DNA of 64,000 nucleotides, taken from contig NZ_LGIS01000007.1 in the NCBI RefSeq assembly GCF_001187905.1, forward strand, positions 1 through 64,000, written 5' to 3'. Origin of the DNA: Pantoea sp. RIT-PI-b. Lineage in GTDB: Bacteria; Pseudomonadota; Gammaproteobacteria; Enterobacterales; Enterobacteriaceae. The notes below the pieces were generated by a model that had not been told where the DNA came from, searched no databases, and saw only the letters and a list, made by a program, of their open reading frames with translations. How positions within the stretch are numbered: position 1 is the first letter of the stretch; every line of letters begins with the position of its first letter. The position numbers and the translations under genes were made by a program. Below are positions 1 through 64,000 of the stretch, piece after piece.

Positions 1-26
1 CCGGGGGTGCCAGAGCTCTCAGTAAA

Positions 27-80
27 CCCCCCCCCCCCCCCCCCCCCCCCCCGGCAGCGGGGGAACGACCCCCCCCCCCC
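27..80. repeat. Poly-C homopolymer tracts
   Basis: An uninterrupted run of 26 C at 27-52 is followed, after a short G-rich spacer, by a second run of 12 C at 69-80. Nothing else in the window has such a tract. It lies outside any credible gene, downstream of the yhaJ stop codon. Runs this long are prone to polymerase slippage and to assembly error, so the exact length should not be trusted. Confidence 0.9.
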
Positions 81-111
81 TTCGCCTCGACCCGTAACCT
101 GTGGCAGTATC

Positions 112-150
112 TTCCTCCCCCATTTATGGGGGAGGACCGAGGAGGGGGAC
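112..150. repeat. Inverted repeat downstream of yhaJ, possibly a dispersed element
   Basis: A CCTCCCCC arm and its complement GGGGGAGG flank ATTTAT (about 114-135), and a second GAGGAGGGGG follows. It resembles the short C/G-rich palindromes scattered between genes in Pantoea and related Enterobacterales. It sits just past the 3' end of the minus-strand yhaJ gene and could also act as its transcription stop, but there is no U-run. Confidence 0.5.
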
Positions 151-163
151 AGCCAGAACCTAC

Positions 164-1063
164 TTAACCGCGTTTCGCCAGCAACCGGGGGATCTCGCGC
201 AAACACCAGGCTTTGGCTTCGCCCATGCTGTCACGGCGCCACGCCATAATTATGTCTACTTCACGCGTATACTCCGCGCTCACCACACGTAAACGGCCTT
301 CCGCAATATCCTGCTCCACCATCGGATACGGCATGGTCGCGACGCCCAAACCGGCTAACAGCGCACGACGCTTATCGTCCATGCTGCTTACCGTCAGGCG
401 CTGCTGCTTATCCAGCAGCTGCACCGTGAGCACCGGACGTTCACGTGCGGTATCTGCCACCGCGATGCCGCGGTATTTCACGCGCGTCACTTCGGAGAGC
501 GGTTCCGCTTCCTGATGAATCGGGTGATCCGGGCTGGCAACATACACGCTCATAATGCTGTAGAGCTTGCGGGTATTGATCTCGGTCGAGGCGCGAAAAT
601 GCATATCCGGCGCAATCACGATATCCGCGCGCCCTTGCTCCAGCCGCTCCCAGGCACCCGCTAACACCTCGGTGACCAGCGAAATCTGCGTGTTGGCTTT
701 TTCTGACAGCTTCTCAACTAAGGGAAACAGACGATCGGTGGGAACCAGCGCCTCGGCAACGATGGTGAGATGTGTCTCCCAACCGCGTGCCAACGCTTCG
801 GCATCGGTGGTGAGTTTATCGGCGGCTTCCAGCAGGACGCGACCACGCTCCAGCAGCATGCGCCCGACGTTAGTGAACTTGGTGCGGTGACCTGAGCGGT
901 CAAACAGCACCACATCCAGCTCTTCCTCCAGCTTCTGCATGGTGTAGCTCAAAGCGGAAGGGACGCGGCCCAGTTCATCGGCCGCAGCGGCAAAACTGCC
1001 ACGACGGTCAATCGCATCCATCACACGTAAAGCTTCGAGTGTTAACGCGCGGTCTTTTGCCAT
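164..1063 (-). CDS. yhaJ: LysR-family transcriptional regulator YhaJ
   Basis: This 299-residue LysR-type regulator has an N-terminal winged helix-turn-helix (about residues 8-66, with the RRGSFAAAADELGRVPSALSYT recognition region) and a C-terminal effector-binding domain (about 90-299). The sequence closely follows E. coli YhaJ, and the divergent neighbour is yhaK, as in E. coli, which supports the assignment. E. coli YhaJ responds to aromatic compounds such as 2,4-dinitrotoluene breakdown products and activates yhaK and other promoters. By inference it controls the adjacent bicupin gene through the 129-bp shared intergenic region. Confidence 0.9.
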   Translation of the reverse strand: MAKDRALTLEALRVMDAIDRRGSFAAAADELGRVPSALSYTMQKLEEELDVVLFDRSGHRTKFTNVGRMLLERGRVLLEAADKLTTDAEALARGWETHLTIVAEALVPTDRLFPLVEKLSEKANTQISLVTEVLAGAWERLEQGRADIVIAPDMHFRASTEINTRKLYSIMSVYVASPDHPIHQEAEPLSEVTRVKYRGIAVADTARERPVLTVQLLDKQQRLTVSSMDDKRRALLAGLGVATMPYPMVEQDIAEGRLRVVSAEYTREVDIIMAWRRDSMGEAKAWCLREIPRLLAKRG

Positions 1064-1192
1064 GCCGATTCTCTGTCAGTAAATTTGAACATGCCAGGCA
1101 GATTAACTGGCTTACAATCCGGCGTCCAGACTTTTACCATGATCTCATCAAGCCTGCGGTCGACTCTCACCGCAGCGCGTCGGAGGATTATC

Positions 1193-1894
1193 ATGATGAC
1201 AACCCGCTGCGCGTCCGCATGTGGCCAGGCCGATTTCGGTTGGTTGCAGGCGCGCTACAGCTTCTCATTTGGCCACTATTTTGATCCAAAACTAATGGGC
1301 TACGCGTCTTTGCGCGTGCTTAACCAGGAAATTCTGGCACCGGGCGCCGCGTTTCAGCCGCGCAGCTATCCGCAGGTCGATGTGCTGAATTTGGTATTGC
1401 AGGGTGAAGCCGAGTATCGCGATAGCGAAGGCAATCATCTTATCGCGCGTGAAGGCGAGGCGATGCTGCTTTCTGCCCGTCAGAACGTGAACTATAGCGA
1501 AATCAATATCAGTAAAGATCGCCCGTTAACCCGCATGCAGCTGTGGTTAGCGGCTTGCCCGGAGCGTGAAAATCCGCTGTTGCAAAAACTCGACTTATCG
1601 CAGCAAACCAGCGTGCTGATCGCCTCACCCGATGGCGCGCATGGCAGCCTGCAACTGCGCCAGCAAGTGTGGGTGCATCAGGTGACGTTAGCGCCTGGCG
1701 AGCAGTTCACCGTGAAACTACATGGGCCGCGTGCTTATCTGCAATCGATTCACGGTTCGCTGGACGTACAGGCAAGCAGCGCCAATCAGCAGCCGCTGAG
1801 CTGCGGTGACGGGGCGTTTCTCAGTGATGAGCATCAGATCAGTTTGCAGGCCAAAACGCCGCTGCGCGCGCTGGTGATTGATCTTCCGGCATAA
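1193..1894 (+). CDS. yhaK: Pirin-family bicupin YhaK
   Basis: This 233-residue cytosolic pirin-like bicupin has the same length as E. coli YhaK and is nearly collinear with it (GQADFGWLQARYSFSFGHYF near the start, PLRALVIDLP at the end). Pirin-like cupins bind metal, and E. coli YhaK is described as redox-sensitive; its physiological reaction is not firmly established. The open frame extends upstream to 1085. I chose the ATG at 1193 because it follows a strong GGAGG (1181-1185) and aligns with the E. coli start. It is divergent from yhaJ, which probably regulates it. Confidence 0.92.
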   Translation: MMTTRCASACGQADFGWLQARYSFSFGHYFDPKLMGYASLRVLNQEILAPGAAFQPRSYPQVDVLNLVLQGEAEYRDSEGNHLIAREGEAMLLSARQNVNYSEINISKDRPLTRMQLWLAACPERENPLLQKLDLSQQTSVLIASPDGAHGSLQLRQQVWVHQVTLAPGEQFTVKLHGPRAYLQSIHGSLDVQASSANQQPLSCGDGAFLSDEHQISLQAKTPLRALVIDLPA

Positions 1895-1919
1895 AAAAGG
1901 GCGACCGAAGTCGCCCTGA
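1895..1919 (-). terminator. Rho-independent terminator of the lpoA-dolP operon
   Basis: On the minus strand a GGGCGAC-TTCG-GTCGCCC hairpin is followed by six T. It lies 17 bases beyond the dolP stop codon, between convergent dolP and yhaK, and directly abuts the yhaK stop codon, so it may serve both directions. Confidence 0.85.
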
Positions 1920-1935
1920 TGTTCTGCTTCAACGC

Positions 1936-2508
1936 TTACTTAAGAATAGTGAAAGCGGTGGTGACATGCTTCACGCCGCTCACTCGGCTGGCGACATCCG
2001 CCGCTGCCTGCGCTTCCTGTGCTGTTACCAGACCCAGCAGGAACACTTCACCGTTTTCGGTGGTCACTTTCACGTTGGATGATTTCACCTGATCGCTACC
2101 CAGCAGCTGTGAGCGGATTTTGGTGGTGATCCAGGTATCTGACGACGAAGTGCCGAAGCTGACTTTCTGGCCGCTACGGATTTCGTTGTACACCTCGGTG
2201 GCGCCATCAACGCCCATGGCGATCTGCTTAGCGCGGCTCGCCAGGTCTGGGGTCGGTGATTGACCGGTCAGCAGCACTTTGCCCTGATAGGCCGTCACCA
2301 CCACGCGCGCCTGATTTTTGATTTGTTCATCTTTTGCCAGCGCGTTGGTGACGCGCAGCTCCAGCGTACCGTCATCCACCTGCGTGCCCACGGTGCGCGG
2401 GTCGGTGGCGGTTTTCGTGGCCACGGCAGCACTGCCTGCGACCACGGCGACACAGCCTTGCAGCAGCAGGGCGGTTAAGAGAATGGCGACAGCGTTCAAT
2501 GCTTTCAT
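1936..2508 (-). CDS. dolP: Outer-membrane lipoprotein DolP (division and OM stress-associated, two BON domains)
   Basis: This 190-residue lipoprotein has a signal peptide ending in the lipobox LLQGC (lipidated Cys19) and two consecutive BON domains (about 45-113 and 122-190). DolP (formerly YraP) is anchored in the inner leaflet of the outer membrane, binds anionic phospholipids and supports OM integrity, BAM function and regulation of septal amidases. The start at 2508 is preferred over the longer frame because GAAGGAGC lies just upstream and the signal peptide then begins at Met. It is the last gene of lpoA-yraN-diaA-dolP, as in E. coli. Confidence 0.95.
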   Translation of the reverse strand: MKALNAVAILLTALLLQGCVAVVAGSAAVATKTATDPRTVGTQVDDGTLELRVTNALAKDEQIKNQARVVVTAYQGKVLLTGQSPTPDLASRAKQIAMGVDGATEVYNEIRSGQKVSFGTSSSDTWITTKIRSQLLGSDQVKSSNVKVTTENGEVFLLGLVTAQEAQAAADVASRVSGVKHVTTAFTILK

Positions 2509-2522
2509 TTGAGCTCCTTCAG

Positions 2523-3110
2523 TCATTCCTGGTGTGGGAATAAAGTGTTATCAATCAAATCGCACAGGCAGTTCAGCGTCAGCATATGCATCTCCTGAAT
2601 GCGGGCACTGCGATGTGATGGAATGCGAATTTCCACATCATGCGGACCGAGCAGGCCCGCCAGCTCACCGCCATCATGGCCGGTTAACGCAACGATGGTC
2701 ATATCGCGGGTAACCGCAGCTTCAACCGCTTTAACGATATCGCGGGTGTTGCCACGGGTAGAAATGGCCAGCAGTACATCACCAGCCTGACCAAGCGCTC
2801 GAACCTGCTTGGCGTAAATTTCATCGTGCAGACGATCGTTACCAATCGCCGTCAGCATCACATTATCAGCGCTCAGCGCCAGCGCAGGCAGGCTGGGACG
2901 TTCCGTCTCAAAACGGTTGATCATGCTGGCCGCAAAATGCTGGGCGTTGGCCGACGACGCACCGTTACCGCAGCTAAGGATTTTGTTACCGTTCAGTAGC
3001 GACTGCACCAGCGTCATCGCGGCGCGGGAAATCGCATCGGGCAGCGCTTCGGCTGCGGCGATTTGGGTCTGAATACTCTCGGTAAAACACGCTTTAATTC
3101 TGTCCTGCAC
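2523..3110 (-). CDS. diaA: DnaA initiator-associating protein DiaA
   Basis: This 195-residue SIS-domain protein (sugar isomerase fold across about 34-195, with [14 protein letters not shown] and [12 protein letters not shown]) is one residue shorter than the E. coli protein as I recall it. DiaA forms homotetramers that bind several DnaA molecules and promote ordered assembly at oriC, so replication starts on time. It is a phosphoheptose-isomerase paralogue (GmhA-like) without that metabolic role. It lies between yraN and dolP on the same strand, and its stop codon is 15 bases from the dolP start. Confidence 0.94.
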
Positions 3111-3124
3111 AAGACCACCTGGTT

Positions 3125-3520
3125 CTATCCATCGGCATTAAAGGCATCGGGCAGCCACTCCAGCTCACGCCCGGTAATGGCAATGATGTCAAAACGGCAA
3201 TTCACCGTATCAAAACTACCGCCGCGCGCCAGCAACCAGAGCGCGGCGGCACGCAGCAGCTTTTGTTGTTTCTGACGCGTGACGCTAGCGGCGGCACCGC
3301 CGTAGCGGGCATCGCGCCGATAGCGCACTTCAACAAAAACCCAACAATCGGCGTCGCGCATAATCAGGTCAATTTCCCCGCTGCGACAGTGCACATTGCT
3401 GGCGAACCACTGCAGCCCGGCGCGCTCCAGATAGCGGCGCGCCAGTTGTTCCTGCTCAGCGCCAATACGCTGGCGGTTTACTGCACCGGAACGATCTGTC
3501 CCTGACGATATTGGTTCCAT
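3125..3520 (-). CDS. yraN: UPF0102 family nuclease-like protein YraN
   Basis: This 131-residue protein of the YraN/UPF0102 family has a restriction-endonuclease-like fold, with the core motif GEIDLIMR...VFVEVRYR, a D-x(n)-ExK-type arrangement in which Arg follows Val. The biochemical role is not established. An upstream Met at 3544 is in frame, but the Met at 3520 has AGGAAG in front of it and gives the same N-terminal length as E. coli YraN. The start lies inside the 3' end of lpoA (43-bp overlap), which suggests translational coupling. Confidence 0.92.
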
Positions 3521-5508
3521 GCCAACTTCCTGTTGATCACGCAATCCGTGTCGGCGTTCAGCTTGCCGGTGTTGCCATCAATGGCAAAGCCTGGCACCTG
3601 ACGCATCTGGTTAAAGTGATTCGCCAGCGTCCAGGCATCAATGCCCATCGCGTAGAGACGAACCAGCGAATAATCGTTGTTAAACGACTTCGCCGCCTGC
3701 TGCATCAGACCCGGATTACTGCCGGACAGCAGCGGAATATCGCTGAATTGCAAACCATCCATCTCCAGACGGAAATCGGGTCCAGCCCCGGCCTGCGCGC
3801 TGCGTGAACTGGCATACAGCGCGGTATTGTTACGGCTGCTGGTGCGCATCGCAATCATCGGCTTGATCAGCTGCAGTTCATCCTGGCTGGCAACAATGTA
3901 CACCGCATCTACGCTGCCGCCGCTGGTATCGGCGGTGGGCGCCGGTGCGCTAGCTTGTGGGGCCGGAATCGTCAGGCCGGCAATCGCTACACCCTGTGAT
4001 TGCTCTGGCTCAACGGTCAACGGCGTACCGCTTAGCGCGATACCTGCACCGCTATTGATACCTTGTTTCAGTTCTGCCACGCCACCAAAACGCTGCTGCA
4101 GCACGGTTGAACCACCCAGCTTTTGCCACTCCTGCGCAAACGCTTTGCTGATGCGATCGCCATAACTGCTACGTGGAACCAGCAGCAGCGGCTGACGTTT
4201 GCCCTGATCGTAGATATGGTGCGCGGCATCGCGCGCTTCGTCTTCAGGAGAAAGCGCAAAATAACAAATATTCGGATGGTTCTGGATCTGTTCTGGCTCA
4301 TTCAACGCCAATACGTTCAGTGCCGTTTGGCTATTAACCACCTGTTCCACGTCGTTTTTCAACAGCGGGCCAACCACCAGTGTGGCGCCATCCTGCTGGG
4401 CCTGCTGCATGACCTGGGCTATCGGCTGGCTACTGGTGTCATACACTTTCACCTGCGCATTGCTGTCGGCCTGGGCTGCTGCGGGCTGAGCGGCAGGCTG
4501 CGGCTGTTCAGTTTGCTGCGGTGTGTTACCCGCCATGGCTGGGCTCACCACGCTGTTCGCCTCAGTATTACTGTCAGCGGAAGGTTGAGCATTGGCATCG
4601 GCTGCGGCAGGTGCTGGGGCCGCTTGTGGCGCAGGCGCATTGAGCACGCCATTACGGGCATCGGTGAAGCCTTTCTGGATCGCGTTAGCAAACACTTGCG
4701 CCTGGCCGTTGAGTGGCAGCAGCAGGGCAATGGTGTTGGTGGAGGCTTTAGTGAAATTCTGTACCTGGCTAAGCTGGGTTGGCAGGGTTTTCGCACCCGG
4801 ATTCTGCGGATAACGCGTTTGCCAGTCCTGTATCGCCGCTTTCAACATCTGTGGATCCTGGCTGTTTGCGCGCCAGGTGTTCAGCAGATCCAGCCAGCCT
4901 TGCAGCGTGTTTTCATCCGCATTGATGACCAGACTGTTGATTTGATCCTGAGTCATCTGCGTCAGCGCTTGCCAGGTCGCATCAATATTGCTGAGGTGAT
5001 CGGCCCCTTTCAGCAGCGGTTCCTGAGCAATATAGGCGCGCAGCAGCGCGAGCGACGGACGATTTTGTGCGGCTGCGATTTGCAGCGCGTAGTAGCGCAC
5101 CTGCTGATCTGACGATAAGTCGCCGCTTTTCACCTGGCCAAGCAGCTGCTGCGCACCGCTATAATCCTGCTGGCCAATCTGCATCTGTGCGCGCAGCAGT
5201 AGCAGTTCTTGCTGTTGCACATCACTCAGTTGCTGCGGCAGTTGATTGAGCTGATTCGCCGCCTGCGGATACTTTCCTTCCTTCAACAGGGCACGGATGG
5301 CAAGTAATTGCCAGTCGGTCTTGCTATCATCGCTGCTTTGCTGCACCTGCTGCAGATAATAGTCAGATCGGCCTGTCGCAGGACCCTGAATATTGACGTT
5401 AGAGGTTTGTTGCGGTCCCTGACCACTACATGCGGCTAAAATCAGCCCAGCGAGAAGAACAGGTACTAAGCGTCCTGCTTTATGACGTACGACTTTTGAA
5501 GGAAGCAT
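3478..5508 (-). CDS. lpoA: Penicillin-binding protein activator LpoA
   Basis: This 676-residue outer-membrane lipoprotein has a lipobox LILAAC (Cys27). Its N-terminal TPR-like domain (about 35-280) is followed by a low-complexity Ala/Pro/Gln linker (about 300-360) and a C-terminal periplasmic-binding-protein-like domain. LpoA reaches through the periplasm to PBP1a and stimulates its peptidoglycan transpeptidase activity. The start at 5508 is preferred over an upstream Met because the hydrophobic signal sequence follows directly ([20 protein letters not shown]). It heads the lpoA-yraN-diaA-dolP operon and is divergent from rsmI with 62 bp between starts, as in E. coli. Confidence 0.95.
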
Positions 5509-5570
5509 ACTGTATCCAGTGATGTTTTTTTCAAGATGCTCAATATTAAATCGGCAATTCGGATGAAACA

Positions 5571-6434
5571 ATGAAACAACTCGATCGGGCAGAGATTTCT
5601 GCCAGCACGCTCTATATCGTTCCTACCCCGATCGGTAACCTGGGTGATATCACTCAACGAGCGTTGACGGTGCTCTCAAGCGTCGATCTAGTCGCAGCGG
5701 AAGATACACGTCATACCGGGCTGTTGCTACAACATTTCGCCATCAATGCGCGACTCTTCGCACTTCACGACCACAACGAACAGCAGAAAGCCGAGGTGCT
5801 TTTAGCCAGGCTGCAAGAGGGCCAAAGCATCGCGCTGGTCTCCGATGCGGGCACGCCGTTAATCAACGATCCTGGCTATCATTTGGTGCGTCGCTGCCGT
5901 GAAGCGGGCGTGCGCGTGGTGCCGTTACCTGGCGCCTGCGCCGCGATCACAGCATTAAGCGCGGCGGGGTTACCGTCCGATCGTTTCTGTTACGAAGGAT
6001 TTCTGCCGGCCAAAAGTAAAGGGCGCTGTGATGTGCTGCGTGCGCTGGGTGAAGAGCCACGAACGCTGATTTTCTACGAATCAACACATCGGCTTATCGA
6101 TAGCCTGCAGGATATGGTCAGCGTTTGGGGCGGCGAGCGCTATGTGGTGCTGGCGCGTGAGTTGACCAAAACCTGGGAGTCGCTGCATGGGGCGCCGGTG
6201 GGCGAGTTGCTGGCGTGGGTGCTGGAAGATGAGAACCGCCGTAAAGGCGAGATAGTGCTGATTGTCGAAGGCCATAAAGCCGATGAAGAGGCGCTGCCTG
6301 CCGAAGCGCTGCGTACCCTGGCGCTGTTGCAAAAAGAACTGCCATTGAAGAAAGCGGCCGCGCTGACGGCGGAAATTCATGGCGTTAAGAAGAACGCACT
6401 CTATAAGTACGCGCTGGAGCAGCAAGAGGCGTGA
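5571..6434 (+). CDS. rsmI: 16S rRNA (cytidine-1402-2'-O)-methyltransferase RsmI
   Basis: This 287-residue SAM-dependent methyltransferase of the tetrapyrrole-methylase fold shows the hallmark motifs [34 protein letters not shown] and VVPLPG. RsmI adds the 2'-O-methyl group to C1402 of 16S rRNA in the decoding centre; with RsmH it makes m4Cm1402. The length matches E. coli (about 286). It is divergent from lpoA, and the rnpB promoter starts within its stop codon. Confidence 0.95.
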
Positions 6435-6459
6435 CAAACGGCGGCGGATCGCCTATTAT
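6431..6459 (+). promoter_or_regulatory. Sigma-70 promoter of rnpB
   Basis: A GTGACA -35 (6431-6436), 17-bp spacer and TATTAT -10 (6454-6459) are followed by a GC-rich CCCGCGCC discriminator just before the rnpB 5' end. GC-rich discriminators are typical of stringently controlled stable RNA promoters. The -35 overlaps the rsmI stop codon. Confidence 0.75.
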
Positions 6460-6467
6460 CCCGCGCC

Positions 6468-6844
<377 letters not shown>

Positions 6845-6851
6845 CTTTTTT

Positions 6852-6890
6852 AAACACAAAACCCGCTTCGGCGGGTTTTGTGTTTTATGG
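6852..6890 (+). terminator. Rho-independent terminator of rnpB
   Basis: A long hairpin, AAACACAAAACCCGC-TTCG-GCGGGTTTTGTGTTT, lies just past the mature rnpB end. The T-rich tract is embedded in its 3' arm. Confidence 0.9.
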
Positions 6891-6904
6891 GAGTTGGGTG
6901 CGTG

Positions 6905-7020
6905 CTGCCCCTCATCCTAACCTTCTCCCACAGGCGGGAGAACCGGGAGAAGGTACCTATCGCGCGAGCTGTCAGACTGCAACCATCGGTTTCCTCTCCC
7001 TTGGGTGAGGGCACAAACTC
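6905..7020. repeat. Dispersed intergenic repeat (CTTCTCCC/GGGAGAAGG type)
   Basis: The segment contains CCTTCTCCC...GGGAGAAGG (inverted arms with an intervening GGCGGGAGAACC) and CCTCTCCCTTGGGTGAGGG. This is the familiar layout of short palindromic repeats found between genes in many Enterobacterales. No coding potential was seen. The following stretch up to 7363 holds only the presumed mdtJ promoter region, and I recognise nothing else there. Confidence 0.6.
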
Positions 7021-7363
7021 GCATAGGATTAATTAAGTCCTCTCACGTAAAGAAATGAAAATCCCGGAAAATATACTTGAGGCTATGCCAGAATAGGCGC
7101 GTGTATAACTACTGAGGACAAATTTAATCCACACTGACGAGAAGCAACAACGTGGATAAGTTGTAATTTTATGGACAAAATGTTTGCGCCAAATAAAGCC
7201 TGTATCTCTTCTTCTCTCTTTGATTCCAATTGCCCAATCTGCGATCAGCACTGGCGCTTCGCGCTTTAGATCCACTCTCTCCTTTTCTACATTTTTAATT
7301 TAACGTTGCTAACACGCATATTTTCGCGTGGATGGCGTTTATTTCTCGTTCAGGAGAGAAATC

Positions 7364-7714
7364 ATGCTGTATTGGATTTTATTAGCGCTAGCGATCGCGG
7401 CGGAGATTATTGGCACGGTTTCCATGAAATGGGCCAGTGTTAACGGTGGCAACGCCGGTTATATTTTTATGCTGGTGATGATTGCACTATCTTATATTTG
7501 TTTATCTTTTGCGATTAAGCGTATTGCGCTTGGCGTGGCTTATGCCATGTGGGAAGGCGTTGGTATTCTATTTATTACGCTGTTTAGCGTGTTGCTATTC
7601 GATGAGGTTTTATCTGCTGTTAAAGTCGCCGGTCTGATGACATTAATTGCTGGCATCGTGCTGATCAAAACGGGCACGCTGAGCCGTAAGGAGCTGCGTC
7701 ATGGCAACCTTTAA
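7364..7714 (+). CDS. mdtJ: Multidrug/spermidine efflux SMR subunit MdtJ
   Basis: This 116-residue small multidrug resistance protein has four predicted transmembrane helices, the SMR signature Glu at residue 14, and [13 protein letters not shown]. MdtJ pairs with MdtI to export spermidine and some cationic compounds across the inner membrane in exchange for protons. The ATG at 7364 was chosen over the longer frame because CAGGAGAG precedes it. The 3' end overlaps mdtI by 14 bp, consistent with coupled translation of the two subunits. Confidence 0.94.
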
Positions 7715-8030
7715 CTGGATACATATTGCGTGGCTGGTGCTGGCCATTGGCCTGGAGATCGTCGCCAATATATTTCTGAAATACTCGAATGGTTTCCGTC
7801 GTCCGCTATTTGGCGTGTTATCGCTGGTTGCGGTGTTGGCAGCATTCAGCGCGTTGGCTCAGGCAGTGAAAGGCATCGATTTGACGGTCGCCTACGCGTT
7901 ATGGGGCGGGTTGGGTTTAGTGGCCACGGTAGCGGCGGGCTGGATACTGTTTGGGCAAAGGTTATCTCGCATTGGTTGGTTAGGTGTCGGGCTACTGTTA
8001 GTGGGGATGATCCTAATAAAATTTGCCTGA
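7701..8030 (+). CDS. mdtI: Multidrug/spermidine efflux SMR subunit MdtI
   Basis: This 109-residue SMR protein is identical in length to E. coli MdtI, with four transmembrane helices, conserved Glu19 and [15 protein letters not shown]. It is the obligate partner of MdtJ in the heteromeric spermidine exporter. It overlaps the end of mdtJ, so the pair forms one operon. Confidence 0.95.
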
Positions 8031-8140
8031 GATCTTTGAAACCAAGTGATAATCCCACTTTCAAGACCGCTCTTGAAGTCATGACCAGAGAAGTTTGGTT
8101 GCATTAAGCCCCCATTTTGGCTTAAGGCTCAGCAAACATC

Positions 8141-9324
8141 ATGAAGATCATCACCAGCGGAGAAGGATATCCGGAGAAACGGAATATCCTGGTGAACGCG
8201 GATTATCACTATATTAATGGTAAAAAAAGAAACCTCTATTTTTACCTCAACGCGATCAGACAAAGATTATTAAAGAAAAATAAAATATTCCGTTTCCAGG
8301 GCATACCGGGTTGTATGCCATCCGACGTTGAGGTAATCCATCTTTTTAATGAAGTGGCAATTAGCCCAACTAAATGGGTCGCCACCTTTAAACGGAGATT
8401 CCACGCGTACTGCCGGTTGCTGGCATAAGCAAAGTCGATAATCCTGAACTGCATGCCCAAATGAAATGGGTGGCCGCACCAGCATGCATCGGCCTCATTG
8501 CTATTTCAGAGGCGACACGCAATATTCAGCTTAAGTTGCTGAGCAGTTTTCCTGCTTATCAGGACACCATTGCCAGTAAAATTCGCGTGTTGCACCCGCC
8601 TCAGCCTTTATTAGCATCACAGCCTCGCGCGGTCTCAGCAGATAAACTGCAGTTCACCTTTGTAGGTAATGAGTTTTACCGCAAAGGAGGGGCCGAAGTG
8701 GTGCTGGCATTTACGGAATTATTCGAGGCTGGAGCGATCGATCAAGATAGCGTGCAGGTTACGCTGATCGGTGATGTATCTCGTCGACACAATATTGCGC
8801 ATCGTCAGTTTCAGGATTCAGCCGTCTTCTACAGCCAAATTGAAAATTCACTGCAGAAGCTGCCCATTTTCCAGCACAAAACCTGTCTGACACCTGCTGA
8901 AGTGATAGCGCAGTTGCAGCAGACCGATGTGGGGCTGCTGCCCACCTGGCAAGATACCTACGGGTTCTCTGTTCTGGAAATGCAGGCGTGCGGTTGCCCG
9001 GTGATCAGTACCAATATTCGCGCGCTACCTGAGATCAATCCCGCCACTGCGGGTTGGTTAATCGAGTATCCGACTAACGAGATGTATGAATATTCGGTTG
9101 ATTCACTGCAGGCGAAGGACGCGATCAGGAAGGCACTGGTGGAACAGCTAAAAGTGCACATTATGGATGCAGTTGAGAATCGACAAGCGATCAGTCTGCG
9201 CTCAGCCCAGGCGATGGAGCGCATTCGCATTCAGCACGATCCGCTTATTTTCCAGCAGCGCCTGAGTGAGATTTATGCGTCTGTGCCACTCGAAACCAGC
9301 CATCTTCTTCCGATGGCTGGCTAA
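8141..9324 (+). pseudogene. Glycosyltransferase (GT-B fold, family 1/4 type), frameshifted
   Basis: Two open segments, 8141-8428 and 8461-9324, together read as one glycosyltransferase. The second contains the GT-B signature region (FTFVGNEFYRKGGAEVVLAF, VGLLPTWQDTYGFSVLEMQACGCPVIST). The first frame ends in nonsense after KWVATF. Continuing in the next frame gives TEIPRVLPVAGISKV...ELHAQMKWVAA without interruption into the second segment. One base is therefore missing at about 8389-8392 (CTTTAAACG; the intact gene would likely read TTT-GAA-ACG). A downstream restart at 8461 could yield a truncated C-terminal protein. A sequencing error is possible. The sugar and acceptor cannot be inferred, and no polysaccharide genes are adjacent. 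Confidence 0.8.
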
Positions 9325-9329
9325 GTACA

Positions 9330-10304
9330 TCAGCCCCGGCCGTGTGGCTCATCCCAGTCAAAGGCTGGGCCGAGTGAAATAACGCCGCTTGGGTTGATGG
9401 TTTTGTGGCTGCAATAGTAGTGATGGCGGATATGCGGCAGGTTAACCGTATCGGCGATACCGGGCATTTGGTAGATGTCGCGCAGGAAGCCGCTGAGATT
9501 GCGGTAATCGCTGATACGGTGACGGTCGCACTTAAAGTGGGTGACGTAGACCGGATCAAAGCGCACCAGAGTCGTCCAAAGTCGCAGATCGGCCTCAGTA
9601 AGCTTATCGCCAGTGAGATAGCGATGCTGACCCAGTATCTGTTCCAGACGCGCCAGTGAATGGAACAACGCCGTCACCGATTCATCGTAAGCCGCCTGCG
9701 AAGTGGCAAAACCGCTCTTATAGACGCCGTTGTTCACCGTGTCGTAAATCCAGCCATTCACGTCGTCAATCTTGTCGCGCAGTTCAGCTGGATAATAGTC
9801 GCCCGCGCGAGCGCCCTGCGCATCAAACGCGCTGTTCAGCATGCGCATGATATCGGCAGATTCATTGCTAACGATGGTTTGCTGGGTTTTATCCCACAGC
9901 ACCGGGACGGTAACGCGCCCGCTATAGTGCGCATCGGCATGCAGATAGATCTGATAGAGAAACTCTTTTTGATACAGTGCGTCGCCGGTGGCATCGGGGA
10001 AGTTGTCGTCGAAGGTCCAGCCGTTCTCCAGCATCAGCGGATGTACCACCGAAACCGAAATCATCTCTTCTAATCCTTTGAGTTGGCGCATCAACAGCGT
10101 GCGATGTGCCCACGGACAAGCGAGAGAGACATACAGATGATAACGGCCCCGTTCGGCGGCGAAGCCCGCGTTGCCGGTGGGTCCTGCGCTGCCATCAGCG
10201 GTAATCCAGTTGCGCCAGACGGCTTCTGTGCGTTTGAAGCGGCCACCGGTTGACTTCGTATCGTACCAGGTGTCGTGCCAGACACCGTCAATCAGCTGTC
10301 CCAT
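9330..10304 (-). CDS. yqjG: Glutathionyl-hydroquinone reductase YqjG
   Basis: This 324-residue Xi-class glutathione transferase has the catalytic Cys63 in SLACPWAHRT, an N-terminal thioredoxin-like domain and a C-terminal helical GST domain (DKLTEADLRLWTTLVRFDPVY). It reduces glutathionyl-hydroquinones to hydroquinones with glutathione. The start at 10304 follows GGAGGGC and matches MGQLIDGVWHDTWYDTKSTG of E. coli; the longer frame is not supported. It is the last gene of the yqj cluster and is separated from yqjF by a terminator-like hairpin. Confidence 0.95.
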   Translation of the reverse strand: MGQLIDGVWHDTWYDTKSTGGRFKRTEAVWRNWITADGSAGPTGNAGFAAERGRYHLYVSLACPWAHRTLLMRQLKGLEEMISVSVVHPLMLENGWTFDDNFPDATGDALYQKEFLYQIYLHADAHYSGRVTVPVLWDKTQQTIVSNESADIMRMLNSAFDAQGARAGDYYPAELRDKIDDVNGWIYDTVNNGVYKSGFATSQAAYDESVTALFHSLARLEQILGQHRYLTGDKLTEADLRLWTTLVRFDPVYVTHFKCDRHRISDYRNLSGFLRDIYQMPGIADTVNLPHIRHHYYCSHKTINPSGVISLGPAFDWDEPHGRG

Positions 10305-10317
10305 AAGCCCTCCATAA

Positions 10318-10347
10318 TAAAAAGGGGCGAGGAAAATCCCCGCCCCT
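10318..10347 (-). terminator. Terminator downstream of yqjF
   Basis: On the minus strand AGGGGCG and CGCCCCT arms are followed by five T. It lies between yqjF and the yqjG start, so yqjG probably depends partly on read-through or on its own promoter. Confidence 0.7.
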
Positions 10348-10384
10348 GTCATTCAGTATATGTGTTCTCTAACGCTTGTGCTGC

Positions 10385-10795
10385 TTAGCGTGCTGTCGCT
10401 GGCTGAGCGCGCTGACGAATCAGGCGGTCAATGCTGTAAGCACCTGGACCAACCAAGCCCAGCACCAGGAAACCACCGGCGATGGAGAGGTTTTTCATGA
10501 ACATCAGCTGGTTAACGCCTTCAGCGAAGTTGCTGTGGAACAGGAACGCCGTCAGCAGGGTGAAGCCAGCGGTGAACAGTGCAGTAAAGCGCGTCAGGAA
10601 ACCGAACAGAATCGCCAGACCGCCGCCAAACTCCAGCAGAATAACCAGCGGCAGCAGGAAGCCAGGGACGCCCATCGCCTGCATATATTGTGCGGTACCG
10701 GCATAACCGGTGATTTTGCCCCAACCTGCAGTAATAAACAGAATGGTCATTAATACGCGTGCTACCAGCAGGCCTGAGTCTTCGAATTTTTTCAT
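10385..10795 (-). CDS. yqjF: DoxX-family inner-membrane protein YqjF
   Basis: This 136-residue DoxX/DoxD-type membrane protein has four hydrophobic segments, including LPLVILLEFGGGLAILFGF and the conserved AGWGKITGYAGT near the first helix. The family is linked to thiol or quinone redox in other bacteria; a role for YqjF itself is not established. Two adjacent Met codons exist. The inner one (10795) sits at better distance from GGAG than the outer (10798). It is followed by yqjG, a quinone-related enzyme, which fits a redox setting. Confidence 0.92.
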   Translation of the reverse strand: MKKFEDSGLLVARVLMTILFITAGWGKITGYAGTAQYMQAMGVPGFLLPLVILLEFGGGLAILFGFLTRFTALFTAGFTLLTAFLFHSNFAEGVNQLMFMKNLSIAGGFLVLGLVGPGAYSIDRLIRQRAQPATAR

Positions 10796-10964
10796 CATCT
10801 ACTCCAACAAGGTTTTTGTGGCAGGTTGTTGGCCTGCGGGTTTTTAATCCCTTTGAACCGGTTGTTTCAGTTCACTGGGCTGATGGAGGGAGATAATAAT
10901 CGCAGGATGAAAGAGTTGTAAGCGAGATAAACTGTCAATGTTGTTCAGTAAATTTGAGGGGAAC

Positions 10965-10991
10965 AAAACCGGACCATTACGATCCGGTTTT
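10965..10991 (-). terminator. Terminator downstream of yqjK
   Basis: AAAACCGGA and TCCGGTTTT arms surround a 9-nt loop and sit 12 bases past the yqjK stop codon. The 3' arm itself supplies a T4 tract on the minus strand. Confidence 0.7.
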
Positions 10992-11002
10992 AAGTAGAGG
11001 GA

Positions 11003-11287
11003 TTAGCGCTTTTCTAGCGTCGATTTGATCATGCGCCAGGTGCTCCAGGCGCCGAAACTGCGCTTAGCCCAGCGCAGCAGACGATTGGGGCTGCGAATCG
11101 ACCAAATGGCCAGTGCGCTGCTACCAATCGCCAGATAACGACGCATACCGATAATGGTTAACCAACCACGATCGTATTGCGCGGTGCCAGCCAGCCAGTC
11201 ACGACCATCGGCGCTCAGATCGAGCCGCTGCTGCTGCACCTGATTCAGCAGTTCGTGAATGCGGGCTTCACGTTCGCGGCGGCTCAT
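11003..11287 (-). CDS. yqjK: YqjK-like family protein
   Basis: This 94-residue protein belongs to the YqjK family, recognised by its N-terminal MSRREREARIHELLNQVQQQR and its place after yqjE. It is basic, with a single weakly hydrophobic stretch near the middle (YLAIGSSALAIWSI). No function is established. Its start overlaps the yqjE stop by 4 bp (ATGA), which indicates coupling in the yqjD-yqjE-yqjK operon. Confidence 0.88.
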   Translation of the reverse strand: MSRREREARIHELLNQVQQQRLDLSADGRDWLAGTAQYDRGWLTIIGMRRYLAIGSSALAIWSIRSPNRLLRWAKRSFGAWSTWRMIKSTLEKR

Positions 11288-11685
11288 GAGCGATGCTCCT
11301 CCAACAGCGTGCGGTCGGTATCCAGCTCTTTACGCGTATGACGCAGCAGCGTTGACTGGCGCGATTTGTAAAGGGTCCATAAACCGAAGATCAATGCCAG
11401 CGCAAACAGCACGCCAGTGGTGATCGCGATGGCCATCAGACGATATTGTGCATCGACCGCCCAGATGATAAGCACCATCAGGCTCATTAGACCGAAAGCG
11501 GTGAACAGCATGGTCAGGCCAACCATCATCAGCATCTGAATCAGGTTTGCCTTCTCCTCTTCCAGTTCCACGATCGCCAGTCGGACACGCGTCTCGACCA
11601 TGCTAACCAAAGTGGTAACTATCCGCTGACCGATGTTAAAGACCCCTTTGCCGGGGCCGTGGCTTTGCTGACTATCACTCATCAT
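11284..11685 (-). CDS. yqjE: Phage holin superfamily-like membrane protein YqjE
   Basis: This inner-membrane protein of about 133 residues has two strongly hydrophobic helices in the middle (LIQMLMMVGLTMLFTAFGLM and AIAITTGVLFALALIFGLW) and charged ends. In E. coli, yqjD, elaB and ygaM encode ribosome-associated membrane-anchored proteins, and yqjE lies in the same operon. Its own role is unknown. The first ATG overlaps the yqjD stop as TAATG, and a second Met follows directly. The longer upstream frame overlaps yqjD and is rejected. Confidence 0.9.
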   Translation of the reverse strand: MMSDSQQSHGPGKGVFNIGQRIVTTLVSMVETRVRLAIVELEEEKANLIQMLMMVGLTMLFTAFGLMSLMVLIIWAVDAQYRLMAIAITTGVLFALALIFGLWTLYKSRQSTLLRHTRKELDTDRTLLEEHRS

Positions 11686-11990
11686 TAACGCCGTGAGATT
11701 AAAATGCCGATTAGAATACCTACCGCTGCCCCGATGCCTACGCCGTGCCATGGATTGTCGCGCACGTATTCATCTGCCTTTTCCGCCGCTTCACGCGTGG
11801 TTTGTGCGATACGTTCGCCAGAATCACCCAGGCGTTCACGGGAGCTTTCAATAGCACCACGCGCTTTATGACGCAGTTTATCCAGCTCGCCTTTGGATTT
11901 ATCTGCTGAGCTACTCAGCACTTCTTCCAGGGTATCAGCCAGATTTTTCAATTCAGCGCGCAGATGTTCAGATGTTGTTTCTTTAGCCAT
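11685..11990 (-). CDS. yqjD: Membrane-anchored ribosome-binding protein YqjD (ElaB/YqjD/DUF883 family)
   Basis: This 101-residue DUF883 protein has a long amphipathic helix (residues 5-75) ending in the family signature DEYVRDNPWHGVGIGAAVG and a single C-terminal transmembrane segment. In E. coli, YqjD binds 70S ribosomes through its N-terminus and tethers them to the inner membrane in stationary phase, inhibiting growth. The start is preceded by AGGAGATTTCC. It is first in yqjD-yqjE-yqjK. Confidence 0.93.
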   Translation of the reverse strand: MAKETTSEHLRAELKNLADTLEEVLSSSADKSKGELDKLRHKARGAIESSRERLGDSGERIAQTTREAAEKADEYVRDNPWHGVGIGAAVGILIGILISRR

Positions 11991-12025
11991 GGAAATCTCC
12001 TTTTACAGCATGTAGTTAAGTCCGA

Positions 12026-12397
12026 TTAATAAGGTTCAGCTTCAAGCTTTTTCAGTTCGTGCTGTGCCTCTTCTAGCTTACGTTCGCGCTTCTCAATTTT
12101 GTCTTTATCGCCGTCCTGACGCTCTTCCTTCAGCTCGCGCTCGCGCTCGGCGATTTTATGCTTCTGCTCTGCGATGCGTTCGCTGTGTGCCGATTTCAGT
12201 TTCTCATCGGTGCAGCCTGCGCGGACTTCGGTCAACGCACGCTCCAGCCCGGTTACGCGGCGCTGGTTGTCATGCTGCTTCGCCATATCGATCTCGCGCT
12301 GAATATCTTGCTCTTTTTGTTGGCAGAGCGATTCAGCCGCCAGCAGCGAACCCGAGAGTGAGAAAAGAATAGCACCTAGCAGTAATTGATGTTTCAT
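12026..12397 (-). CDS. yqjC: DUF1090 periplasmic protein YqjC
   Basis: This 123-residue protein has an N-terminal signal peptide (cleavage likely after SLLAA) and a long charged coiled coil with two Cys (CQQKEQDI and GCTDEKL). It matches the DUF1090 family and E. coli YqjC in length and C-terminal motif (KKLEAEPY against KKLEARDY). Function unknown; it is predicted to be periplasmic. The start at 12397 was chosen for the signal peptide; the longer frame begins in unrelated sequence. Confidence 0.9.
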   Translation of the reverse strand: MKHQLLLGAILFSLSGSLLAAESLCQQKEQDIQREIDMAKQHDNQRRVTGLERALTEVRAGCTDEKLKSAHSERIAEQKHKIAERERELKEERQDGDKDKIEKRERKLEEAQHELKKLEAEPY

Positions 12398-12571
12398 CAG
12401 GTAGTGACCTTCCATTGTTGATGACCTGCCATAGACCGGACAGGAGAGGCATCCCAGCATGTCTTAGGCTTACGCTACCTCTAAGGATAGACAGCAGACG
12501 AAAAAATTCAAAGAAGACGCGGGGATAGCGAGGATTAGCTTACCGCCCGACTTAGCGTCAGGCGGTAACAT

Positions 12572-12940
12572 TTAACTGTATGTTGGGCGAGTGGCGTCAG
12601 GGTATTGCTGCGAAGCCTGTGGGCCGGCAGCCACAACGAAGCCTTGTGGTAACAGGCGTTTCAGAACTTTCTGTGCCGCCAGACTCTGTTCTTCATTCTC
12701 AAAATGAATCACCAGCGCGTCGCCAGAGGGCGTAATACTTTTGATACGCACGCCCTGCGCGGAAAGTTGCTGATACAGGTAAAAACCATCGGGCAGATTG
12801 GTGCCGCTATTCGCCACGCGGATTTGCACCACGGTTTCATGCTGCATCAAGTTCGGAATGAAACAGACGGCCAGCAACGCGAAGGCGCCACCCAGCGCCC
12901 AAGGCAGTAAACGCCTTGGGAATCCACGGAGTTTGATCAT
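12572..12940 (-). CDS. mzrA: EnvZ/OmpR modulator MzrA
   Basis: This 122-residue inner-membrane protein has one N-terminal transmembrane segment (about 11-30) and a periplasmic domain containing [29 protein letters not shown], which follows E. coli MzrA (YqjB). MzrA interacts with EnvZ and links the Cpx envelope stress response to OmpR-dependent porin control. Its start overlaps the end of yqjA by 4 bp, so the two are co-transcribed. A palindrome with TTACCGCC/GGCGGTAA arms (12540-12568) follows it but lacks a T-run. Confidence 0.9.
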
Positions 12941-13614
12941 GGCTGTGAATTCCCGTTGCGAGTTGACTGACGCTTACGCCAAAGCACGACTAAAGAACCG
13001 ACCAGGCCGATCACCAGCAGCACTAGCGGCAGCAGCATCAGACACAACATCAACTCATCTTCGTAACGACGGAAAATCGGCGTTTTGCCCAGCGCGAAGC
13101 CCAGCACGGTGAGAATCAGTACCCACAGGAAGCCACTTACCCAGTTAAAGAACTGGAAGCGCGCGTTACTCAGGCCAGAAAGACCCGCGATGGTAGGCAG
13201 CAAAGTACGCACAAAGGCAATAAAGCGACCAATCAGCAGGGCAGATAAGCCGTGGCGATGGAACAGGGCGTGCGCGCGCTGGTGATATTGCGCGGGCAAA
13301 TGCGAAAGCCAGTTTTGCACGGTGGGCGTGTTACCCAGCCATCGCCCCTGGATGTAACTCACCCAGCAACCCAGGCTGGCGCCGGTGGTCAAAATCAGCA
13401 GAGTAAGTGGGAAACCCATGGTGCCTTTAGCAATCAGAACGCCGACCAGAATCAGTAAACTGTCACCAGGCAGAAAAGCAGCGGGAAGCAGTCCATTTTC
13501 TAAAAACAGAATCATGAACAACACACCATAAATGGCCCAAACCAGCGTGGGGTCGGAGAGCATTTCGTAATCCTGCTGCCATAAGGCATGCAGCAATGCT
13601 TGCAAAATATCCAT
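12937..13614 (-). CDS. yqjA: DedA-family membrane protein YqjA
   Basis: This 225-residue polytopic DedA/SNARE-associated family protein has the conserved [27 protein letters not shown] and [19 protein letters not shown] motifs. YqjA and its paralogue YghB are needed for normal cell division, Tat export and alkaline pH tolerance in E. coli, and DedA proteins act in undecaprenyl-phosphate or lipid flipping. It sits upstream of mzrA with overlapping stop and start. Two consecutive Met codons leave the start ambiguous by one residue. The 331 bases upstream (to exuR) hold no gene I can support. Confidence 0.94.
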
Positions 13615-13948
13615 CAATCATTCCTGAACATCATTGTTAAACGTGCCCGTGAGGGGCTGAGGCGCAGACTGGCGTTGGTTATACATTTTAGATAAGCAGC
13701 CTGAGCAGGAGTTTCCGGATCCTTCCAGAATTGATTGTTAAATCAGCGACTTTTAAAAGCCCTGTCGCAAAGGGTAATAAAAGGGCGATAACTGTAACAA
13801 AAATAACGTTATCCAGACAGGGGAAAGTGCCTGCCGCACAGGAGTTTTACCTTTAGACGCAGGTGGTCAAAAGGAGCTTTACATGAGCTGACACTATTGC
13901 AGACTAACTGACTTTTTCGGCAACAAAATGCCTGAAAAATAAGCAGGA

Positions 13949-14722
13949 TCAGCGTGGTTTTTCGCTAGCTTCCGGCAGGATGACCGGATTTTCCGCAAAC
14001 ATGTAACGATCAACGTTAAATTCGAAATCGTCAGTCGTCGCGTTGAACAGCATCTGTTTAGTATTTTCCAGATGTTGCCACATTGCCAGCTTACTGGCGG
14101 CGGGATCTTTGCGTATGAGTGCTTTGAGGATCTGGTCGTGATCGTCACACCAGCTGGTGATATTTTTGGCATCAATATGCTCATGCAATTTGAGCCAGTA
14201 GGGATTGTGCAGACGATGCAGCCACATTTTTTCGACAATCGCCGCTAAGGCACTGTTTTGCGTGGATTGCGCGATGCGTACGTGAAACTCCATATCCCAG
14301 GCGGAGTCGCGCGAGTGATCTTCCTGACGTGCTTTTTCCTGAATCGCCATCAGTGCCACAATGTCCTGCCGCGTCACCTGCGTGGCGGCAAATTCGGCAA
14401 CGTTACTCTCAATCAACTGACGTGCCTGTAACAACTCGAAGGGACCGAAATTAGCGAACTCCAGCTGGCTGGATGTCACCACCCGATTCTGCTGCTGATT
14501 ACTCATCACGTGGATGCCGGAGCCTTTACGCACCTCCACGTAACCTTCCACTTCCAGCATGATAATCGCTTCGCGCACCACGGTGCGGCTCACCTGCATC
14601 TCTTCCGCGATCAGACGTTCGGCGGGCAGTTTGTCGCCGATGCTGTAATCGCCTGCTTCAATACGGCGTTTAAGTTCGCTGGCGAGCTGTTGATACAAGC
14701 GTCGTGATTCGGTCAGGTCCAT
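13949..14722 (-). CDS. exuR: Hexuronate utilisation repressor ExuR
   Basis: This 257-residue GntR/FadR-subfamily repressor has an N-terminal winged helix (about 8-75, [23 protein letters not shown]) and an all-helical FCD ligand domain (about 95-220) with metal/ligand His residues. ExuR represses uxaCA, uxaB, exuT and its own region, and is released by galacturonate or tagaturonate. The sequence is close to E. coli ExuR. Its partner genes uxaCBA are divergent 444 bp away, but the transporter exuT, normally between, is absent. Confidence 0.94.
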
Positions 14723-14749
14723 TGCGCGGTCCGCTGTGGAATAAAGTTG

Positions 14750-14767
14750 AGTTGTTATACCACTTCA
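14750..14767. promoter_or_regulatory. Putative ExuR operator upstream of exuR
   Basis: AGTTGTTATACCACTTCA on the plus strand reads on the other strand as TGAAGTGGTATAACAACT. This approximates the ExuR/UxuR palindrome AAATTGGTATACCAATTT with a conserved TGGTATA core. It lies 28 bp upstream of the exuR start and suggests autoregulation. Confidence 0.5.
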
Positions 14768-15075
14768 GCCGCACAGAGGAAATGGGCTGGCCAGCGCCAG
14801 CCCGAAGAGGATTAATAACTTTCTTAACGGATTACCTTATGGCTTAAACGTTGCATTCGAAAGCGGCTGCTTTTCTCACTCATGACGTTCCTGGCCTCTG
14901 CCATAAATGCGTAGCAATTGAGTCAAGAGCCAACTTGTTATACACCTTTGAAATTTCAATGCTATCGCGTAACTTCTCCCCTCGAAGTTTATTATCTTTA
15001 ATTTAATTAAAAACAAATACTTATTTGTTGTTATCTGCGGGCTCATCTCTATACCCACAGTGAAACTGTCATTAT

Positions 15076-15091
15076 TGTGAGTCGGATCGCA
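15076..15091 (+). promoter_or_regulatory. Putative CRP site upstream of uxaC
   Basis: TGTGA-N6-TCGCA differs from the CRP consensus TGTGA-N6-TCACA by one base. Hexuronate genes are under catabolite control in E. coli, which makes the placement 76-91 bp upstream of the uxaC start plausible. Confidence 0.45.
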
Positions 15092-15111
15092 AACAATTAT
15101 CCCGATCGCCT

Positions 15112-15129
15112 AAATTGGTATGATAACTT
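15112..15129 (+). promoter_or_regulatory. Putative ExuR operator of uxaCBA
   Basis: AAATTGGTATGATAACTT has a perfect left half-site of the ExuR/UxuR palindrome (AAATTGGTAT) and a degenerate right half. It is located 38 bp upstream of the uxaC ATG and downstream of the candidate CRP site, a typical arrangement for repression. Confidence 0.6.
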
Positions 15130-15166
15130 TGAGTTAAAGCCACTTGGCCACAAAGAGGAAGCAGGT

Positions 15167-16582
15167 ATGTCGCGTTTTATGAGTGAGGATTTTCTACTCG
15201 ACACCGAGTTCGCCCGTCGTCTGTACCATGACTACGCTAAAGATCAGCCGATTTTCGACTATCACTGTCACTTGCCGCCGCAGCAGATTGCCGACAACTA
15301 CCGCTTCACCAACCTCTATGACATCTGGCTGAAAGGCGATCACTACAAATGGCGAGCAATGCGCGCCAACGGCGTGCCGGAGACGTTGTGCACCGGTGAT
15401 GCCAGCGATCGTGAGAAATTCAATGCCTGGGCGCGCACCGTGCCGCATACCATCGGCAATCCGCTTTATCACTGGACGCACCTTGAACTCCGTCGACCTT
15501 TCGGCATCACTGATGTGCTGCTGAATGAACAGAGCGCCGATGGCATTTGGCAGCAGTGTAACGAACTGCTGGCGCAGGATGCATTTAGCGCACGCGGCAT
15601 CATGCAGCAGATGAATGTGAAGATGGTCGGCACCACCGACGATCCGCTCGATGACCTGCAGCACCACCGCAAGCTGGCGCAGGACAGCAGTTTTGGCGTC
15701 AAAGTGCTGCCGAGCTGGCGTCCGGACAAAGCCTTTAATATTGAGCTGGAGAGTTTCCTGCCGTGGATTCAGCGCCTGGAGCAGGTGGCGGATGTCAGCG
15801 TGCAGCGTTTCGACGATCTGCGCCGTGCCTTGAGCCAGCGACTCGATCACTTCGCCGCGCACGGCTGCAAAATCTCCGATCACGCGCTGGATGTGGTGGT
15901 GTTTGCTGAAGCTGATGAAGCCACGTTGGATGCCATTTTGGCGCGTCGTCTGCAAGGCGCGGCACCTTCCACAGAAGAGACGGCACAATTTAAAAGCGCG
16001 GTGCTGGTGTGGCTGGGTAGCGAATATGCGCGCCGCGGCTGGGCGCAGCAGTATCACATTGGCGCGCTGCGTAACGCCAATCGCCGCCAGTTCGACATCC
16101 TCGGCCCGGATGTGGGCTTCGATTCGATCAACGATGCGCCGCTGGCGATTCCGCTGGCGCGCTTGCTGGATGCGCAGAACCGCAATAATGCGCTGCCAAA
16201 AACCATCCTCTACTGCGTCAACCCGCGCGATAACGAAGTGCTGGCCACCATGGCGGGCAATTTCCAGGGTGAAGGCGAACCGGGCAAGATGCAGTTTGGT
16301 TCGGCGTGGTGGTTCAACGATCAGCTCGACGGCATGCAGCGCCAAATGACCCAGCTAGCGCAAATCGGCCTGCTGAGCCGCTTTGTCGGCATGCTCACCG
16401 ATAGCCGCAGTTTCCTCTCCTACACGCGCCACGAATATTTCCGTCGCCTGCTATGCCAGATGATCGGCAACTGGGTAGAACGTGGCGAAGCGCCGGCCGA
16501 TGAGGCGTTGTTAGGGCAGATGGTGCAGAACATCAGTTTTAACAATGCGCGCGATTACTTCGGCATTGAGCTGGGAGCCTGA
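15167..16582 (+). CDS. uxaC: Uronate isomerase (glucuronate/galacturonate isomerase) UxaC
   Basis: This 471-residue enzyme of the amidohydrolase superfamily converts D-galacturonate to D-tagaturonate and D-glucuronate to D-fructuronate. The metal-binding [13 protein letters not shown], the [10 protein letters not shown] loop and [10 protein letters not shown] are conserved. The open frame runs from 15077. I chose 15167 because GAGGAAGCAGGT precedes it and the protein then begins [20 protein letters not shown], collinear with the E. coli N-terminus. It is first of uxaC-uxaB-uxaA; the stop overlaps the uxaB start by one base (TGATG). Confidence 0.96.
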
Positions 16583-18033
16583 TGATGCAGCGACTCAACC
16601 GCCAGAATTTCCCCGGAGCGCACTATAGCGAGCGCGTCATCCAGTTCGGTGAAGGCAACTTCCTGCGTGCCTTTATCGATTGGCAACTCGACTGGCTTAA
16701 TCAGCATCAACACACCGACGCGGGCGTAGTCGTGGTGCGGCCGCGCAACCGCGTAGTGGAAGAGACGCTAAATCAGCAAGAGGGTCTATACACCACGCTG
16801 ATTCGCGGACTAAACGCCGCGGGTGAGCAGGTGAGTGAAACCCGGCTGATTCGTAGCGTGAATCGTGAAATTCAGCCGTATCAACAATTTGAAGATTTTC
16901 TTGCGTTGGCGCGTGCGCCGCAGATGCGCTTTGTATTCTCCAATACCACCGAAGCCGGCATTGTTTTTGTCGCAGAGGATCGGCTGGACGATGCGCCAGC
17001 GTCCTCGTTTCCCGGCAAGCTGACGCAGTTGCTGTGGGCGCGCTTTAACCACTTTGCTGCGGCCAGCGATAAAGGTTGGCTCATCGTACCTTGCGAACTG
17101 ATCGATTATAACGGCGACACGCTGCGCGAGTTGGTAATGCGCTACATCAAGCATTGGCAGCTGCCGCCGGAGTTTGCGCGCTGGCTGCAGGATCACTGTG
17201 CTTTCTACAACACGCTGGTGGATCGCATTGTCACCGGCTATCCGGCCGACAGCGCGGCAATTGAGGCGCAGTTGGGCTATCAGGATCGCTATCTGGTGGC
17301 GGGCGAAGTCTATTACCAGTTTGTGATTCAGGGGCCGGATGCATTGGCTCAGGAGCTGAAGCTCGACACGCTGGCGCCGGAAGTGAAGCTGGTGGATGAC
17401 ATCACGCCGTACAAAGCGCAGAAAGTGGCGATTCTTAACGGTGCACACACCGCGCTGGTGCCGGTAGCGTTTCAGGCGGGTGTGGAGAGCGTCGGAGAAG
17501 CGATGGACGACGCGCAAATTGCCGGCTTTGTTGATGCCCTGCTGCGCGAGGAGGTGATCCCGACGCTGGATCTGCCGCGCGATGAGCTGCACGCCTTCGC
17601 CGACGCGGTGCAGCGCCGTTTCCGCAATCCCTTTATTCGCCATGCGCTGCTTTCGATTGCCCTAAACGGCATGACCAAATTCCGTACCCGTTTACTGCCA
17701 CAGCTACTGCTGGCGCAGCAGCAAAACGGGCAATGGCCTGCACGTCTGACCTTCGCCTTTGCCGCACTGCTGGCGTTTTATCGCGGTGAAGAGGATGAGC
17801 GTCGCTGGCCGCTGCAGGACGACGAACACTGGCTGCAGCGTTTTGCTGAGCTATGGCCAGCGGTACATAACGATAAACAGACCCCGGAACAGTTGGTGCG
17901 CGCGGTACTCAGCGATGCCAACCACTGGGGCGAAGATCTCACTCAGCGGCCAGGATTAGTGGCTGCGGTAAGCCAACACCTGCAAAACATCATCGTCCAC
18001 GGGATGCGGACGGCGCTGACCCAACTGAGATAA
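16582..18033 (+). CDS. uxaB: Tagaturonate reductase (altronate oxidoreductase) UxaB
   Basis: This 483-residue member of the mannitol dehydrogenase family reduces tagaturonate to D-altronate with NADH. Visible motifs are the N-terminal nucleotide-binding [18 protein letters not shown] and the catalytic region [20 protein letters not shown] (Lys and His). It is the second step of the galacturonate route and lies between uxaC and uxaA. In E. coli uxaB is a separate transcription unit, so here the whole pathway to altronate dehydration is gathered in one operon. Confidence 0.95.
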
Positions 18034-18037
18034 CGCT

Positions 18038-19528
18038 ATGCAAGATGCCATTAGAATTCATTCACGCGATAACGTTGCTGTAGCGTTGCGCGATTTGCCC
18101 GCCAATACCCAGGTCGAGATTAATCAACAAGCGATTACCTTGCAGCAGGAGGTCGGACGCGGTCACAAGTTTGCCCTGCAGCCTTTAGCCGCCGGTGAAC
18201 TGGTGATCAAGTACGGCTTGCCGATCGCCCATGCTACTCAGCCGATCGCTGCGGGTGAAATCATTCACTCCAGCAATGCACGCACCAATCTGAGCGACGT
18301 GGACGAGTATGACTATCAGCCCGATTTTCTCGCACTGCCGCCACAGGCCGGTGACCGCGACGTGCAGATCTATCGTCGTGCCAGCGGTGAAGTGGGCATC
18401 CGCAATGAGCTGTGGATTCTGCCCACCGTGGGATGCGTAAACGGTATTGCACGGCAGATCCTGACACGCTTTATGAAAGAAACCCATGACGCTGAAGGTA
18501 TTGATGGCGTACACCTGTTTAGTCATCCGTTTGGCTGCTCGCAGCTCGGACAGGATCACGAGAACACCCGGACCATGCTGCAAAATATGGTGCGGCACCC
18601 CAATGCTGGCGCCGTACTGGTGATTGGCCTGGGCTGCGAGAATAATCAGGTCGATGTGTTCCGCGAAACGCTCGGTGGCTTTGATAGCGATCGCGTGCAG
18701 TTTATGGAGTGTCAGAAGCAGGATGATGAAGTCGAAGCGGGGCTGGAACGCCTGCATGCGCTTTATCAGGCGATGCGCGCGGACAAGCGTCAGCCGGGCA
18801 AACTTAGTGAGCTGAAGTTTGGTCTGGAATGCGGCGGCTCAGACGGCTTTTCCGGTATCACCGCCAACCCGATGCTGGGCTGTTTCTCTGACCAGATGAT
18901 CGCTAACGGTGGTACCACGGTGCTGACCGAAGTGCCGGAGATGTTTGGTGCCGAGCGTATTTTGATGAGCCGCTGCCGCGATGAAGCCACCTTTGAAAAG
19001 ACCGTGGCGATGATCAACGACTTCAAACGCTACTTTATCGATCATCAGCAGCCCATCTACGAGAACCCGTCGCCGGGCAACAAAGCAGGCGGCATCACCA
19101 CGCTGGAAGAGAAGTCGCTTGGCTGTACGCAAAAGGCCGGACAAAGCCAGGTGGTGGATGTGCTGAAGTACGGTGAGCGCTTACACACGCCGGGACTCAA
19201 TCTGTTGAGCGCGCCGGGTAATGATGCGGTAGCCACCAGCGCGCTGGCAGGCGCGGGCTGTCATATGGTGCTGTTTACCACCGGCCGCGGCACGCCGTAC
19301 GGCGGTTTTGTACCAACGGTGAAGATCGCTACCAATACGCAGTTGGCCGAGAAAAAACCGCACTGGATCGATTTTAATGCCGGGCGCTTGATTGAAGGCA
19401 TGAGTATGGAGGCGATGCTGGCGGATTTCGTCGATATGATTGTAGCGATTGCCAATGGCCAACCGGCGCGCAATGAAACCAACGATTTCCGCGAGTTAGC
19501 CATCTTCAAAAGCGGTGTGACTTTGTGA
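18038..19528 (+). CDS. uxaA: Altronate dehydratase UxaA
   Basis: This 496-residue UxaA-family dehydratase converts D-altronate to 2-keto-3-deoxygluconate and needs Fe2+. It has an N-terminal SAF domain (about 10-85) and a large C-terminal domain with GCVNGIARQI, GLECGGSDGFSGITANP and TTGRGTPYGG. It is the last gene of uxaCBA, 4 bp after uxaB. The product then needs KdgK and Eda, which are not in the window. Confidence 0.96.
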   Translation: MQDAIRIHSRDNVAVALRDLPANTQVEINQQAITLQQEVGRGHKFALQPLAAGELVIKYGLPIAHATQPIAAGEIIHSSNARTNLSDVDEYDYQPDFLALPPQAGDRDVQIYRRASGEVGIRNELWILPTVGCVNGIARQILTRFMKETHDAEGIDGVHLFSHPFGCSQLGQDHENTRTMLQNMVRHPNAGAVLVIGLGCENNQVDVFRETLGGFDSDRVQFMECQKQDDEVEAGLERLHALYQAMRADKRQPGKLSELKFGLECGGSDGFSGITANPMLGCFSDQMIANGGTTVLTEVPEMFGAERILMSRCRDEATFEKTVAMINDFKRYFIDHQQPIYENPSPGNKAGGITTLEEKSLGCTQKAGQSQVVDVLKYGERLHTPGLNLLSAPGNDAVATSALAGAGCHMVLFTTGRGTPYGGFVPTVKIATNTQLAEKKPHWIDFNAGRLIEGMSMEAMLADFVDMIVAIANGQPARNETNDFRELAIFKSGVTL

Positions 19529-20262
19529 GGTCGCCATTGATGGCGTAATGCCGATCAGTTAAGCGCTGAGCGACTTTCGTTCGCCATCGGCTGAGGCAGT
19601 TTCATCTACGCCGTGCGGCGACCGAGAAGAGGGCGTCTAGGCCACGCCCTCTTCACTCCCCGGCCCTGCGCCAGCCCACCCCGCCGCTACGCGGTGCCTT
19701 CACTCAATCGCGATTCCTGACGGACCGGCGGCGATTCGCTCCTGCTCAGCGCCGCCTCTCGCCGCATCCCTGCGGCTCGCCCTGGAATCCCTCACTCGCT
19801 CAGCGGGATGGGATGTCGCCTCAACACCTGCGCTGTAGCATCAATGCCTATCCCTGAATCATCATCGCTGTAACGCCTGTAGGGTCGCCATTCATGGCGA
19901 CCACGTGCCCCATAATCTTCAGCCTGCAAAATTTCAAACCAGATACGGTAATGACAGGCGATGGTGTTGGGCGCTATCCGCAGCGCCGAGCGCAGAGTGA
20001 CGGCCAGGATGAGCCGACAGGACGTCGGCGAAAGCGCGGCATGAGCCAGGGATGGCGAATCCGCGCGGTCCGTCAGGCCGGAGCGATAAGCGAGGGAACA
20101 GCGAGGACGGCGCAGGCGCGGATTGCTAAGGTCCGCGCCTTCGGACCTTAGCCCGGCCGCTGGCTTCACACATTCTGAAACTGCCATATGCATAGCGGGC
20201 GGAACCCCCGCAGAGCCAGTACGCTGCTTAACTAACGTGCATTACGCCATTTATGGCGATCC
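19529..20262. mobile_element. MITE-like intergenic element with inverted terminal repeats
   Basis: This 734-bp non-coding stretch between uxaA and sstT begins immediately after the uxaA stop with GGTCGCCATTGATGGCGTAATGC. It ends at 20239-20262 with the near-perfect inverse GCATTACGCCATTTATGGCGATCC. A related palindrome GGTCGCCATTCATGGCGACC lies inside at 19883-19902, suggesting two abutting units. The interior is GC-rich with many partial inverted repeats. No open frame shows family resemblance, and no transposase is present. It may be a dispersed Pantoea/Erwinia repeat mobilised in trans, which is inference. Confidence 0.65.
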
Positions 20263-20270
20263 ATCACACA

Positions 20271-21518
20271 CTATTCCGATTCTGAAACCGTACGACGCGG
20301 CGCGCGCTCGGCTTCTGCCTGGCAAACCGCCGCGGTAAACAGAATATCCGTCGAGGAGTTGAGTGCGGTCTCGGCGGAATCCTGCAGCACGCCAATAATG
20401 AAGCCCACTGCCACCACCTGCATCGCCAAATCGTTCGGAATGCCAAACATATTGCAGGCCACCGGAATCAGCAGCAGTGAGCCGCCGGCCACACCGGATG
20501 CGCCACAGGCACACAGCGACGCCACCAGACTCAACAGAATCGCGGTTGGTACATCCACCGAGATGCCCAGCGTGTGTACCGCGGCCAGCGTCAACACAGT
20601 TATGGTGATCGATGCGCCCGCCATGCTGATGGTGGCACCGAGCGGAATCGACACGGAATAGGTGTCTTCATCCAGATTAAGACGCTTAGCCAGCGCCATA
20701 TTCACCGGAATATTGGCCGCCGAGCTGCGAGTGAAGAAGGCGGTCACGCCGCTTTCACGCAGGCAGGTAAACACCAGCGGATAGGGATTACGACGAATCT
20801 TCTGGAACACCAGCATCGGGTTGATCACCAGCGCCATAATCAGCATGCAGCCGAGCAGCAGCGCCAGCAGATTGGCGTATTCCCAGATGGCGTCAAAACC
20901 GGTCGAGGCGAGGATGGAGGCTACCAGGCCAAAAATCCCCAGCGGCGCACAGCGAATCACACAGCGCACCACCCAGGTGGCGGCATTGGACGCATCGTTG
21001 AGGAACGCTTTGCTGCTGGGGCTGGCATGACGAAACGCCAGACCTAAGCCCAGCGCCCAGACCAGAATGCCGATGTAGTTGGCGTTCATCAGTGCGTCAA
21101 TCGGATTGGAAACCATGCTGATCAGCAGGCCGTGCAGCACTTCGCTAATGCCCGACGGTGGGGTGATTTGCGTGGCACCGACGTTCATCGACAGCGTCTG
21201 CGGGAACAGATGACTGAAGATCACCGCCACCACGGCAGCAAAGAAGGTGCTGAGCAGATACAGCATGATAATCGGGCGGATATTGGTTTTCTGTCCCTGC
21301 TGATGGTTGGCGATGGAAGAGATCACCAGCACCAGTACCAGCAGCGGCGCGACGGCTTTCAGCGCGCGCACGAACAGCTCACCCAGCAAGCCAACGGCTA
21401 ATGCGGCGTCGCGCGAGAACCACGCCAGCGCCACGCCAGCCACCAGGCCGATCATGATTTGTTTTACCAGGCTTCCTGCGAACAGCGCGCCCAGACGTCC
21501 AATAAAGTTGTTTTGCAT
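20271..21518 (-). CDS. sstT: Serine/threonine:Na+ symporter SstT
   Basis: This 415-residue DAACS (SLC1/glutamate-transporter fold) symporter imports L-serine and L-threonine with sodium. Family signatures include the re-entrant [20 protein letters not shown] and [20 protein letters not shown] regions. The length matches E. coli SstT (414). It precedes alx on the same strand (230 bp apart), the same neighbour relationship as in E. coli. Confidence 0.95.
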
Positions 21519-21712
21519 ATCACAGTCTTTTTATTCGCGGTCATGAGTGTTGTGCGCGGTTCTCCCGCGCGCAACGGTTTGCCCGGCGGAGTATAAGGAA
21601 AAGAGTTAGCGAGGAAAGAGATAATTCTGTGCATGCGCAGCAGATCGGTTTTTTGATCTGCTGATGATGGGAAGTGTGATAGATATATAAAAGGCGAAGG
21701 TTGCTACTGGCG

Positions 21713-21742
21713 AAACAAAGCAGGGGCGATTAGCGCCCCTGC
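21713..21742 (-). terminator. Terminator downstream of alx
   Basis: GCAGGGGCG and CGCCCCTGC arms with a 5-nt loop are followed on the minus strand by TTTGTTT. They lie just beyond the alx stop codon. Confidence 0.8.
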
Positions 21743-21748
21743 AGAAGA

Positions 21749-22720
21749 TTATGGTGAGATCTTCTTCTGGTCGTTTCTGTGGTTCACCCAGGCGTTGATC
21801 AGCAGCGTACCGCCGAGAATCACGCCCACCACCGTCAGCGAGATGCCGACTGGAATGTGGTAGAACTCGACGATCAGCATCTTGATTCCGATAAACACCA
21901 ACACAATCGCCAAACCGTATTTCAGCATGGAGAAACGTTCCGCCACGTTAGCCAGTAGGAAATACATGGCACGTAGACCGAGAATCGCGAACAGGTTTGA
22001 GGTCAGCACAATGAATGGATCGGTGGTCACCGCGAAGATAGCGGGGATACTGTCCACGGCGAAAATCACATCGCTCAGTTCGACCGTGATCAGCACCAAC
22101 AGCAGCGGCGTCGCGAACAGCACGCCGTTTTTGCGGGTGAAGAACTTCTCACCATCCAGGCTATCGGTCATACGCAGATGCTTACGCAGCCAGCGCACCA
22201 CTGGCTTGTCGCCGACCGCGTTGTCATCTTCCTCTTTCGCCAGCGCCATTTTGAGGCCAGTGAACAGCAGGAAGGCGCCGAATACGTAAAGAATCCAGCT
22301 GAACTGGGTAACCAAATAGCTACCGGCGAAGATCATGATGGTACGCAGTACAATCGCGCCTAATACGCCATAAATCAGTACACGACGTTGCAAATTGGCT
22401 GGTACAGCGAAGTAGCTAAACAGCATTAGCCAGACAAAAACGTTATCGACCGCCAGCGCTTTTTCTAACACGTAGCCGGTGAGGAAAGCGAGGGTTTGCG
22501 CGGTAGCGACTTCGCGTCCGGCGGTACCGTCGAGATACCACCAGAACGCAGCGCTAAACAGCAGCGAAACGGAGACCCAAACCAGTGACCATATCGCTGC
22601 TTGTTTAAATGACATAGTTTGTGCGCCGCGTCGGCCCTGTAACAGCAGGTCGATCGCTAGCATGATGAGCACTACAACAGCAAAGCTGCCCCAAAGTAAC
22701 GGTGTGCCTACAGAGTGCAT
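21749..22720 (-). CDS. alx: TerC-family membrane protein Alx (Mn2+ exporter)
   Basis: This 323-residue TerC-family inner-membrane protein has about nine transmembrane helices. It carries the family acidic motifs [16 protein letters not shown] and [18 protein letters not shown]. coli Alx is induced by alkaline pH and excess manganese and exports Mn2+. The Met at 22720 is preferred over 22726 because AAAAGGAT would otherwise be too close. The long leader carries a yybP-ykoY riboswitch and a hairpin (separate entries). Confidence 0.94.
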
Positions 22721-22742
22721 AGTCATATCCTTTTCTGAACAT

Positions 22743-22780
22743 AAAAAAAGCGGCTGAAGTCAGAAGACGTCAGCCGCTTT
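22743..22780 (-). terminator. Intrinsic terminator in the alx leader (riboswitch expression platform)
   Basis: On the minus strand AAAGCGGCTGA and TCAGCCGCTTT arms are followed by a run of T, ending 23 bp before the alx start. It is the terminator half of the alx leader, expected to be overridden by Mn2+ or alkaline pH. Confidence 0.85.
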
Positions 22781-22789
22781 GATGGTGCT

Positions 22790-22915
22790 GCAAGCAAACC
22801 TCGCCTTCCGGCAAGGTCTCACTTACAACTCAGAATAGATTCCGGGTTGCCTGACGACCGGATGCGTGTTGCGCATCGTAATGACGATCAATCAGCGTTG
22901 AAGTTACTCCCCTTT
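22790..22915 (-). ncRNA. yybP-ykoY manganese riboswitch (alx leader, PRE/SraF)
   Basis: On the minus strand the leader contains the aptamer elements GGGGAGTAAC (complement of 22904-22912), TGATCGTCATTACGATGCGC and the late conserved segment GTGAGACCTTGCCGGAAGGCGAGG. This matches the yybP-ykoY class that senses Mn2+ and, in E. coli alx, also pH-dependent pausing. The edges are approximate. Its position directly in front of alx and of the intrinsic terminator fits the known architecture. Confidence 0.88.
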
Positions 22916-22980
22916 GCAGCGCTCAACATACGGAGTTCAATAATCGCTTTCAAGAGGGCGCCAGAAATGTTTTGCAATAT

Positions 22981-23967
22981 TTACACTTCAGCCCGATCGG
23001 CCGGGAAAACCACGCCCGTCTGGCGGCGAATTTCCGTGAGCAGTTGCGCCGTAATGCGCGAGGTTTCTAACGCGGCATGCTCAACTTCACCGGCTTCAAC
23101 CAGTTTGGCAAAGGTTTCTGCTTCATACAGCATGGTATTAATGTGCTGCGGCTGAGTCAGGTTTTGGCTCTCGCCGCCGCGCGGGATAAAGCGCAGCTGC
23201 TGGCATTCGGAGATCTTTTCGATCACCAGCGATCCCGCTTCCCCTTGAATCTCACTGGGGATCAGTGAATCGCTAACTTTGGAGTGCAGCAAGGTGACAT
23301 CAAAATCGCCGTAGCCCAGTACCACCACGCCATGCGCATCCACGCCGCTTTCCAGCAAAGAGGCTTGCGCTTTGACCTGCTGCGGCGCGCCCCACAGCGT
23401 GACGGCGGCGGCGAGGCAGTAGAAACCAATATCCATTATGGAACCGTTCGACCAGCGTGGATTAAAGGTATTCGGGTTTTCACCATCCAGATAGCGCTGA
23501 TAGCGCGACGAATACTGGCAATAGTTGATCAAGGCTTTGCGCAGTTTGCCCAGCTGCGGCAAGGTTTTTTGTAGCTGCAGGAACGTCGGCAGGCTGGCGG
23601 TTTTGAAGGCTTCGAACAACACCACCTGATGCTCACGGGCACAGGCAATCATCGCCTCCGCTTCGCGCAGGTTCGAGGCCATTGGCTTCTCGCAAATCAC
23701 ATGCTTACCGTGTGACATAAACAGCATCGCTTGCTCGCTGTGCAATGCATTTGGGCTGGCGATATACACCGCATCGATTTCGCTGCTGGTGGCGAGTTCA
23801 TCCAGCGAGGTGAACGTCAACTTGCAGGGATAATCCACCACAAAAGCGTCGGCTTGCTGCTGATTACGAGAATAAACGCCGCTCAGCTTCATCTTGCCGG
23901 TTTCATGTGCGGCGTCGATAAACTGGCGGGTGATCCAGTTGGTTCCCACGATGGCGAAACGAATCAC
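22981..23967 (-). CDS. ygjR: Gfo/Idh/MocA-family oxidoreductase YgjR
   Basis: This 328-residue NAD(P)-dependent oxidoreductase has an N-terminal Rossmann domain (FAIVGTNWITRQF), the family EKP motif in HVICEKPMASN (about residue 95) and a C-terminal sugar-binding domain (GSIMDIGFYCLAAAV). The substrate is unknown. The start is GTG at 23967, with GCAGGAGAGC upstream, matching the E. coli N-terminus (MIRFAVIGTNWITRQF). The much longer open frame upstream to 24252 runs into the ClC promoter region and is not part of the gene. Confidence 0.92.
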   Translation of the reverse strand: MIRFAIVGTNWITRQFIDAAHETGKMKLSGVYSRNQQQADAFVVDYPCKLTFTSLDELATSSEIDAVYIASPNALHSEQAMLFMSHGKHVICEKPMASNLREAEAMIACAREHQVVLFEAFKTASLPTFLQLQKTLPQLGKLRKALINYCQYSSRYQRYLDGENPNTFNPRWSNGSIMDIGFYCLAAAVTLWGAPQQVKAQASLLESGVDAHGVVVLGYGDFDVTLLHSKVSDSLIPSEIQGEAGSLVIEKISECQQLRFIPRGGESQNLTQPQHINTMLYEAETFAKLVEAGEVEHAALETSRITAQLLTEIRRQTGVVFPADRAEV

Positions 23968-24106
23968 GTGCTGCTCTCCTGCTAAAGTAAAACGGCAGAG
24001 TAGCATGTTGATTGCAGCGGAAGTCAGGTGAAATTTGATCCTGGGATCCGCATTCCAATATGATGATGCCGCACAACTTTTTAACCGACTAAGCGGGGAC
24101 GCGCGG

Positions 24107-25795
24107 GTGAGTGGAAGTAAACATGCTCTGAACTGGACCACATTACTGATCGCTATTCCCGTAGGATTGGTGGCCTCGCTGGTCACGCTGGCGTTTCGCG
24201 GTGTCATTGAGTTGATCAACCACCTGCTGTTCAACAGTGATAATGAAATCACCGTGGCGATGCATGTCTGGCCGTGGATCTTCTGGCCGCTGCTGGTGGG
24301 TGCCGGTGGCGTAGTGGCTGGCTGGTTCCTGCGTTACGCGGTGGCAATTGAAAAACAGGAAACGGTGCAAACCGATTATCTGGAAGTGATCAACGCGCGG
24401 CTCGATGCGGTACCAACCAAAACCTCCTTGTTCCGCGCGCTGTCATCGATTGCCAGTATCGGCAGCGGCGCGTCGATTGGTAAAGAGGGGCCGATGGTGC
24501 AGCTTTCGGCGCTGAGCGGCAGTTTGATCGGGCGCTGGTTGCCTGCGTCGTTGAATCTGCGTAACAGCGATATCGTGGCGATGGCTGCCGCAGCGGGGCT
24601 CTCTTCGGTGTATCACGCCCCGCTGGCGTCAGCGATTTTTGTCGCGGAAATCGCTTTTGGCATCTCAGCGCTGCAACGGCTGATCCCGCTGATCGTTGCG
24701 TCGGCGGTGGCGGTGATGACCATGTGGTCGCTGGGCTTTCGCAGCGCGCTTTATCCGCTATCTGAAGCACTGTTCCAGATGGATATCAGCAGTTTAGTGA
24801 TGACGATGCTGATTGGTTTTGTCGCCGGTATTGCCGGCTGGTTGCTGATCAAACTGATTGCGCGCAGTAAGGCGATGTTCGGTCGCGTGCGTTCGCTGCC
24901 GCTGCGCCTGGGCGCCGGTGGTTTAATGGTCGGCTTTTTGGCGCTGATCTCCACCGATATTCTGGGGAACGGTTATGAAGTGATCGTCAAAATCATTGAT
25001 GGGCAGTATGTCTTGCTGGGGCTGTTAGGATTGCTGGTTTTGAAGACGCTGGCCACCACGTTGTCGGTGGGCTCCAATGCGGTCGGTGGGCTGTTTACCC
25101 CTTCATTACTCATCGGCGCGCTGCTGGGCGTGGCGCTTGCTCAAATCGGCGTGATGCTGCATCTACCGGTGGGCGATACCTTACTGTATGCGGCCATCGG
25201 CATGGCGGCGGTGCTGGCGGCGGTTAGCCAGGCGCCGTTAATGGCGATGCTGATGGTGCTAGAGATGACGCTAAACAGTAGCCTGCTGTTCCCGATCATG
25301 ATCGCGTCAGTGCTGGCATCAATGGTGGTATATCGCCTGCAGTCCTCCAGCACTTATCCGGTGGTGAGCGCGCATTTCAGCCGCTCAGAAGCTAAGTATG
25401 ATTTCGATAATATGCGCGTCGACCAGCTGATCATTCCTGGTGCGGCGCTGCAGCCGGAAGAGTCGGTTGGACAGGCGCTGGCGGTCAGTTCACTCAAGCG
25501 CGAACGTTATGTTTATGTGATTAACAGCGAAGGGCAGTTTCTCGGCGTGGTGTCGATTCACGATATTTCACGCAAGGTGCTGTCGCAGGAGATCACCCTG
25601 CATTCGCCAGTGAGTAACGTGATGGACAATAACTTCCCCTGCATTTATCAAAATCAAAGCATGCGTGAAGGTTGGGAAGCCTTTGCGCGCGTAACGCTGG
25701 AGCGTTTACCGGTGCTAAATAATCCGCAAGAACGCCGCTTTATGGGCGCATTGACGAAAACCAGTCTGATTCAAAAAGCGCAGGAGTTTCTCTAA
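24107..25795 (+). CDS. ClcB-like chloride channel/antiporter with C-terminal CBS pair
   Basis: This ClC-family inner-membrane protein has about 562 residues. The gating glutamate motif GSGASIGKEGP and the SSVYHAPLASAIFVAEI helix are clear. The selectivity serine motif GSGIP of ClC-ec1 is not present at the expected place (VINARLDAVPTK), which resembles ClcB. Unlike E. coli ClcA and ClcB, it carries a cytoplasmic C-terminal extension of about 115 residues with two CBS repeats (from NMRVDQLIIPG to ALTKTSLIQKAQ), which in other ClCs bind nucleotides and regulate gating. The start is uncertain. GTG at 24107 follows GGGGAC; an ATG at 24035 is the alternative. Confidence 0.82.
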   Translation: MSGSKHALNWTTLLIAIPVGLVASLVTLAFRGVIELINHLLFNSDNEITVAMHVWPWIFWPLLVGAGGVVAGWFLRYAVAIEKQETVQTDYLEVINARLDAVPTKTSLFRALSSIASIGSGASIGKEGPMVQLSALSGSLIGRWLPASLNLRNSDIVAMAAAAGLSSVYHAPLASAIFVAEIAFGISALQRLIPLIVASAVAVMTMWSLGFRSALYPLSEALFQMDISSLVMTMLIGFVAGIAGWLLIKLIARSKAMFGRVRSLPLRLGAGGLMVGFLALISTDILGNGYEVIVKIIDGQYVLLGLLGLLVLKTLATTLSVGSNAVGGLFTPSLLIGALLGVALAQIGVMLHLPVGDTLLYAAIGMAAVLAAVSQAPLMAMLMVLEMTLNSSLLFPIMIASVLASMVVYRLQSSSTYPVVSAHFSRSEAKYDFDNMRVDQLIIPGAALQPEESVGQALAVSSLKRERYVYVINSEGQFLGVVSIHDISRKVLSQEITLHSPVSNVMDNNFPCIYQNQSMREGWEAFARVTLERLPVLNNPQERRFMGALTKTSLIQKAQEFL

Positions 25796-26292
25796 GCCGC
25801 GTTGCCGCGCATCGCCTGGTCGGTCATCCATAAGCGGGCGTCGAATTCGAGCTGGTGATAGTCCGGTTCCATGTGGCAACAGAGTTGATAGAAGGCTTTG
25901 TCATGCTCTTTTTCTTTAAGATGCGCCAGCTCGTGCACCACGATCATGCGTAAAAACGCTTCCGGTGCCAGGCGGAAGAAAGTGGAAATGCGGATCTCCG
26001 CTTTGGCTTTCAAATTGCCGCCCTGTACGCGCGAAATGGTAGTATGTAACCCCAGCGCGTGCTTCATCACCTTGATCTTATTGTCCCAAATCACCTTGCT
26101 CACCGGCGGCGCGCTGCGCATATAGCGGTTTTTCAGCGCCTGCGTGTAATCATAAAGCGCCCGGTCGCTGACGATATTATGCGTATCGGGATAGCGTTGC
26201 TGGAGAAAGGAGCCTAAACGCTCATGTTCAATGAGTGTCTGCACCTGTTCAAGGATGTTTTCAGGGTAACCCTGCAGATAGATTAATGACAT
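25792..26292 (-). CDS. ygjP: YgjP-family zinc metallopeptidase-like protein
   Basis: This 166-residue protein has the zinc-protease motif [12 protein letters not shown] (HExxH followed by a third ligand) near residue 119 and a SprT/WSS1-like arrangement (DUF45). Enzymatic activity of YgjP has not been firmly assigned. It is convergent with the ClC gene (4-bp overlap of the 3' ends) and divergent from rlmG, the latter being the E. coli arrangement. Confidence 0.9.
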
Positions 26293-26373
26293 TGGGATTC
26301 CCGACGAAAGACAGTATACTGCGCCCCCTTTTTAGGGCGAAAATCGCGCAAAGTGTACCACGCCGGAGATTCC

Positions 26374-27492
26374 ATGAGCCAACTTGAACTGACCAATCGC
26401 ACGCTGACGCTGCACCGCTTCCCGCCTATGCGCGAGGAGAGCCCGCTACAGGCGTGGGATTCCGCTGATGAGTACCTGTTGCAGCAAGAGCTGCCCGAGG
26501 GACCGGTGTTGGTGTTCAACGACAGCTTTGGTGCCCTGACCTGCGGATTAGGCGCGCGCCCGGTGTGGCACGTGAGTGACTCTTTACTGAGTGAACAAGC
26601 GGCGAAACAGAACCTGCGCCTCAACGAGATGGATGAGGATCAGGTGCACTTTATCGATAGCCTGGCGCCGCTGCCCGCTGCGCCAGCCGTGGTGATGATC
26701 AAAATCCCTAAAGCGCTGGCGCTGCTTGAGCATCAGCTGCGCGCGCTGCGCGAGGTGGTGACGCCGGACACGCTGATTTTGGCGGCGGCGAAAGCCAAAG
26801 ATATTCACAACTCCACGCTGCAACTGTTTGAGCGCATTCTGGGTGAGAGCAAAACCTCGCTGGCATGGAAAAAAGCCCGTCTGATTTATAGCCGCTATAG
26901 CGCACCAACGTTAGCCGATCAGCCTGCGACCACCGTGTGGCCGCTCGACGATTCTGCGTATCAGATCCATAACCACGCCAACGTCTTCTCCCGCGCCTCG
27001 CTGGATGTCGGCGCACGTTTCTTTATGCAGCATCTGCCTTTTGACATTGAAGGTGAGATCCTCGATTTGGGCTGTGGCAATGGCGTGATTGGCTTGCTGG
27101 CGCTGGAACAGAACCCGGCTGCAGATGTGCTGTTTTATGACGAATCTTACATGGCGGTGGCATCAAGCAAGCTGAACGTGGAAGTGAACCGCCCGCAGGA
27201 TATGGCGCGCTGCCAGTTCCGCGTTAACAACGTGTTGAGCGGCTTCCCGTCGGATCGCCTGCATGCGGTACTGTGTAATCCACCGTTCCATCAGCAGCAC
27301 GCGGTGACCGATCATCTGGCGTGGCAAATGCTGCGTGATGCGAAACGCTGCCTGCAGTATGGCGGCGAGTTGCGCATCGTTGGCAACCGCCACCTCGGTT
27401 ATCACGTCAAAATGAAAAAGCTGTTTGGCAACTGCGAGCTGGTGGCGTCCAATGCCAAGTTTGTCGTGTTGCGCTCGGTCAAACTGCGTTAA
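26374..27492 (+). CDS. rlmG: 23S rRNA (guanine-1835-N2)-methyltransferase RlmG
   Basis: This 372-residue SAM-dependent methyltransferase modifies G1835 in domain IV of 23S rRNA. It has an N-terminal degenerate methyltransferase-like domain and a catalytic C-terminal domain with the SAM motif [17 protein letters not shown] and the N2-guanine motif LCNPPFHQQ. The start at 26374 ([17 protein letters not shown]) aligns with E. coli. It is divergent from ygjP and convergent with fadH, with zero spacing between stop codons. Confidence 0.94.
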
Positions 27493-29532
<2,040 letters not shown>

Positions 29533-29587
29533 CTAGCGGGATTTTAGCGGGAAGGAAATGTGAGGCGTTCAGCCTGTGAGAAACATC

Positions 29588-29664
29588 AAAAAAAGCAGGG
29601 CGGTAAGTCGCAGACGAAAGTTTCGGACGCTTTCGCCAGGCACGGGAAGAAACCTACTCGCCCT
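29588..29664 (-). ncRNA. Candidate structured RNA or attenuator upstream of fadH
   Basis: Read on the minus strand, AGGGCG (complement of 29659-29664) pairs with CGCCCT (complement of 29597-29602), flanked inside by complementary GTA/TAC. The enclosed ~55 nt form a smaller CGAAAG/CTTTCG stem, and a run of seven T follows at once (A-run 29588-29594). That is the architecture of a short RNA with an intrinsic terminator or of a leader attenuator. I do not recognise a named family. The 318-bp gap between fadH and the response regulator contains no other feature. Confidence 0.4.
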
Positions 29665-29814
29665 GTAATAGCATGAAGATGGGGCTAATAAATTAGCTCT
29701 GTGGTTATGGATTTCAGTAGTACTCAATCTATTACACACTGTCCGGGGTAAGGACGAGGGATATCATGCCATGCCATCGTTCTTTAATTCCGCAAGACTG
29801 GTCTTGATTTTCTT

Positions 29815-30438
29815 TCAACATGCACCGTTGCGGCGTGCAAGCTCAATAATATCGAATAAATTTTTTGATTCGAGTTTTTGGAATATTTTTGTTTTATAGG
29901 TGCTGATAGTTTTATTATTCAACCCAAGTTCATAAGCGATGGTTTTATTTGATTTTCCTTGAGCGAGTTGGCGCAGGATTAAATTCTCACGATCTGTTAA
30001 GCGAGAAAGCATATCTTGCTCATTTACATAGCGCTGGCGTTTATCCAGAATGTCACCGGGCAGGTAATTTACATTATTCGAGACGCAGCCGATCGCAGCG
30101 ATCAGGGTTTGAATGGGATCATAGGTTGAAACAAACCCATTTGCGCCCTGGCTAAGCGATTGTATTGAAATGTGGTTGTTCCCACCCTGGCTTATCAATA
30201 TGACTTTCATCCAACTCTTCGATTTAACAATATCGCGTAAAAATGCGATGCCATTTTTTTCTTTGAATTCAGGATCTAATATCAATATGTCGATGTGCTG
30301 ATGAATGATGTCATCAATGCCATCGTTAATTGTGTGCGCAGTAGTGACACAATTAAAGCCATTCATTAATAATAAAGCCTGCACGCCGGCGGCAACCAAA
30401 CGATGCTCATCAATGATGAGGATTTTTGCATTAAACAT
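29815..30438 (-). CDS. NarL/FixJ-family response regulator (EvgA/BvgA-like)
   Basis: This 207-residue regulator has a receiver domain (about 5-120, acidic pocket IIDEH and phosphoacceptor Asp55 in ILILDPEF) and a LuxR-type helix-turn-helix (about 143-205, LTDRENLILRQLAQGKSNKTIA). It lies downstream of, and on the same strand as, the large EvgS-like kinase (107 bp apart), so it is its probable phosphorelay partner, as in EvgAS/BvgAS. The gene order is reversed relative to E. coli evgA-evgS. The region is AT-richer than its neighbours. Targets are unknown. Confidence 0.85.
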   Translation of the reverse strand: MFNAKILIIDEHRLVAAGVQALLLMNGFNCVTTAHTINDGIDDIIHQHIDILILDPEFKEKNGIAFLRDIVKSKSWMKVILISQGGNNHISIQSLSQGANGFVSTYDPIQTLIAAIGCVSNNVNYLPGDILDKRQRYVNEQDMLSRLTDRENLILRQLAQGKSNKTIAYELGLNNKTISTYKTKIFQKLESKNLFDIIELARRNGAC

Positions 30439-30545
30439 ATCTCTCCCTTTGACGCCATCGTAGTGATGACGCTGAAGGTATTATGTCCGCCGACGTAATG
30501 GTGCGAACCGAGAAATGTCTCGTTAAAATTATGAAGCTAAAAAAA

Positions 30546-33500
30546 TTACTGATTTTTCAGATGAGTTACTGCGAATTCAAATAATGTCTGATTCACCCGG
30601 CCGATTTCTAATGTTATTTGCTGAATTAACGCTTGCGCGTCATACGCTTCTTCACGGTGCACTTCCAGCTGCCGACCTAATTTCATCAAGGCATGAGCAT
30701 TCAGAATCGCGGCCCCCCCTTTAAGTTTATGGCCTAGCTGGGATAGCGTGCTTGCTTCCTGTGTCTGCTGCAACTCACGGAGCAATTCATCGTGGCTGGT
30801 ACGGATGCTGGTGAGCAATGCCCGGCAGCTTTCCGCATCCCGCTCAGCAAGTTGGATTAAAAACGGTGGGAACAGTGCGCTATCAGATCCAACAGCTTCA
30901 GTAACGGCGACTTCATTGATCCGCTCTCTTTCATCCGCTGCTGCATAATTTTGCCGTGCGTCATCCGGGCCACGATGAATACACTGCGCGATCTTCGCCA
31001 GCAATCTATCGAGGTTCAAAGGCTTAAACAGACAGTCATTCATGCCCGCCTGTAAGCAGCGCTGCATAATATGCTGCTCGGCAGATGCGGTCAGACCAAA
31101 CAGCATAATCGGTGGTAGTTGATATTGCTGCTCATATTGGCGCAACGCTTCAGCGAATTGAAAGCCATTCATCGACGGCATATTGCAATCGGTAATAATC
31201 AAATCAAAACGCAGCGGTTCCTGCTGCCAAAGCGCCAATGCTTCAGCAGCACTTTCACTCACTACCACCTGATGGCCTGACATTTCGAGTTGCTTACCGA
31301 GCAGTAAACGGTTCGGTGCATGATCATCAATCACCAGGACCGAAAGCTTGTCAGATAACGGCGGTTGTGACAGGTGAGGTTGCGTTTGATCGCGTGGTTC
31401 GCCTTGCGCTGCGCGGAAGTAGAAGGAGAAAACGGCGCCTTCACCTGGTGCACTTTCGACAATTAATTCGCCATCCAGCAAATGTGCCAGATTACGGCAG
31501 ATACTTAATCCTAATCCGGTGCCCAGTTGCTGCTGATGACGATCTCCGACCTGCACGAAGGGTTCGAATATGGCATGTTGCTGATCTTCCGTCATGCCGC
31601 AGCCGTTATCGCTCACTTCAATGACGAATTCGCTGCCTTCCTCTTCCTGCGCGATGCCCTGCATAAGCACCACGGTAACCGTACCTTCTTCGGTAAACTT
31701 AATCGCGTTGCTTAACAGATTAGACAGGATCTGATTAATCATCAGCGGATCGGTTTTCACCCAGTAAGCGGCAATATCCATCTCCACACGCAGATCGAGC
31801 CCCTTGCTCTCGGCCTTATTACGGAACAGGGCGACGGCTTGCTCGATCACATCCGGCAAATAGACGGTTTCCAGCGTGGGCTGATACAGACCCGATTCAA
31901 TTTTCGACAGATCGAGCACATCGCCAATTAAAGAGAGCAATGCGTGAGCTGAACTGTAGGCGACACGAATATTTTCTGAGAGCGAGTCCGCGGCATGCGA
32001 TCGGGTTTCCAGCTCGAGCAGGCCAATAATGGCATGCAGCGGCGTACGGATCTCATGGCTCATGCTGGCGAGAAATTCACTTTTGGATCGATTCGCTTTG
32101 TCGGCGGCATCTTTTGCCAGCTGAAGCTCCTGCAGCAGCGCATTACGTTCGGTCACGTCCAGCCAGCCGCCGATGACGCCCGCCACATCGCCTAGTCGAT
32201 CGCGAAACGGTAGCGTCCAGTGATAGAGCTGATAAGCCTGATGATCAAGCGCCATATGGATATCGCGTATCACAGCTTCGCCATCCAGCAGGGTTTGCTG
32301 GTAGCCATCTTCAATACTGTGAATGCTTTCATTGTTGCCGGTTAGCACGTCAGAAAGGCGTTTGCCAATGACCTCATCGCGGCGAAAATTCATAAAGCGT
32401 AAATAGGCTTGATTACAGTCAACCAGGCGGGTTTTTTTGTCGCGAATATACATCGCGACCGGGGATTCATTAAATAACGTATGCGTAAAATTAAGCTGAT
32501 TTTTCAAGGCATTTTCGGCTTGAATACGCTGCTGAATGACTTTGCGTAAGTGATGATTCCAGAACAGGATCAACAGGATTAATCCGGCTGACACTGACAC
32601 AATAATCAAAACCGCCTGTTTGTAGTTTTGCCATGAGGCGCTGAGGAACGGGGTTTCTGCCTGACGCCACTGTGCCAGCAGTTTAAACAGCGTTTCCGGT
32701 GGAATTGCCAGTAACGCTTTATTCAGAATACTGATTAACAGTTCATTACCGGGCGTAGCACGCATGACAAAACGTGCAGGTTCTGCACCCAGCGTGCTTT
32801 CGACATTTAACCTGTCGCCGAAATGATTGCGTAGCAGGTAATCCGCAAAGATTTTGGGGAGCACCACAGCGTCAACCTTGTGATCTTGCAGCTGGCGTAA
32901 GGCGTCAACCGGATCGTCTACAGGCGTAAGGTTCAGATTTGGATAGTGCTGCAGCATCCACTCTTTCATCACCTGATTGCTCAGCATCAATGCCGAACCA
33001 AATGGGAAGGTATCCTGGCCGATGATACTGCGGGGTTTCTGATTGCGGATGATAACCCAATGCGAAACTAACCACGGACGCGTGGTCAGTTGGGGATGCT
33101 TCTCGTCTTCCCGCTCAAGGATCTCCAGCGGAAACAGACTGGGCAACATATCACTGCTGCTGGTTGGTGGATCATCTTCCTGGCCATGCGCGATAAAACT
33201 CATTCCCGTGAGGTTGGTAATAAGCTCCAGCACGTCGACGGTCATGCCGCGGAATGGCATGTTTCCGGTTCGGCTGCTTAAGGGAGCCAGCACCGTTGAG
33301 AGCGAGGTATCAATGCGTGGGTGTTCCTTCAACCACTGCTCCTCTTCCTGAGTTAACGCGAGGGGATTGCTCTGCAAGACATGATGGGCATCAAGCTGCC
33401 AGCGTTTGGCTATCTGCATACGAATCGACAGCGGGATCTGCTGCAGTGCCTGATTGATCGCATCAGCCAGTTTGGGCAACTGTGGACTGATGCCAAAGCT

Positions 33501-34220
33501 AACATCCATGGGAATGCTCTGCTCATCGGGCGCCACTTTTAAGGCATGCGCGAACAGGTAACGATTGAGATGGTTCAGCGTGGCGGCATTGCCCCAAACC
33601 TGACCGGTTTGATCAAACACCACTGCTGCTACCGCATCGTAATAACCGGGAAAACGCACCAAATGGTCATCTTGATAGATATTCTCAAGGTATTCGCGTT
33701 GTGGGGGAGGGCCGGACCAGGCGACGCGCTGCGCAAGCGTGTGATTCAGGTTAATAGCATGATCGGGTTTATGACCTACCACACTGTAATCCAGCATCCA
33801 GGGGACGCTGGCGAGTAAAGGCTGCGGTTGTGACGATGGCAGCACGACATTGATCGCTAGCATCTGCATTTCGCCGTTAATCACCGCATTTTGCGCGGCG
33901 CTATGGCTGGGATAGTGATAGAGCTCAATCGTGGTATCGAGCATGCTTTGAATCAGAGAGAGGTAATCAGCACTGAGTCCTTCAAAGCGTCGTTTATCGG
34001 TGTCCATATATAAAGGCGGTTGTGGCTGACCTGCTACGGCAACCTTGAGCACTTTATTACGAAATCCAGAAGGAATGGGTTCCGCTAATTGCAGGGCTGG
34101 CTGCGTCGTATCATAGCGTGCAAGTAGTTGCAGTGTTTTTTCCGCCGCAACCGATGAGCAGGAAAATAAAATTAGCAGCAATAACGTTGCCAGACGAAAA
34201 ATTGCAGGCTGAATGAACAC
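30546..34220 (-). CDS. EvgS/BvgS-like hybrid sensor histidine kinase (tandem Venus flytrap, PAS, HisKA, REC, HPt)
   Basis: This 1224-residue unorthodox kinase has a signal peptide (1-26) and two periplasmic solute-binding-like domains (about 55-275 and 300-520). A transmembrane helix (about 536-557) and a PAS domain (575-695) follow. The HisKA box has His722 in ASMSHEIRTP, and the ATPase domain shows NLLSNAIKF, DNGCGM and GTGLGLS. A receiver carries Asp1011 in IITDCNMPS, and a C-terminal HPt domain carries His1164 in LGHKLKGGA. This is the full BvgS/EvgS phosphorelay chain. It probably feeds the adjacent NarL-type regulator; a second regulator is divergent upstream. The stimulus is unknown; EvgS responds to acid and some ions. 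Confidence 0.93.
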   Translation of the reverse strand: MFIQPAIFRLATLLLLILFSCSSVAAEKTLQLLARYDTTQPALQLAEPIPSGFRNKVLKVAVAGQPQPPLYMDTDKRRFEGLSADYLSLIQSMLDTTIELYHYPSHSAAQNAVINGEMQMLAINVVLPSSQPQPLLASVPWMLDYSVVGHKPDHAINLNHTLAQRVAWSGPPPQREYLENIYQDDHLVRFPGYYDAVAAVVFDQTGQVWGNAATLNHLNRYLFAHALKVAPDEQSIPMDVSFGISPQLPKLADAINQALQQIPLSIRMQIAKRWQLDAHHVLQSNPLALTQEEEQWLKEHPRIDTSLSTVLAPLSSRTGNMPFRGMTVDVLELITNLTGMSFIAHGQEDDPPTSSSDMLPSLFPLEILEREDEKHPQLTTRPWLVSHWVIIRNQKPRSIIGQDTFPFGSALMLSNQVMKEWMLQHYPNLNLTPVDDPVDALRQLQDHKVDAVVLPKIFADYLLRNHFGDRLNVESTLGAEPARFVMRATPGNELLISILNKALLAIPPETLFKLLAQWRQAETPFLSASWQNYKQAVLIIVSVSAGLILLILFWNHHLRKVIQQRIQAENALKNQLNFTHTLFNESPVAMYIRDKKTRLVDCNQAYLRFMNFRRDEVIGKRLSDVLTGNNESIHSIEDGYQQTLLDGEAVIRDIHMALDHQAYQLYHWTLPFRDRLGDVAGVIGGWLDVTERNALLQELQLAKDAADKANRSKSEFLASMSHEIRTPLHAIIGLLELETRSHAADSLSENIRVAYSSAHALLSLIGDVLDLSKIESGLYQPTLETVYLPDVIEQAVALFRNKAESKGLDLRVEMDIAAYWVKTDPLMINQILSNLLSNAIKFTEEGTVTVVLMQGIAQEEEGSEFVIEVSDNGCGMTEDQQHAIFEPFVQVGDRHQQQLGTGLGLSICRNLAHLLDGELIVESAPGEGAVFSFYFRAAQGEPRDQTQPHLSQPPLSDKLSVLVIDDHAPNRLLLGKQLEMSGHQVVVSESAAEALALWQQEPLRFDLIITDCNMPSMNGFQFAEALRQYEQQYQLPPIMLFGLTASAEQHIMQRCLQAGMNDCLFKPLNLDRLLAKIAQCIHRGPDDARQNYAAADERERINEVAVTEAVGSDSALFPPFLIQLAERDAESCRALLTSIRTSHDELLRELQQTQEASTLSQLGHKLKGGAAILNAHALMKLGRQLEVHREEAYDAQALIQQITLEIGRVNQTLFEFAVTHLKNQ

Positions 34221-34706
34221 GATACCATCTCAAGACAAAGTAATTACATTAATTGCAGTAAGGACAAGGGAGTATAGAGACATTTAAATAATTCTCTTCT
34301 CCTATCATCTTTGTACCTGTGTTTTGCGACCATTCTTGAAATAGTGACATATTGATAAAGAAAGCACCTGCTCGAGGAAAAATGGCTTTTTATTAATTGG
34401 TGTTTTTATTCAATGTGTTAACTAGCTCGGGACCTTTCAAGACAATTCTTATGTGGTCTGGTTGAGGAGTTAAGTCAGAATTTTCGCAGTTTTGTGTGGC
34501 CGGAAAAGTTAAAAGCCAGCGCAATAAATAAGACAGCCTGAAGAAACGAATGACAGATTCATTTTACGGGTTAAATTATTTTGATAATGATAGCGCTGCG
34601 ACCGATTGATTATTTTAAGTGTCGCTTTTTAATATCATTGATTCACTTCATCTGGTGTGGTTATCACAATTGGACAAAGTTAAAACTGTAATAAAGGAAT
34701 AAATAA
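34221..34706. other. AT-rich intergenic region between the kinase and the divergent regulator
   Basis: This 486-bp AT-rich stretch has no supportable gene. It must hold the divergent promoters of the kinase gene and of the 34707 regulator. The latter has AAAGGAATAAATAA as ribosome-binding region. No recognisable operator was seen. Confidence 0.6.
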
Positions 34707-35408
34707 ATGGTATATGCACACAATAAGCAAGTGCGTGTTGCTGTCCTTGATGATCACCCCATGGTCCGTACCGTTTTCGAGTTGTGTTTAAAACATGAGC
34801 CCGATATTCATTTGGTGGGCACCTGGGCTTCAAGCAATGAGTTATTTAATCAGCTAAGAAGTACCACCGTTGATGTACTGGTACTGGATTTTCTTCTTGG
34901 TGAACGTGAGCTGGACGGTCTTGCGTTGGTTAAGCAATTACGTAATCACTATCCACAGCAGAAAATTCTGATCTCCTCCTCAATGGAAAGCCCGGCAATC
35001 GTCAAAATGGTGCTGAGCGCGGGCGTAAAAGGGTTTATCGGCAAAAGTCACAATATGCAGGATATTACGCACGCCATCCGTCAGGTGGCGCAAGGGCGTT
35101 TATTCTTGTCTAAAGAAGTGGCCTATGAAGTGGAAAATCTCTATGTGATGAGCGAAGAGTCGCTGGATGAGAACCACGATTTCAACAGCAAAGGCAATAT
35201 GTATGAGAAGGTGAAAACCCTAAGCCCACGCGAAGTAGAAGTGGTGCGGTGTTTCCTTGATGGTTTGAGCGTGTCGCAGATTGCAGTGAAATTTAAACGC
35301 AGCCGTAAAACTGTGAGCGGACAAAAACAATCTGCGTTGAAAAAACTGGGTTTGCGCTCAGATTCAGAGCTGTTCAAATACAGTCACGACCTGATGTCGG
35401 GCTACTGA
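34707..35408 (+). CDS. NarL/RcsB-like response regulator divergent from the hybrid kinase
   Basis: This 233-residue regulator has a receiver domain (about 8-125, acidic pair in VLDDHP, phosphoacceptor Asp61 in VLVLDFLLGE) and a C-terminal LuxR-type helix-turn-helix (about 168-228, LSPREVEVVRCFLDGLSVSQIA). A linker of roughly 40 residues separates them. It resembles RcsB/EvgA-type regulators but I cannot assign it. Its divergent position beside an EvgS-like kinase suggests either a second phosphorelay output or an independent regulator of the locus. It is followed by an AGGCGG/CCGCCT hairpin with a T-run. Confidence 0.85.
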   Translation: MVYAHNKQVRVAVLDDHPMVRTVFELCLKHEPDIHLVGTWASSNELFNQLRSTTVDVLVLDFLLGERELDGLALVKQLRNHYPQQKILISSSMESPAIVKMVLSAGVKGFIGKSHNMQDITHAIRQVAQGRLFLSKEVAYEVENLYVMSEESLDENHDFNSKGNMYEKVKTLSPREVEVVRCFLDGLSVSQIAVKFKRSRKTVSGQKQSALKKLGLRSDSELFKYSHDLMSGY

Positions 35409-35418
35409 TTCTCTTCAC

Positions 35419-35447
35419 AGGCGGCAATTCATGACCGCCTTTTTCCT
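35419..35447 (+). terminator. Terminator after the 34707 response regulator
   Basis: AGGCGG and CCGCCT arms with a 10-nt loop are followed by TTTTCCTGTT, 11 bp past the stop codon. Confidence 0.75.
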
Positions 35448-35577
35448 GTTCTGCATTGCGTACATCACGTTCCCAGTAACACCTGTTCCGTAACATGTTT
35501 TTGAGTGATCTTTGTCACAGTTTAACGCTGCGTAACCCGGTCTGATGGCCCCATTGTTTAGCACTCAGGGGGATAGG

Positions 35578-36609
35578 ATGAATATCGACACGCAATCCGG
35601 TGTGATCACTGGAAAAAAACAAGTCAGCGTTGCACAGCAGCAGGTGAAATGGGAGGGAAAAGGCACGTTAGTTCGCATTACGCGCGGCGGCATCTGTGGC
35701 TCCGATCTGCATTACTATCAGGAAGGTAAGGTCGGCAGTTTTGAGATCAAAATGCCGATGATCCTCGGACATGAAGTGATTGGCTACGTGGTGGAAAGCG
35801 ATAATCAACAACTAAAGCCGGATCAAAAAGTCGCGGTCAATCCATCTAAACCCTGCGGCGAATGCAAATATTGCCAGCGCGATCAGGAAAACCAGTGCAC
35901 CTCAATGCGCTTCTTTGGTAGCGCCATGTATGTCCCGCACGTTGACGGCGGCTTTACCCAATACAAAGTGGTAGATAGCGCGCAATGTGTGCCTTTTCCG
36001 CAGGATGCCGATGAAACGGTGATGGTCTTCGCCGAGCCGCTGGCAGTGTGCATTCACGCAACGCATCAGGCGGGCGATCTCACCGGCAAACAGGTATTTA
36101 TTTCGGGTGTTGGGCCTATAGGTTGTCTGATTGCGGCGGCGGCAAAAGCACGCGGAGCAGCATCGATTGTCTGTAGCGACATCAGCGAACGTTCACTGAA
36201 GATGGCGCAGCAAATGGGTGCAACCGACGTCATCCATGCAGCTGATGGCGATTTCGCGCCTTATCTTGCCGACAAAGGCTATTTCGATGTGGCGTTTGAA
36301 GCCTCTGGGCATCCCTCTTCGCTGCAGCGTTGCCTCGATGTGGTCTGTGCTAAAGGTACGCTGGTGCAGGTTGGCATGGGCGGTACCATTCCGAACTTCC
36401 CGATTATGGCGCTGATTGCTAAAGAGATTAATCTGGTCGGTTCCTTCCGCTTTACCCATGAATTTAATACCGCCGTCGAGTGGCTGGCTAACGGTGTGGT
36501 TGATCCCTTGCCGCTGTTCAGCGGCGAATACGCCTTGCAGGATATTGATGCCGCGCTGCAGTTTGCTGGCGATAAAACCCGCGCCGCTAAAGTTCAGTTA
36601 ACCTTTTAA
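35578..36609 (+). CDS. idnD: L-idonate 5-dehydrogenase IdnD
   Basis: This 343-residue zinc-dependent medium-chain dehydrogenase oxidises L-idonate to 5-keto-D-gluconate with NAD(P)+. The catalytic zinc ligands are in GGICGSDLHYY and ILGHEVIG, the structural-zinc cysteines in PCGECKYCQRDQENQC, and the Rossmann glycines in ISGVGPIGCL. The length equals that of E. coli IdnD. The start at 35578 follows AGGGGATAGG; the longer frame is rejected. It is first in idnD-idnO-idnT. Confidence 0.93.
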   Translation: MNIDTQSGVITGKKQVSVAQQQVKWEGKGTLVRITRGGICGSDLHYYQEGKVGSFEIKMPMILGHEVIGYVVESDNQQLKPDQKVAVNPSKPCGECKYCQRDQENQCTSMRFFGSAMYVPHVDGGFTQYKVVDSAQCVPFPQDADETVMVFAEPLAVCIHATHQAGDLTGKQVFISGVGPIGCLIAAAAKARGAASIVCSDISERSLKMAQQMGATDVIHAADGDFAPYLADKGYFDVAFEASGHPSSLQRCLDVVCAKGTLVQVGMGGTIPNFPIMALIAKEINLVGSFRFTHEFNTAVEWLANGVVDPLPLFSGEYALQDIDAALQFAGDKTRAAKVQLTF

Positions 36610-36618
36610 GGAGCAGTG

Positions 36619-37383
36619 ATGAGTCAGTTATTTTCCCTCGAAGGTAAGCGTGTACTGCTCACCGGTTCAGCGCGTGGCATTGGCTTCCTGCTGGCGCGCG
36701 GTCTGGCTGAGGCTGGCGCCGAAGTGATCGTCAATGCCACCACCGATGCAGGCGCACAGAAAGGTGCCGCCCAGCTGCGTGAGTTGGGGCTGCGTGCGCA
36801 CGCCAAAGCCTTTGACGTCACCCAATCGGCGCAGGTCAGGCAGGCGGTTGATGAGATTGAAGCGGAGTGGGGCGCCATTGATGTGCTGGTGAACAATGCC
36901 GGCATTCAGCGCCGTCGTCCGTTCCTCGAATTCCCTGAACAGGACTGGAATGACGTGATTGCCGTCAACCAGACGGCGGTATTTCTGGTGTCGCAAACCG
37001 TGGCGAAAAAAATGGTGGCGCGTCAGCAGGGTAAAATTATCAACATTGGTTCGATGCAGAGTGAATTGGGCCGCGACACCATCACGCCGTATGCCGCCTC
37101 AAAAGGTGCTGTCACCATGCTGACGCGCGGCATGTGCGTGGAGCTCGCGCGTCACAACATTCAGGTGAATGCGATTGCGCCGGGCTATTTCGTCACGGAG
37201 ATGACGCAGGCGCTGGCCGACGATCCCGCCTTTACGGGTTGGCTAACCAAACGTACACCCGCCGCACGCTGGGGCAAGCCAGAAGAGTTGATTGGCGCGG
37301 CAGTGTTCCTCGCGTCGGGCGCATCGAACTTCGTTAACGGCCATCTGCTGTTCGTTGACGGTGGCATGCGTGTCGCGGTGTGA
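36619..37383 (+). CDS. idnO: Gluconate 5-dehydrogenase (5-ketogluconate reductase) IdnO
   Basis: This 254-residue short-chain dehydrogenase interconverts 5-keto-D-gluconate and D-gluconate. It has the cofactor motif TGSARGIG, the NNAG motif and the catalytic YAASKG, with Ser in INIGSMQSE. It matches E. coli IdnO in length and sequence (NNAGIQRR, ELGRDTITPYAASKGAV). It is 9 bp after idnD with AAGGAGCAGTG as ribosome-binding site. A GTG three bases earlier is a less likely start. Confidence 0.95.
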   Translation: MSQLFSLEGKRVLLTGSARGIGFLLARGLAEAGAEVIVNATTDAGAQKGAAQLRELGLRAHAKAFDVTQSAQVRQAVDEIEAEWGAIDVLVNNAGIQRRRPFLEFPEQDWNDVIAVNQTAVFLVSQTVAKKMVARQQGKIINIGSMQSELGRDTITPYAASKGAVTMLTRGMCVELARHNIQVNAIAPGYFVTEMTQALADDPAFTGWLTKRTPAARWGKPEELIGAAVFLASGASNFVNGHLLFVDGGMRVAV

Positions 37384-37462
37384 TGCCGAGGTGCGGCTGG
37401 CATTATCGCCGGGCCGCGCCTAAACCTTAATCACCCCTCTGTATTCCTAAGGATAATAAAAA

Positions 37463-38782
37463 ATGCCAATAACCATCATTGTGCTGGGTGTGATACTGCT
37501 GCTGGTGTTGATGATTGTATTTAAGGTCAACGGCTTCATTGCGTTGGTGTTTGTGTCGGCGGTAGTGGGTATTGCCGAAGGTATGACGCCGCTGAATGTG
37601 ATGGCCTCGATTCAGAAAGGGATCGGCTCGACGCTGGGCGGGTTAGCGATGATCCTCGGCTTTGGTGCTATGCTCGGGCGGCTGGTTTCGGATACCGGTG
37701 CGGCGCAACGCGTGGCAACGACGCTCATCGCCGCCTTCGGTAAAGAGCGGCTGCAATGGGCGCTGGTAGTTACTGGGCTGATCGTCGGTCTGGCGATGTT
37801 CTATGAAGTTGGCTTCGTGCTGCTGTTACCGCTGGTGTTCACTATCGTGGCCGCTGCGGGCTTACCCTTGCTGTATGTCGGTGTACCCATGGTTGCCGCG
37901 CTGTCGGTGACTCACTGCTTCCTGCCACCGCATCCCGGTCCAACGGCGATTGCCACTATCTTTGGGGCGAATCTCGGCACCACTTTGCTGTACGGCATGA
38001 TCATCACCATCCCGACGGTGATTATTGCCGGGCCGATTTTCTCAAAATTCCTCAAAGGTTTTGAGAAGTCGCCGCCAGAAGGGCTTTATAACCCGAAAAT
38101 TTTCACCGAAGAAGAGATGCCAGGCTTCGGTATCAGTATCTTTGCCGCGGTTATTCCCGTGGTGCTGATGGCGATCGCCGCCGTGTTTGAGTTAACCACG
38201 CCAAAAGAGAACGCGTTACGTCAGTTCTTTGAATTCATCGGCAACCCGGCGGTGGCGCTATTTATTGCGGTGGTGATTGCAGTGCTGACGCTAGGCCTGC
38301 GCAACGGTCGCAAGATGGAAGAAGTCATGGATATGTGTGGCGAGTCGATTGCCGCTATCGCCATGATCCTTTTCATCATCGCCGGTGGTGGTGCGTTCAA
38401 ACAGGTGCTGGTGGACAGCGGTGTCGGTAATTATATCGCCGACATGATGAAAGGCTCGTCACTGTCGCCACTGCTGATGTGCTGGACGGTGGCGGCGATG
38501 CTGCGTATCGCACTGGGTTCGGCGACGGTCGCCGCCATCACCACCGCAGGTATTGTGACGCCGATTATCGCTGCAACCCATGCCGATCCGGCCTTAATGG
38601 TGCTGGCAGTTGGCGCTGGCAGCGTGATCGCCTCACACGTTAACGATCCTGGCTTCTGGCTGTTTAAGGGCTACTTCAACCTGAGCGTAGTGGAGACGTT
38701 GAAAACCTGGACGGTAATGGAAACGCTGATCTCTATTCTGGGTTTAGCGGGCGTTCTCGCTCTTAATGCTGTGATTCACTGA
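37463..38782 (+). CDS. idnT: L-idonate/5-ketogluconate/gluconate:H+ symporter IdnT (GntP family)
   Basis: This 439-residue polytopic permease of the GntP family has about 12-14 transmembrane segments and the conserved LPPHPGPTAIA and GSVIASHVNDPGFWLFKGYFN signatures. It equals E. coli IdnT in length. It closes the idnDOT operon and supplies its substrates. The gluconate produced would need a gluconokinase (IdnK/GntK) and the regulator IdnR, which are not in this window. Confidence 0.92.
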   Translation: MPITIIVLGVILLLVLMIVFKVNGFIALVFVSAVVGIAEGMTPLNVMASIQKGIGSTLGGLAMILGFGAMLGRLVSDTGAAQRVATTLIAAFGKERLQWALVVTGLIVGLAMFYEVGFVLLLPLVFTIVAAAGLPLLYVGVPMVAALSVTHCFLPPHPGPTAIATIFGANLGTTLLYGMIITIPTVIIAGPIFSKFLKGFEKSPPEGLYNPKIFTEEEMPGFGISIFAAVIPVVLMAIAAVFELTTPKENALRQFFEFIGNPAVALFIAVVIAVLTLGLRNGRKMEEVMDMCGESIAAIAMILFIIAGGGAFKQVLVDSGVGNYIADMMKGSSLSPLLMCWTVAAMLRIALGSATVAAITTAGIVTPIIAATHADPALMVLAVGAGSVIASHVNDPGFWLFKGYFNLSVVETLKTWTVMETLISILGLAGVLALNAVIH

Positions 38783-38789
38783 CCGTCGA

Positions 38790-38813
38790 GGCTTCACAGG
38801 GAGGTGAAGCCTT
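38790..38813. terminator. Bidirectional terminator-like hairpin between idnT and the laccase-domain gene
   Basis: A perfect 8-bp GGCTTCAC/GTGAAGCC stem with a 6-nt loop lies between the convergent stop codons. T-runs are short on both sides. Confidence 0.55.
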
Positions 38814-39531
38814 AAGCGCGGGTGCGAATCCACGAAAAGCGCGATTGGTAGCCGCTGTCAAAGTGGGTGTTGTAGCGATAGCTGGATCCCGACTCCGCCA
38901 TGCAATAAGTGCAAACCTTCAGCACCTCAATATGCTCAGCCTGAATACCGCGCTGTAACAATAATTCCCACGCCAGATGTGGCAAATCAAACCAAATTCC
39001 TTGCTGCTGTGCTTGCGCCTGCGGGCGAATGGCCTGTGCATTGTGTGGCTGCTGAGCTGACCACTTTAGGGGCGGAAGATCGGGACGATCCTGCATTTGC
39101 GTGACAAGATCCTGGCCCAGTTCATAGCAGCATGGACCGATGGCGGGACCGATGGCCACATGCAGCGTTTCGAGCCTGGCGCCCCGTGCTAACAGACGAT
39201 CGACGGCATTATGTAACACACCGCCCAGCGTGCCTTTTAATCCGGCGTGAACCGCCGCCACCTGATGCTGCTGCGTATCAGCAAATAAAACCGGCAAACA
39301 ATCGGCGGTATACACCGCTACCGGCAGATGATCTTCGCCAATCACGCCATCGGATTCACAACTTTTTGGCGGCAGATTTTGCTTAGCCAGCACCACGTTA
39401 GCGCTATGACGCTGCTGGCCATAAGCCGCATCGCTTGGAACCGGCTGACCAGCGGGTTGAAATGCGTATTCCAGCCAGGAAAATCCATCCAGCAGCGTTG
39501 ATCGTGGACCGCTGTGTTGGTGCTGTGTCAT
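38812..39531 (-). CDS. Polyphenol oxidase/laccase-domain (YfiH/PgeF family) protein
   Basis: This 239-residue protein of the Cu-oxidase_4/PgeF (YfiH) family carries the family's metal-site blocks: TADCLPVLFAD, AAVHAGLKGTLGGVL, AIGPAIGPCCYELG and, near the end, CTYCMAESGSSYRYN. PgeF acts in peptidoglycan quality control by removing misincorporated L-Ser from muropeptides; other members were described as purine nucleoside phosphorylases or laccases. The divergent C-terminus and its location away from rluD/clpB suggest a paralogue of housekeeping yfiH rather than that gene itself. Function inferred only at family level. Confidence 0.8.
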   Translation of the reverse strand: MTQHQHSGPRSTLLDGFSWLEYAFQPAGQPVPSDAAYGQQRHSANVVLAKQNLPPKSCESDGVIGEDHLPVAVYTADCLPVLFADTQQHQVAAVHAGLKGTLGGVLHNAVDRLLARGARLETLHVAIGPAIGPCCYELGQDLVTQMQDRPDLPPLKWSAQQPHNAQAIRPQAQAQQQGIWFDLPHLAWELLLQRGIQAEHIEVLKVCTYCMAESGSSYRYNTHFDSGYQSRFSWIRTRA

Positions 39532-39640
39532 AAGTCTCTCCTCTTATAAAACGGCGTTATTCTGGTGCCCACAGCTTACGTTAACTGCTACATTTTTAAA
39601 GCTTTACAAAAACTGACCCTAATCACTTAAGGATGAAATG

Positions 39641-40450
39641 ATGAAAAAAACCACCTTGCTGGCGGCGTCCGGCTTAATGGCGTTAGCGCTGTCAGGCTGT
39701 GCGCAAACCTCAAACCAGCAGGCGCAGCAACAGCTCGGTCAGCAGTCGGTACTGGCAGTAAACTGGTTCCAGCAATCCGGCGAGTATCAGGCATTGAGCT
39801 GGCAGGCCTTTAACTCAGCGCGCATGGCGTTTGATCAGGCGCCATCGCTGGCGGGAAAACCCAAAGCGGTGATTGTCGATCTGGATGAAACGATGATTGA
39901 TAACAGCGCTTACAGCGCGTGGCAGGCGAAGAACGGTCAGCCATTCTCCGGCAAAACCTGGTCGGCATGGACCCAAGCGCGACAGGCAACGGCAGTTCCG
40001 GGCGCAGTGGAGTTCGCCAATTACGTCAACAGCCACGGCGGCACCATGTTCTATATCTCCAATCGCGATCAAAAGGATTACACCGCGACCGTTGAGAACC
40101 TGAATAAGTTGGGCTTCACCGGCGTTAGCGATAAAACCGTGCGTCTTAGCACCGGCAATTCGAATAAGCAGGAGCGCTTCGATGCGGTGAAAAATGCCGG
40201 TTATAACGTGGTGCTGTACGTCGGCGATAATCTGAATGATTTTGGTGGTGCGACCTGGCATCAGGGGAATGCTCAGCGGCAGCAGTTTGTCAGTCTCAAC
40301 CATCAACGTTTTGGCACTCAATTCATTGTATTGCCGAATCCGCTGTATGGTGACTGGGAAAGTGGTATGGCAGAAAACTATAACAAGCTGACACCTCAAC
40401 AGCAGTTGCAGGTGCGTGATGCGCGCATGAAAGCGTGGAACGGTAAATAG
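39641..40450 (+). CDS. Class C acid phosphatase, lipoprotein e(P4) family (HAD superfamily)
   Basis: This lipoprotein of about 269 residues has a lipobox LALSGC and a HAD phosphatase domain with the nucleophile motif VDLDETMIDNS, FYISNRDQKD and VGDNLNDFGG. It is related to Haemophilus e(P4)/Hel, a 5'-nucleotidase that dephosphorylates NMN and other nucleotides at the cell surface. Two Met codons are adjacent; the inner one has better spacing to AAGGATG. It has its own terminator-like hairpin downstream and no obvious operon partner. Confidence 0.88.
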   Translation: MKKTTLLAASGLMALALSGCAQTSNQQAQQQLGQQSVLAVNWFQQSGEYQALSWQAFNSARMAFDQAPSLAGKPKAVIVDLDETMIDNSAYSAWQAKNGQPFSGKTWSAWTQARQATAVPGAVEFANYVNSHGGTMFYISNRDQKDYTATVENLNKLGFTGVSDKTVRLSTGNSNKQERFDAVKNAGYNVVLYVGDNLNDFGGATWHQGNAQRQQFVSLNHQRFGTQFIVLPNPLYGDWESGMAENYNKLTPQQQLQVRDARMKAWNGK

Positions 40451-40466
40451 TTCGTCAAGCGAAATA

Positions 40467-40500
40467 GCGCCTGTCCTTGCAGGCGCATTTGTGCCCTCTT
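40467..40500 (+). terminator. Terminator after the e(P4)-type phosphatase gene
   Basis: GCGCCTG and CAGGCGC arms separated by TCCTTG are followed by ATTTGT, about 16 bp past the stop codon. The T-run is weak. Confidence 0.6.
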
Positions 40501-41131
40501 CAGGTCCAGTCATATTTACTTTTTCATGTAACTATTATTCCCCTCATTATTTTCCTGATCTCTTGCTTAATATATGCGCTGTGAATGGTGAAATATATTG
40601 CCTAATGGGCGGTAAGGTAGTGAATCACGCTAATCATAAATTTTTTAATTAAGATTTCTCTCAACACAAAATGTTTAAATTAACGAATAAATAGGAAGGC
40701 ACAGTGTTGATGTGTGTATATTTTTGTAATGGTATAAAGAATATAACATTAATTTCTTACCCTATTTATTTGTTATCAATGCATATTATTTGAATTATGC
40801 ATAATGCGCTCACTTGCATAACATTACTTAAATTATACATTTGTTGAATCTATTTTTACAAAATAGCCATGTATGGCGACCGTATAAATATTCCTGATGC
40901 AACTCTATCCATAAGCGTCTATAAACAATTTTTGTGAGGAAGTTCTGCTTTCATCCTCAATTGTTCTCAATAGCCGCGTTTAATGACGACGCTATTCCCT
41001 GAAAGCGATATTTTTAAACGTTGAGAGAAGATTATTGTGATGACCCTAAAACCTTTATTAGCGAAAAATCGCAGGTGGGCTTTGCCGCTCTGCAAGCGGT
41101 TAATTACCCTTTGTGCAGAGGAAGATACGCC
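40501..41131. other. AT-rich intergenic region upstream of the SulP gene
   Basis: About 630 bp, strongly AT-rich from 40510 to 40970, with no credible gene. A degenerate copy of the GCCAT-N2-ATGGC palindrome seen in the 19529-20262 element occurs at about 40865 (GCCATGTATGGCGACC). The remainder probably contains the SulP promoter and leader. I see nothing else recognisable. Confidence 0.55.
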
Positions 41132-42607
41132 ATGAATTTAAACACGCTTCGTCAGGATATTCCGGCTGGTTTGGTGGTGTTTCTGGTGGCGCTGCCGCTG
41201 TGTCTTGGTATCGCTCAGGCTAGCGGACTGCCACCCTTTGCTGGTCTGCTTACCGGCGTGATTGGCGGTTTGCTGGTCACTGCGCTGAGCCCTTCGCGCT
41301 TTGCGGTCAGCGGTCCGGCGGCGGGATTAGTCACTATTGTGGTCGCGTCGATCGCGACGCTAGGCAGTTTTTCTGCCTTTCTCACCGCGCTTATTCTGGC
41401 GGGTGGATTGCAGTGCCTATTTGGCTTATTACGTGCCGGACGTTTTATCACGCTGGTACCGAGTAGCGTCATTAAAGGCATGCTGGCGGCAATTGGTATT
41501 TTGCTGATTATGCAGCAAATTCCGGTGGCACTGGGTGCCGCGGGAGACGTCGAATTAATTTCGCTGGTGAACGGTGAGTTTCAGTTCTCAAGCAGTGCAA
41601 TGTTGGTTGCCGGCACTGGCCTGATCATCCTCTGGTTGTGGACCACGCCGCTGATCAAATCGGTGAAGGCCCTGAACTGGATGCCCGGTCCGCTGGTGGC
41701 GGTACTGGTGGGTTGTGCTGCGACGGTGTTTGGCGAGCGCATGTTTCCTTCACTGGCAGAAAGCTTGCCGCGTATCGCACTGCCGGCCTTCGATAGCATG
41801 TCAGCGTTGGTGGCAGAACTGGAAACGCCAGATTGGCAAGCATGGCGGAATCCTTCGGTGTGGATGGTGGCGATAACCCTGGCGCTGGTGGCGAGTCTTG
41901 AAACACTGCTGAGTCAGGAAGCGCTAAAAAAACTGCGTCCGCAGCATCCTGCGCCATCGCCCAACAGAGAGATGTTTGCTCAGGGAATGGGTAATTTGGC
42001 CGCCGGTTTCCTCGGCGCAATGCCCATTACCGCGGTGATTGTGCGCAGCTCGGTTAACGTCAGTGCGGGGGCGCAAACTAAGCTCTCCATCCTGATTCAT
42101 GGTGGGCTGCTGCTGATCTGCGGCTTGTGGTTTAGCCATCTGCTGAATGCTATCCCGCTTGCCAGTCTGGCGGCCGTGCTGCTTTATACCGGCTATAAGC
42201 TGGCTACGCCACGCCTGTTCATTGAGCAGATGCGCATGGGGCCACAGCAATATGTGCCATTCCTTGCCACTATCGGCGGCATTATCGTATTTGGCATGCT
42301 GGCCGGCATCGGAATTGGCATCGCGACGCAAATTCTTTGCAGTATCTATAAAAGCCATCGCAATGCATTGCAGCTCACGCGTTATGACGATCATTACGTA
42401 TTACGCTTCCAGCAAAATCTGACCTTTATGCATAATCCGAAACTGCAGGGATTACTGGCAGAGATTCCGGAAAACAGCGTGGTGGTTGCCGAGCACGATA
42501 ACGCTAAATATATGGATCCGGATGTGAAGGCTGTGCTGCAAGACTTTGGCGAAAACGCGCGCCAACGTGGCATTCGCCTCAGTCAGTGGCCTGTGGCGTT
42601 GAAATAA
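41132..42607 (+). CDS. SulP-family inorganic anion transporter
   Basis: This 491-residue SulP (SLC26-type) transporter has about 10-12 membrane segments (LRQDIPAGLVVFLVALPLCLGIAQASG at the start, VSGPAAGLVTIVV, GFLGAMPITAVIVRSSVNV). A short C-terminal region (about 405-491) corresponds to a reduced STAS-like domain. Family members carry sulfate, bicarbonate or dicarboxylates, and the substrate cannot be fixed here. No carbonic anhydrase is adjacent. The ATG at 41132 with AGAGGAAG upstream was chosen over the longer open frame from 41021. Confidence 0.87.
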   Translation: MNLNTLRQDIPAGLVVFLVALPLCLGIAQASGLPPFAGLLTGVIGGLLVTALSPSRFAVSGPAAGLVTIVVASIATLGSFSAFLTALILAGGLQCLFGLLRAGRFITLVPSSVIKGMLAAIGILLIMQQIPVALGAAGDVELISLVNGEFQFSSSAMLVAGTGLIILWLWTTPLIKSVKALNWMPGPLVAVLVGCAATVFGERMFPSLAESLPRIALPAFDSMSALVAELETPDWQAWRNPSVWMVAITLALVASLETLLSQEALKKLRPQHPAPSPNREMFAQGMGNLAAGFLGAMPITAVIVRSSVNVSAGAQTKLSILIHGGLLLICGLWFSHLLNAIPLASLAAVLLYTGYKLATPRLFIEQMRMGPQQYVPFLATIGGIIVFGMLAGIGIGIATQILCSIYKSHRNALQLTRYDDHYVLRFQQNLTFMHNPKLQGLLAEIPENSVVVAEHDNAKYMDPDVKAVLQDFGENARQRGIRLSQWPVALK

Positions 42608-42642
42608 CCCTTAATCCTGGCATTAACGGTAGTTTTGAAAGT

Positions 42643-42678
42643 AAAAATCGGATATCTCGGATAGCCGATTTTTTTATT
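42643..42678 (+). terminator. Terminator of the SulP gene
   Basis: AAAATCGG and CCGATTTT arms enclose an imperfect TATC/GATA stem and run into TTTTTTATTTA, 36 bp past the stop codon. Confidence 0.85.
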
Positions 42679-42847
42679 TACAGGGCATAATTGCCGCCGG
42701 CTTGATCTTTTGTCTCTGGCGTTCCCACCCTGCCATTTGGTTTCCATGCTGTTTTCATGGCAGATTGAGCGCCGTCCAGCCGCAGAGTAGGATGACGAAC
42801 ACTTGCTTAATTACCGAATCATCGCGCGGTTATTTCAGGTTTAATGC

Positions 42848-44326
42848 TTGCTGATGCCCATGGCTGATGGCAGCAATTTCTACGTTACAGGGTTCAGACG
42901 TATGCGCGTTATGCTGTTTGAAGAGAATAATTTAAAAAAGAATACTCTCACGCTGTTCTTCATTACGCTTTTTTTCTGCTTTATTGGCAGCCATTTGCGC
43001 ATCCCGCAAGAGTTTTCACTGTTCTGGCCGGTGAATGCATTGGTCGCCGGTTTAATGGTGCGTAATCCGTTTTTGCACACCACTTCCAGCTATCTGGTGT
43101 GCTTCAGTGCGATGATTTTTAACGACACGGTATTTTCCGGCTGGGCGCTGCCTGCGTTTACCGTGAATTTTGCCAATATTCTTTTTATCCTCGTCTCGGT
43201 CAGTATGCTGATCAAACATCTGCAACGTCCTTCTGCTAACAGCCAGGTGGTCAATGCCATGCGCATTTTCCCAGCCTGTTTTCTCGGCGCGGCGGCTTGC
43301 GCAACCTGGGGGGCATGGGCGCAGGATATCGACTTCAATGCGCGTTTTATCGTGGCGTGGGGCGACTGGTTTAGCGAGCAATTCTCAACGTCGCTGATGT
43401 TGCTACCGGTCATGCTGGCGCGTCCGCTGCGCACCGTAGCGCCGCGTACCTTGCTGCATCCGGGCAAACTGTTGCCACTGGCAGCGGTGATCCTGTCGCT
43501 GACCGTGGGCGCATTGATTGGCGGCGCAGGCAGCCTGACATTCCCGGTGCCAGCGCTGATCTGGTGTGCAATTGTGTTGCCCATTCCGCTGACCAGCCTG
43601 GTGATCCTCATCACCGGCATCACCGAGATTGTATTAGTGTCGCATGGCGTGATGAACATTCAGGGCGACGACGCGCTACTACCGATTAGCCACCTCACTT
43701 CAGCCCGCCTTGGCGTGGCCACTGTCGCGCTGAGTCCATTGTTGGTGGCGGTGAGCATGGACGCGATTCGGCAGTTGAATCATCGTCTCGCATTACGAGC
43801 AAATTTTGATTTTCTCACTCAGCTACTCTCGCGTTCTGGCCTGTATGAGAGCCTGAGAAATGAGCCATTTTCACTGCAGCGTGAAGCGGGCGTGGTGATG
43901 CTGGATGTCGACTATTTCAAAGCCATTAATGACAATTTTGGTCATGATGCCGGAGATTGCGTGCTGGAAGAGATTGCGCGTCGTATTCAGCGGGTAGTGG
44001 GCAATCGCGGTATGGTTTGTCGCTTTGGCGGGGAGGAGTTTGTGATAGTGGTTTTCGACTGCAATCACAGCCAGCTGTACCAACTGGCCGAAACGGTGCG
44101 TCAGGCGATGGTGAAAGAGAAGTTCTGGATTCAGGGCAACACGGTGACGGTGACAGCCAGCTTAGGTCTGGCGCGCGGCAGTGCGCAGAGCGAACGTGAG
44201 TGGCCCGGCGTAATTAACCGTTTAGTGTCAGCGGCGGATAAAAACCTCTACCTCGCCAAGCGCAATGGCCGTAATCAAACCTCACCGGCGATGGAGCCGC
44301 GCAGCATGATGCATGACGTGGCCTGA
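42848..44326 (+). CDS. MASE1-type membrane diguanylate cyclase (GGDEF)
   Basis: This protein has up to 492 residues: an N-terminal MASE1-like block of about eight membrane helices (about 32-310) and a C-terminal GGDEF domain (about 325-475) with the active-site variant CRFGGEEF and FDFLTQLLSRSGLY at its start. It should make c-di-GMP from GTP at the inner membrane. The RxxD product-inhibition site normally five residues before GGDEF is replaced by GNRG, so feedback inhibition is probably absent. The start is unclear: ATG at 42902 or 42911 may be used, as none has a strong ribosome-binding site. Confidence 0.85.
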   Translation: MLMPMADGSNFYVTGFRRMRVMLFEENNLKKNTLTLFFITLFFCFIGSHLRIPQEFSLFWPVNALVAGLMVRNPFLHTTSSYLVCFSAMIFNDTVFSGWALPAFTVNFANILFILVSVSMLIKHLQRPSANSQVVNAMRIFPACFLGAAACATWGAWAQDIDFNARFIVAWGDWFSEQFSTSLMLLPVMLARPLRTVAPRTLLHPGKLLPLAAVILSLTVGALIGGAGSLTFPVPALIWCAIVLPIPLTSLVILITGITEIVLVSHGVMNIQGDDALLPISHLTSARLGVATVALSPLLVAVSMDAIRQLNHRLALRANFDFLTQLLSRSGLYESLRNEPFSLQREAGVVMLDVDYFKAINDNFGHDAGDCVLEEIARRIQRVVGNRGMVCRFGGEEFVIVVFDCNHSQLYQLAETVRQAMVKEKFWIQGNTVTVTASLGLARGSAQSEREWPGVINRLVSAADKNLYLAKRNGRNQTSPAMEPRSMMHDVA

Positions 44327-44342
44327 GCCACGTCACACTTGA

Positions 44343-45437
44343 CTACACGCTGCTTTTCAACTGGCTGCTCTGCTGATGGCGCTGCTGCGCCAGCTCAATC
44401 AGGCGAGTTATCAAATCGCTGTAGCTCAAACCCGCAGCCTGCCATAACTTTGGATACATACTGATGTTGGTGAAGCCAGGTAAGGTATTCACTTCGTTGA
44501 CAATAATCTCGCCATCATCCTGCAGGAACACATCCACGCGCGCCATGCCAAAACACTCCAGCGCCTGGAATGCGGTGATCGCCACGGCGCGAATCGCCTC
44601 GCTGGCTTCGTCACTGATGGCGGCGGGAACCACCACCTGCGCACCGCTTTCGCTGATGTATTTAGTGTCGTAGGAGTAGAAAGCATCGTGCACCACGACC
44701 TCACCACAGGGACTGGCTTGCGGGGACTCATTACCCAACACGGCGCATTCGATTTCGCGTCCTTTGATACCTTGCTCAATCAGGACCTTACGATCGAAAG
44801 TAAAGGCGAGGTCCAGCGCGACATCAAACGCTTCCAGGCTATCGACTTTACTCACCCCGACCGAAGAACCCTGGTTCGCGGGTTTGATAAACAGCGGCAA
44901 GCCAAAGCGGGCAATCACCGCTTGGGCATCGACATGGGCACGTTGTGTCTGGATCACACTCAGCCACGGTGCCACCTTGAGTCCCGCATCGCGTAGCAGA
45001 CGTTTGGTGAAATCCTTATCCATGCTGACCGCAGAACCGAGCACGTCAGAACCGACAAACGGCAGATTGGCCATGCGCAATAAACCCTGCAGCGATCCAT
45101 CTTCGCCCAGCGTACCGTGCACGATCGGGAAAATCACATCCAGCTGTGAGAGCGGTTGCGCTTGCTGACGGGTAATCAGCTGCTGAGAAGAGCTGCCAGG
45201 TACCAGCGCGACATGTTCACCTGAACGATTGAGGGCAATCAGCGCCGGATTCTCGGCGTTGAGCAAGAACCCTGACGCATCATTCAGATGCCACTCCCCC
45301 TGCTTATCAATCCCCAGTAAAACCACCTCATATTTACTCTTATCGATGGCTTCGAGGATATTTTTGGCTGACTGTAATGACACTTCGTGCTCGGCCGACT
45401 TGCCACCAAACACAACTCCTATCCGCTGTTTTGCCAT
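44343..45437 (-). CDS. ddlA: D-alanine--D-alanine ligase A
   Basis: This 364-residue ATP-grasp ligase joins two D-Ala for peptidoglycan precursor synthesis. It has [20 protein letters not shown] at the N-terminus, [18 protein letters not shown] in the centre, and the ATP/Mg site [22 protein letters not shown] near the C-terminus. The length equals that of E. coli DdlA. The start at 45437 ([12 protein letters not shown]) was chosen over a frame extending to 45644. It is divergent from the type I secretion operon. Confidence 0.95.
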
Positions 45438-45652
45438 TGCTAATTGTCCGATTGCTATCAAGCGAGCCAGTAAGATAACACGCCTAGGACAGCCATCAAC
45501 AGCCCTGCGATTATCGTTATAAAAGAGCGGCATAAAGCCCACCGCAGCGCCCCCAGTCATGAGTTTAAACAAATATTCATAACCGTTTGAGACAAGTCTT
45601 GGACGGCTTAAAACCTGCCTTCTGTCAGAATTTTCCCAATTCAAACAGGTAC

Positions 45653-45682
45653 AACGGTGGGCAATCTGCTCACCGTTTTTTG
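45653..45682 (+). terminator. Terminator-like hairpin in the leader of the type I secretion operon
   Basis: AACGGTG and CACCGTT arms plus an inner GCA/TGC stem (mismatch between) surround ATC and run straight into six T. This intrinsic terminator ends only 23 bp before the first gene, so transcription of the operon must read through it or start very close. It could be the end of a short leader transcript and a point of attenuation. Confidence 0.7.
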
Positions 45683-45704
45683 TCAGGTTTACAGGAGTCG
45701 GGAA

Positions 45705-48014
45705 ATGGTCGACCAGAAGCAGGATGCTGTGGAGCAGGATGCGCGTTCTGTTGCTCGTATTGAAACCACGGTAGATGACACGTTGTTAAAAAGCGTGGCT
45801 TGGATCTGCAAACACTACAAACGCGAGAAAAGTGAAGAAGCGCTGGTGGCCGGTTTGCCAAAAGCGACATTGCTCTCACCCTCACAGGCCATGACTGCGC
45901 TAGAGAATGCGGGTATCACCGGCGGCATGGTGGAGCGGCGTCTGCAAGATTTACCGGAACAACTGATGCCGATGATTCTGCTGCGCAAAGAGGGCGGCGG
46001 GTGCATTGTGCTGTCGCGCCGCATTCATACCAATGAGGAGAATCAGCGCGAACTGCGTTTCCAGTTGGTGATGCCAGAAGTCAGTGCCTCTGCTGTCGAG
46101 ATGAGCATGGCGGAACTTTATGAGATCTACGCTGGCTTTGCCGTGATGGCAAAACCGACAGCGGTGGTGGATGAACGCGCCAGCGAAATGTTGCCGGAAG
46201 TGAAAGGCCACTGGCTGTTTTCCACACTGTGGCGCTATCGACGCTACTACCGCAGTGCGGCAATTGCGGCTGTGTTGATTAACGTTTTAGCGCTCTCCAG
46301 CATCTTCTTCACCATGAACGTTTATGACCGCGTGGTGCCAAATCAGGCGTTTGTGACGCTGTGGTCGCTGGCGATTGGCGTCACCATCGCCATGGTGTTT
46401 GAAGCGGTAACGCGCTTTGTACGTGCTCATCTGCTGGATATGGCCGGTAAAAAAGCCGATCTGGTGCTGGGTAGCATGCTGTTCCGCCAGGCACTCTCAA
46501 TCCAGATGGAACATAAACCGGCTTCTTCCGGTACGTTTGCCAACCAAATCCGTGAGTACGAATCCGTGCGCGACTTTGTGGCCTCGGCGACGCTGGCAGC
46601 CATTTCCGATCTGCCCTTCATTCTGATGTTTGTCGGCGTCATTTTCTTCATTAGCGGTCCGCTGGCCATCATCCCTCTGATGATGATCCCCATGATCATC
46701 ATCGTCAGTGCCGCGATCCAGTGGCCGCTGGCGCGCATCATGAAAGAGAACTTGCGAGATGCTTCGCTTAAACAAGGCGTGCTGATTGAGTCGGTTGAAG
46801 GCATGGAAACGCTGAAAGCCGTTGGTGGTGAAGCGCATATGCAGCGTCGTTGGGAAAACTTCAGCGCGCTGCAATCAGCTAACTCGATGAAATCAAAACG
46901 TTACTCGACGCTGGCAACCGGTGTGGTGACGTTCCTACAGCAATTCCAGACGGTAATGTTGGTCGTAGCCGGTGTTTATCTGATTAACGAAGGCACTTTT
47001 ACCATGGGTGCAATGATCGCGACCGTCATGCTCGCCAGCCGTGCCACCGGTCCACTCGGTCAGGTAATTGGCCTGGCAGTTCGCTATCAGCAGGCAAAGG
47101 CGGCATTAACCTCGTTAAACAAGCTGATGGAAATGCCCGTCGATCGCGACAGCAGTAAAACCTACCTCACGGATCCTCCGCTGAGTGGTGAGATCACGCT
47201 GAGCAACGTCAACTTCTCCTATCCGGCTCCGCCGATGAAGCCCAATCCGGAGATCCTCAAAGATATCTCGTTAAGCATCAAAGCCGGAGAGCGTGTGGCG
47301 ATTCTGGGTCGTATCGGCAGCGGCAAGTCCACCTTGCTACGTGTAATGGCGCGTTTGTACCAACCCGTGCAAGGACAGATATCCGCCGATGGTCTGGATG
47401 TGAACCAGATTGATCCGGCGGACTGGCGTAAAGCGGTGGGTTTTGTCGGCCAGGATGCACGTCTTTTCTACGGCACGCTGCGCGAAAACGTCATGATTGG
47501 GCGTCCAGATGCGACGGCCAATGAGCTGCTGCGCGTGCTTAATCTCACCGGTTTGGATCATGTCGCCGCACGTCACCCGAGTGGGATCAATCTGACGGTA
47601 GGAGAGGGCGGTGAAGGTTTGTCCGGCGGTCAGCGTCAGCTGGTTTCCCTGGCAAGAACGCTGTTAACGCGCCCTAAAGTGCTACTGATGGATGAGCCGA
47701 CCAGCGCAATGGACAGCATGACTGAAAACCAATTCCTGGCGCATTTACGTCGTGCCAGTGAAGGACACACGCTGATTGTGGTGACGCACCGTCCGTCCAT
47801 TCTGGCGCTGGTTGATCGCATCATCGTGGTGGAAGAGGGAAAAGTGGTCGCAGACGGCCCGAAAGATCAGGTTCTGGCCGCGCTGGAAGGAAAAAATAAA
47901 GTTCGTCGGCCGCGTCAGGCAGTTGAACAGGTAGTGGATGCCCCAGCCCCCGCAAACGATGCTTCGGCAGTGTCAGCGCCGGTGGAAGCAGCAGCAGAGG
48001 AGGCTGCAGTATGA
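45705..48014 (+). CDS. Type I secretion ABC transporter (LapB-like, C39-like N-terminal domain)
   Basis: This inner-membrane ATPase of about 769 residues drives type I secretion. It has an N-terminal C39-peptidase-like domain (about 25-150) without a convincing catalytic triad, a six-helix membrane domain (about 195-480) and a nucleotide-binding domain (about 500-735) with [19 protein letters not shown] and VLLMDEP. The C-terminus ends in a long Ala/Pro/Glu-rich tail. It resembles LapB and other exporters of large RTX adhesins. The ATG at 45705 has ACAGGAGTCGG upstream. The stop overlaps the adaptor gene (ATGA). Confidence 0.9.
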
Positions 48015-49252
48015 GCAAATTAATGCCATGGCGTAAGAGCGCGAAAGGTCTTTCCGCTGCTGATGCCGAATTCATGAATGACGTCCAGGCTTCACTGCTG
48101 TCACAAACCACACCCGGTTCCAAGCTGGTGATGTGGATCATCATTGCGGTATTAGGTGTCGGCATTACCTGGGCCAACTACGCGCGAGTGGAAGAGATCA
48201 CCAAAGGAGATGGCAAAGTCATTTCTCGTAGCCGTGAACAGGTCATACAGAGCCTGGAAGGCGGCATTCTGGCTGAGATGAACGTGCGGGAAGGTACGGT
48301 GGTGGATCGCGGTGATGTGCTGCTGAAGATTGATCCGACGCGCGCGCAATCAAGCTACCGCGAAGTACTGAGCAAAGTAGTGGGTTTGAAAGGCAGCATT
48401 GCACGCTTGCGTGCAGAGGCTTATGAGCAGCCGTTGATGTTTGATGAGCAGGTAAAAAGCGATCCGGCCGTTGTCTCACAGGAAACCAAAGCCTATGAGT
48501 CACGTAAAAGGGCTTTGAATGACAGTGTTAACTCGCTGCAACGTAGTTATGCACTGTCGATGCGCGAGATTCGTCTGGCAGAGCCGCTCGCTGCTAAAGG
48601 TCTTTTGTCAGAAGTCGAATTGCTGCGAATGCAGCGTCAGGCGAACGACATTCAGGCGCAAATCGTTGAACGTCGTAACCGCTATCAGTCTGACGCTCAT
48701 GCAGAGCTGGCGCGTATGGAGCTTGAGCTGGGCCAGGTCAGTGAAAACCTTATTGGTCGTGCCGATATCGTTGAGCGTACCACCATTAACGCGCCGGTTC
48801 GCGGCACGGTGAAAAACGTGCGTGTTAATACCATCGGCGGGGTGATTCAGCCGGGCGAACATATTCTGGAAATCGTTCCTCTGGAAGAACAGCTGCTGGT
48901 AGAGGGAAAAATTCGTCCTTCGGATGTGGCATTCCTGCGCCCTGGTTTACCGGCCAAGGTAAAGATCACTGCCTACGACTTTGCAATCTACGGCGGGCTT
49001 GATGGACACGTGGAGTACATCAGTCCGGATACGTTGAAAGACGATCAGAAAGCCGCCAGTGGACGTCCGGATGATACCTACTATCGCGTATTAATTTTGA
49101 CGGATAAAAGCACCTTACATGCGGGCAATAAAGATCTGCCGATTATTCCCGGCATGATCGCTACCGTCGAGGTGCGCACGGGTGAGAAAACCATTCTCGA
49201 TTACCTGCTGAAGCCGGTCCTGAAAGCCAAAGAAGCATTCCGCGAGCGTTAA
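48011..49252 (+). CDS. Type I secretion membrane fusion protein (HlyD/LapC family)
   Basis: This 413-residue periplasmic adaptor has one N-terminal membrane helix (about 39-56), a lipoyl/coiled-coil hairpin (SLEGGILAEMNVREGTVVDRGDVLLKI through the long helical stretch to about residue 250) and a C-terminal beta-barrel (APVRGTVKNVRVNTIGGV, PGMIATVEVRTGEKTILDYL). It bridges the ABC exporter and the TolC-like channel. It starts inside the stop codon of the ABC gene and ends 5 bp before the outer-membrane gene. Confidence 0.92.
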   Translation: MSKLMPWRKSAKGLSAADAEFMNDVQASLLSQTTPGSKLVMWIIIAVLGVGITWANYARVEEITKGDGKVISRSREQVIQSLEGGILAEMNVREGTVVDRGDVLLKIDPTRAQSSYREVLSKVVGLKGSIARLRAEAYEQPLMFDEQVKSDPAVVSQETKAYESRKRALNDSVNSLQRSYALSMREIRLAEPLAAKGLLSEVELLRMQRQANDIQAQIVERRNRYQSDAHAELARMELELGQVSENLIGRADIVERTTINAPVRGTVKNVRVNTIGGVIQPGEHILEIVPLEEQLLVEGKIRPSDVAFLRPGLPAKVKITAYDFAIYGGLDGHVEYISPDTLKDDQKAASGRPDDTYYRVLILTDKSTLHAGNKDLPIIPGMIATVEVRTGEKTILDYLLKPVLKAKEAFRER

Positions 49253-49257
49253 TAATC

Positions 49258-51150
49258 ATGAAAAATAATAACAAGATGCGCCATACACAGGCGCGTCATC
49301 TCTCTTTGCTTGCCGTATGTGTCGCGGTTGTGATGGCACCCGCGGTTAATGTAATGGCTGATTCCACCAGTGAGCTGATGATGTTTGCGGAGATGAGCGG
49401 CCATCGCCCGATTGCGCCACCTCCGAAAGCGGTGCGAGCGCTACCTGCGCCGGTTGCAGTTGCGCCAGCACCCGTGCCATCGGTATCTGCGCCAACCTTC
49501 GCGCGGCCAATAATATCTCAGCCCAAACAGCAGCCAATCGTTGCTGAAAGGCAGATTCCTGCGCCCGTTCATATTCAGCAGGTTCAGCCGCCAGCTGCGC
49601 CAACGTTGCCGCCTGCGGTAGCAGAGATTCCTCAACAACGTGCAATTGTTGAGCCACCGACATCAGCCAGGGCCATGTCTACTTATGCTGCGGAGATACA
49701 GGGCGGCGGCTTCCTGACCGAGGAGCAACGCCGTCCCGAAGCACAGCCGTTTAATCCGATGCAATCGGTGCGTAGTGTTAAGCAAGAGCCGCAACCTGCG
49801 CAGACTACGTCTTATGCGCCAGCAGCTAGCTCCCCGGCTAATTTCAGTTATGTCAGCCCGTCTGTTGCAAGCGATCCGGTAGGGAAAAGCTCGCCGGTGA
49901 TGCTCAGTGGCACGTCGAATGAAACGGTCGCAGAAAGTGAAATTCGCCAAAAGTTTCTCTCAGCTGCACGCATTACCTGGCGAATCAGCCCGGCGTTGAG
50001 GTCCTATATCGCGCAGGGCGATGCGGCTGAGGCCAGCGTTGATGAAGCCAAAGGTCAGCGTTGGCCGCAGGTTGATGTCAGCGCTGCTTCAGCCACGAAA
50101 GAGTTTGGTAGCGGCACTAAAAATTACGAATACCAGGGCAATACGCCATCCTTAGGAGTTTCGGTGGCGACCAACCTTATCGACTTTGGCCAAACGAGCC
50201 GTACCATCGAAAGTCGCGAGGAGCGCGTGACGTCGGCAAGGCAGTCGGTTCAGGCTCAACGCGAAGATCTGGCAATGCAGGTGACTAATGCGCTGATTGA
50301 ATGGAATAAACAACAGCACGTTATCAGCATCAGTAAGCAATATCTCGCACGTATGGCAGACCTAACCAAGATGTTGAGTGGAATTGTTCAGTCTGATGCG
50401 GGACGTCGTAGTGAATTGACGCAGGCGAAAGGGCGCTTACTTCAGGCGCAAAGCTACCTGGAAAATGCCGAATCACGCGCGCGTGATGTAGAAATCACCC
50501 TGAATCGCCTGATGGGCAATAGCCGTGTGACTTTGCCAGCCAGCGACAATTGGGCTCTATCGTTTGGTGACTTAAATCGCCAGTTGGCCAGCCTGGATGT
50601 CCATCCTCTGATCTTACGCGCCAGTGCTGAAGAGCGTGCAGCGTTCAAAGAAGCCGAGGCGATTAAAGCCTCTGGTTTACCCAAGCTCAACTGGACGGTA
50701 AGCAAAAACACGCGCGAAGATCAGTTGGGACGACAACAGGCGTGGCAAACCGGTTTGAACGTAAGCTGGGGCTTGTTCCGCGGTGGTTCCACTAACGCCC
50801 AGGAAATTGCTGCGATTAAGCGCGCCGAGGCGAGCCGTCAGCAAGTGCAGGAGCAGCGTCGCGATCTGGAAAACCGCGTGCGTGCTGCTAACCAAAATGC
50901 GCATTCAACGGCTGAGCGCGCCACATTATACAAAAACCTGATCGTGGAATCTGACCGTATCCGCAAAGACTTTTATGATCAGTGGTATCACTTAGGTCGT
51001 CGCACATTGCTGGACGTACTGAGTGCTGAAAGCGATCTGTATAACAACCAGGTGAGTGAGGTCAGCAACCGCTTTGATAGTTATGCCGCCATTATCAGTG
51101 GTTACGCTAACTCAGGCACACTGAGCCGTTGGCTGACGACGGGACGATAA
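49258..51150 (+). CDS. TolC-family outer-membrane channel with proline-rich N-terminal extension (LapE-like)
   Basis: This 630-residue protein has a signal peptide (cleavage near Ala34). It then carries an unusual Pro/Ala/Gln/Val-rich segment of about 190 residues (about 45-230), and finally a TolC/AgtC-type domain (about 230-625) with long coiled helices and the repeated beta-strand regions WGLFRGG and LGRRTLLDVLSAESDLYNNQ. TolC-like channels of RTX adhesin exporters form the outer-membrane duct. The proline-rich part is much longer than in usual TolC homologues and may span or bind peptidoglycan, which is inference. Confidence 0.88.
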   Translation: MKNNNKMRHTQARHLSLLAVCVAVVMAPAVNVMADSTSELMMFAEMSGHRPIAPPPKAVRALPAPVAVAPAPVPSVSAPTFARPIISQPKQQPIVAERQIPAPVHIQQVQPPAAPTLPPAVAEIPQQRAIVEPPTSARAMSTYAAEIQGGGFLTEEQRRPEAQPFNPMQSVRSVKQEPQPAQTTSYAPAASSPANFSYVSPSVASDPVGKSSPVMLSGTSNETVAESEIRQKFLSAARITWRISPALRSYIAQGDAAEASVDEAKGQRWPQVDVSAASATKEFGSGTKNYEYQGNTPSLGVSVATNLIDFGQTSRTIESREERVTSARQSVQAQREDLAMQVTNALIEWNKQQHVISISKQYLARMADLTKMLSGIVQSDAGRRSELTQAKGRLLQAQSYLENAESRARDVEITLNRLMGNSRVTLPASDNWALSFGDLNRQLASLDVHPLILRASAEERAAFKEAEAIKASGLPKLNWTVSKNTREDQLGRQQAWQTGLNVSWGLFRGGSTNAQEIAAIKRAEASRQQVQEQRRDLENRVRAANQNAHSTAERATLYKNLIVESDRIRKDFYDQWYHLGRRTLLDVLSAESDLYNNQVSEVSNRFDSYAAIISGYANSGTLSRWLTTGR

Positions 51151-51162
51151 GCATGCACATTT

Positions 51163-51185
51163 AACCCGCTTCGGCGGGTTTTTCG
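51163..51185 (+). terminator. Terminator of the type I secretion operon
   Basis: AACCCGC-TTCG-GCGGGTT followed by TTTCG lies 13 bp past the stop codon. Confidence 0.9.
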
Positions 51186-51344
51186 TCATAAACCCAAATT
51201 AAACGAAGTGGATTTTGCGGTTGGCAATGCAGCGCAAGGCGCTCTAAAATCGCGGCGAATTTTTACTCAAGAGGATAACGACATTGGACACAAGTCCCGA
51301 ACGATTACAACAGGCTCTTGCGGTAAGATAGCTCTTGTAACGCT

Positions 51345-51365
51345 GTCTTAACCGCGCGTTAAGAC
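51345..51365 (+). promoter_or_regulatory. Perfect inverted repeat in the leader of the MgtC-family gene
   Basis: GTCTTAAC-CGCGC-GTTAAGAC lies about 135 bp upstream of the gene within a 348-bp intergenic stretch. It may be an operator or an RNA hairpin of a long leader. A 23-codon reading frame (51405-51476) follows it and ends 22 bp before the gene. I see nothing else in the gap. Confidence 0.4.
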
Positions 51366-51498
51366 GGTAGATATCCTTTCTGAATCTCTCCTTTCATTAG
51401 CGTAATGCTGCTGATTCACGGCGGTATTGGCACTGTCTGTAATCCATTTTTAACCTGTGTTTTTCCGCACTCTTAAATGCTGCGGAGTGAGGTCTATT

Positions 51499-52203
51499 AT
51501 GGATTGGAAAATCTTTTTACTGCGCGTCACCGTCGCGTTGGTGTTGGGTGCGTTAATTGGCTGCGAGCGTCAGTTACGTCAACGTATGACTGGACTGCGC
51601 ACCAATGCGCTCGTTAGCACCGGCGCATGTCTCTTTGTTTTGATGACGCAAAGCGTACCCGGCATCGCAACTGATGCATCGCGGGTTGCGGCTTATGTCG
51701 TCTCAGGGATCGGCTTTCTCGGCGGTGGCGTGATCATGCGTGATGGCCTGAACATCCGCGGATTAAATACCGCCGCAACCTTATGGTGCACGGCTGCTGT
51801 TGGCGTGCTGTGCAGCATGGGACTGCTGTTGGAGGCAACCATTGGCTGCATGGTGATCCTGTGCGCCAATATCCTGTTGCGCGAGTTGGCGCTTGGCATT
51901 AACCGCCAAACCATCGTCTCAGCCGCCGAAGCGATACAGCACTATAAAGTGCAAATCATCTGTCTGGCACAAGACGAAGTTCAGGTACGCAGCCTGATGC
52001 TGCATACGCTGGGTGGCAGCGGCTTACGTCTGCAATCACTACATAGTGAAGACATGGATCCACCACATCGTATGGAGGTTAATGCGGAGGTGATGGGAAA
52101 TCCGACATTAACCGATCAGCTTGAGAGCCTGGTGAGCCGTATTAGCCTGGAGAAAGGTGTGAGCTCGGTAAGATGGCAGGTGAGTGAGTTGGAGCGGGAT
52201 TGA
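51499..52203 (+). CDS. MgtC/SapB-family membrane protein
   Basis: This 234-residue protein has four or five N-terminal membrane helices with the family motif GALIGCERQLRQRMTGLRTNALVS and GIGFLGGGVIMRDG, and a C-terminal cytoplasmic ACT-like domain (about 150-234). MgtC proteins help survival in low Mg2+ and inside hosts, and in Salmonella MgtC acts on the F1Fo ATP synthase; other members are simply called SapB. The start at 51499 follows GAGTGAGGTC. There is no adjacent mgtB. It lies directly beside the prophage attachment site. Confidence 0.88.
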   Translation: MDWKIFLLRVTVALVLGALIGCERQLRQRMTGLRTNALVSTGACLFVLMTQSVPGIATDASRVAAYVVSGIGFLGGGVIMRDGLNIRGLNTAATLWCTAAVGVLCSMGLLLEATIGCMVILCANILLRELALGINRQTIVSAAEAIQHYKVQIICLAQDEVQVRSLMLHTLGGSGLRLQSLHSEDMDPPHRMEVNAEVMGNPTLTDQLESLVSRISLEKGVSSVRWQVSELERD

Positions 52204-52261
52204 TACTCAGATACGCTTTAGAGAACGGGTCGCCATTTAATCGCCACTTTGGGTTACATAC

Positions 52262-52292
52262 AAAAAAGCCACCTTTAAAGAGGTGGCTTAAA
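52262..52292. terminator. Terminator after the MgtC-family gene
   Basis: AAGCCACCT-TTAA-AGAGGTGGCTT hairpin flanked by an A-run on the left and TTAAATG on the right, so it is best for transcription toward the left, but possible both ways. Confidence 0.65.
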
Positions 52293-52315
52293 TGAATGAT
52301 TTACATCACTAAATT

Positions 52316-52362
52316 TGGTGGCCCCTGCTGGGTTTGAACCAGCGACCAAGCGATTATGAGTC
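52316..52362 (-). other. Prophage attachment site: 3' fragment of tRNA-Ile(CAU)
   Basis: On the minus strand this is GACTCATAATCGCTTGG...GGGGCCACCA, the 3' half of an ileX/ileY-type tRNA-Ile2 from the anticodon arm (CAT) through the CCA end. The sequence 5' of it on the minus strand (CAAATTGG) is unrelated, so this is not a functional tRNA. It is the duplicated att core left on the host side by integration. The restored tRNA should lie at the other prophage end, outside the window. The 190 bp between it and the next gene contain repeated GTGGCA/TGCCAC motifs that may be integrase arm sites. Confidence 0.88.
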
Positions 52363-52551
52363 CCAATTTGAAGCGAGTGAAATCAGTAACTTACTGTTTT
52401 TTATGTTTTCTTTAGGCCGAATAGTGATGAAAAGTGGCACATAGCGTTGCGCTCTGCTGCCACTTTGCTGCCAAACTAACGAACGTAGTACAAACTCAAC
52501 ATATTACGATTATTTTTTAATATAGAGGCATTTGTAATTTGCTAGGTAATA

Positions 52552-53793
52552 TTAATTCATTAGCTTCAAAATGCCTATCGCAATACCACTAGGTAAAAGA
52601 GTTATGTTACCATTCGATTTAAATGATTTTGAATCCACAAGATTTTCATTTTCAATTTGTAGTTTTTTAAATTGTTGCTTTTGATATTTAGTTAATATAT
52701 TGAAAGTTATTTCTTTGTTATTTGATGCAAGTTCAGATCTATATTTAAGCAAAGAGTCCACGTTTTGTAAAACAATATCATTAATGATTGAATTTTTCAT
52801 TCCGATAAATAAAATATAATTTTTTTTAAAGAAAAACCAGTCGCCTGATATTTCACTTTCACCTAAAGTAATGGTTTTTTTGTGCAAAAAGAAACTTCTG
52901 TCAAAATTTCCATTTTCACTATGTCTAGCGTAGTAAGGAAGTTCATTTGCCGTATTAACACTTACTCTGTTTTCATGTAAATCAATGATTCTATCACGTA
53001 ATAAGCCAAGTAGTTTTGACTCAGGAGATAGGAAGTTCATTACTTTATAATAAAATCCTAACCTTTTTGATAGTTTCTCTTCTTCTAAATTAATATTAGA
53101 TGAACCTGACGGAGGATCAAGCAGGTAGCACTTCAATTTCTGGTCTCTTCCTTGAGGACAATAAGCTATTGTTCCATAATTAAAATCACCTAGATAAGGA
53201 TGATTGCGATTGGAAGACATTGCTTTCTTTTTTTTACCTATATCACTAGCGTGATTATATATGCTACTACTTTTGGAGCTAATATCATTTGAACTAGATC
53301 CTTTGGCCTCAATCTGAACTACTCCCTTGGCTGTTATAGCGTATCTAAAATCAAAGGCCTTGATATCTAATTCGGGAATTACTGCCCAGTCTGCTTCATT
53401 AACTCCAATTATCCTAGAGATTACAGATATGCCAATTGATTCACCAACTCTTTTCATTACAATTGCGGACTCGGGGGTAGAATCTTCTTGCACACGTAGT
53501 GAATTATTCGATATTTCTAAATCGTCTATAAAATATTGAGTCGCACATTCTATGGCATTAATCAAATCATCTCTTTGAGTGTATTTTTGAGATTTGGTAA
53601 TTTTTTTAGAGAATAATGAATTGATTAAATATTCTGCTCCCGTAATTTCAATTCCCTCAGATACTATTTTTTTCATGTTATCAATGAAAGATTTATCATA
53701 TCTACTGGTATCATTGAGAAGACGCTTGTGTTTATCATCATAATATTCCACTGAAATATTAATTTTTGACGATGTTAATTTTTCAATATCCAA
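52552..53793 (-). CDS. Prophage cargo protein with a PD-(D/E)xK-like motif
   Basis: This 413-residue protein is encoded in strongly AT-rich DNA between att and integrase. I do not recognise a named family. Around residues 118-164 there is a conserved-looking block: Glu118, then ADWAVIPELDIKAFDFR with Asp148, then VVQIEAKGSSS with Glu162-Ala-Lys164. This D-x(13)-ExK spacing is typical of PD-(D/E)xK nucleases. No signal peptide or membrane helix is visible. The position and composition suggest a phage-borne accessory (moron) gene, possibly a nuclease with defence function; that role is inference. Confidence 0.6.
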   Translation of the reverse strand: MDIEKLTSSKINISVEYYDDKHKRLLNDTSRYDKSFIDNMKKIVSEGIEITGAEYLINSLFSKKITKSQKYTQRDDLINAIECATQYFIDDLEISNNSLRVQEDSTPESAIVMKRVGESIGISVISRIIGVNEADWAVIPELDIKAFDFRYAITAKGVVQIEAKGSSSNDISSKSSSIYNHASDIGKKKKAMSSNRNHPYLGDFNYGTIAYCPQGRDQKLKCYLLDPPSGSSNINLEEEKLSKRLGFYYKVMNFLSPESKLLGLLRDRIIDLHENRVSVNTANELPYYARHSENGNFDRSFFLHKKTITLGESEISGDWFFFKKNYILFIGMKNSIINDIVLQNVDSLLKYRSELASNNKEITFNILTKYQKQQFKKLQIENENLVDSKSFKSNGNITLLPSGIAIGILKLMN

Positions 53794-53925
53794 AATAAGT
53801 TCCTTTTATAAGGTTATCTTTTTATATGATTTTCATTGCAAATATTAGTTAAATGTCGCCAGTCTTTTTACATATATATTAAAAATATTAGATTTAGTGA
53901 AATTTATTACAAAGGGTTCATGTTT

Positions 53926-54942
53926 TTAAGTGATTGAATTTAGTGGGTTAAGCGACATCGCTTCAGATAAATGGTCTGGTGCGAAATGTGCATACCTCAT
54001 TGTTACCTTAATATCTGTATGCCCAAGTATCCGCTGAAGCACAAGAATATTGCCGCCGTTCATCATGAAATGAGACGCAAACGTATGGCGCAAAACGTGT
54101 GTTAGCTGCCCAGCAGGAGTTTCGATACCGGCGCGTTGCATAGCCTTTCTAAAGGCTGAATAGCATGGTTTAAAGAGCACCTGCGCTTTCCTGCTGGATG
54201 GCAGATCAGCCTGTAATTTTTCAGTTATCGGCACCGCTCGGTTTTTCTTGCCTTTAGTTTTCACGTAGATGATTTGACCGGTGCGGATTTGGTTTCCCTT
54301 TAAGCCTTCGGCCTCACTCCATCGTGCGCCAGTTGCCAGGCAGATTTTCACAATGGTCGTCAGGTCTTTGGAGCGGCTGTTCTCACATTCGGCTAGGAGG
54401 GTTTTAATTTCCTCAATGGTGAGATAAGCCATCTCGGATTCACTGATTTTAAACTCGCGCACGTTCTCAAGCGGATTAGGCGCGGTCCATTCATCCAACC
54501 GGCGCAGCTCGTTAAACATCGCCCTGAAATAAGCCAGCTCTAGATTTACCGTGCGCGGCGTGACCGTTTTAACTCGAGTGGAGCGTGTGATCTTTCCGCT
54601 TAACCGCTGCTCGCGATAAGACGCAAAAATTTTCGCGTTGAACTCGGTTGCGAATGGGTTTCCCATAGCTTCGCAAGCGAACGCCATTGTGGTTCGCCGC
54701 TTCTCACCATCCGCCAACGTAATGCCATGCGTGTTGAACCACAATTCAACCAGCTCAATTACCCGCCGCTTATCTGCTTTCTCTCCCAGCCAAGGCTTAT
54801 CTTGAACCTGCTCTTTTACGAACTTCTCATAAGATTGTGCTTCGCCCTTTGTCGCAAATTGTCGGCGAATCCTTTTGCCATCACGGCCGTTTGGGAAAAC
54901 CTGTGCCTGCCATTTCCCGTTGGGTAATTTGTTTATTGCCAT
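53926..54942 (-). CDS. int: P2-family tyrosine recombinase (integrase)
   Basis: This 338-residue site-specific recombinase integrates and excises the prophage. Catalytic residues are visible: Arg207 in GARWSEAEG, His282-x-x-Arg285 in THVLRHTF, His308 in ILGHTD and the nucleophile Tyr317 in MRYAHF. The N-terminal arm-binding part (INKLPNGKWQAQVFPNGRDGK) is typical of P2/186 integrases. It lies next to the repressor gene, with the att core 1.6 kb downstream because of the inserted cargo gene. Confidence 0.95.
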   Translation of the reverse strand: MAINKLPNGKWQAQVFPNGRDGKRIRRQFATKGEAQSYEKFVKEQVQDKPWLGEKADKRRVIELVELWFNTHGITLADGEKRRTTMAFACEAMGNPFATEFNAKIFASYREQRLSGKITRSTRVKTVTPRTVNLELAYFRAMFNELRRLDEWTAPNPLENVREFKISESEMAYLTIEEIKTLLAECENSRSKDLTTIVKICLATGARWSEAEGLKGNQIRTGQIIYVKTKGKKNRAVPITEKLQADLPSSRKAQVLFKPCYSAFRKAMQRAGIETPAGQLTHVLRHTFASHFMMNGGNILVLQRILGHTDIKVTMRYAHFAPDHLSEAMSLNPLNSIT

Positions 54943-54951
54943 GCTTTGCCT

Positions 54952-55557
54952 TTAGAGGTACTCAGTGCGGGCAACGACTTTGCCCAAAACCTTGATGTCG
55001 TCTGCCTTGCATTCAAATGAGGCTTTTCCATTCTCAACGCGGATGCGCCCGCCGGGAAAACGGTACAGCTCTTTAACGCTAATGAGCTTATCAATCTCAA
55101 TGAGCCACAGCCCATCGGTGATCTCTGCGGCGGTCATATCAACCAGGTAATTCTGTTTCTCGAAATGTATTAATAGAGGGGCTTTAATATCACTTGGTAA
55201 GAGCTGAGCGTCATATTCAACCCAATCAGATGATAAAAAGTTCCCATTTGTGATTTTTCTAAGTTCGATTTTGGATGATGGCTGATCTTGGTTTGTGATG
55301 TTCGAATCACCGCGTCCATATGTCAGCCACTCAAGAGAAGTGCCGGTTTCCATCGAGCAAATCAGAACCCAATCAGCAGGAAAGTTCCCACGCATTATGC
55401 GGTTAGCCATAGTGCTTTGAGACACATCTAAGTGCCGACACAGCGCCTGTCGAGATGCAAAACCGTATGCCTGAACGATGCGCTCAATGGGATCTTTACC
55501 ACCCTCTGGTAAAGTTGGAGCTTTACGACTCGTAAAATCTTTCGTTGACCTTTCCAA
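54952..55557 (-). CDS. 186-type CI lysogeny repressor
   Basis: This 201-residue repressor has an N-terminal helix-turn-helix (about 22-72, ASRQALCRHLDVSQSTMANR) and a C-terminal dimerisation domain (about 95-200) of the phage 186 CI type rather than the short P2 C repressor. No Ala-Gly cleavage site with Ser-Lys dyad is evident, so prophage induction probably needs an antirepressor or Cox/Apl competition. It is divergent from the excision regulator at 55647. Confidence 0.88.
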   Translation of the reverse strand: MERSTKDFTSRKAPTLPEGGKDPIERIVQAYGFASRQALCRHLDVSQSTMANRIMRGNFPADWVLICSMETGTSLEWLTYGRGDSNITNQDQPSSKIELRKITNGNFLSSDWVEYDAQLLPSDIKAPLLIHFEKQNYLVDMTAAEITDGLWLIEIDKLISVKELYRFPGGRIRVENGKASFECKADDIKVLGKVVARTEYL

Positions 55558-55646
55558 TTTGTGATCCTAATATTCACTCGTCGTATCAAGACGTGTTTAA
55601 TAGTGATGAATAGAGTTGGCTAGAACTCAACAGAGGATAGTGCATC
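55558..55646. promoter_or_regulatory. Lysogeny-lysis switch region between CI and Cox/Apl
   Basis: These 89 bp separate the divergent repressor and the excisionase-like gene and must carry the opposing promoters and operators. Imperfect inverted ATTCAC and GTGATGAAT elements (about 55572-55612) could be repressor half-sites. CAGAGGATAGTGC precedes the Cox/Apl start. Confidence 0.55.
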
Positions 55647-55883
55647 ATGACCCGTAAACTTTCAATGCGCCCATCAATCAATCTCGTGATTTCGGAACCG
55701 TATATTACTGTCGAAGAGTTCTGCCGTCGCACAGGTTACAAGGAAGGCACCGTTCGCCAGATGTACCGCGAGAACCGTTTGCCCATAAGGAAGAAAGAGG
55801 GCTTAAACGGACTTATCGAAATCAACATGGTTGCTCTCACTATCGAAGCCGCTGCTGGCTGCGAAATCACAATGCAGGCTTGA
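55647..55883 (+). CDS. Cox/Apl-like excisionase and switch regulator
   Basis: This 78-residue winged-helix or HTH protein (ITVEEFCRRTGYKEGTVRQMYRENRLP) sits in the position of P2 cox / 186 apl. Such proteins repress the lysogenic promoter and act as recombination directionality factor for Int. The start follows AGAGGATAGTGCATC. First gene of the early lytic operon reaching to gpA. Confidence 0.85.
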   Translation: MTRKLSMRPSINLVISEPYITVEEFCRRTGYKEGTVRQMYRENRLPIRKKEGLNGLIEINMVALTIEAAAGCEITMQA

Positions 55884-55917
55884 TGCATCCATATTGGGAT
55901 AACGTGAGGTATTAAGC

Positions 55918-56427
55918 ATGTTTGATTTCAGTGTCTCCACACACAGTCATTTTGATGAAGCGTGTCGCGCGTTTTCTGCGAAACACAACATCATACAGCT
56001 GGCTAAAAAGGCGGGGCTTAATCCGCAAACTATCCGTAACAAGCTCAACCCGGAGCAGGTCCATCAGCTTACCGTTCGTGAAATGCTGATCCTGACCGAC
56101 CTTACGGAAGACTCAACGCTGGTTGATGGTGCATTGGCTCAACTGCAATGCCTGCCATGCGTACCAGTCAATGAGGTATCACAGGAGAATTTACCGGCTT
56201 ATGTTCTCAAAGCTACCGCCGAAGTAGGACAGTTAGCCGCTGGCATTGTGAGCCAGAAGAAATTTACCTCGGCCTCCCGGCGCGGATTTGTGCAGAACGT
56301 TAACGCCGGCATTCGCTGCCTGACTTTAGCTGCGATAGCCGTTCAAACGCGTGTGCATTCAAACCCTGCAATGGCTGGCACTGCAGATGTGTTAAGCGGT
56401 ATCGGCGCATCAATAGGGGTTGTGTAG
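55918..56427 (+). CDS. Phage regulatory CII family protein (186 CII-like)
   Basis: This 169-residue protein has an N-terminal helix-turn-helix (about 22-50, IIQLAKKAGLNPQTIRNKLNPE) and a helical C-terminal region. It matches the 186 CII family, which activates the establishment promoter for repressor synthesis after infection. It lies directly downstream of Cox/Apl, as in 186. Confidence 0.85.
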   Translation: MFDFSVSTHSHFDEACRAFSAKHNIIQLAKKAGLNPQTIRNKLNPEQVHQLTVREMLILTDLTEDSTLVDGALAQLQCLPCVPVNEVSQENLPAYVLKATAEVGQLAAGIVSQKKFTSASRRGFVQNVNAGIRCLTLAAIAVQTRVHSNPAMAGTADVLSGIGASIGVV

Positions 56428-56429
56428 TT

Positions 56430-56621
56430 ATGGCGTTTTCAGTTGCGCCGTTTCTAAAACGGCAAAGCCCTTCACACGCATTCGGCCACGGCTGGATCGC
56501 AGCTGAAAATGGCAGGCGCTGGCATCCGGCAAACTCTCAAGCCGAACTGCTGGCAGGTTTAACTGGCTACAGGAAAAAAGTGACATGGCTTACAAAGCTG
56601 AAAGCATCACTGTTCAAATGA
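56430..56621 (+). CDS. Fil/DUF2724-like phage protein
   Basis: This 63-residue protein resembles the phage 186 filamentation protein Fil family (APFLKRQSPSHAFGHGWI, GRRWHPANSQAELLAGL). Fil expression in E. coli blocks cell division. It starts 3 bp after the CII-like gene and its end overlaps the next gene by 37 bp. Family assignment is from memory of the motif. Confidence 0.72.
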   Translation: MAFSVAPFLKRQSPSHAFGHGWIAAENGRRWHPANSQAELLAGLTGYRKKVTWLTKLKASLFK

Positions 56622-56923
56622 GCGCCGGGCAACGAGTGAGTGCGCTTAATCATATCGCGGCACTACGTACCATGATGTACGGCGATTGTGGAAATGAGCT
56701 AAAGCGGTTCATCAGTGATATGCGTAATACTCGTGATCCACAGTACGAACAAAATAACCGAGCAATGAGCGCCATTTTCTTTTTGGCAAACATCAATAAA
56801 GAACGTCACAACGTTGAATACAGTGAATTGACGAGTGACGAAATTACCGCGCTGATAGGTGCAATGAATCACTTTCGCGCAGTCGTGAGTTTATTTCCCA
56901 AGAAGCTAACGCTTCCAAATTAA
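56585..56923 (+). CDS. DUF5347-like phage protein
   Basis: This 112-residue protein of the early operon resembles the DUF5347 family of 186-like phages. It is helical, without known motif or activity. The start lies inside the Fil-like gene with GGAAAAAAGTGAC upstream. A small hairpin with GCCCGGC-like arms and T-run (about 56949-56969) follows, partly terminating the transcript before the next gene. Confidence 0.65.
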   Translation: MAYKAESITVQMSAGQRVSALNHIAALRTMMYGDCGNELKRFISDMRNTRDPQYEQNNRAMSAIFFLANINKERHNVEYSELTSDEITALIGAMNHFRAVVSLFPKKLTLPN

Positions 56924-56990
56924 TTAACCTGAAAAATAAATGGCGTAAACCCGCCGGGCTTTTTTTTGCCCAAATTCTGGAGAAAGTTAA

Positions 56991-57218
56991 ATGCGAAATA
57001 TTGAAACCCGAAATTTTGAAGCCGATGCAGAAGTGCTAAACGCGATGCTGAGTAAGGCCAAAAGTGAGCAGCGATCAGATGATGCGCTGGCCGTATCTGT
57101 TCGCCTGGCTGCATTAGCAATTCATGCAAGAAACAAAGAAATGTCAGCTGCTGAAATTATCGAACTGTTGGACAAAGAATCTGCTCGCTTCGAGAACCAA
57201 TCACGGGAGCTGCACTAA
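56991..57218 (+). CDS. DUF2732-like phage protein
   Basis: This 75-residue helical protein (FEADAEVLNAMLSKAKSEQRSDDALAVSVRL region) resembles the DUF2732 family found in P2-like early operons. Function unknown. A good GGAGAAAG precedes the ATG. Its stop overlaps the next start (ATG in TAATGG). Confidence 0.7.
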   Translation: MRNIETRNFEADAEVLNAMLSKAKSEQRSDDALAVSVRLAALAIHARNKEMSAAEIIELLDKESARFENQSRELH

Positions 57219-57445
57219 TGGCCGACTCAATGGATCTGGTACAGCAGCGCGTCCAGGAAGAACTGGCGCGCAATCTAGCAACGGCTATTCACCGTCCTGC
57301 AGGTGCGAGTGAGTTTTTCTGCCTGTCATGTGATGCAGCTATCCCAGAAGCGCGTCGCCGCCTATTGCCGGGTGTCGAGCTATGCGTTACATGCAAAGAG
57401 ATCAGCGAATTGAAAAGCGTGCATTACAAAGGGGCCGCGCTTTGA
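57218..57445 (+). CDS. TraR/DksA-type C4 zinc-finger phage protein
   Basis: This 75-residue protein has the zinc motif CLSCDAAIPEARRR...CVTC (C-x2-C-x(17)-C-x2-C), characteristic of short TraR/DksA-like proteins in P2-like phages. TraR-type proteins can bind RNA polymerase in the secondary channel and alter transcription. It sits between DUF2732 and the gene before gpA. Confidence 0.82.
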   Translation: MADSMDLVQQRVQEELARNLATAIHRPAGASEFFCLSCDAAIPEARRRLLPGVELCVTCKEISELKSVHYKGAAL

Positions 57446-57759
57446 GAGTCCAGATTGATGACCTTTATGCAGTGCGCGCGTTGAAATCCAGTGAGCCGGG
57501 CAAGCCGCAACAGTTGGTGTTAGAGAAATTCAGCTGGCTTGAGATTGATGGCGTCCGTCAGCGCGTGCCGCAAACCATGGCCGTGTATGAGTCGAAAGTG
57601 CTCTTGATGCGCGATCTGGCTGCTGATGTAATTGGTCGCCGTGTTTTGCGTGGCCAGATGAATACAACTGCGGGCTTTGTGGCGGAAACCCGCCGCATCG
57701 CCGAGTTGGTAGAGGCTGCATTGCAAGAGCTGGCTGAACTTCAGGCCGCGCATGTCTGA
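57442..57759 (+). CDS. Hypothetical phage protein upstream of gpA, probable TTG start
   Basis: The frame is open from ATG 57382, but that start overlaps the zinc-finger gene by 64 bp and lacks a ribosome-binding site. TTG at 57442 overlaps the preceding stop (TTGA) and has AAAGGGG nine bases upstream, giving 105 residues (LRVQIDDLYAVRALKSSEPG...). No family recognised. The 3' end overlaps the gpA start by 8 bp, which supports a real coupled gene. Confidence 0.6.
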   Translation: MRVQIDDLYAVRALKSSEPGKPQQLVLEKFSWLEIDGVRQRVPQTMAVYESKVLLMRDLAADVIGRRVLRGQMNTTAGFVAETRRIAELVEAALQELAELQAAHV

Positions 57760-59761
57760 AAGCCTTCCTGATCTCCTTACTGGTGAATATCACGCCGTAA
57801 ATCAGCAGCGGCGTGAAGTCTTTGGCATGTCCGCTCCGGCGGATATGTCCCTTTCTGAGCGCCGTCTCTGGAATGTGAATCCAGAGGACCACAACTGGCG
57901 CAGCCAATACCTGCAAAATATGCCGGATTATCTGGCCGGTTACTTTGCCGATCGCTACAGCAAAATCCTCTCAGCAAATAATGGCCGCCGTCGGGCCAAT
58001 GCGTTTTTGCGCCAGACTATCGGTCAGAACGTATTGCCACGCCTGCAGCTGGTTCGCAGTCGCTATCGTCTTGATGAAGCCGCTCAACATGAACTGCCGT
58101 TCATCAAGCAGCTTGATCGGCTGCCCACGCTTGACCGGCAGGACGTGCGCGATCTGGCTTATAAAGTCGCATCCTATCTTTCGCTTAGCCTGGCTGAGTT
58201 TGTCGATAAAACCTCTATGCCGCAGGAAGCAGACGAGCAGACCGTAACCTGCATTGCGTATCGCTACGTTGCTGAACTGGCCGCATTGACAGGCACGCAG
58301 CCGCCATATTGGGCTGAGTTCAAAGCCTGCAAAGGTGAGCTTACTCTGCGCAAGGCACAATCGGGTCTATTGCGCATGATAGCGCCAGAGTGGTGGCGCG
58401 GCCGTCTTAAGCAGATGCGCGATCTCCAGCGCGAGCACATGGCAATCGCTGTTGGGCAGGTGCAAAAATCTGCTTCACCTTACGTTTCACGCGGCACGCT
58501 GGCGGAATGGGTCGAGCAGAAGAAACGCAACCGCGATTTCTTCAAACGCTACGACCTGATGAACAAAGAAACCGGTGACCGTATCGCAATGGATGAAATG
58601 GTCAACCGCAGCACCGCGAACCCGGCCATGCGCCGCCGTGAGCTGATGACCAGAATGCGCGGCTTTGAAGACATCGCCAATGAAACCGGCTGCGTAGGGG
58701 ATTTTTATACGATCACCGCGCCGTCGCGTTATCACTCCGTTTACAGCCAGGGCGGTTTCATTACCAAATGGAACGGCTCAAGCCCGCGCGATACGCAGCG
58801 CTATCTCTGCCGCGTTTGGGCGCGCATCCGCGCCGCGTTGTCCCGCGGAGAAATCCATGTTTACGGCTTCCGTGTTGTGGAGCCTCATCACGACGGCACG
58901 CCACACTGGCACTTGCTGCTGTTTATGCTGCCGGAACATCGCGAGCGTGTGCAGCAGGTCATGCGTGAGCACGCCTGCAAAGAAGACGCCGACGAGCTGA
59001 ACACGCCGCAGGCGCGCAAAGCGCGTTTTCACGTTGAGCCTATCGATCCCACCAAAGGCAGCGCCACGGGTTACATCGCTAAATACATCTCCAAAAATAT
59101 CGACGGCTTCGCAATGGACGGCGAGAAGGACGATGAAACCGGTTCGAACATGCGTGATATGGCGAAAGCCGTTTGCGCGTGGGCGTCTCGCTGGTGCATC
59201 CGCCAGTTTCAGCAGATTGGCGGCGCGCCGGTCACTGTTTGGCGCGAGTTGCGCCGTCTCGGCGATACGCGCTTATCAAACGAGAAGATGGACGCCGTGC
59301 TGGCGTCTGCTTCCGTTGCCAGCTGCTGGGCGTCTTACACTATGGCGCAGGGTGGCCCGCTGGTCGCGCGTGATGACTTGGTGATCCGCCTTTGTTACGA
59401 GATCACCGAAATGGGCAACGAATACGCGGAGGACGTGCAGCGCGTTCAGGGCATCTACTCACCTCACTATCAGGATTCTGAAGTATTCACGCGTCTGGTG
59501 AAGTGGGAAGCCGTTGCCAAATTAGCCGACGCATCAGCGGAGGCTGGCCCTTCTGGCGGCATCGCCGCCCCTTGGAGTTCTGTCAATAACTGTACGGGGC
59601 CGGAGCGCCGGCGGTTAGAGCTGGAACTAAAAGCCCGTGGTTTTGAGGGGCATGAGGAGGAAATTAGCCTCCTTTCCCGAGGATGCAGCATAAATTCAGG
59701 CGCGCGAATGCGGCTGTTTTACCGAAACGGCAGACTTCAGGAACAAAAGATAACCATCTGA
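57752..59761 (+). CDS. A: Phage replication initiation endonuclease gpA (rolling circle)
   Basis: This 669-residue P2 gpA homologue nicks the phage origin and starts rolling-circle replication. The HUH motif is at residues 385-387 (TPHWHLLLF), and the two catalytic tyrosines are Tyr441 and Tyr445 in GYIAKYISKN. N-terminal half with WNVNPEDHNWR and C-terminal part with ASVASCWASYTMAQGGP are family-typical. It is the last large gene of the early operon. In P2 the origin lies within gene A, so the origin is likely inside this gene. Confidence 0.95.
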   Translation: MSESLPDLLTGEYHAVNQQRREVFGMSAPADMSLSERRLWNVNPEDHNWRSQYLQNMPDYLAGYFADRYSKILSANNGRRRANAFLRQTIGQNVLPRLQLVRSRYRLDEAAQHELPFIKQLDRLPTLDRQDVRDLAYKVASYLSLSLAEFVDKTSMPQEADEQTVTCIAYRYVAELAALTGTQPPYWAEFKACKGELTLRKAQSGLLRMIAPEWWRGRLKQMRDLQREHMAIAVGQVQKSASPYVSRGTLAEWVEQKKRNRDFFKRYDLMNKETGDRIAMDEMVNRSTANPAMRRRELMTRMRGFEDIANETGCVGDFYTITAPSRYHSVYSQGGFITKWNGSSPRDTQRYLCRVWARIRAALSRGEIHVYGFRVVEPHHDGTPHWHLLLFMLPEHRERVQQVMREHACKEDADELNTPQARKARFHVEPIDPTKGSATGYIAKYISKNIDGFAMDGEKDDETGSNMRDMAKAVCAWASRWCIRQFQQIGGAPVTVWRELRRLGDTRLSNEKMDAVLASASVASCWASYTMAQGGPLVARDDLVIRLCYEITEMGNEYAEDVQRVQGIYSPHYQDSEVFTRLVKWEAVAKLADASAEAGPSGGIAAPWSSVNNCTGPERRRLELELKARGFEGHEEEISLLSRGCSINSGARMRLFYRNGRLQEQKITI

Positions 59762-59822
59762 TTAGTCCAGAGGATTTCTCACGGAAGGTAAAAAAACATT
59801 TCACATTTCGAAACTCATAATA

Positions 59823-59842
59823 TACTGTACGTATAACCAGTT
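59823..59842 (+). promoter_or_regulatory. LexA-type operator overlapping a promoter
   Basis: TACTGTACGTATAACCAGTT contains CTGT-N8-CCAG, one base off the LexA consensus CTGT-N8-ACAG. It overlaps a TATACT -10 (59821-59826). The gene starting at 59863 should be SOS-inducible. In phage 186 the antirepressor gene tum, located after A, is controlled in this way. Confidence 0.6.
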
Positions 59843-59862
59843 GTTCATTGTGCGGAGGGAAT

Positions 59863-60051
59863 ATGCAGGATTATTTTTTGGAGTCGATGAAGCTCCAGCG
59901 TATTGATTTATTTATGAAACTTGTTGCTGCTAGTGATTGCACGGATGACGAGAAGCAGCTTGCCATTCAGTGGGTCTCTGAACTGACCGATGAGCTGATG
60001 CGGAAAGTCAGAAGCCACGAATATTCGCGCATGATGCACGCTTCAGATTAG
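59863..60051 (+). CDS. Small SOS-controlled phage protein
   Basis: This 62-residue acidic helical protein (MQDYFLESMKLQRIDLFMKL at the start) has a strong GGAGGG ribosome-binding site and a LexA-like operator directly upstream. It occupies the place where 186 has the LexA-controlled tum region, but it is shorter than Tum and I do not recognise homology. It could be an antirepressor-like induction protein, which is inference. Confidence 0.65.
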   Translation: MQDYFLESMKLQRIDLFMKLVAASDCTDDEKQLAIQWVSELTDELMRKVRSHEYSRMMHASD

Positions 60052-60060
60052 TTTTTTCAG

Positions 60061-60171
60061 ATGTCACGCGTAGCAATATGTGATCGGATGGAAGCTACAT
60101 ATCACGCCGGGATGCTTACGGAAGGTGAGTCCGAACATAACGAGAGTTGCGAGGCGTTAAGCCATGGCTAA
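60061..60171 (+). CDS. Possible 36-codon phage ORF
   Basis: The reading frame MSRVAICDRMEATYHAGMLT... to TAA overlaps the next start by 8 bp (ATGGCTAA), a layout often seen in coupled phage genes. No clear ribosome-binding site precedes the ATG. No homology recognised. Confidence 0.3.
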   Translation: MSRVAICDRMEATYHAGMLTEGESEHNESCEALSHG

Positions 60172-60421
60172 AAATCCCGAAAAATTCCAGATCGTTTACC
60201 GAGGTGAGGTACTCACTTACTACAAGCCAGGTGAATGGGTGTTTTTCCAACGGCCGAAAGAATGCGGCGGGGGTTACTGGCTCGGTAAAACCTACGACTT
60301 CGTTTTCATGCTTGAGATTCCACATCCCATTTCTTTACGGCAGGGCATGGATTTTCTGAACGAAGCAGAAGGAATTGGCACCCACAAACTCGATTCTGTG
60401 GACGACTTCAAACTGGAGTGA
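60164..60421 (+). CDS. Hypothetical phage protein
   Basis: This 85-residue protein (MAKNPEKFQIVYRGEVLTYY...) is rich in aromatic residues. No recognised domain, signal peptide or membrane helix. GCGAGGCG precedes the ATG. It lies between the SOS-controlled gene and the cos-like region and is followed by a strong terminator. Confidence 0.6.
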   Translation: MAKNPEKFQIVYRGEVLTYYKPGEWVFFQRPKECGGGYWLGKTYDFVFMLEIPHPISLRQGMDFLNEAEGIGTHKLDSVDDFKLE

Positions 60422-60463
60422 AGAGTGCATGACTATGCCGCATGAATTCGCATGATCCGAAAA

Positions 60464-60507
60464 GGATCGCTTTACCCTCGGCCCGCCAGTTCTGGCGGGC
60501 TTTCGTT
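60464..60507 (+). terminator. Terminator at the end of the phage early region
   Basis: GATCC/GGATC (60464-60478) and then a strong GCCCGCCA-GTTC-TGGCGGGC hairpin (60481-60500) are followed by TTTCGTTT. It closes transcription coming from the early operon just before cos. Confidence 0.85.
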
Positions 60508-60549
60508 TATGTCATGCAGGTGCATGAAAACCGCATCATAAAGCGGGCA

Positions 60550-60568
60550 GGCGTGGCGGGGGTACGAG
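60550..60568. other. P2-type cos-like site
   Basis: GGCGTGGCGGGGGTACGAG matches the 19-nt P2/186 cohesive end (GGCGaGGCGGGGaaagcac in P2, as I recall it) at 11 of its first 12 bases. It is followed by GCGCGCGC and preceded by GCATGAAAACCGCATCATAAAGCGGGC-like flanking sequence. Its position after gpA and before the portal gene is where cos lies in a P2-type prophage. Not recognised by alignment, only by eye. Confidence 0.65.
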
Positions 60569-60586
60569 CGCGCGCATCTTCACCTG

Positions 60587-61306
60587 ATGTTTAATCGTAG
60601 CGATGTGATGAGAGTATTCAAAGCTGCACAAAGGTGGTTGACAAAGACTGAGATATGCACCAACATCCAAGTTGACAAAACATCATTTATGCACTCTTGG
60701 AGAGAGTTCTTTATGCCTAATCATTGTTCCCCATGGGAGTTTTACCCACAGCTTAGTGAAAGTCGTTTGAGTGTCATTGCTGAAGAACTACTTAAAGTCC
60801 TCGATGCTACTTATGAGCAGCTTTCAACGCCATTGGATGATAATTACACTCGTGGAACCTGCACTTTTGGCAGGCAACGCAACAAGATTTTGGAAATCGG
60901 TTTAAGTGATGAACATGAATGGATGGAAATTACTAACTCTGGAATGGATATAACATTCAATATTGGGAATATTCCAGTTCGTTTCTTCGCTGATGACCCG
61001 GAGAATCCTAAAAAACCTGGGTTCTACCGCCGTAACGAAGTTGATCAGTTGTTCGAGCCAGAAATCGCCGTCCCCACGATGCATCGTTTTGTCGTCGAGA
61101 AGCCAGAGTTTGAAGGGGAAGGCGCGAGAGTTCATTTCATTGGCTACAACGTCATGGAAGAAATTGTGTCAAAATGGACTTACGGTGAAGGGCGTATTAC
61201 TACGCTTCATTCAACTGATGATACTCCTCCAACTCCTGTTACGATTGAACTGGATCCAATCAGTGCTTCGTTGCCTGAGAAGGACAAAAAAAGTAATTCT
61301 AAATAG
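60587..61306 (+). CDS. Unknown prophage cargo protein (first gene of the ImmA-PIN block)
   Basis: This is a protein of up to 239 residues, AT-richer than the phage core. I recognise no domain; it is soluble, mixed alpha/beta by appearance, with a charged C-terminus (LPEKDKKSNSK). No clear ribosome-binding site precedes the ATG at 60587, so a Met at 60608 or another codon could be the start. It begins only 18 bp from the cos-like site. The ImmA-like gene follows 10 bp later, suggesting co-transcription and a functional link. Confidence 0.65.
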   Translation: MFNRSDVMRVFKAAQRWLTKTEICTNIQVDKTSFMHSWREFFMPNHCSPWEFYPQLSESRLSVIAEELLKVLDATYEQLSTPLDDNYTRGTCTFGRQRNKILEIGLSDEHEWMEITNSGMDITFNIGNIPVRFFADDPENPKKPGFYRRNEVDQLFEPEIAVPTMHRFVVEKPEFEGEGARVHFIGYNVMEEIVSKWTYGEGRITTLHSTDDTPPTPVTIELDPISASLPEKDKKSNSK

Positions 61307-61316
61307 TAGGTGAAAA

Positions 61317-62420
61317 GTGTTTAACGGTTCTAATTTACGCCTGGCTCGTCTGTATCACGAGCTATCACTTGAGCAAGTAGCTGAACGGGTCGAAAAGACC
61401 CGTCAATATATTCAGCGTCTGGAGTCTGGTGCAGCTGCACCTACTCCTGAGCTTGCTCATAAATTAGCTTCCGCTTTGCAGGTTAGTCCTGATTTTTTCA
61501 TCGATGAACAACCTGTAGTTATTAATGAAGAAATTGTGCACTTTCGCAAACGCAGCTCTACTCGGTTAGCGACTAAACTGAGCACTATTGCTAAGGCTGA
61601 ACTTTTTAAAAGACTTATTGATGTATTTGAAAATGAGCTAAATTTACCACCAGTAAAATTTCCTCAATTAAAAGTTTCGACACAAGAGGAAATTGAGAAG
61701 GCTGCTGAGCAGTGCCGAGTCGAATGGGGACTTGGTTTTGGTCCAATAGAAAATATGACTCGGCTGGCTGAAAAGCTCGGTGCTTTCGTAACCTCATTTG
61801 ATTCAGTTTCTGATGAGGTTGACGCTCTATCTGTACCGTTAAGTCGGCCTTTTATTGTTAGAAACACTGCGAAAAAGTCTCCTTGTCGGCAGCGATTCGA
61901 TATCGCTCATGAAGTTGCCCATCTAATACTTCATGAGGGTGTGTTAACAGGGGACCGTATTACTGAATCTCAAGCTAATCGTTTTGCTTCTGCTCTTTTA
62001 TTACCAAGATCTGCTATGGCTAAATATTTTCCAAAGCCGGTGGGCGGTAGAATTGATTGGCAAGGTTTGAGTCAGTTTAAATTAACATGGAAAGTGAGCA
62101 AGGCTGCCATTATATATAGAGCGCATCAATTGTCATTACTTAGTGACGCACAATACAAGACTGCATTTTTTGGATTGAAACGTAAAGGTGAGGCTATTGA
62201 TGAGAAGGAAGATTGTCTAATTATGCATGAAAGACCTGAGTTATTTAACAAGGCGCTAGCTTTTATTGTTAATGAATTGGGTTATGATGTTGATAAGATT
62301 TCTAATAAATTGAATGTTGAGCCTGGCTTAATATTGAATTTAGTTAATGATGAAGAACTCTTGAAAAAGAGAGCGTTAGTTGAGAATAACGTCATATCTT
62401 TATCCTCCTATCGCTCATAA
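61317..62420 (+). CDS. Xre-ImmA/IrrE-type HTH metalloprotease
   Basis: This 367-residue protein has an N-terminal Xre helix-turn-helix (about 6-60, LARLYHELSLEQVAERVEKT) and an ImmA/IrrE (COG2856/DUF955) zinc peptidase domain with HEVAHLILHE (HExxH at 198-202) and SQANRFASALLLP. Such proteins cleave repressors (ImmA, DdrO-IrrE) or act as antitoxin-like regulators next to PIN-type toxins. The start is GTG at 61317 with TAGGTGA upstream. A strong terminator separates it from the PIN gene downstream. Confidence 0.88.
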   Translation: MFNGSNLRLARLYHELSLEQVAERVEKTRQYIQRLESGAAAPTPELAHKLASALQVSPDFFIDEQPVVINEEIVHFRKRSSTRLATKLSTIAKAELFKRLIDVFENELNLPPVKFPQLKVSTQEEIEKAAEQCRVEWGLGFGPIENMTRLAEKLGAFVTSFDSVSDEVDALSVPLSRPFIVRNTAKKSPCRQRFDIAHEVAHLILHEGVLTGDRITESQANRFASALLLPRSAMAKYFPKPVGGRIDWQGLSQFKLTWKVSKAAIIYRAHQLSLLSDAQYKTAFFGLKRKGEAIDEKEDCLIMHERPELFNKALAFIVNELGYDVDKISNKLNVEPGLILNLVNDEELLKKRALVENNVISLSSYRS

Positions 62421-62427
62421 GTGAGTT

Positions 62428-62462
62428 TAAGACCCTCTATAACTAGAGGGTCTTAATTTTCT
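62428..62462 (+). terminator. Terminator between the ImmA-like and PIN-like genes
   Basis: A perfect 11-bp TAAGACCCTCT/AGAGGGTCTTA stem with a 6-nt loop is followed by ATTTTCTTTATT. It ends 16 bp before the PIN-like gene, so that gene needs read-through or its own promoter within the terminator region. Confidence 0.88.
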
Positions 62463-62477
62463 TTATTAAGGATATAT

Positions 62478-63542
62478 ATGCTGCAAACCAGAAATGTTTT
62501 TATTGATACGCAGTGTTATGTAAAGGCAGGATTACATTTTGAAGGCGTAGCTTTTGAAGCTTTTAAAGAGCTTTGCGAAAAAGGGGAGTTGGCTTTAGTT
62601 ATAACTTCCATCGTTGAGAGAGAAGTGAAAAACAAAATTGATGATTCAATTAAAGAAGCTCTGCAAGCAGTTAATGTTGTTCAGCGAAAGGCTAGAATAC
62701 TAAAAAGTATTGATGGGAACCCTATTGAAGGTTTTTTTCAACCAATTGACGCTACTAGTGTTCATGAGTCGGCTAAAAAAGCTTTTAGTGATTTCCTTGA
62801 TGATAGTAATGCAAAGATAGCACAATTAGAAGGCATAAATATCGATGGTATTTTTAATGATTACTTCGATGGAAATGCCCCATTTGGTGATGGGAAGAAA
62901 AAAAATGAGTTTCCTGATGCTTTTTCTCTAGCCGCAGTAAGGAATTATGTACAGGGTGACGGTGTTTACGTAATATCTGAAGATGATGATCTAAAAAGAT
63001 TTTGTGCATCAAATCCAAATTGCCATCAGGTTGATACCCTTGACAAGCTTCTAGATATTTATAATGCACATGAAAACTCACTATCTAAAGCTATAACTAG
63101 TTATATATTGGATAATAAAGAATCATTGAATCAAGAGATTGAAGAGATATTCAACCGGTCAGAGGCATACAATGCATCGACATGGGATGATTCAGAGTTA
63201 GAGTCTTTTTCAGTCCTAAGTATCAGTGATCTCGATCCTTCAGTAATATCAATTGATGGCAATAGCTGTATAGTCACTATAGATGTGGCTGTTCAATTTG
63301 AAGTGACTGTCACTGGCCCTGACTTTACTAATGGTTACTATGACAGTGAAGATAAAGTTGTAATCCCAATGGATTCAACCAAAAATGTTGATATTGAAGA
63401 AAAAGAGTTTCTCATCGAAATAGAAATGGATTTTGATATCAATGGTGATGAGATAACCAATGTTCAGCATAGAATAAATATTGATAAGCTGTTTAGGGGT
63501 ATCGAGTTTTCGGTAGAAGAAAATAGTTACGATTATTATTAA
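62478..63542 (+). CDS. PIN-like nuclease with extended C-terminal domain
   Basis: This 354-residue protein has a PIN-like domain (about 1-200) with the expected acidic set: Asp10 in VFIDTQ, Glu47/Glu49 in VEREVK, Asp147 in NEFPDAFS and the Asp cluster 169-171 in VISEDDDLKRF. A further ~150 residues, Asp/Glu-rich and probably beta-stranded, follow (ISIDGNSCIVTIDVAVQFEV). PIN domains are metal-dependent RNases and frequent toxins. AAGGATATAT precedes the start. It belongs with the upstream ImmA-like gene as a probable toxin or defence effector; this pairing is inference. Confidence 0.8.
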   Translation: MLQTRNVFIDTQCYVKAGLHFEGVAFEAFKELCEKGELALVITSIVEREVKNKIDDSIKEALQAVNVVQRKARILKSIDGNPIEGFFQPIDATSVHESAKKAFSDFLDDSNAKIAQLEGINIDGIFNDYFDGNAPFGDGKKKNEFPDAFSLAAVRNYVQGDGVYVISEDDDLKRFCASNPNCHQVDTLDKLLDIYNAHENSLSKAITSYILDNKESLNQEIEEIFNRSEAYNASTWDDSELESFSVLSISDLDPSVISIDGNSCIVTIDVAVQFEVTVTGPDFTNGYYDSEDKVVIPMDSTKNVDIEEKEFLIEIEMDFDINGDEITNVQHRINIDKLFRGIEFSVEENSYDYY

Positions 63543-63549
63543 AAGCTTT

Positions 63550-63583
63550 GTCTCCCGGCGTCCTAAATGACGTCGGGAGACGG
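63550..63583. terminator. Hairpin between the PIN-like gene and the portal gene
   Basis: A 13-bp GTCTCCCG(G)CGTC/GACGTCGGGAGAC stem with a 6-nt loop and one G-T pair lies between the convergent stop codons. On the minus strand it is followed by AAAGCTTTTAATAAT. It probably ends both transcripts. Confidence 0.75.
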
Positions 63584-63585
63584 AT

Positions 63586-64000
63586 TTATCCATTTATATT
63601 ATATTCCTCAAATTTAATTATCTCGTCACCTAACCAATCATTAATCTCTTTAAAACGCTTTTGAAGGGGGAGTAACTCGTTTGTCACAAATACTCTGCTA
63701 GCCTTCTCAACATCCCCAAACCCCCCAACATTATTCGGCATAATCCCCATCATCTGCGGCGGGACGCGGTGCGCGGCCATCATGTCGTCACGGCTTACGT
63801 TTTTGATGTTAAGAAACTCATCTTTAGCCGCCACCTCTGACAGCGGGATGATCTGAATCCCATCTTTCTTCCCGTTCGGCGAGTACATAAACAGATTGCG
63901 GAAGTTGCCCGGTCCCTTGGCGCTTTTCATTGCATGGCGGATGTTGTTCACGTCTTCCTGATTCTGCGCGGCGTCGGTCATGTACATGATGAAACCGGCA
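63586..64000 (-). CDS. Q: P2 gpQ-type portal protein (3' part, cut by window end)
   Basis: The C-terminal ~138 residues of the phage portal protein: GPGNFRNLFMYSPNGKKDGI, VSRDDMMAAHRVPPQMMGIMP and GFGDVEKASRVFVTNELLPLQKRF are typical of PBSX/P2 portals. The portal ring is the DNA entry channel of the capsid. The frame is open to the window edge, so the start is outside. It indicates that the structural gene block continues to the right. Confidence 0.93.
   Translation of the reverse strand, partial: AGFIMYMTDAAQNQEDVNNIRHAMKSAKGPGNFRNLFMYSPNGKKDGIQIIPLSEVAAKDEFLNIKNVSRDDMMAAHRVPPQMMGIMPNNVGGFGDVEKASRVFVTNELLPLQKRFKEINDWLGDEIIKFEEYNING

Follow-up and report, generated by a model that had tools for sequence, protein, structure and literature searches.

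The early region of a P2/186-like prophage, which forms the right end of the 64-kb window (the whole stretch of DNA analysed), carries a LexA operator ahead of a gene, here called tumA, for a 62-aa protein whose sequence profile relates it to the N-terminal half of the antirepressor Tum of phage 186. We consider it very probable that this locus constitutes an SOS induction module, in which DNA damage would lead in turn to LexA cleavage, TumA synthesis, CI inactivation and prophage induction. In the lysogen, the host LexA would occupy positions 59823-59842 and block the tumA promoter; upon DNA damage, RecA would trigger the cleavage of LexA and TumA would be made. TumA would then bind the 186-type CI repressor of the prophage, CI would lose its operators and the early lytic promoter would open, so that the prophage is induced. 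DinI, which usually accompanies TumA, is missing here, so that TumA would work by itself, its gene probably being co-transcribed with one of PHROG 2100.

In this region, the integrase gene (53926-54942, minus strand) is followed by that of the 186-type CI repressor (54952-55557, minus strand; start codon uncertain), the presumed target of TumA. Next come genes for a Cox/Apl-type regulator, CII, a DUF5347 protein and replication protein A (57752-59761, plus strand), the last of which resembles at the DNA level the replication protein genes of ESSI-2-type phages, and then tumA, the accessory genes and the start of the portal gene (minus strand). The position of tumA, directly after A and between this gene and the portal (Q) end of the phage, is that of tum in 186. 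Its ORF (plus strand, 62 codons) runs from an ATG at 59863 to 60051, with a GGAGG ribosome site at 59854-59858 ahead of it. The PHROG 2100 gene (60164-60421, plus strand; 85 aa; phrog_2100, E 4.6e-34) lies downstream, and a hairpin resembling an intrinsic terminator (60480-60501, plus strand; a 9-pair stem, then a T-rich tail) is a possible end of the SOS transcript, two such hairpins having been found in the region against 1.1 expected by chance.

Further downstream, the stretch GGCGTGGCGGGG at 60550-60561, also present after tumA in phage ENT90 (locus L007, from 5476), is presumably a P2-type cos site. Two adjoining genes at 60587-62420, which occupy the accessory-gene site ahead of the portal gene, match PADLOC RmrT (E 1.2e-91) and RmrA (E 7.2e-196); we take them to be a RosmerTA-like toxin-antitoxin/defence pair. 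If 60550-60561 is indeed cos, these genes would sit between cos and Q. The names RmrT, RmrA and RosmerTA occur together in PMC10440598. Directly after this pair, a 354-aa protein with a PIN_12 domain (62478-63542; E 1.3e-24) is encoded, for which PADLOC gave no match at E 0.01.

The window was scored with a matrix of 22 E. coli LexA sites whose own scores range from 12.6 to 27.7 bits. The operator TACTGTACGTATAACCAGTT (59823-59842, plus strand), 20 nt ahead of the tumA ORF, is the top match of the 64-kb window at 21.5 bits, the runner-up reaching 9.0 bits. Among 30 sequences of 64 kb simulated with a first-order Markov model, the maximum averaged 12.0 bits and never exceeded 15.3, such that none of the 30 reached 21.5 bits; the operator reported by the initial annotation is thereby confirmed. 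The core pattern CTGT-N8-ACAG, with one mismatch allowed, occurs 18 times in the window against 19.4 expected, that is, at chance level, so the significance belongs to the full 20-mer and not to the core alone. The best LexA sites at host loci are of the same type as the prophage box: TACTGTATGACCATACAGTA at recA (23.8 bits), and those at lexA (17.0 bits) and at two DinI-family genes (24.4 and 19.9 bits).

A putative promoter, read by eye, consists of TTCACA (59800-59805) and TATACT (59821-59826) separated by 15 nt (59800-59826, plus strand). Its -10 element overlaps the LexA operator, in agreement with the overlap that had been proposed earlier. A promoter scan limited to spacings of 16-18 nt returned no plus-strand site and a sole match on the minus strand, where 1.4 would be expected by chance; the 15-nt spacing explains why the putative tumA promoter was missed. 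A similar TTnACA ... TATA layout precedes the box in many of the relatives inspected. Felsduovirus/Klebsiella-type relatives (L001, L002, L003, L004 and others) have a box-to-start distance of about 40-50 nt and an extra ACAG half-site after the main box, features that are not seen in the window.

The operator is conserved ahead of tumA in relatives. Their sources were named phages, the GTDB collection (19 loci), other genomes and IMG/VR, the last represented by the 80 best loci from each of three scans (with at least 524, with 259 and with 142 confirmed), and they yielded 282 TumA domains, 245 of them unique by upstream and protein sequence. A LexA box scoring 16 bits or more, a threshold reached by 21 of the 22 E. 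coli sites, lies upstream of 239 of the 242 unique relatives whose upstream sequence extends over 100 nt or more, and is absent ahead of tumA in the remaining three (L040, L079 and L192). Only 3 of 2420 random 210-nt stretches taken elsewhere in the same loci reach this score. The set contains 143 different proteins and 78 different boxes, although related phages are not independent of one another. Furthermore, TumA co-occurs with a 186-type CI, which was detected in 152 of the 156 loci whose upstream flank measures 6.5 kb or more (the four exceptions being L028, L037, L038 and L040). A single-sequence profile of the P2 C repressor found nothing at E < 1e-4 over the loci of the relatives, and none of the phages with a P2-type C repressor (60 of 122 listed) appears among the TumA (40 of 65) or Tum (60 of 130) records listed.

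The 62-aa protein had been described as unrecognised, which it is not: it belongs to PHROG 698 (E 5.8e-32), a family entered in PHROGs as of unknown function, with a weaker match to PHROG 8554 (6.1e-7). Neither Pfam nor NCBIfam nor PADLOC yielded a match above cut-off. An identical protein, over all 62 residues, is present in Pantoea sp. SOD02, which makes a Pantoea the probable host, and tblastn (E up to 1) matched 65 phage records, among them SopEPhi, SEN8 and many Klebsiella phages, with a best identity of 81% among the matches listed (40 of 65). Close homologues occur in Fels-2 and in a prophage of E. coli HS. The AlphaFold2 model is a two-helix hairpin (mean pLDDT 87) for which no fold match was found in PDB or BFVD at E <= 0.001, a comparison that is uninformative because such a hairpin is too simple; a four-sequence TumA profile likewise found no match among the sequences of solved structures.

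By profile comparison, the 62-aa protein and the N-terminal half of 186 Tum (residues ~1-60) are homologous. Direct BLASTP between the two proteins gave no alignment. The N-terminus of 186 Tum itself matches phrog_698 (4.7e-6) as well as 8554 and 1993, the last of which is also matched by TumA of PSP3. Iterated searches started from the window side and from the 186 side (E < 1e-3) gathered 210 and 276 ORFs, respectively, with 207 in common, the window-side matches to 186-type proteins often being marginal (about 9e-4). Profiles were then built from disjoint sets of 29 186-type domains and 27 window-type proteins, with 2000 shuffled sequences per direction as control. The 186-type profile scored all 27 window-type proteins at 13.2-21.3 bits (best shuffle 10.0), and the window-type profile all 29 186-type domains at 8.8-22.6 bits (best shuffle 8.5); E <= 0.001 was reached by only 16 of the 27 and 4 of the 29, and the window's own protein obtained 15.9 bits (E 0.0014). 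Finally, hhalign aligned the 62-aa family with 186 Tum over 44 ungapped columns from residue 1 (E 6e-5), at a probability of only 64.8%. The larger size of 186 Tum is accounted for by a DinI domain fused onto it.

The repressor of this prophage contains the domains PF07022 (1.8e-25) and PF16452 (2.5e-24), and no S24 peptidase match was listed for it up to E = 1. It is thus 186-CI-like with no obvious self-cleavage site, as the initial annotation had noted, and in the absence of an S24 self-cleavage domain it should not itself respond to RecA. In PMC3121763, 186 Tum is described as LexA-controlled, binding its repressor and preventing operator binding, and tum is reported to be split by a stop codon in Fels-2 and PSP3; antirepressor activity is ascribed there to the upstream half in PSP3, as a personal communication reported second-hand. 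UV relief of pR is explained by inhibition of CI by Tum in PMC7708051. E. coli HS carries the P2-like prophage DuoHS, in which lytic replication after mitomycin C is abolished by deletion of tum, according to PMC12055606. The E. coli HS prophage at 917-948 kb encodes a PHROG 698 protein (ECHS_RS04495, 62 aa) identical to that of the window at 46 of 62 residues and preceded, as in the window, by a LexA-type box; this prophage appears to be DuoHS, and its 62-aa gene the one that the authors of PMC12055606 call tum. ECHS_RS04495 differs from tumA of the window in being followed by a DinI-like gene.

Comparison with named phages places the module among known systems. As in the window, PSP3 (TumA; AY135486) and Fels-2 (split tum; STM2728) carry after A a short gene for 60-62 aa that is preceded by a LexA box, and in both the N-terminal half of tum is a gene of its own. 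The PSP3 record gives the upstream gene of the pair the name tumA and the description 'similar to 5' end 186 tum; UV induction of prophage'. In these two phages a dinI-family gene (tumB in PSP3, to which the Fels-2 record likens its own) lies directly downstream, whereas it is missing in the window; PSP3 TumA, moreover, matches PHROG 1993 and the window protein PHROG 698. The order of A, a tumA homologue and directly thereafter a DinI-family or DinI-like gene is found in Fels-2, SEN8, SopEPhi and a Klebsiella phage. Phage 186 (NC_001317) shares with the window the position of the gene after A, the homologous N-terminal part and the 186-type CI, and its record places a putative LexA site over the -10 of promoter p95, just as the box of the window lies over the -10 read by eye; 186 Tum, however, has 146 aa with the DinI part at the C-terminus of the same protein, whereas the window has the N-terminal part alone. 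ENT90 (HQ110084) comes close to the window in its stand-alone TumA-like protein with a LexA-type box and no dinI annotated downstream, although this protein is nearer to the 186-type Tum (PHROG 1993/189) than to PHROG 698. GfoA/GftA of Gifsy and AntC of N15 belong to other phage groups and are likened to TumA by mode of action, being LexA-controlled antirepressors that act on a repressor, as described in PMC3121763.

These relationships bear on an alternative that we consider improbable, namely that a genuine LexA box controls a 62-aa protein with an accessory SOS role, such as modulating RecA or host physiology, instead of an antirepressor, and that the prophage is induced by other means. The frequent adjacency of tumA to dinI, an SOS modulator, would suit such a role, as would the pairing of near-identical TumA proteins with quite different CI proteins. 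It is opposed by the homology of the protein to that half of Tum which is not DinI, by the existence of TumA without a DinI neighbour in both the window and ENT90, by the antirepressor activity reported for the upstream half of PSP3 tum in PMC3121763, and by the strong association of TumA with 186-type CI. The antirepressor reading is therefore preferred. That a LexA-controlled induction protein occupies the tum position had been a guess, and this part is now well supported by homology and conservation; its presentation as a new minimal kind of protein does not hold, since the stand-alone gene already exists in PSP3 (tumA) and Fels-2, and the 62-aa form in E. coli HS.

What sets the window apart is the lack of DinI: its ORF ends at residue 62 with no C-terminal DinI part, and no dinI gene follows. 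PF06183 matches in the host genome are confined to two DinI-family genes on contigs C12 and C33, with none on the contig of the window (C32). Of the 92 unique window-type loci, 62 carry dinI as a separate gene and in the other 30 none was detected within 1.5 kb, while in the 153 loci of other types dinI is fused in 70, separate in 33, absent in 48 and cut off in 2. Altogether, DinI went undetected in 78 of 243 assessable unique loci; these counts of absence are upper bounds, since the search was confined to a distance of 1.5 kb, to ORFs of 35 aa or longer and to matches at E < 1e-3, and the flanks of some loci are short. In the literature covered on Tum/TumA and P2-like SOS prophages, mostly titles and the openings of abstracts, a TumA without DinI was not found.

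The DinI-less layout could also mean that the module is decaying, with DinI deleted and the remaining TumA a non-functional remnant, a reading that we regard as still less probable than an accessory role. Besides the missing DinI, it could draw on the stretch between tumA and the PHROG 2100 gene (60052-60163), which holds no conserved ORF; a 36-aa ORF overlapping it (60061-60171) was rejected as a gene, having no phage match up to E 10 and a frame that is not kept in L049 and L052. When the post-tumA stretch was compared by blastn with the dinI-bearing locus L053, the alignment took in the PHROG 2100 gene and 21 nt immediately ahead of it, and no convincing dinI remnant was seen. Against decay, the TumA ORF, its ribosome site and its operator are all intact, the same layout recurs in other contigs (L022, L041-L043 and L049-L052, with an identical or very similar box and 123-135 nt before PHROG 2100), and a second lineage, ENT90, also has tumA without DinI. 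An intact TumA module thus remains the favoured reading, and the PHROG 2100 gene is probably the second gene of its SOS transcript. This gene sits after tumA-dinI in several P2-like phages (Cartapus, ST13-OXA48phi12.1). We rejected it as a dedicated SOS gene: in the one P22-like phage examined (SI8) its neighbours are ea and excisionase genes, and so it does not look SOS-specific. Hardly credible, finally, is a chance match to LexA ahead of an ORF that is no gene, for which the chance-level frequency of the core would speak, but which is contradicted by the full-site score and the simulations and, decisively, by the conservation of both box and protein in relatives.

Under the antirepressor reading, TumA and CI might be expected to vary together, and this was assessed in the loci holding all five genes considered (175, reduced to 168 without identical pairs and to 126 without near-duplicates, of which 124 were used, two being left out for gaps) by a partial rank correlation that allows for CII, RepA and Q. 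Over all loci, the correlation of TumA with CI was 0.40 for the N-terminal, DNA-binding part and 0.22 for the C-terminal part, neither value being matched in any of 300 permutations. Within the window type (56 loci, two dropped) it fell to 0.17 and 0.05 (1/300 and 56/300 permutations as high), and within the other types (68 loci) to -0.04 and -0.12 (217/300 and 292/300). The portal gene, a nearer neighbour, tracks TumA more closely than CI does (0.57 versus 0.38, partial). Co-variation of TumA with the DNA-binding half of CI is, therefore, a weak hint that fails inside the non-window types. In the 1977 pairs with a TumA distance below 0.2, the median CI distance was 0.28 for the N-terminal and 0.47 for the C-terminal part; near-identical TumA proteins that accompany differing CI proteins leave room for cross-induction, and also for a CI-independent role. 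It is possible, if somewhat doubtful, that TumA suffices as an induction switch without DinI and that this switch is widely shared, the hairpin acting on the better-conserved DNA-binding half of CI, with cross-induction as a possible outcome. If this is true, PHROG 698, 8554 and 1993, listed as of unknown function, would be antirepressors, and near-identical TumA proteins could induce resident P2-like prophages with differing CI.

Taken as a whole, the module is an ordinary, well-conserved SOS antirepressor system, new as a member only and unusual solely in the absence of DinI, and it leaves the known picture of antirepressor-based induction unchanged. It points to a function for the small protein family PHROG 698 and, through it, for PHROG 8554 and 1993. 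Furthermore, the natural DinI-less examples allow one to ask what the DinI half of Tum does, and the findings suggest that one operator together with one short gene can mark SOS-inducible P2-like prophages.
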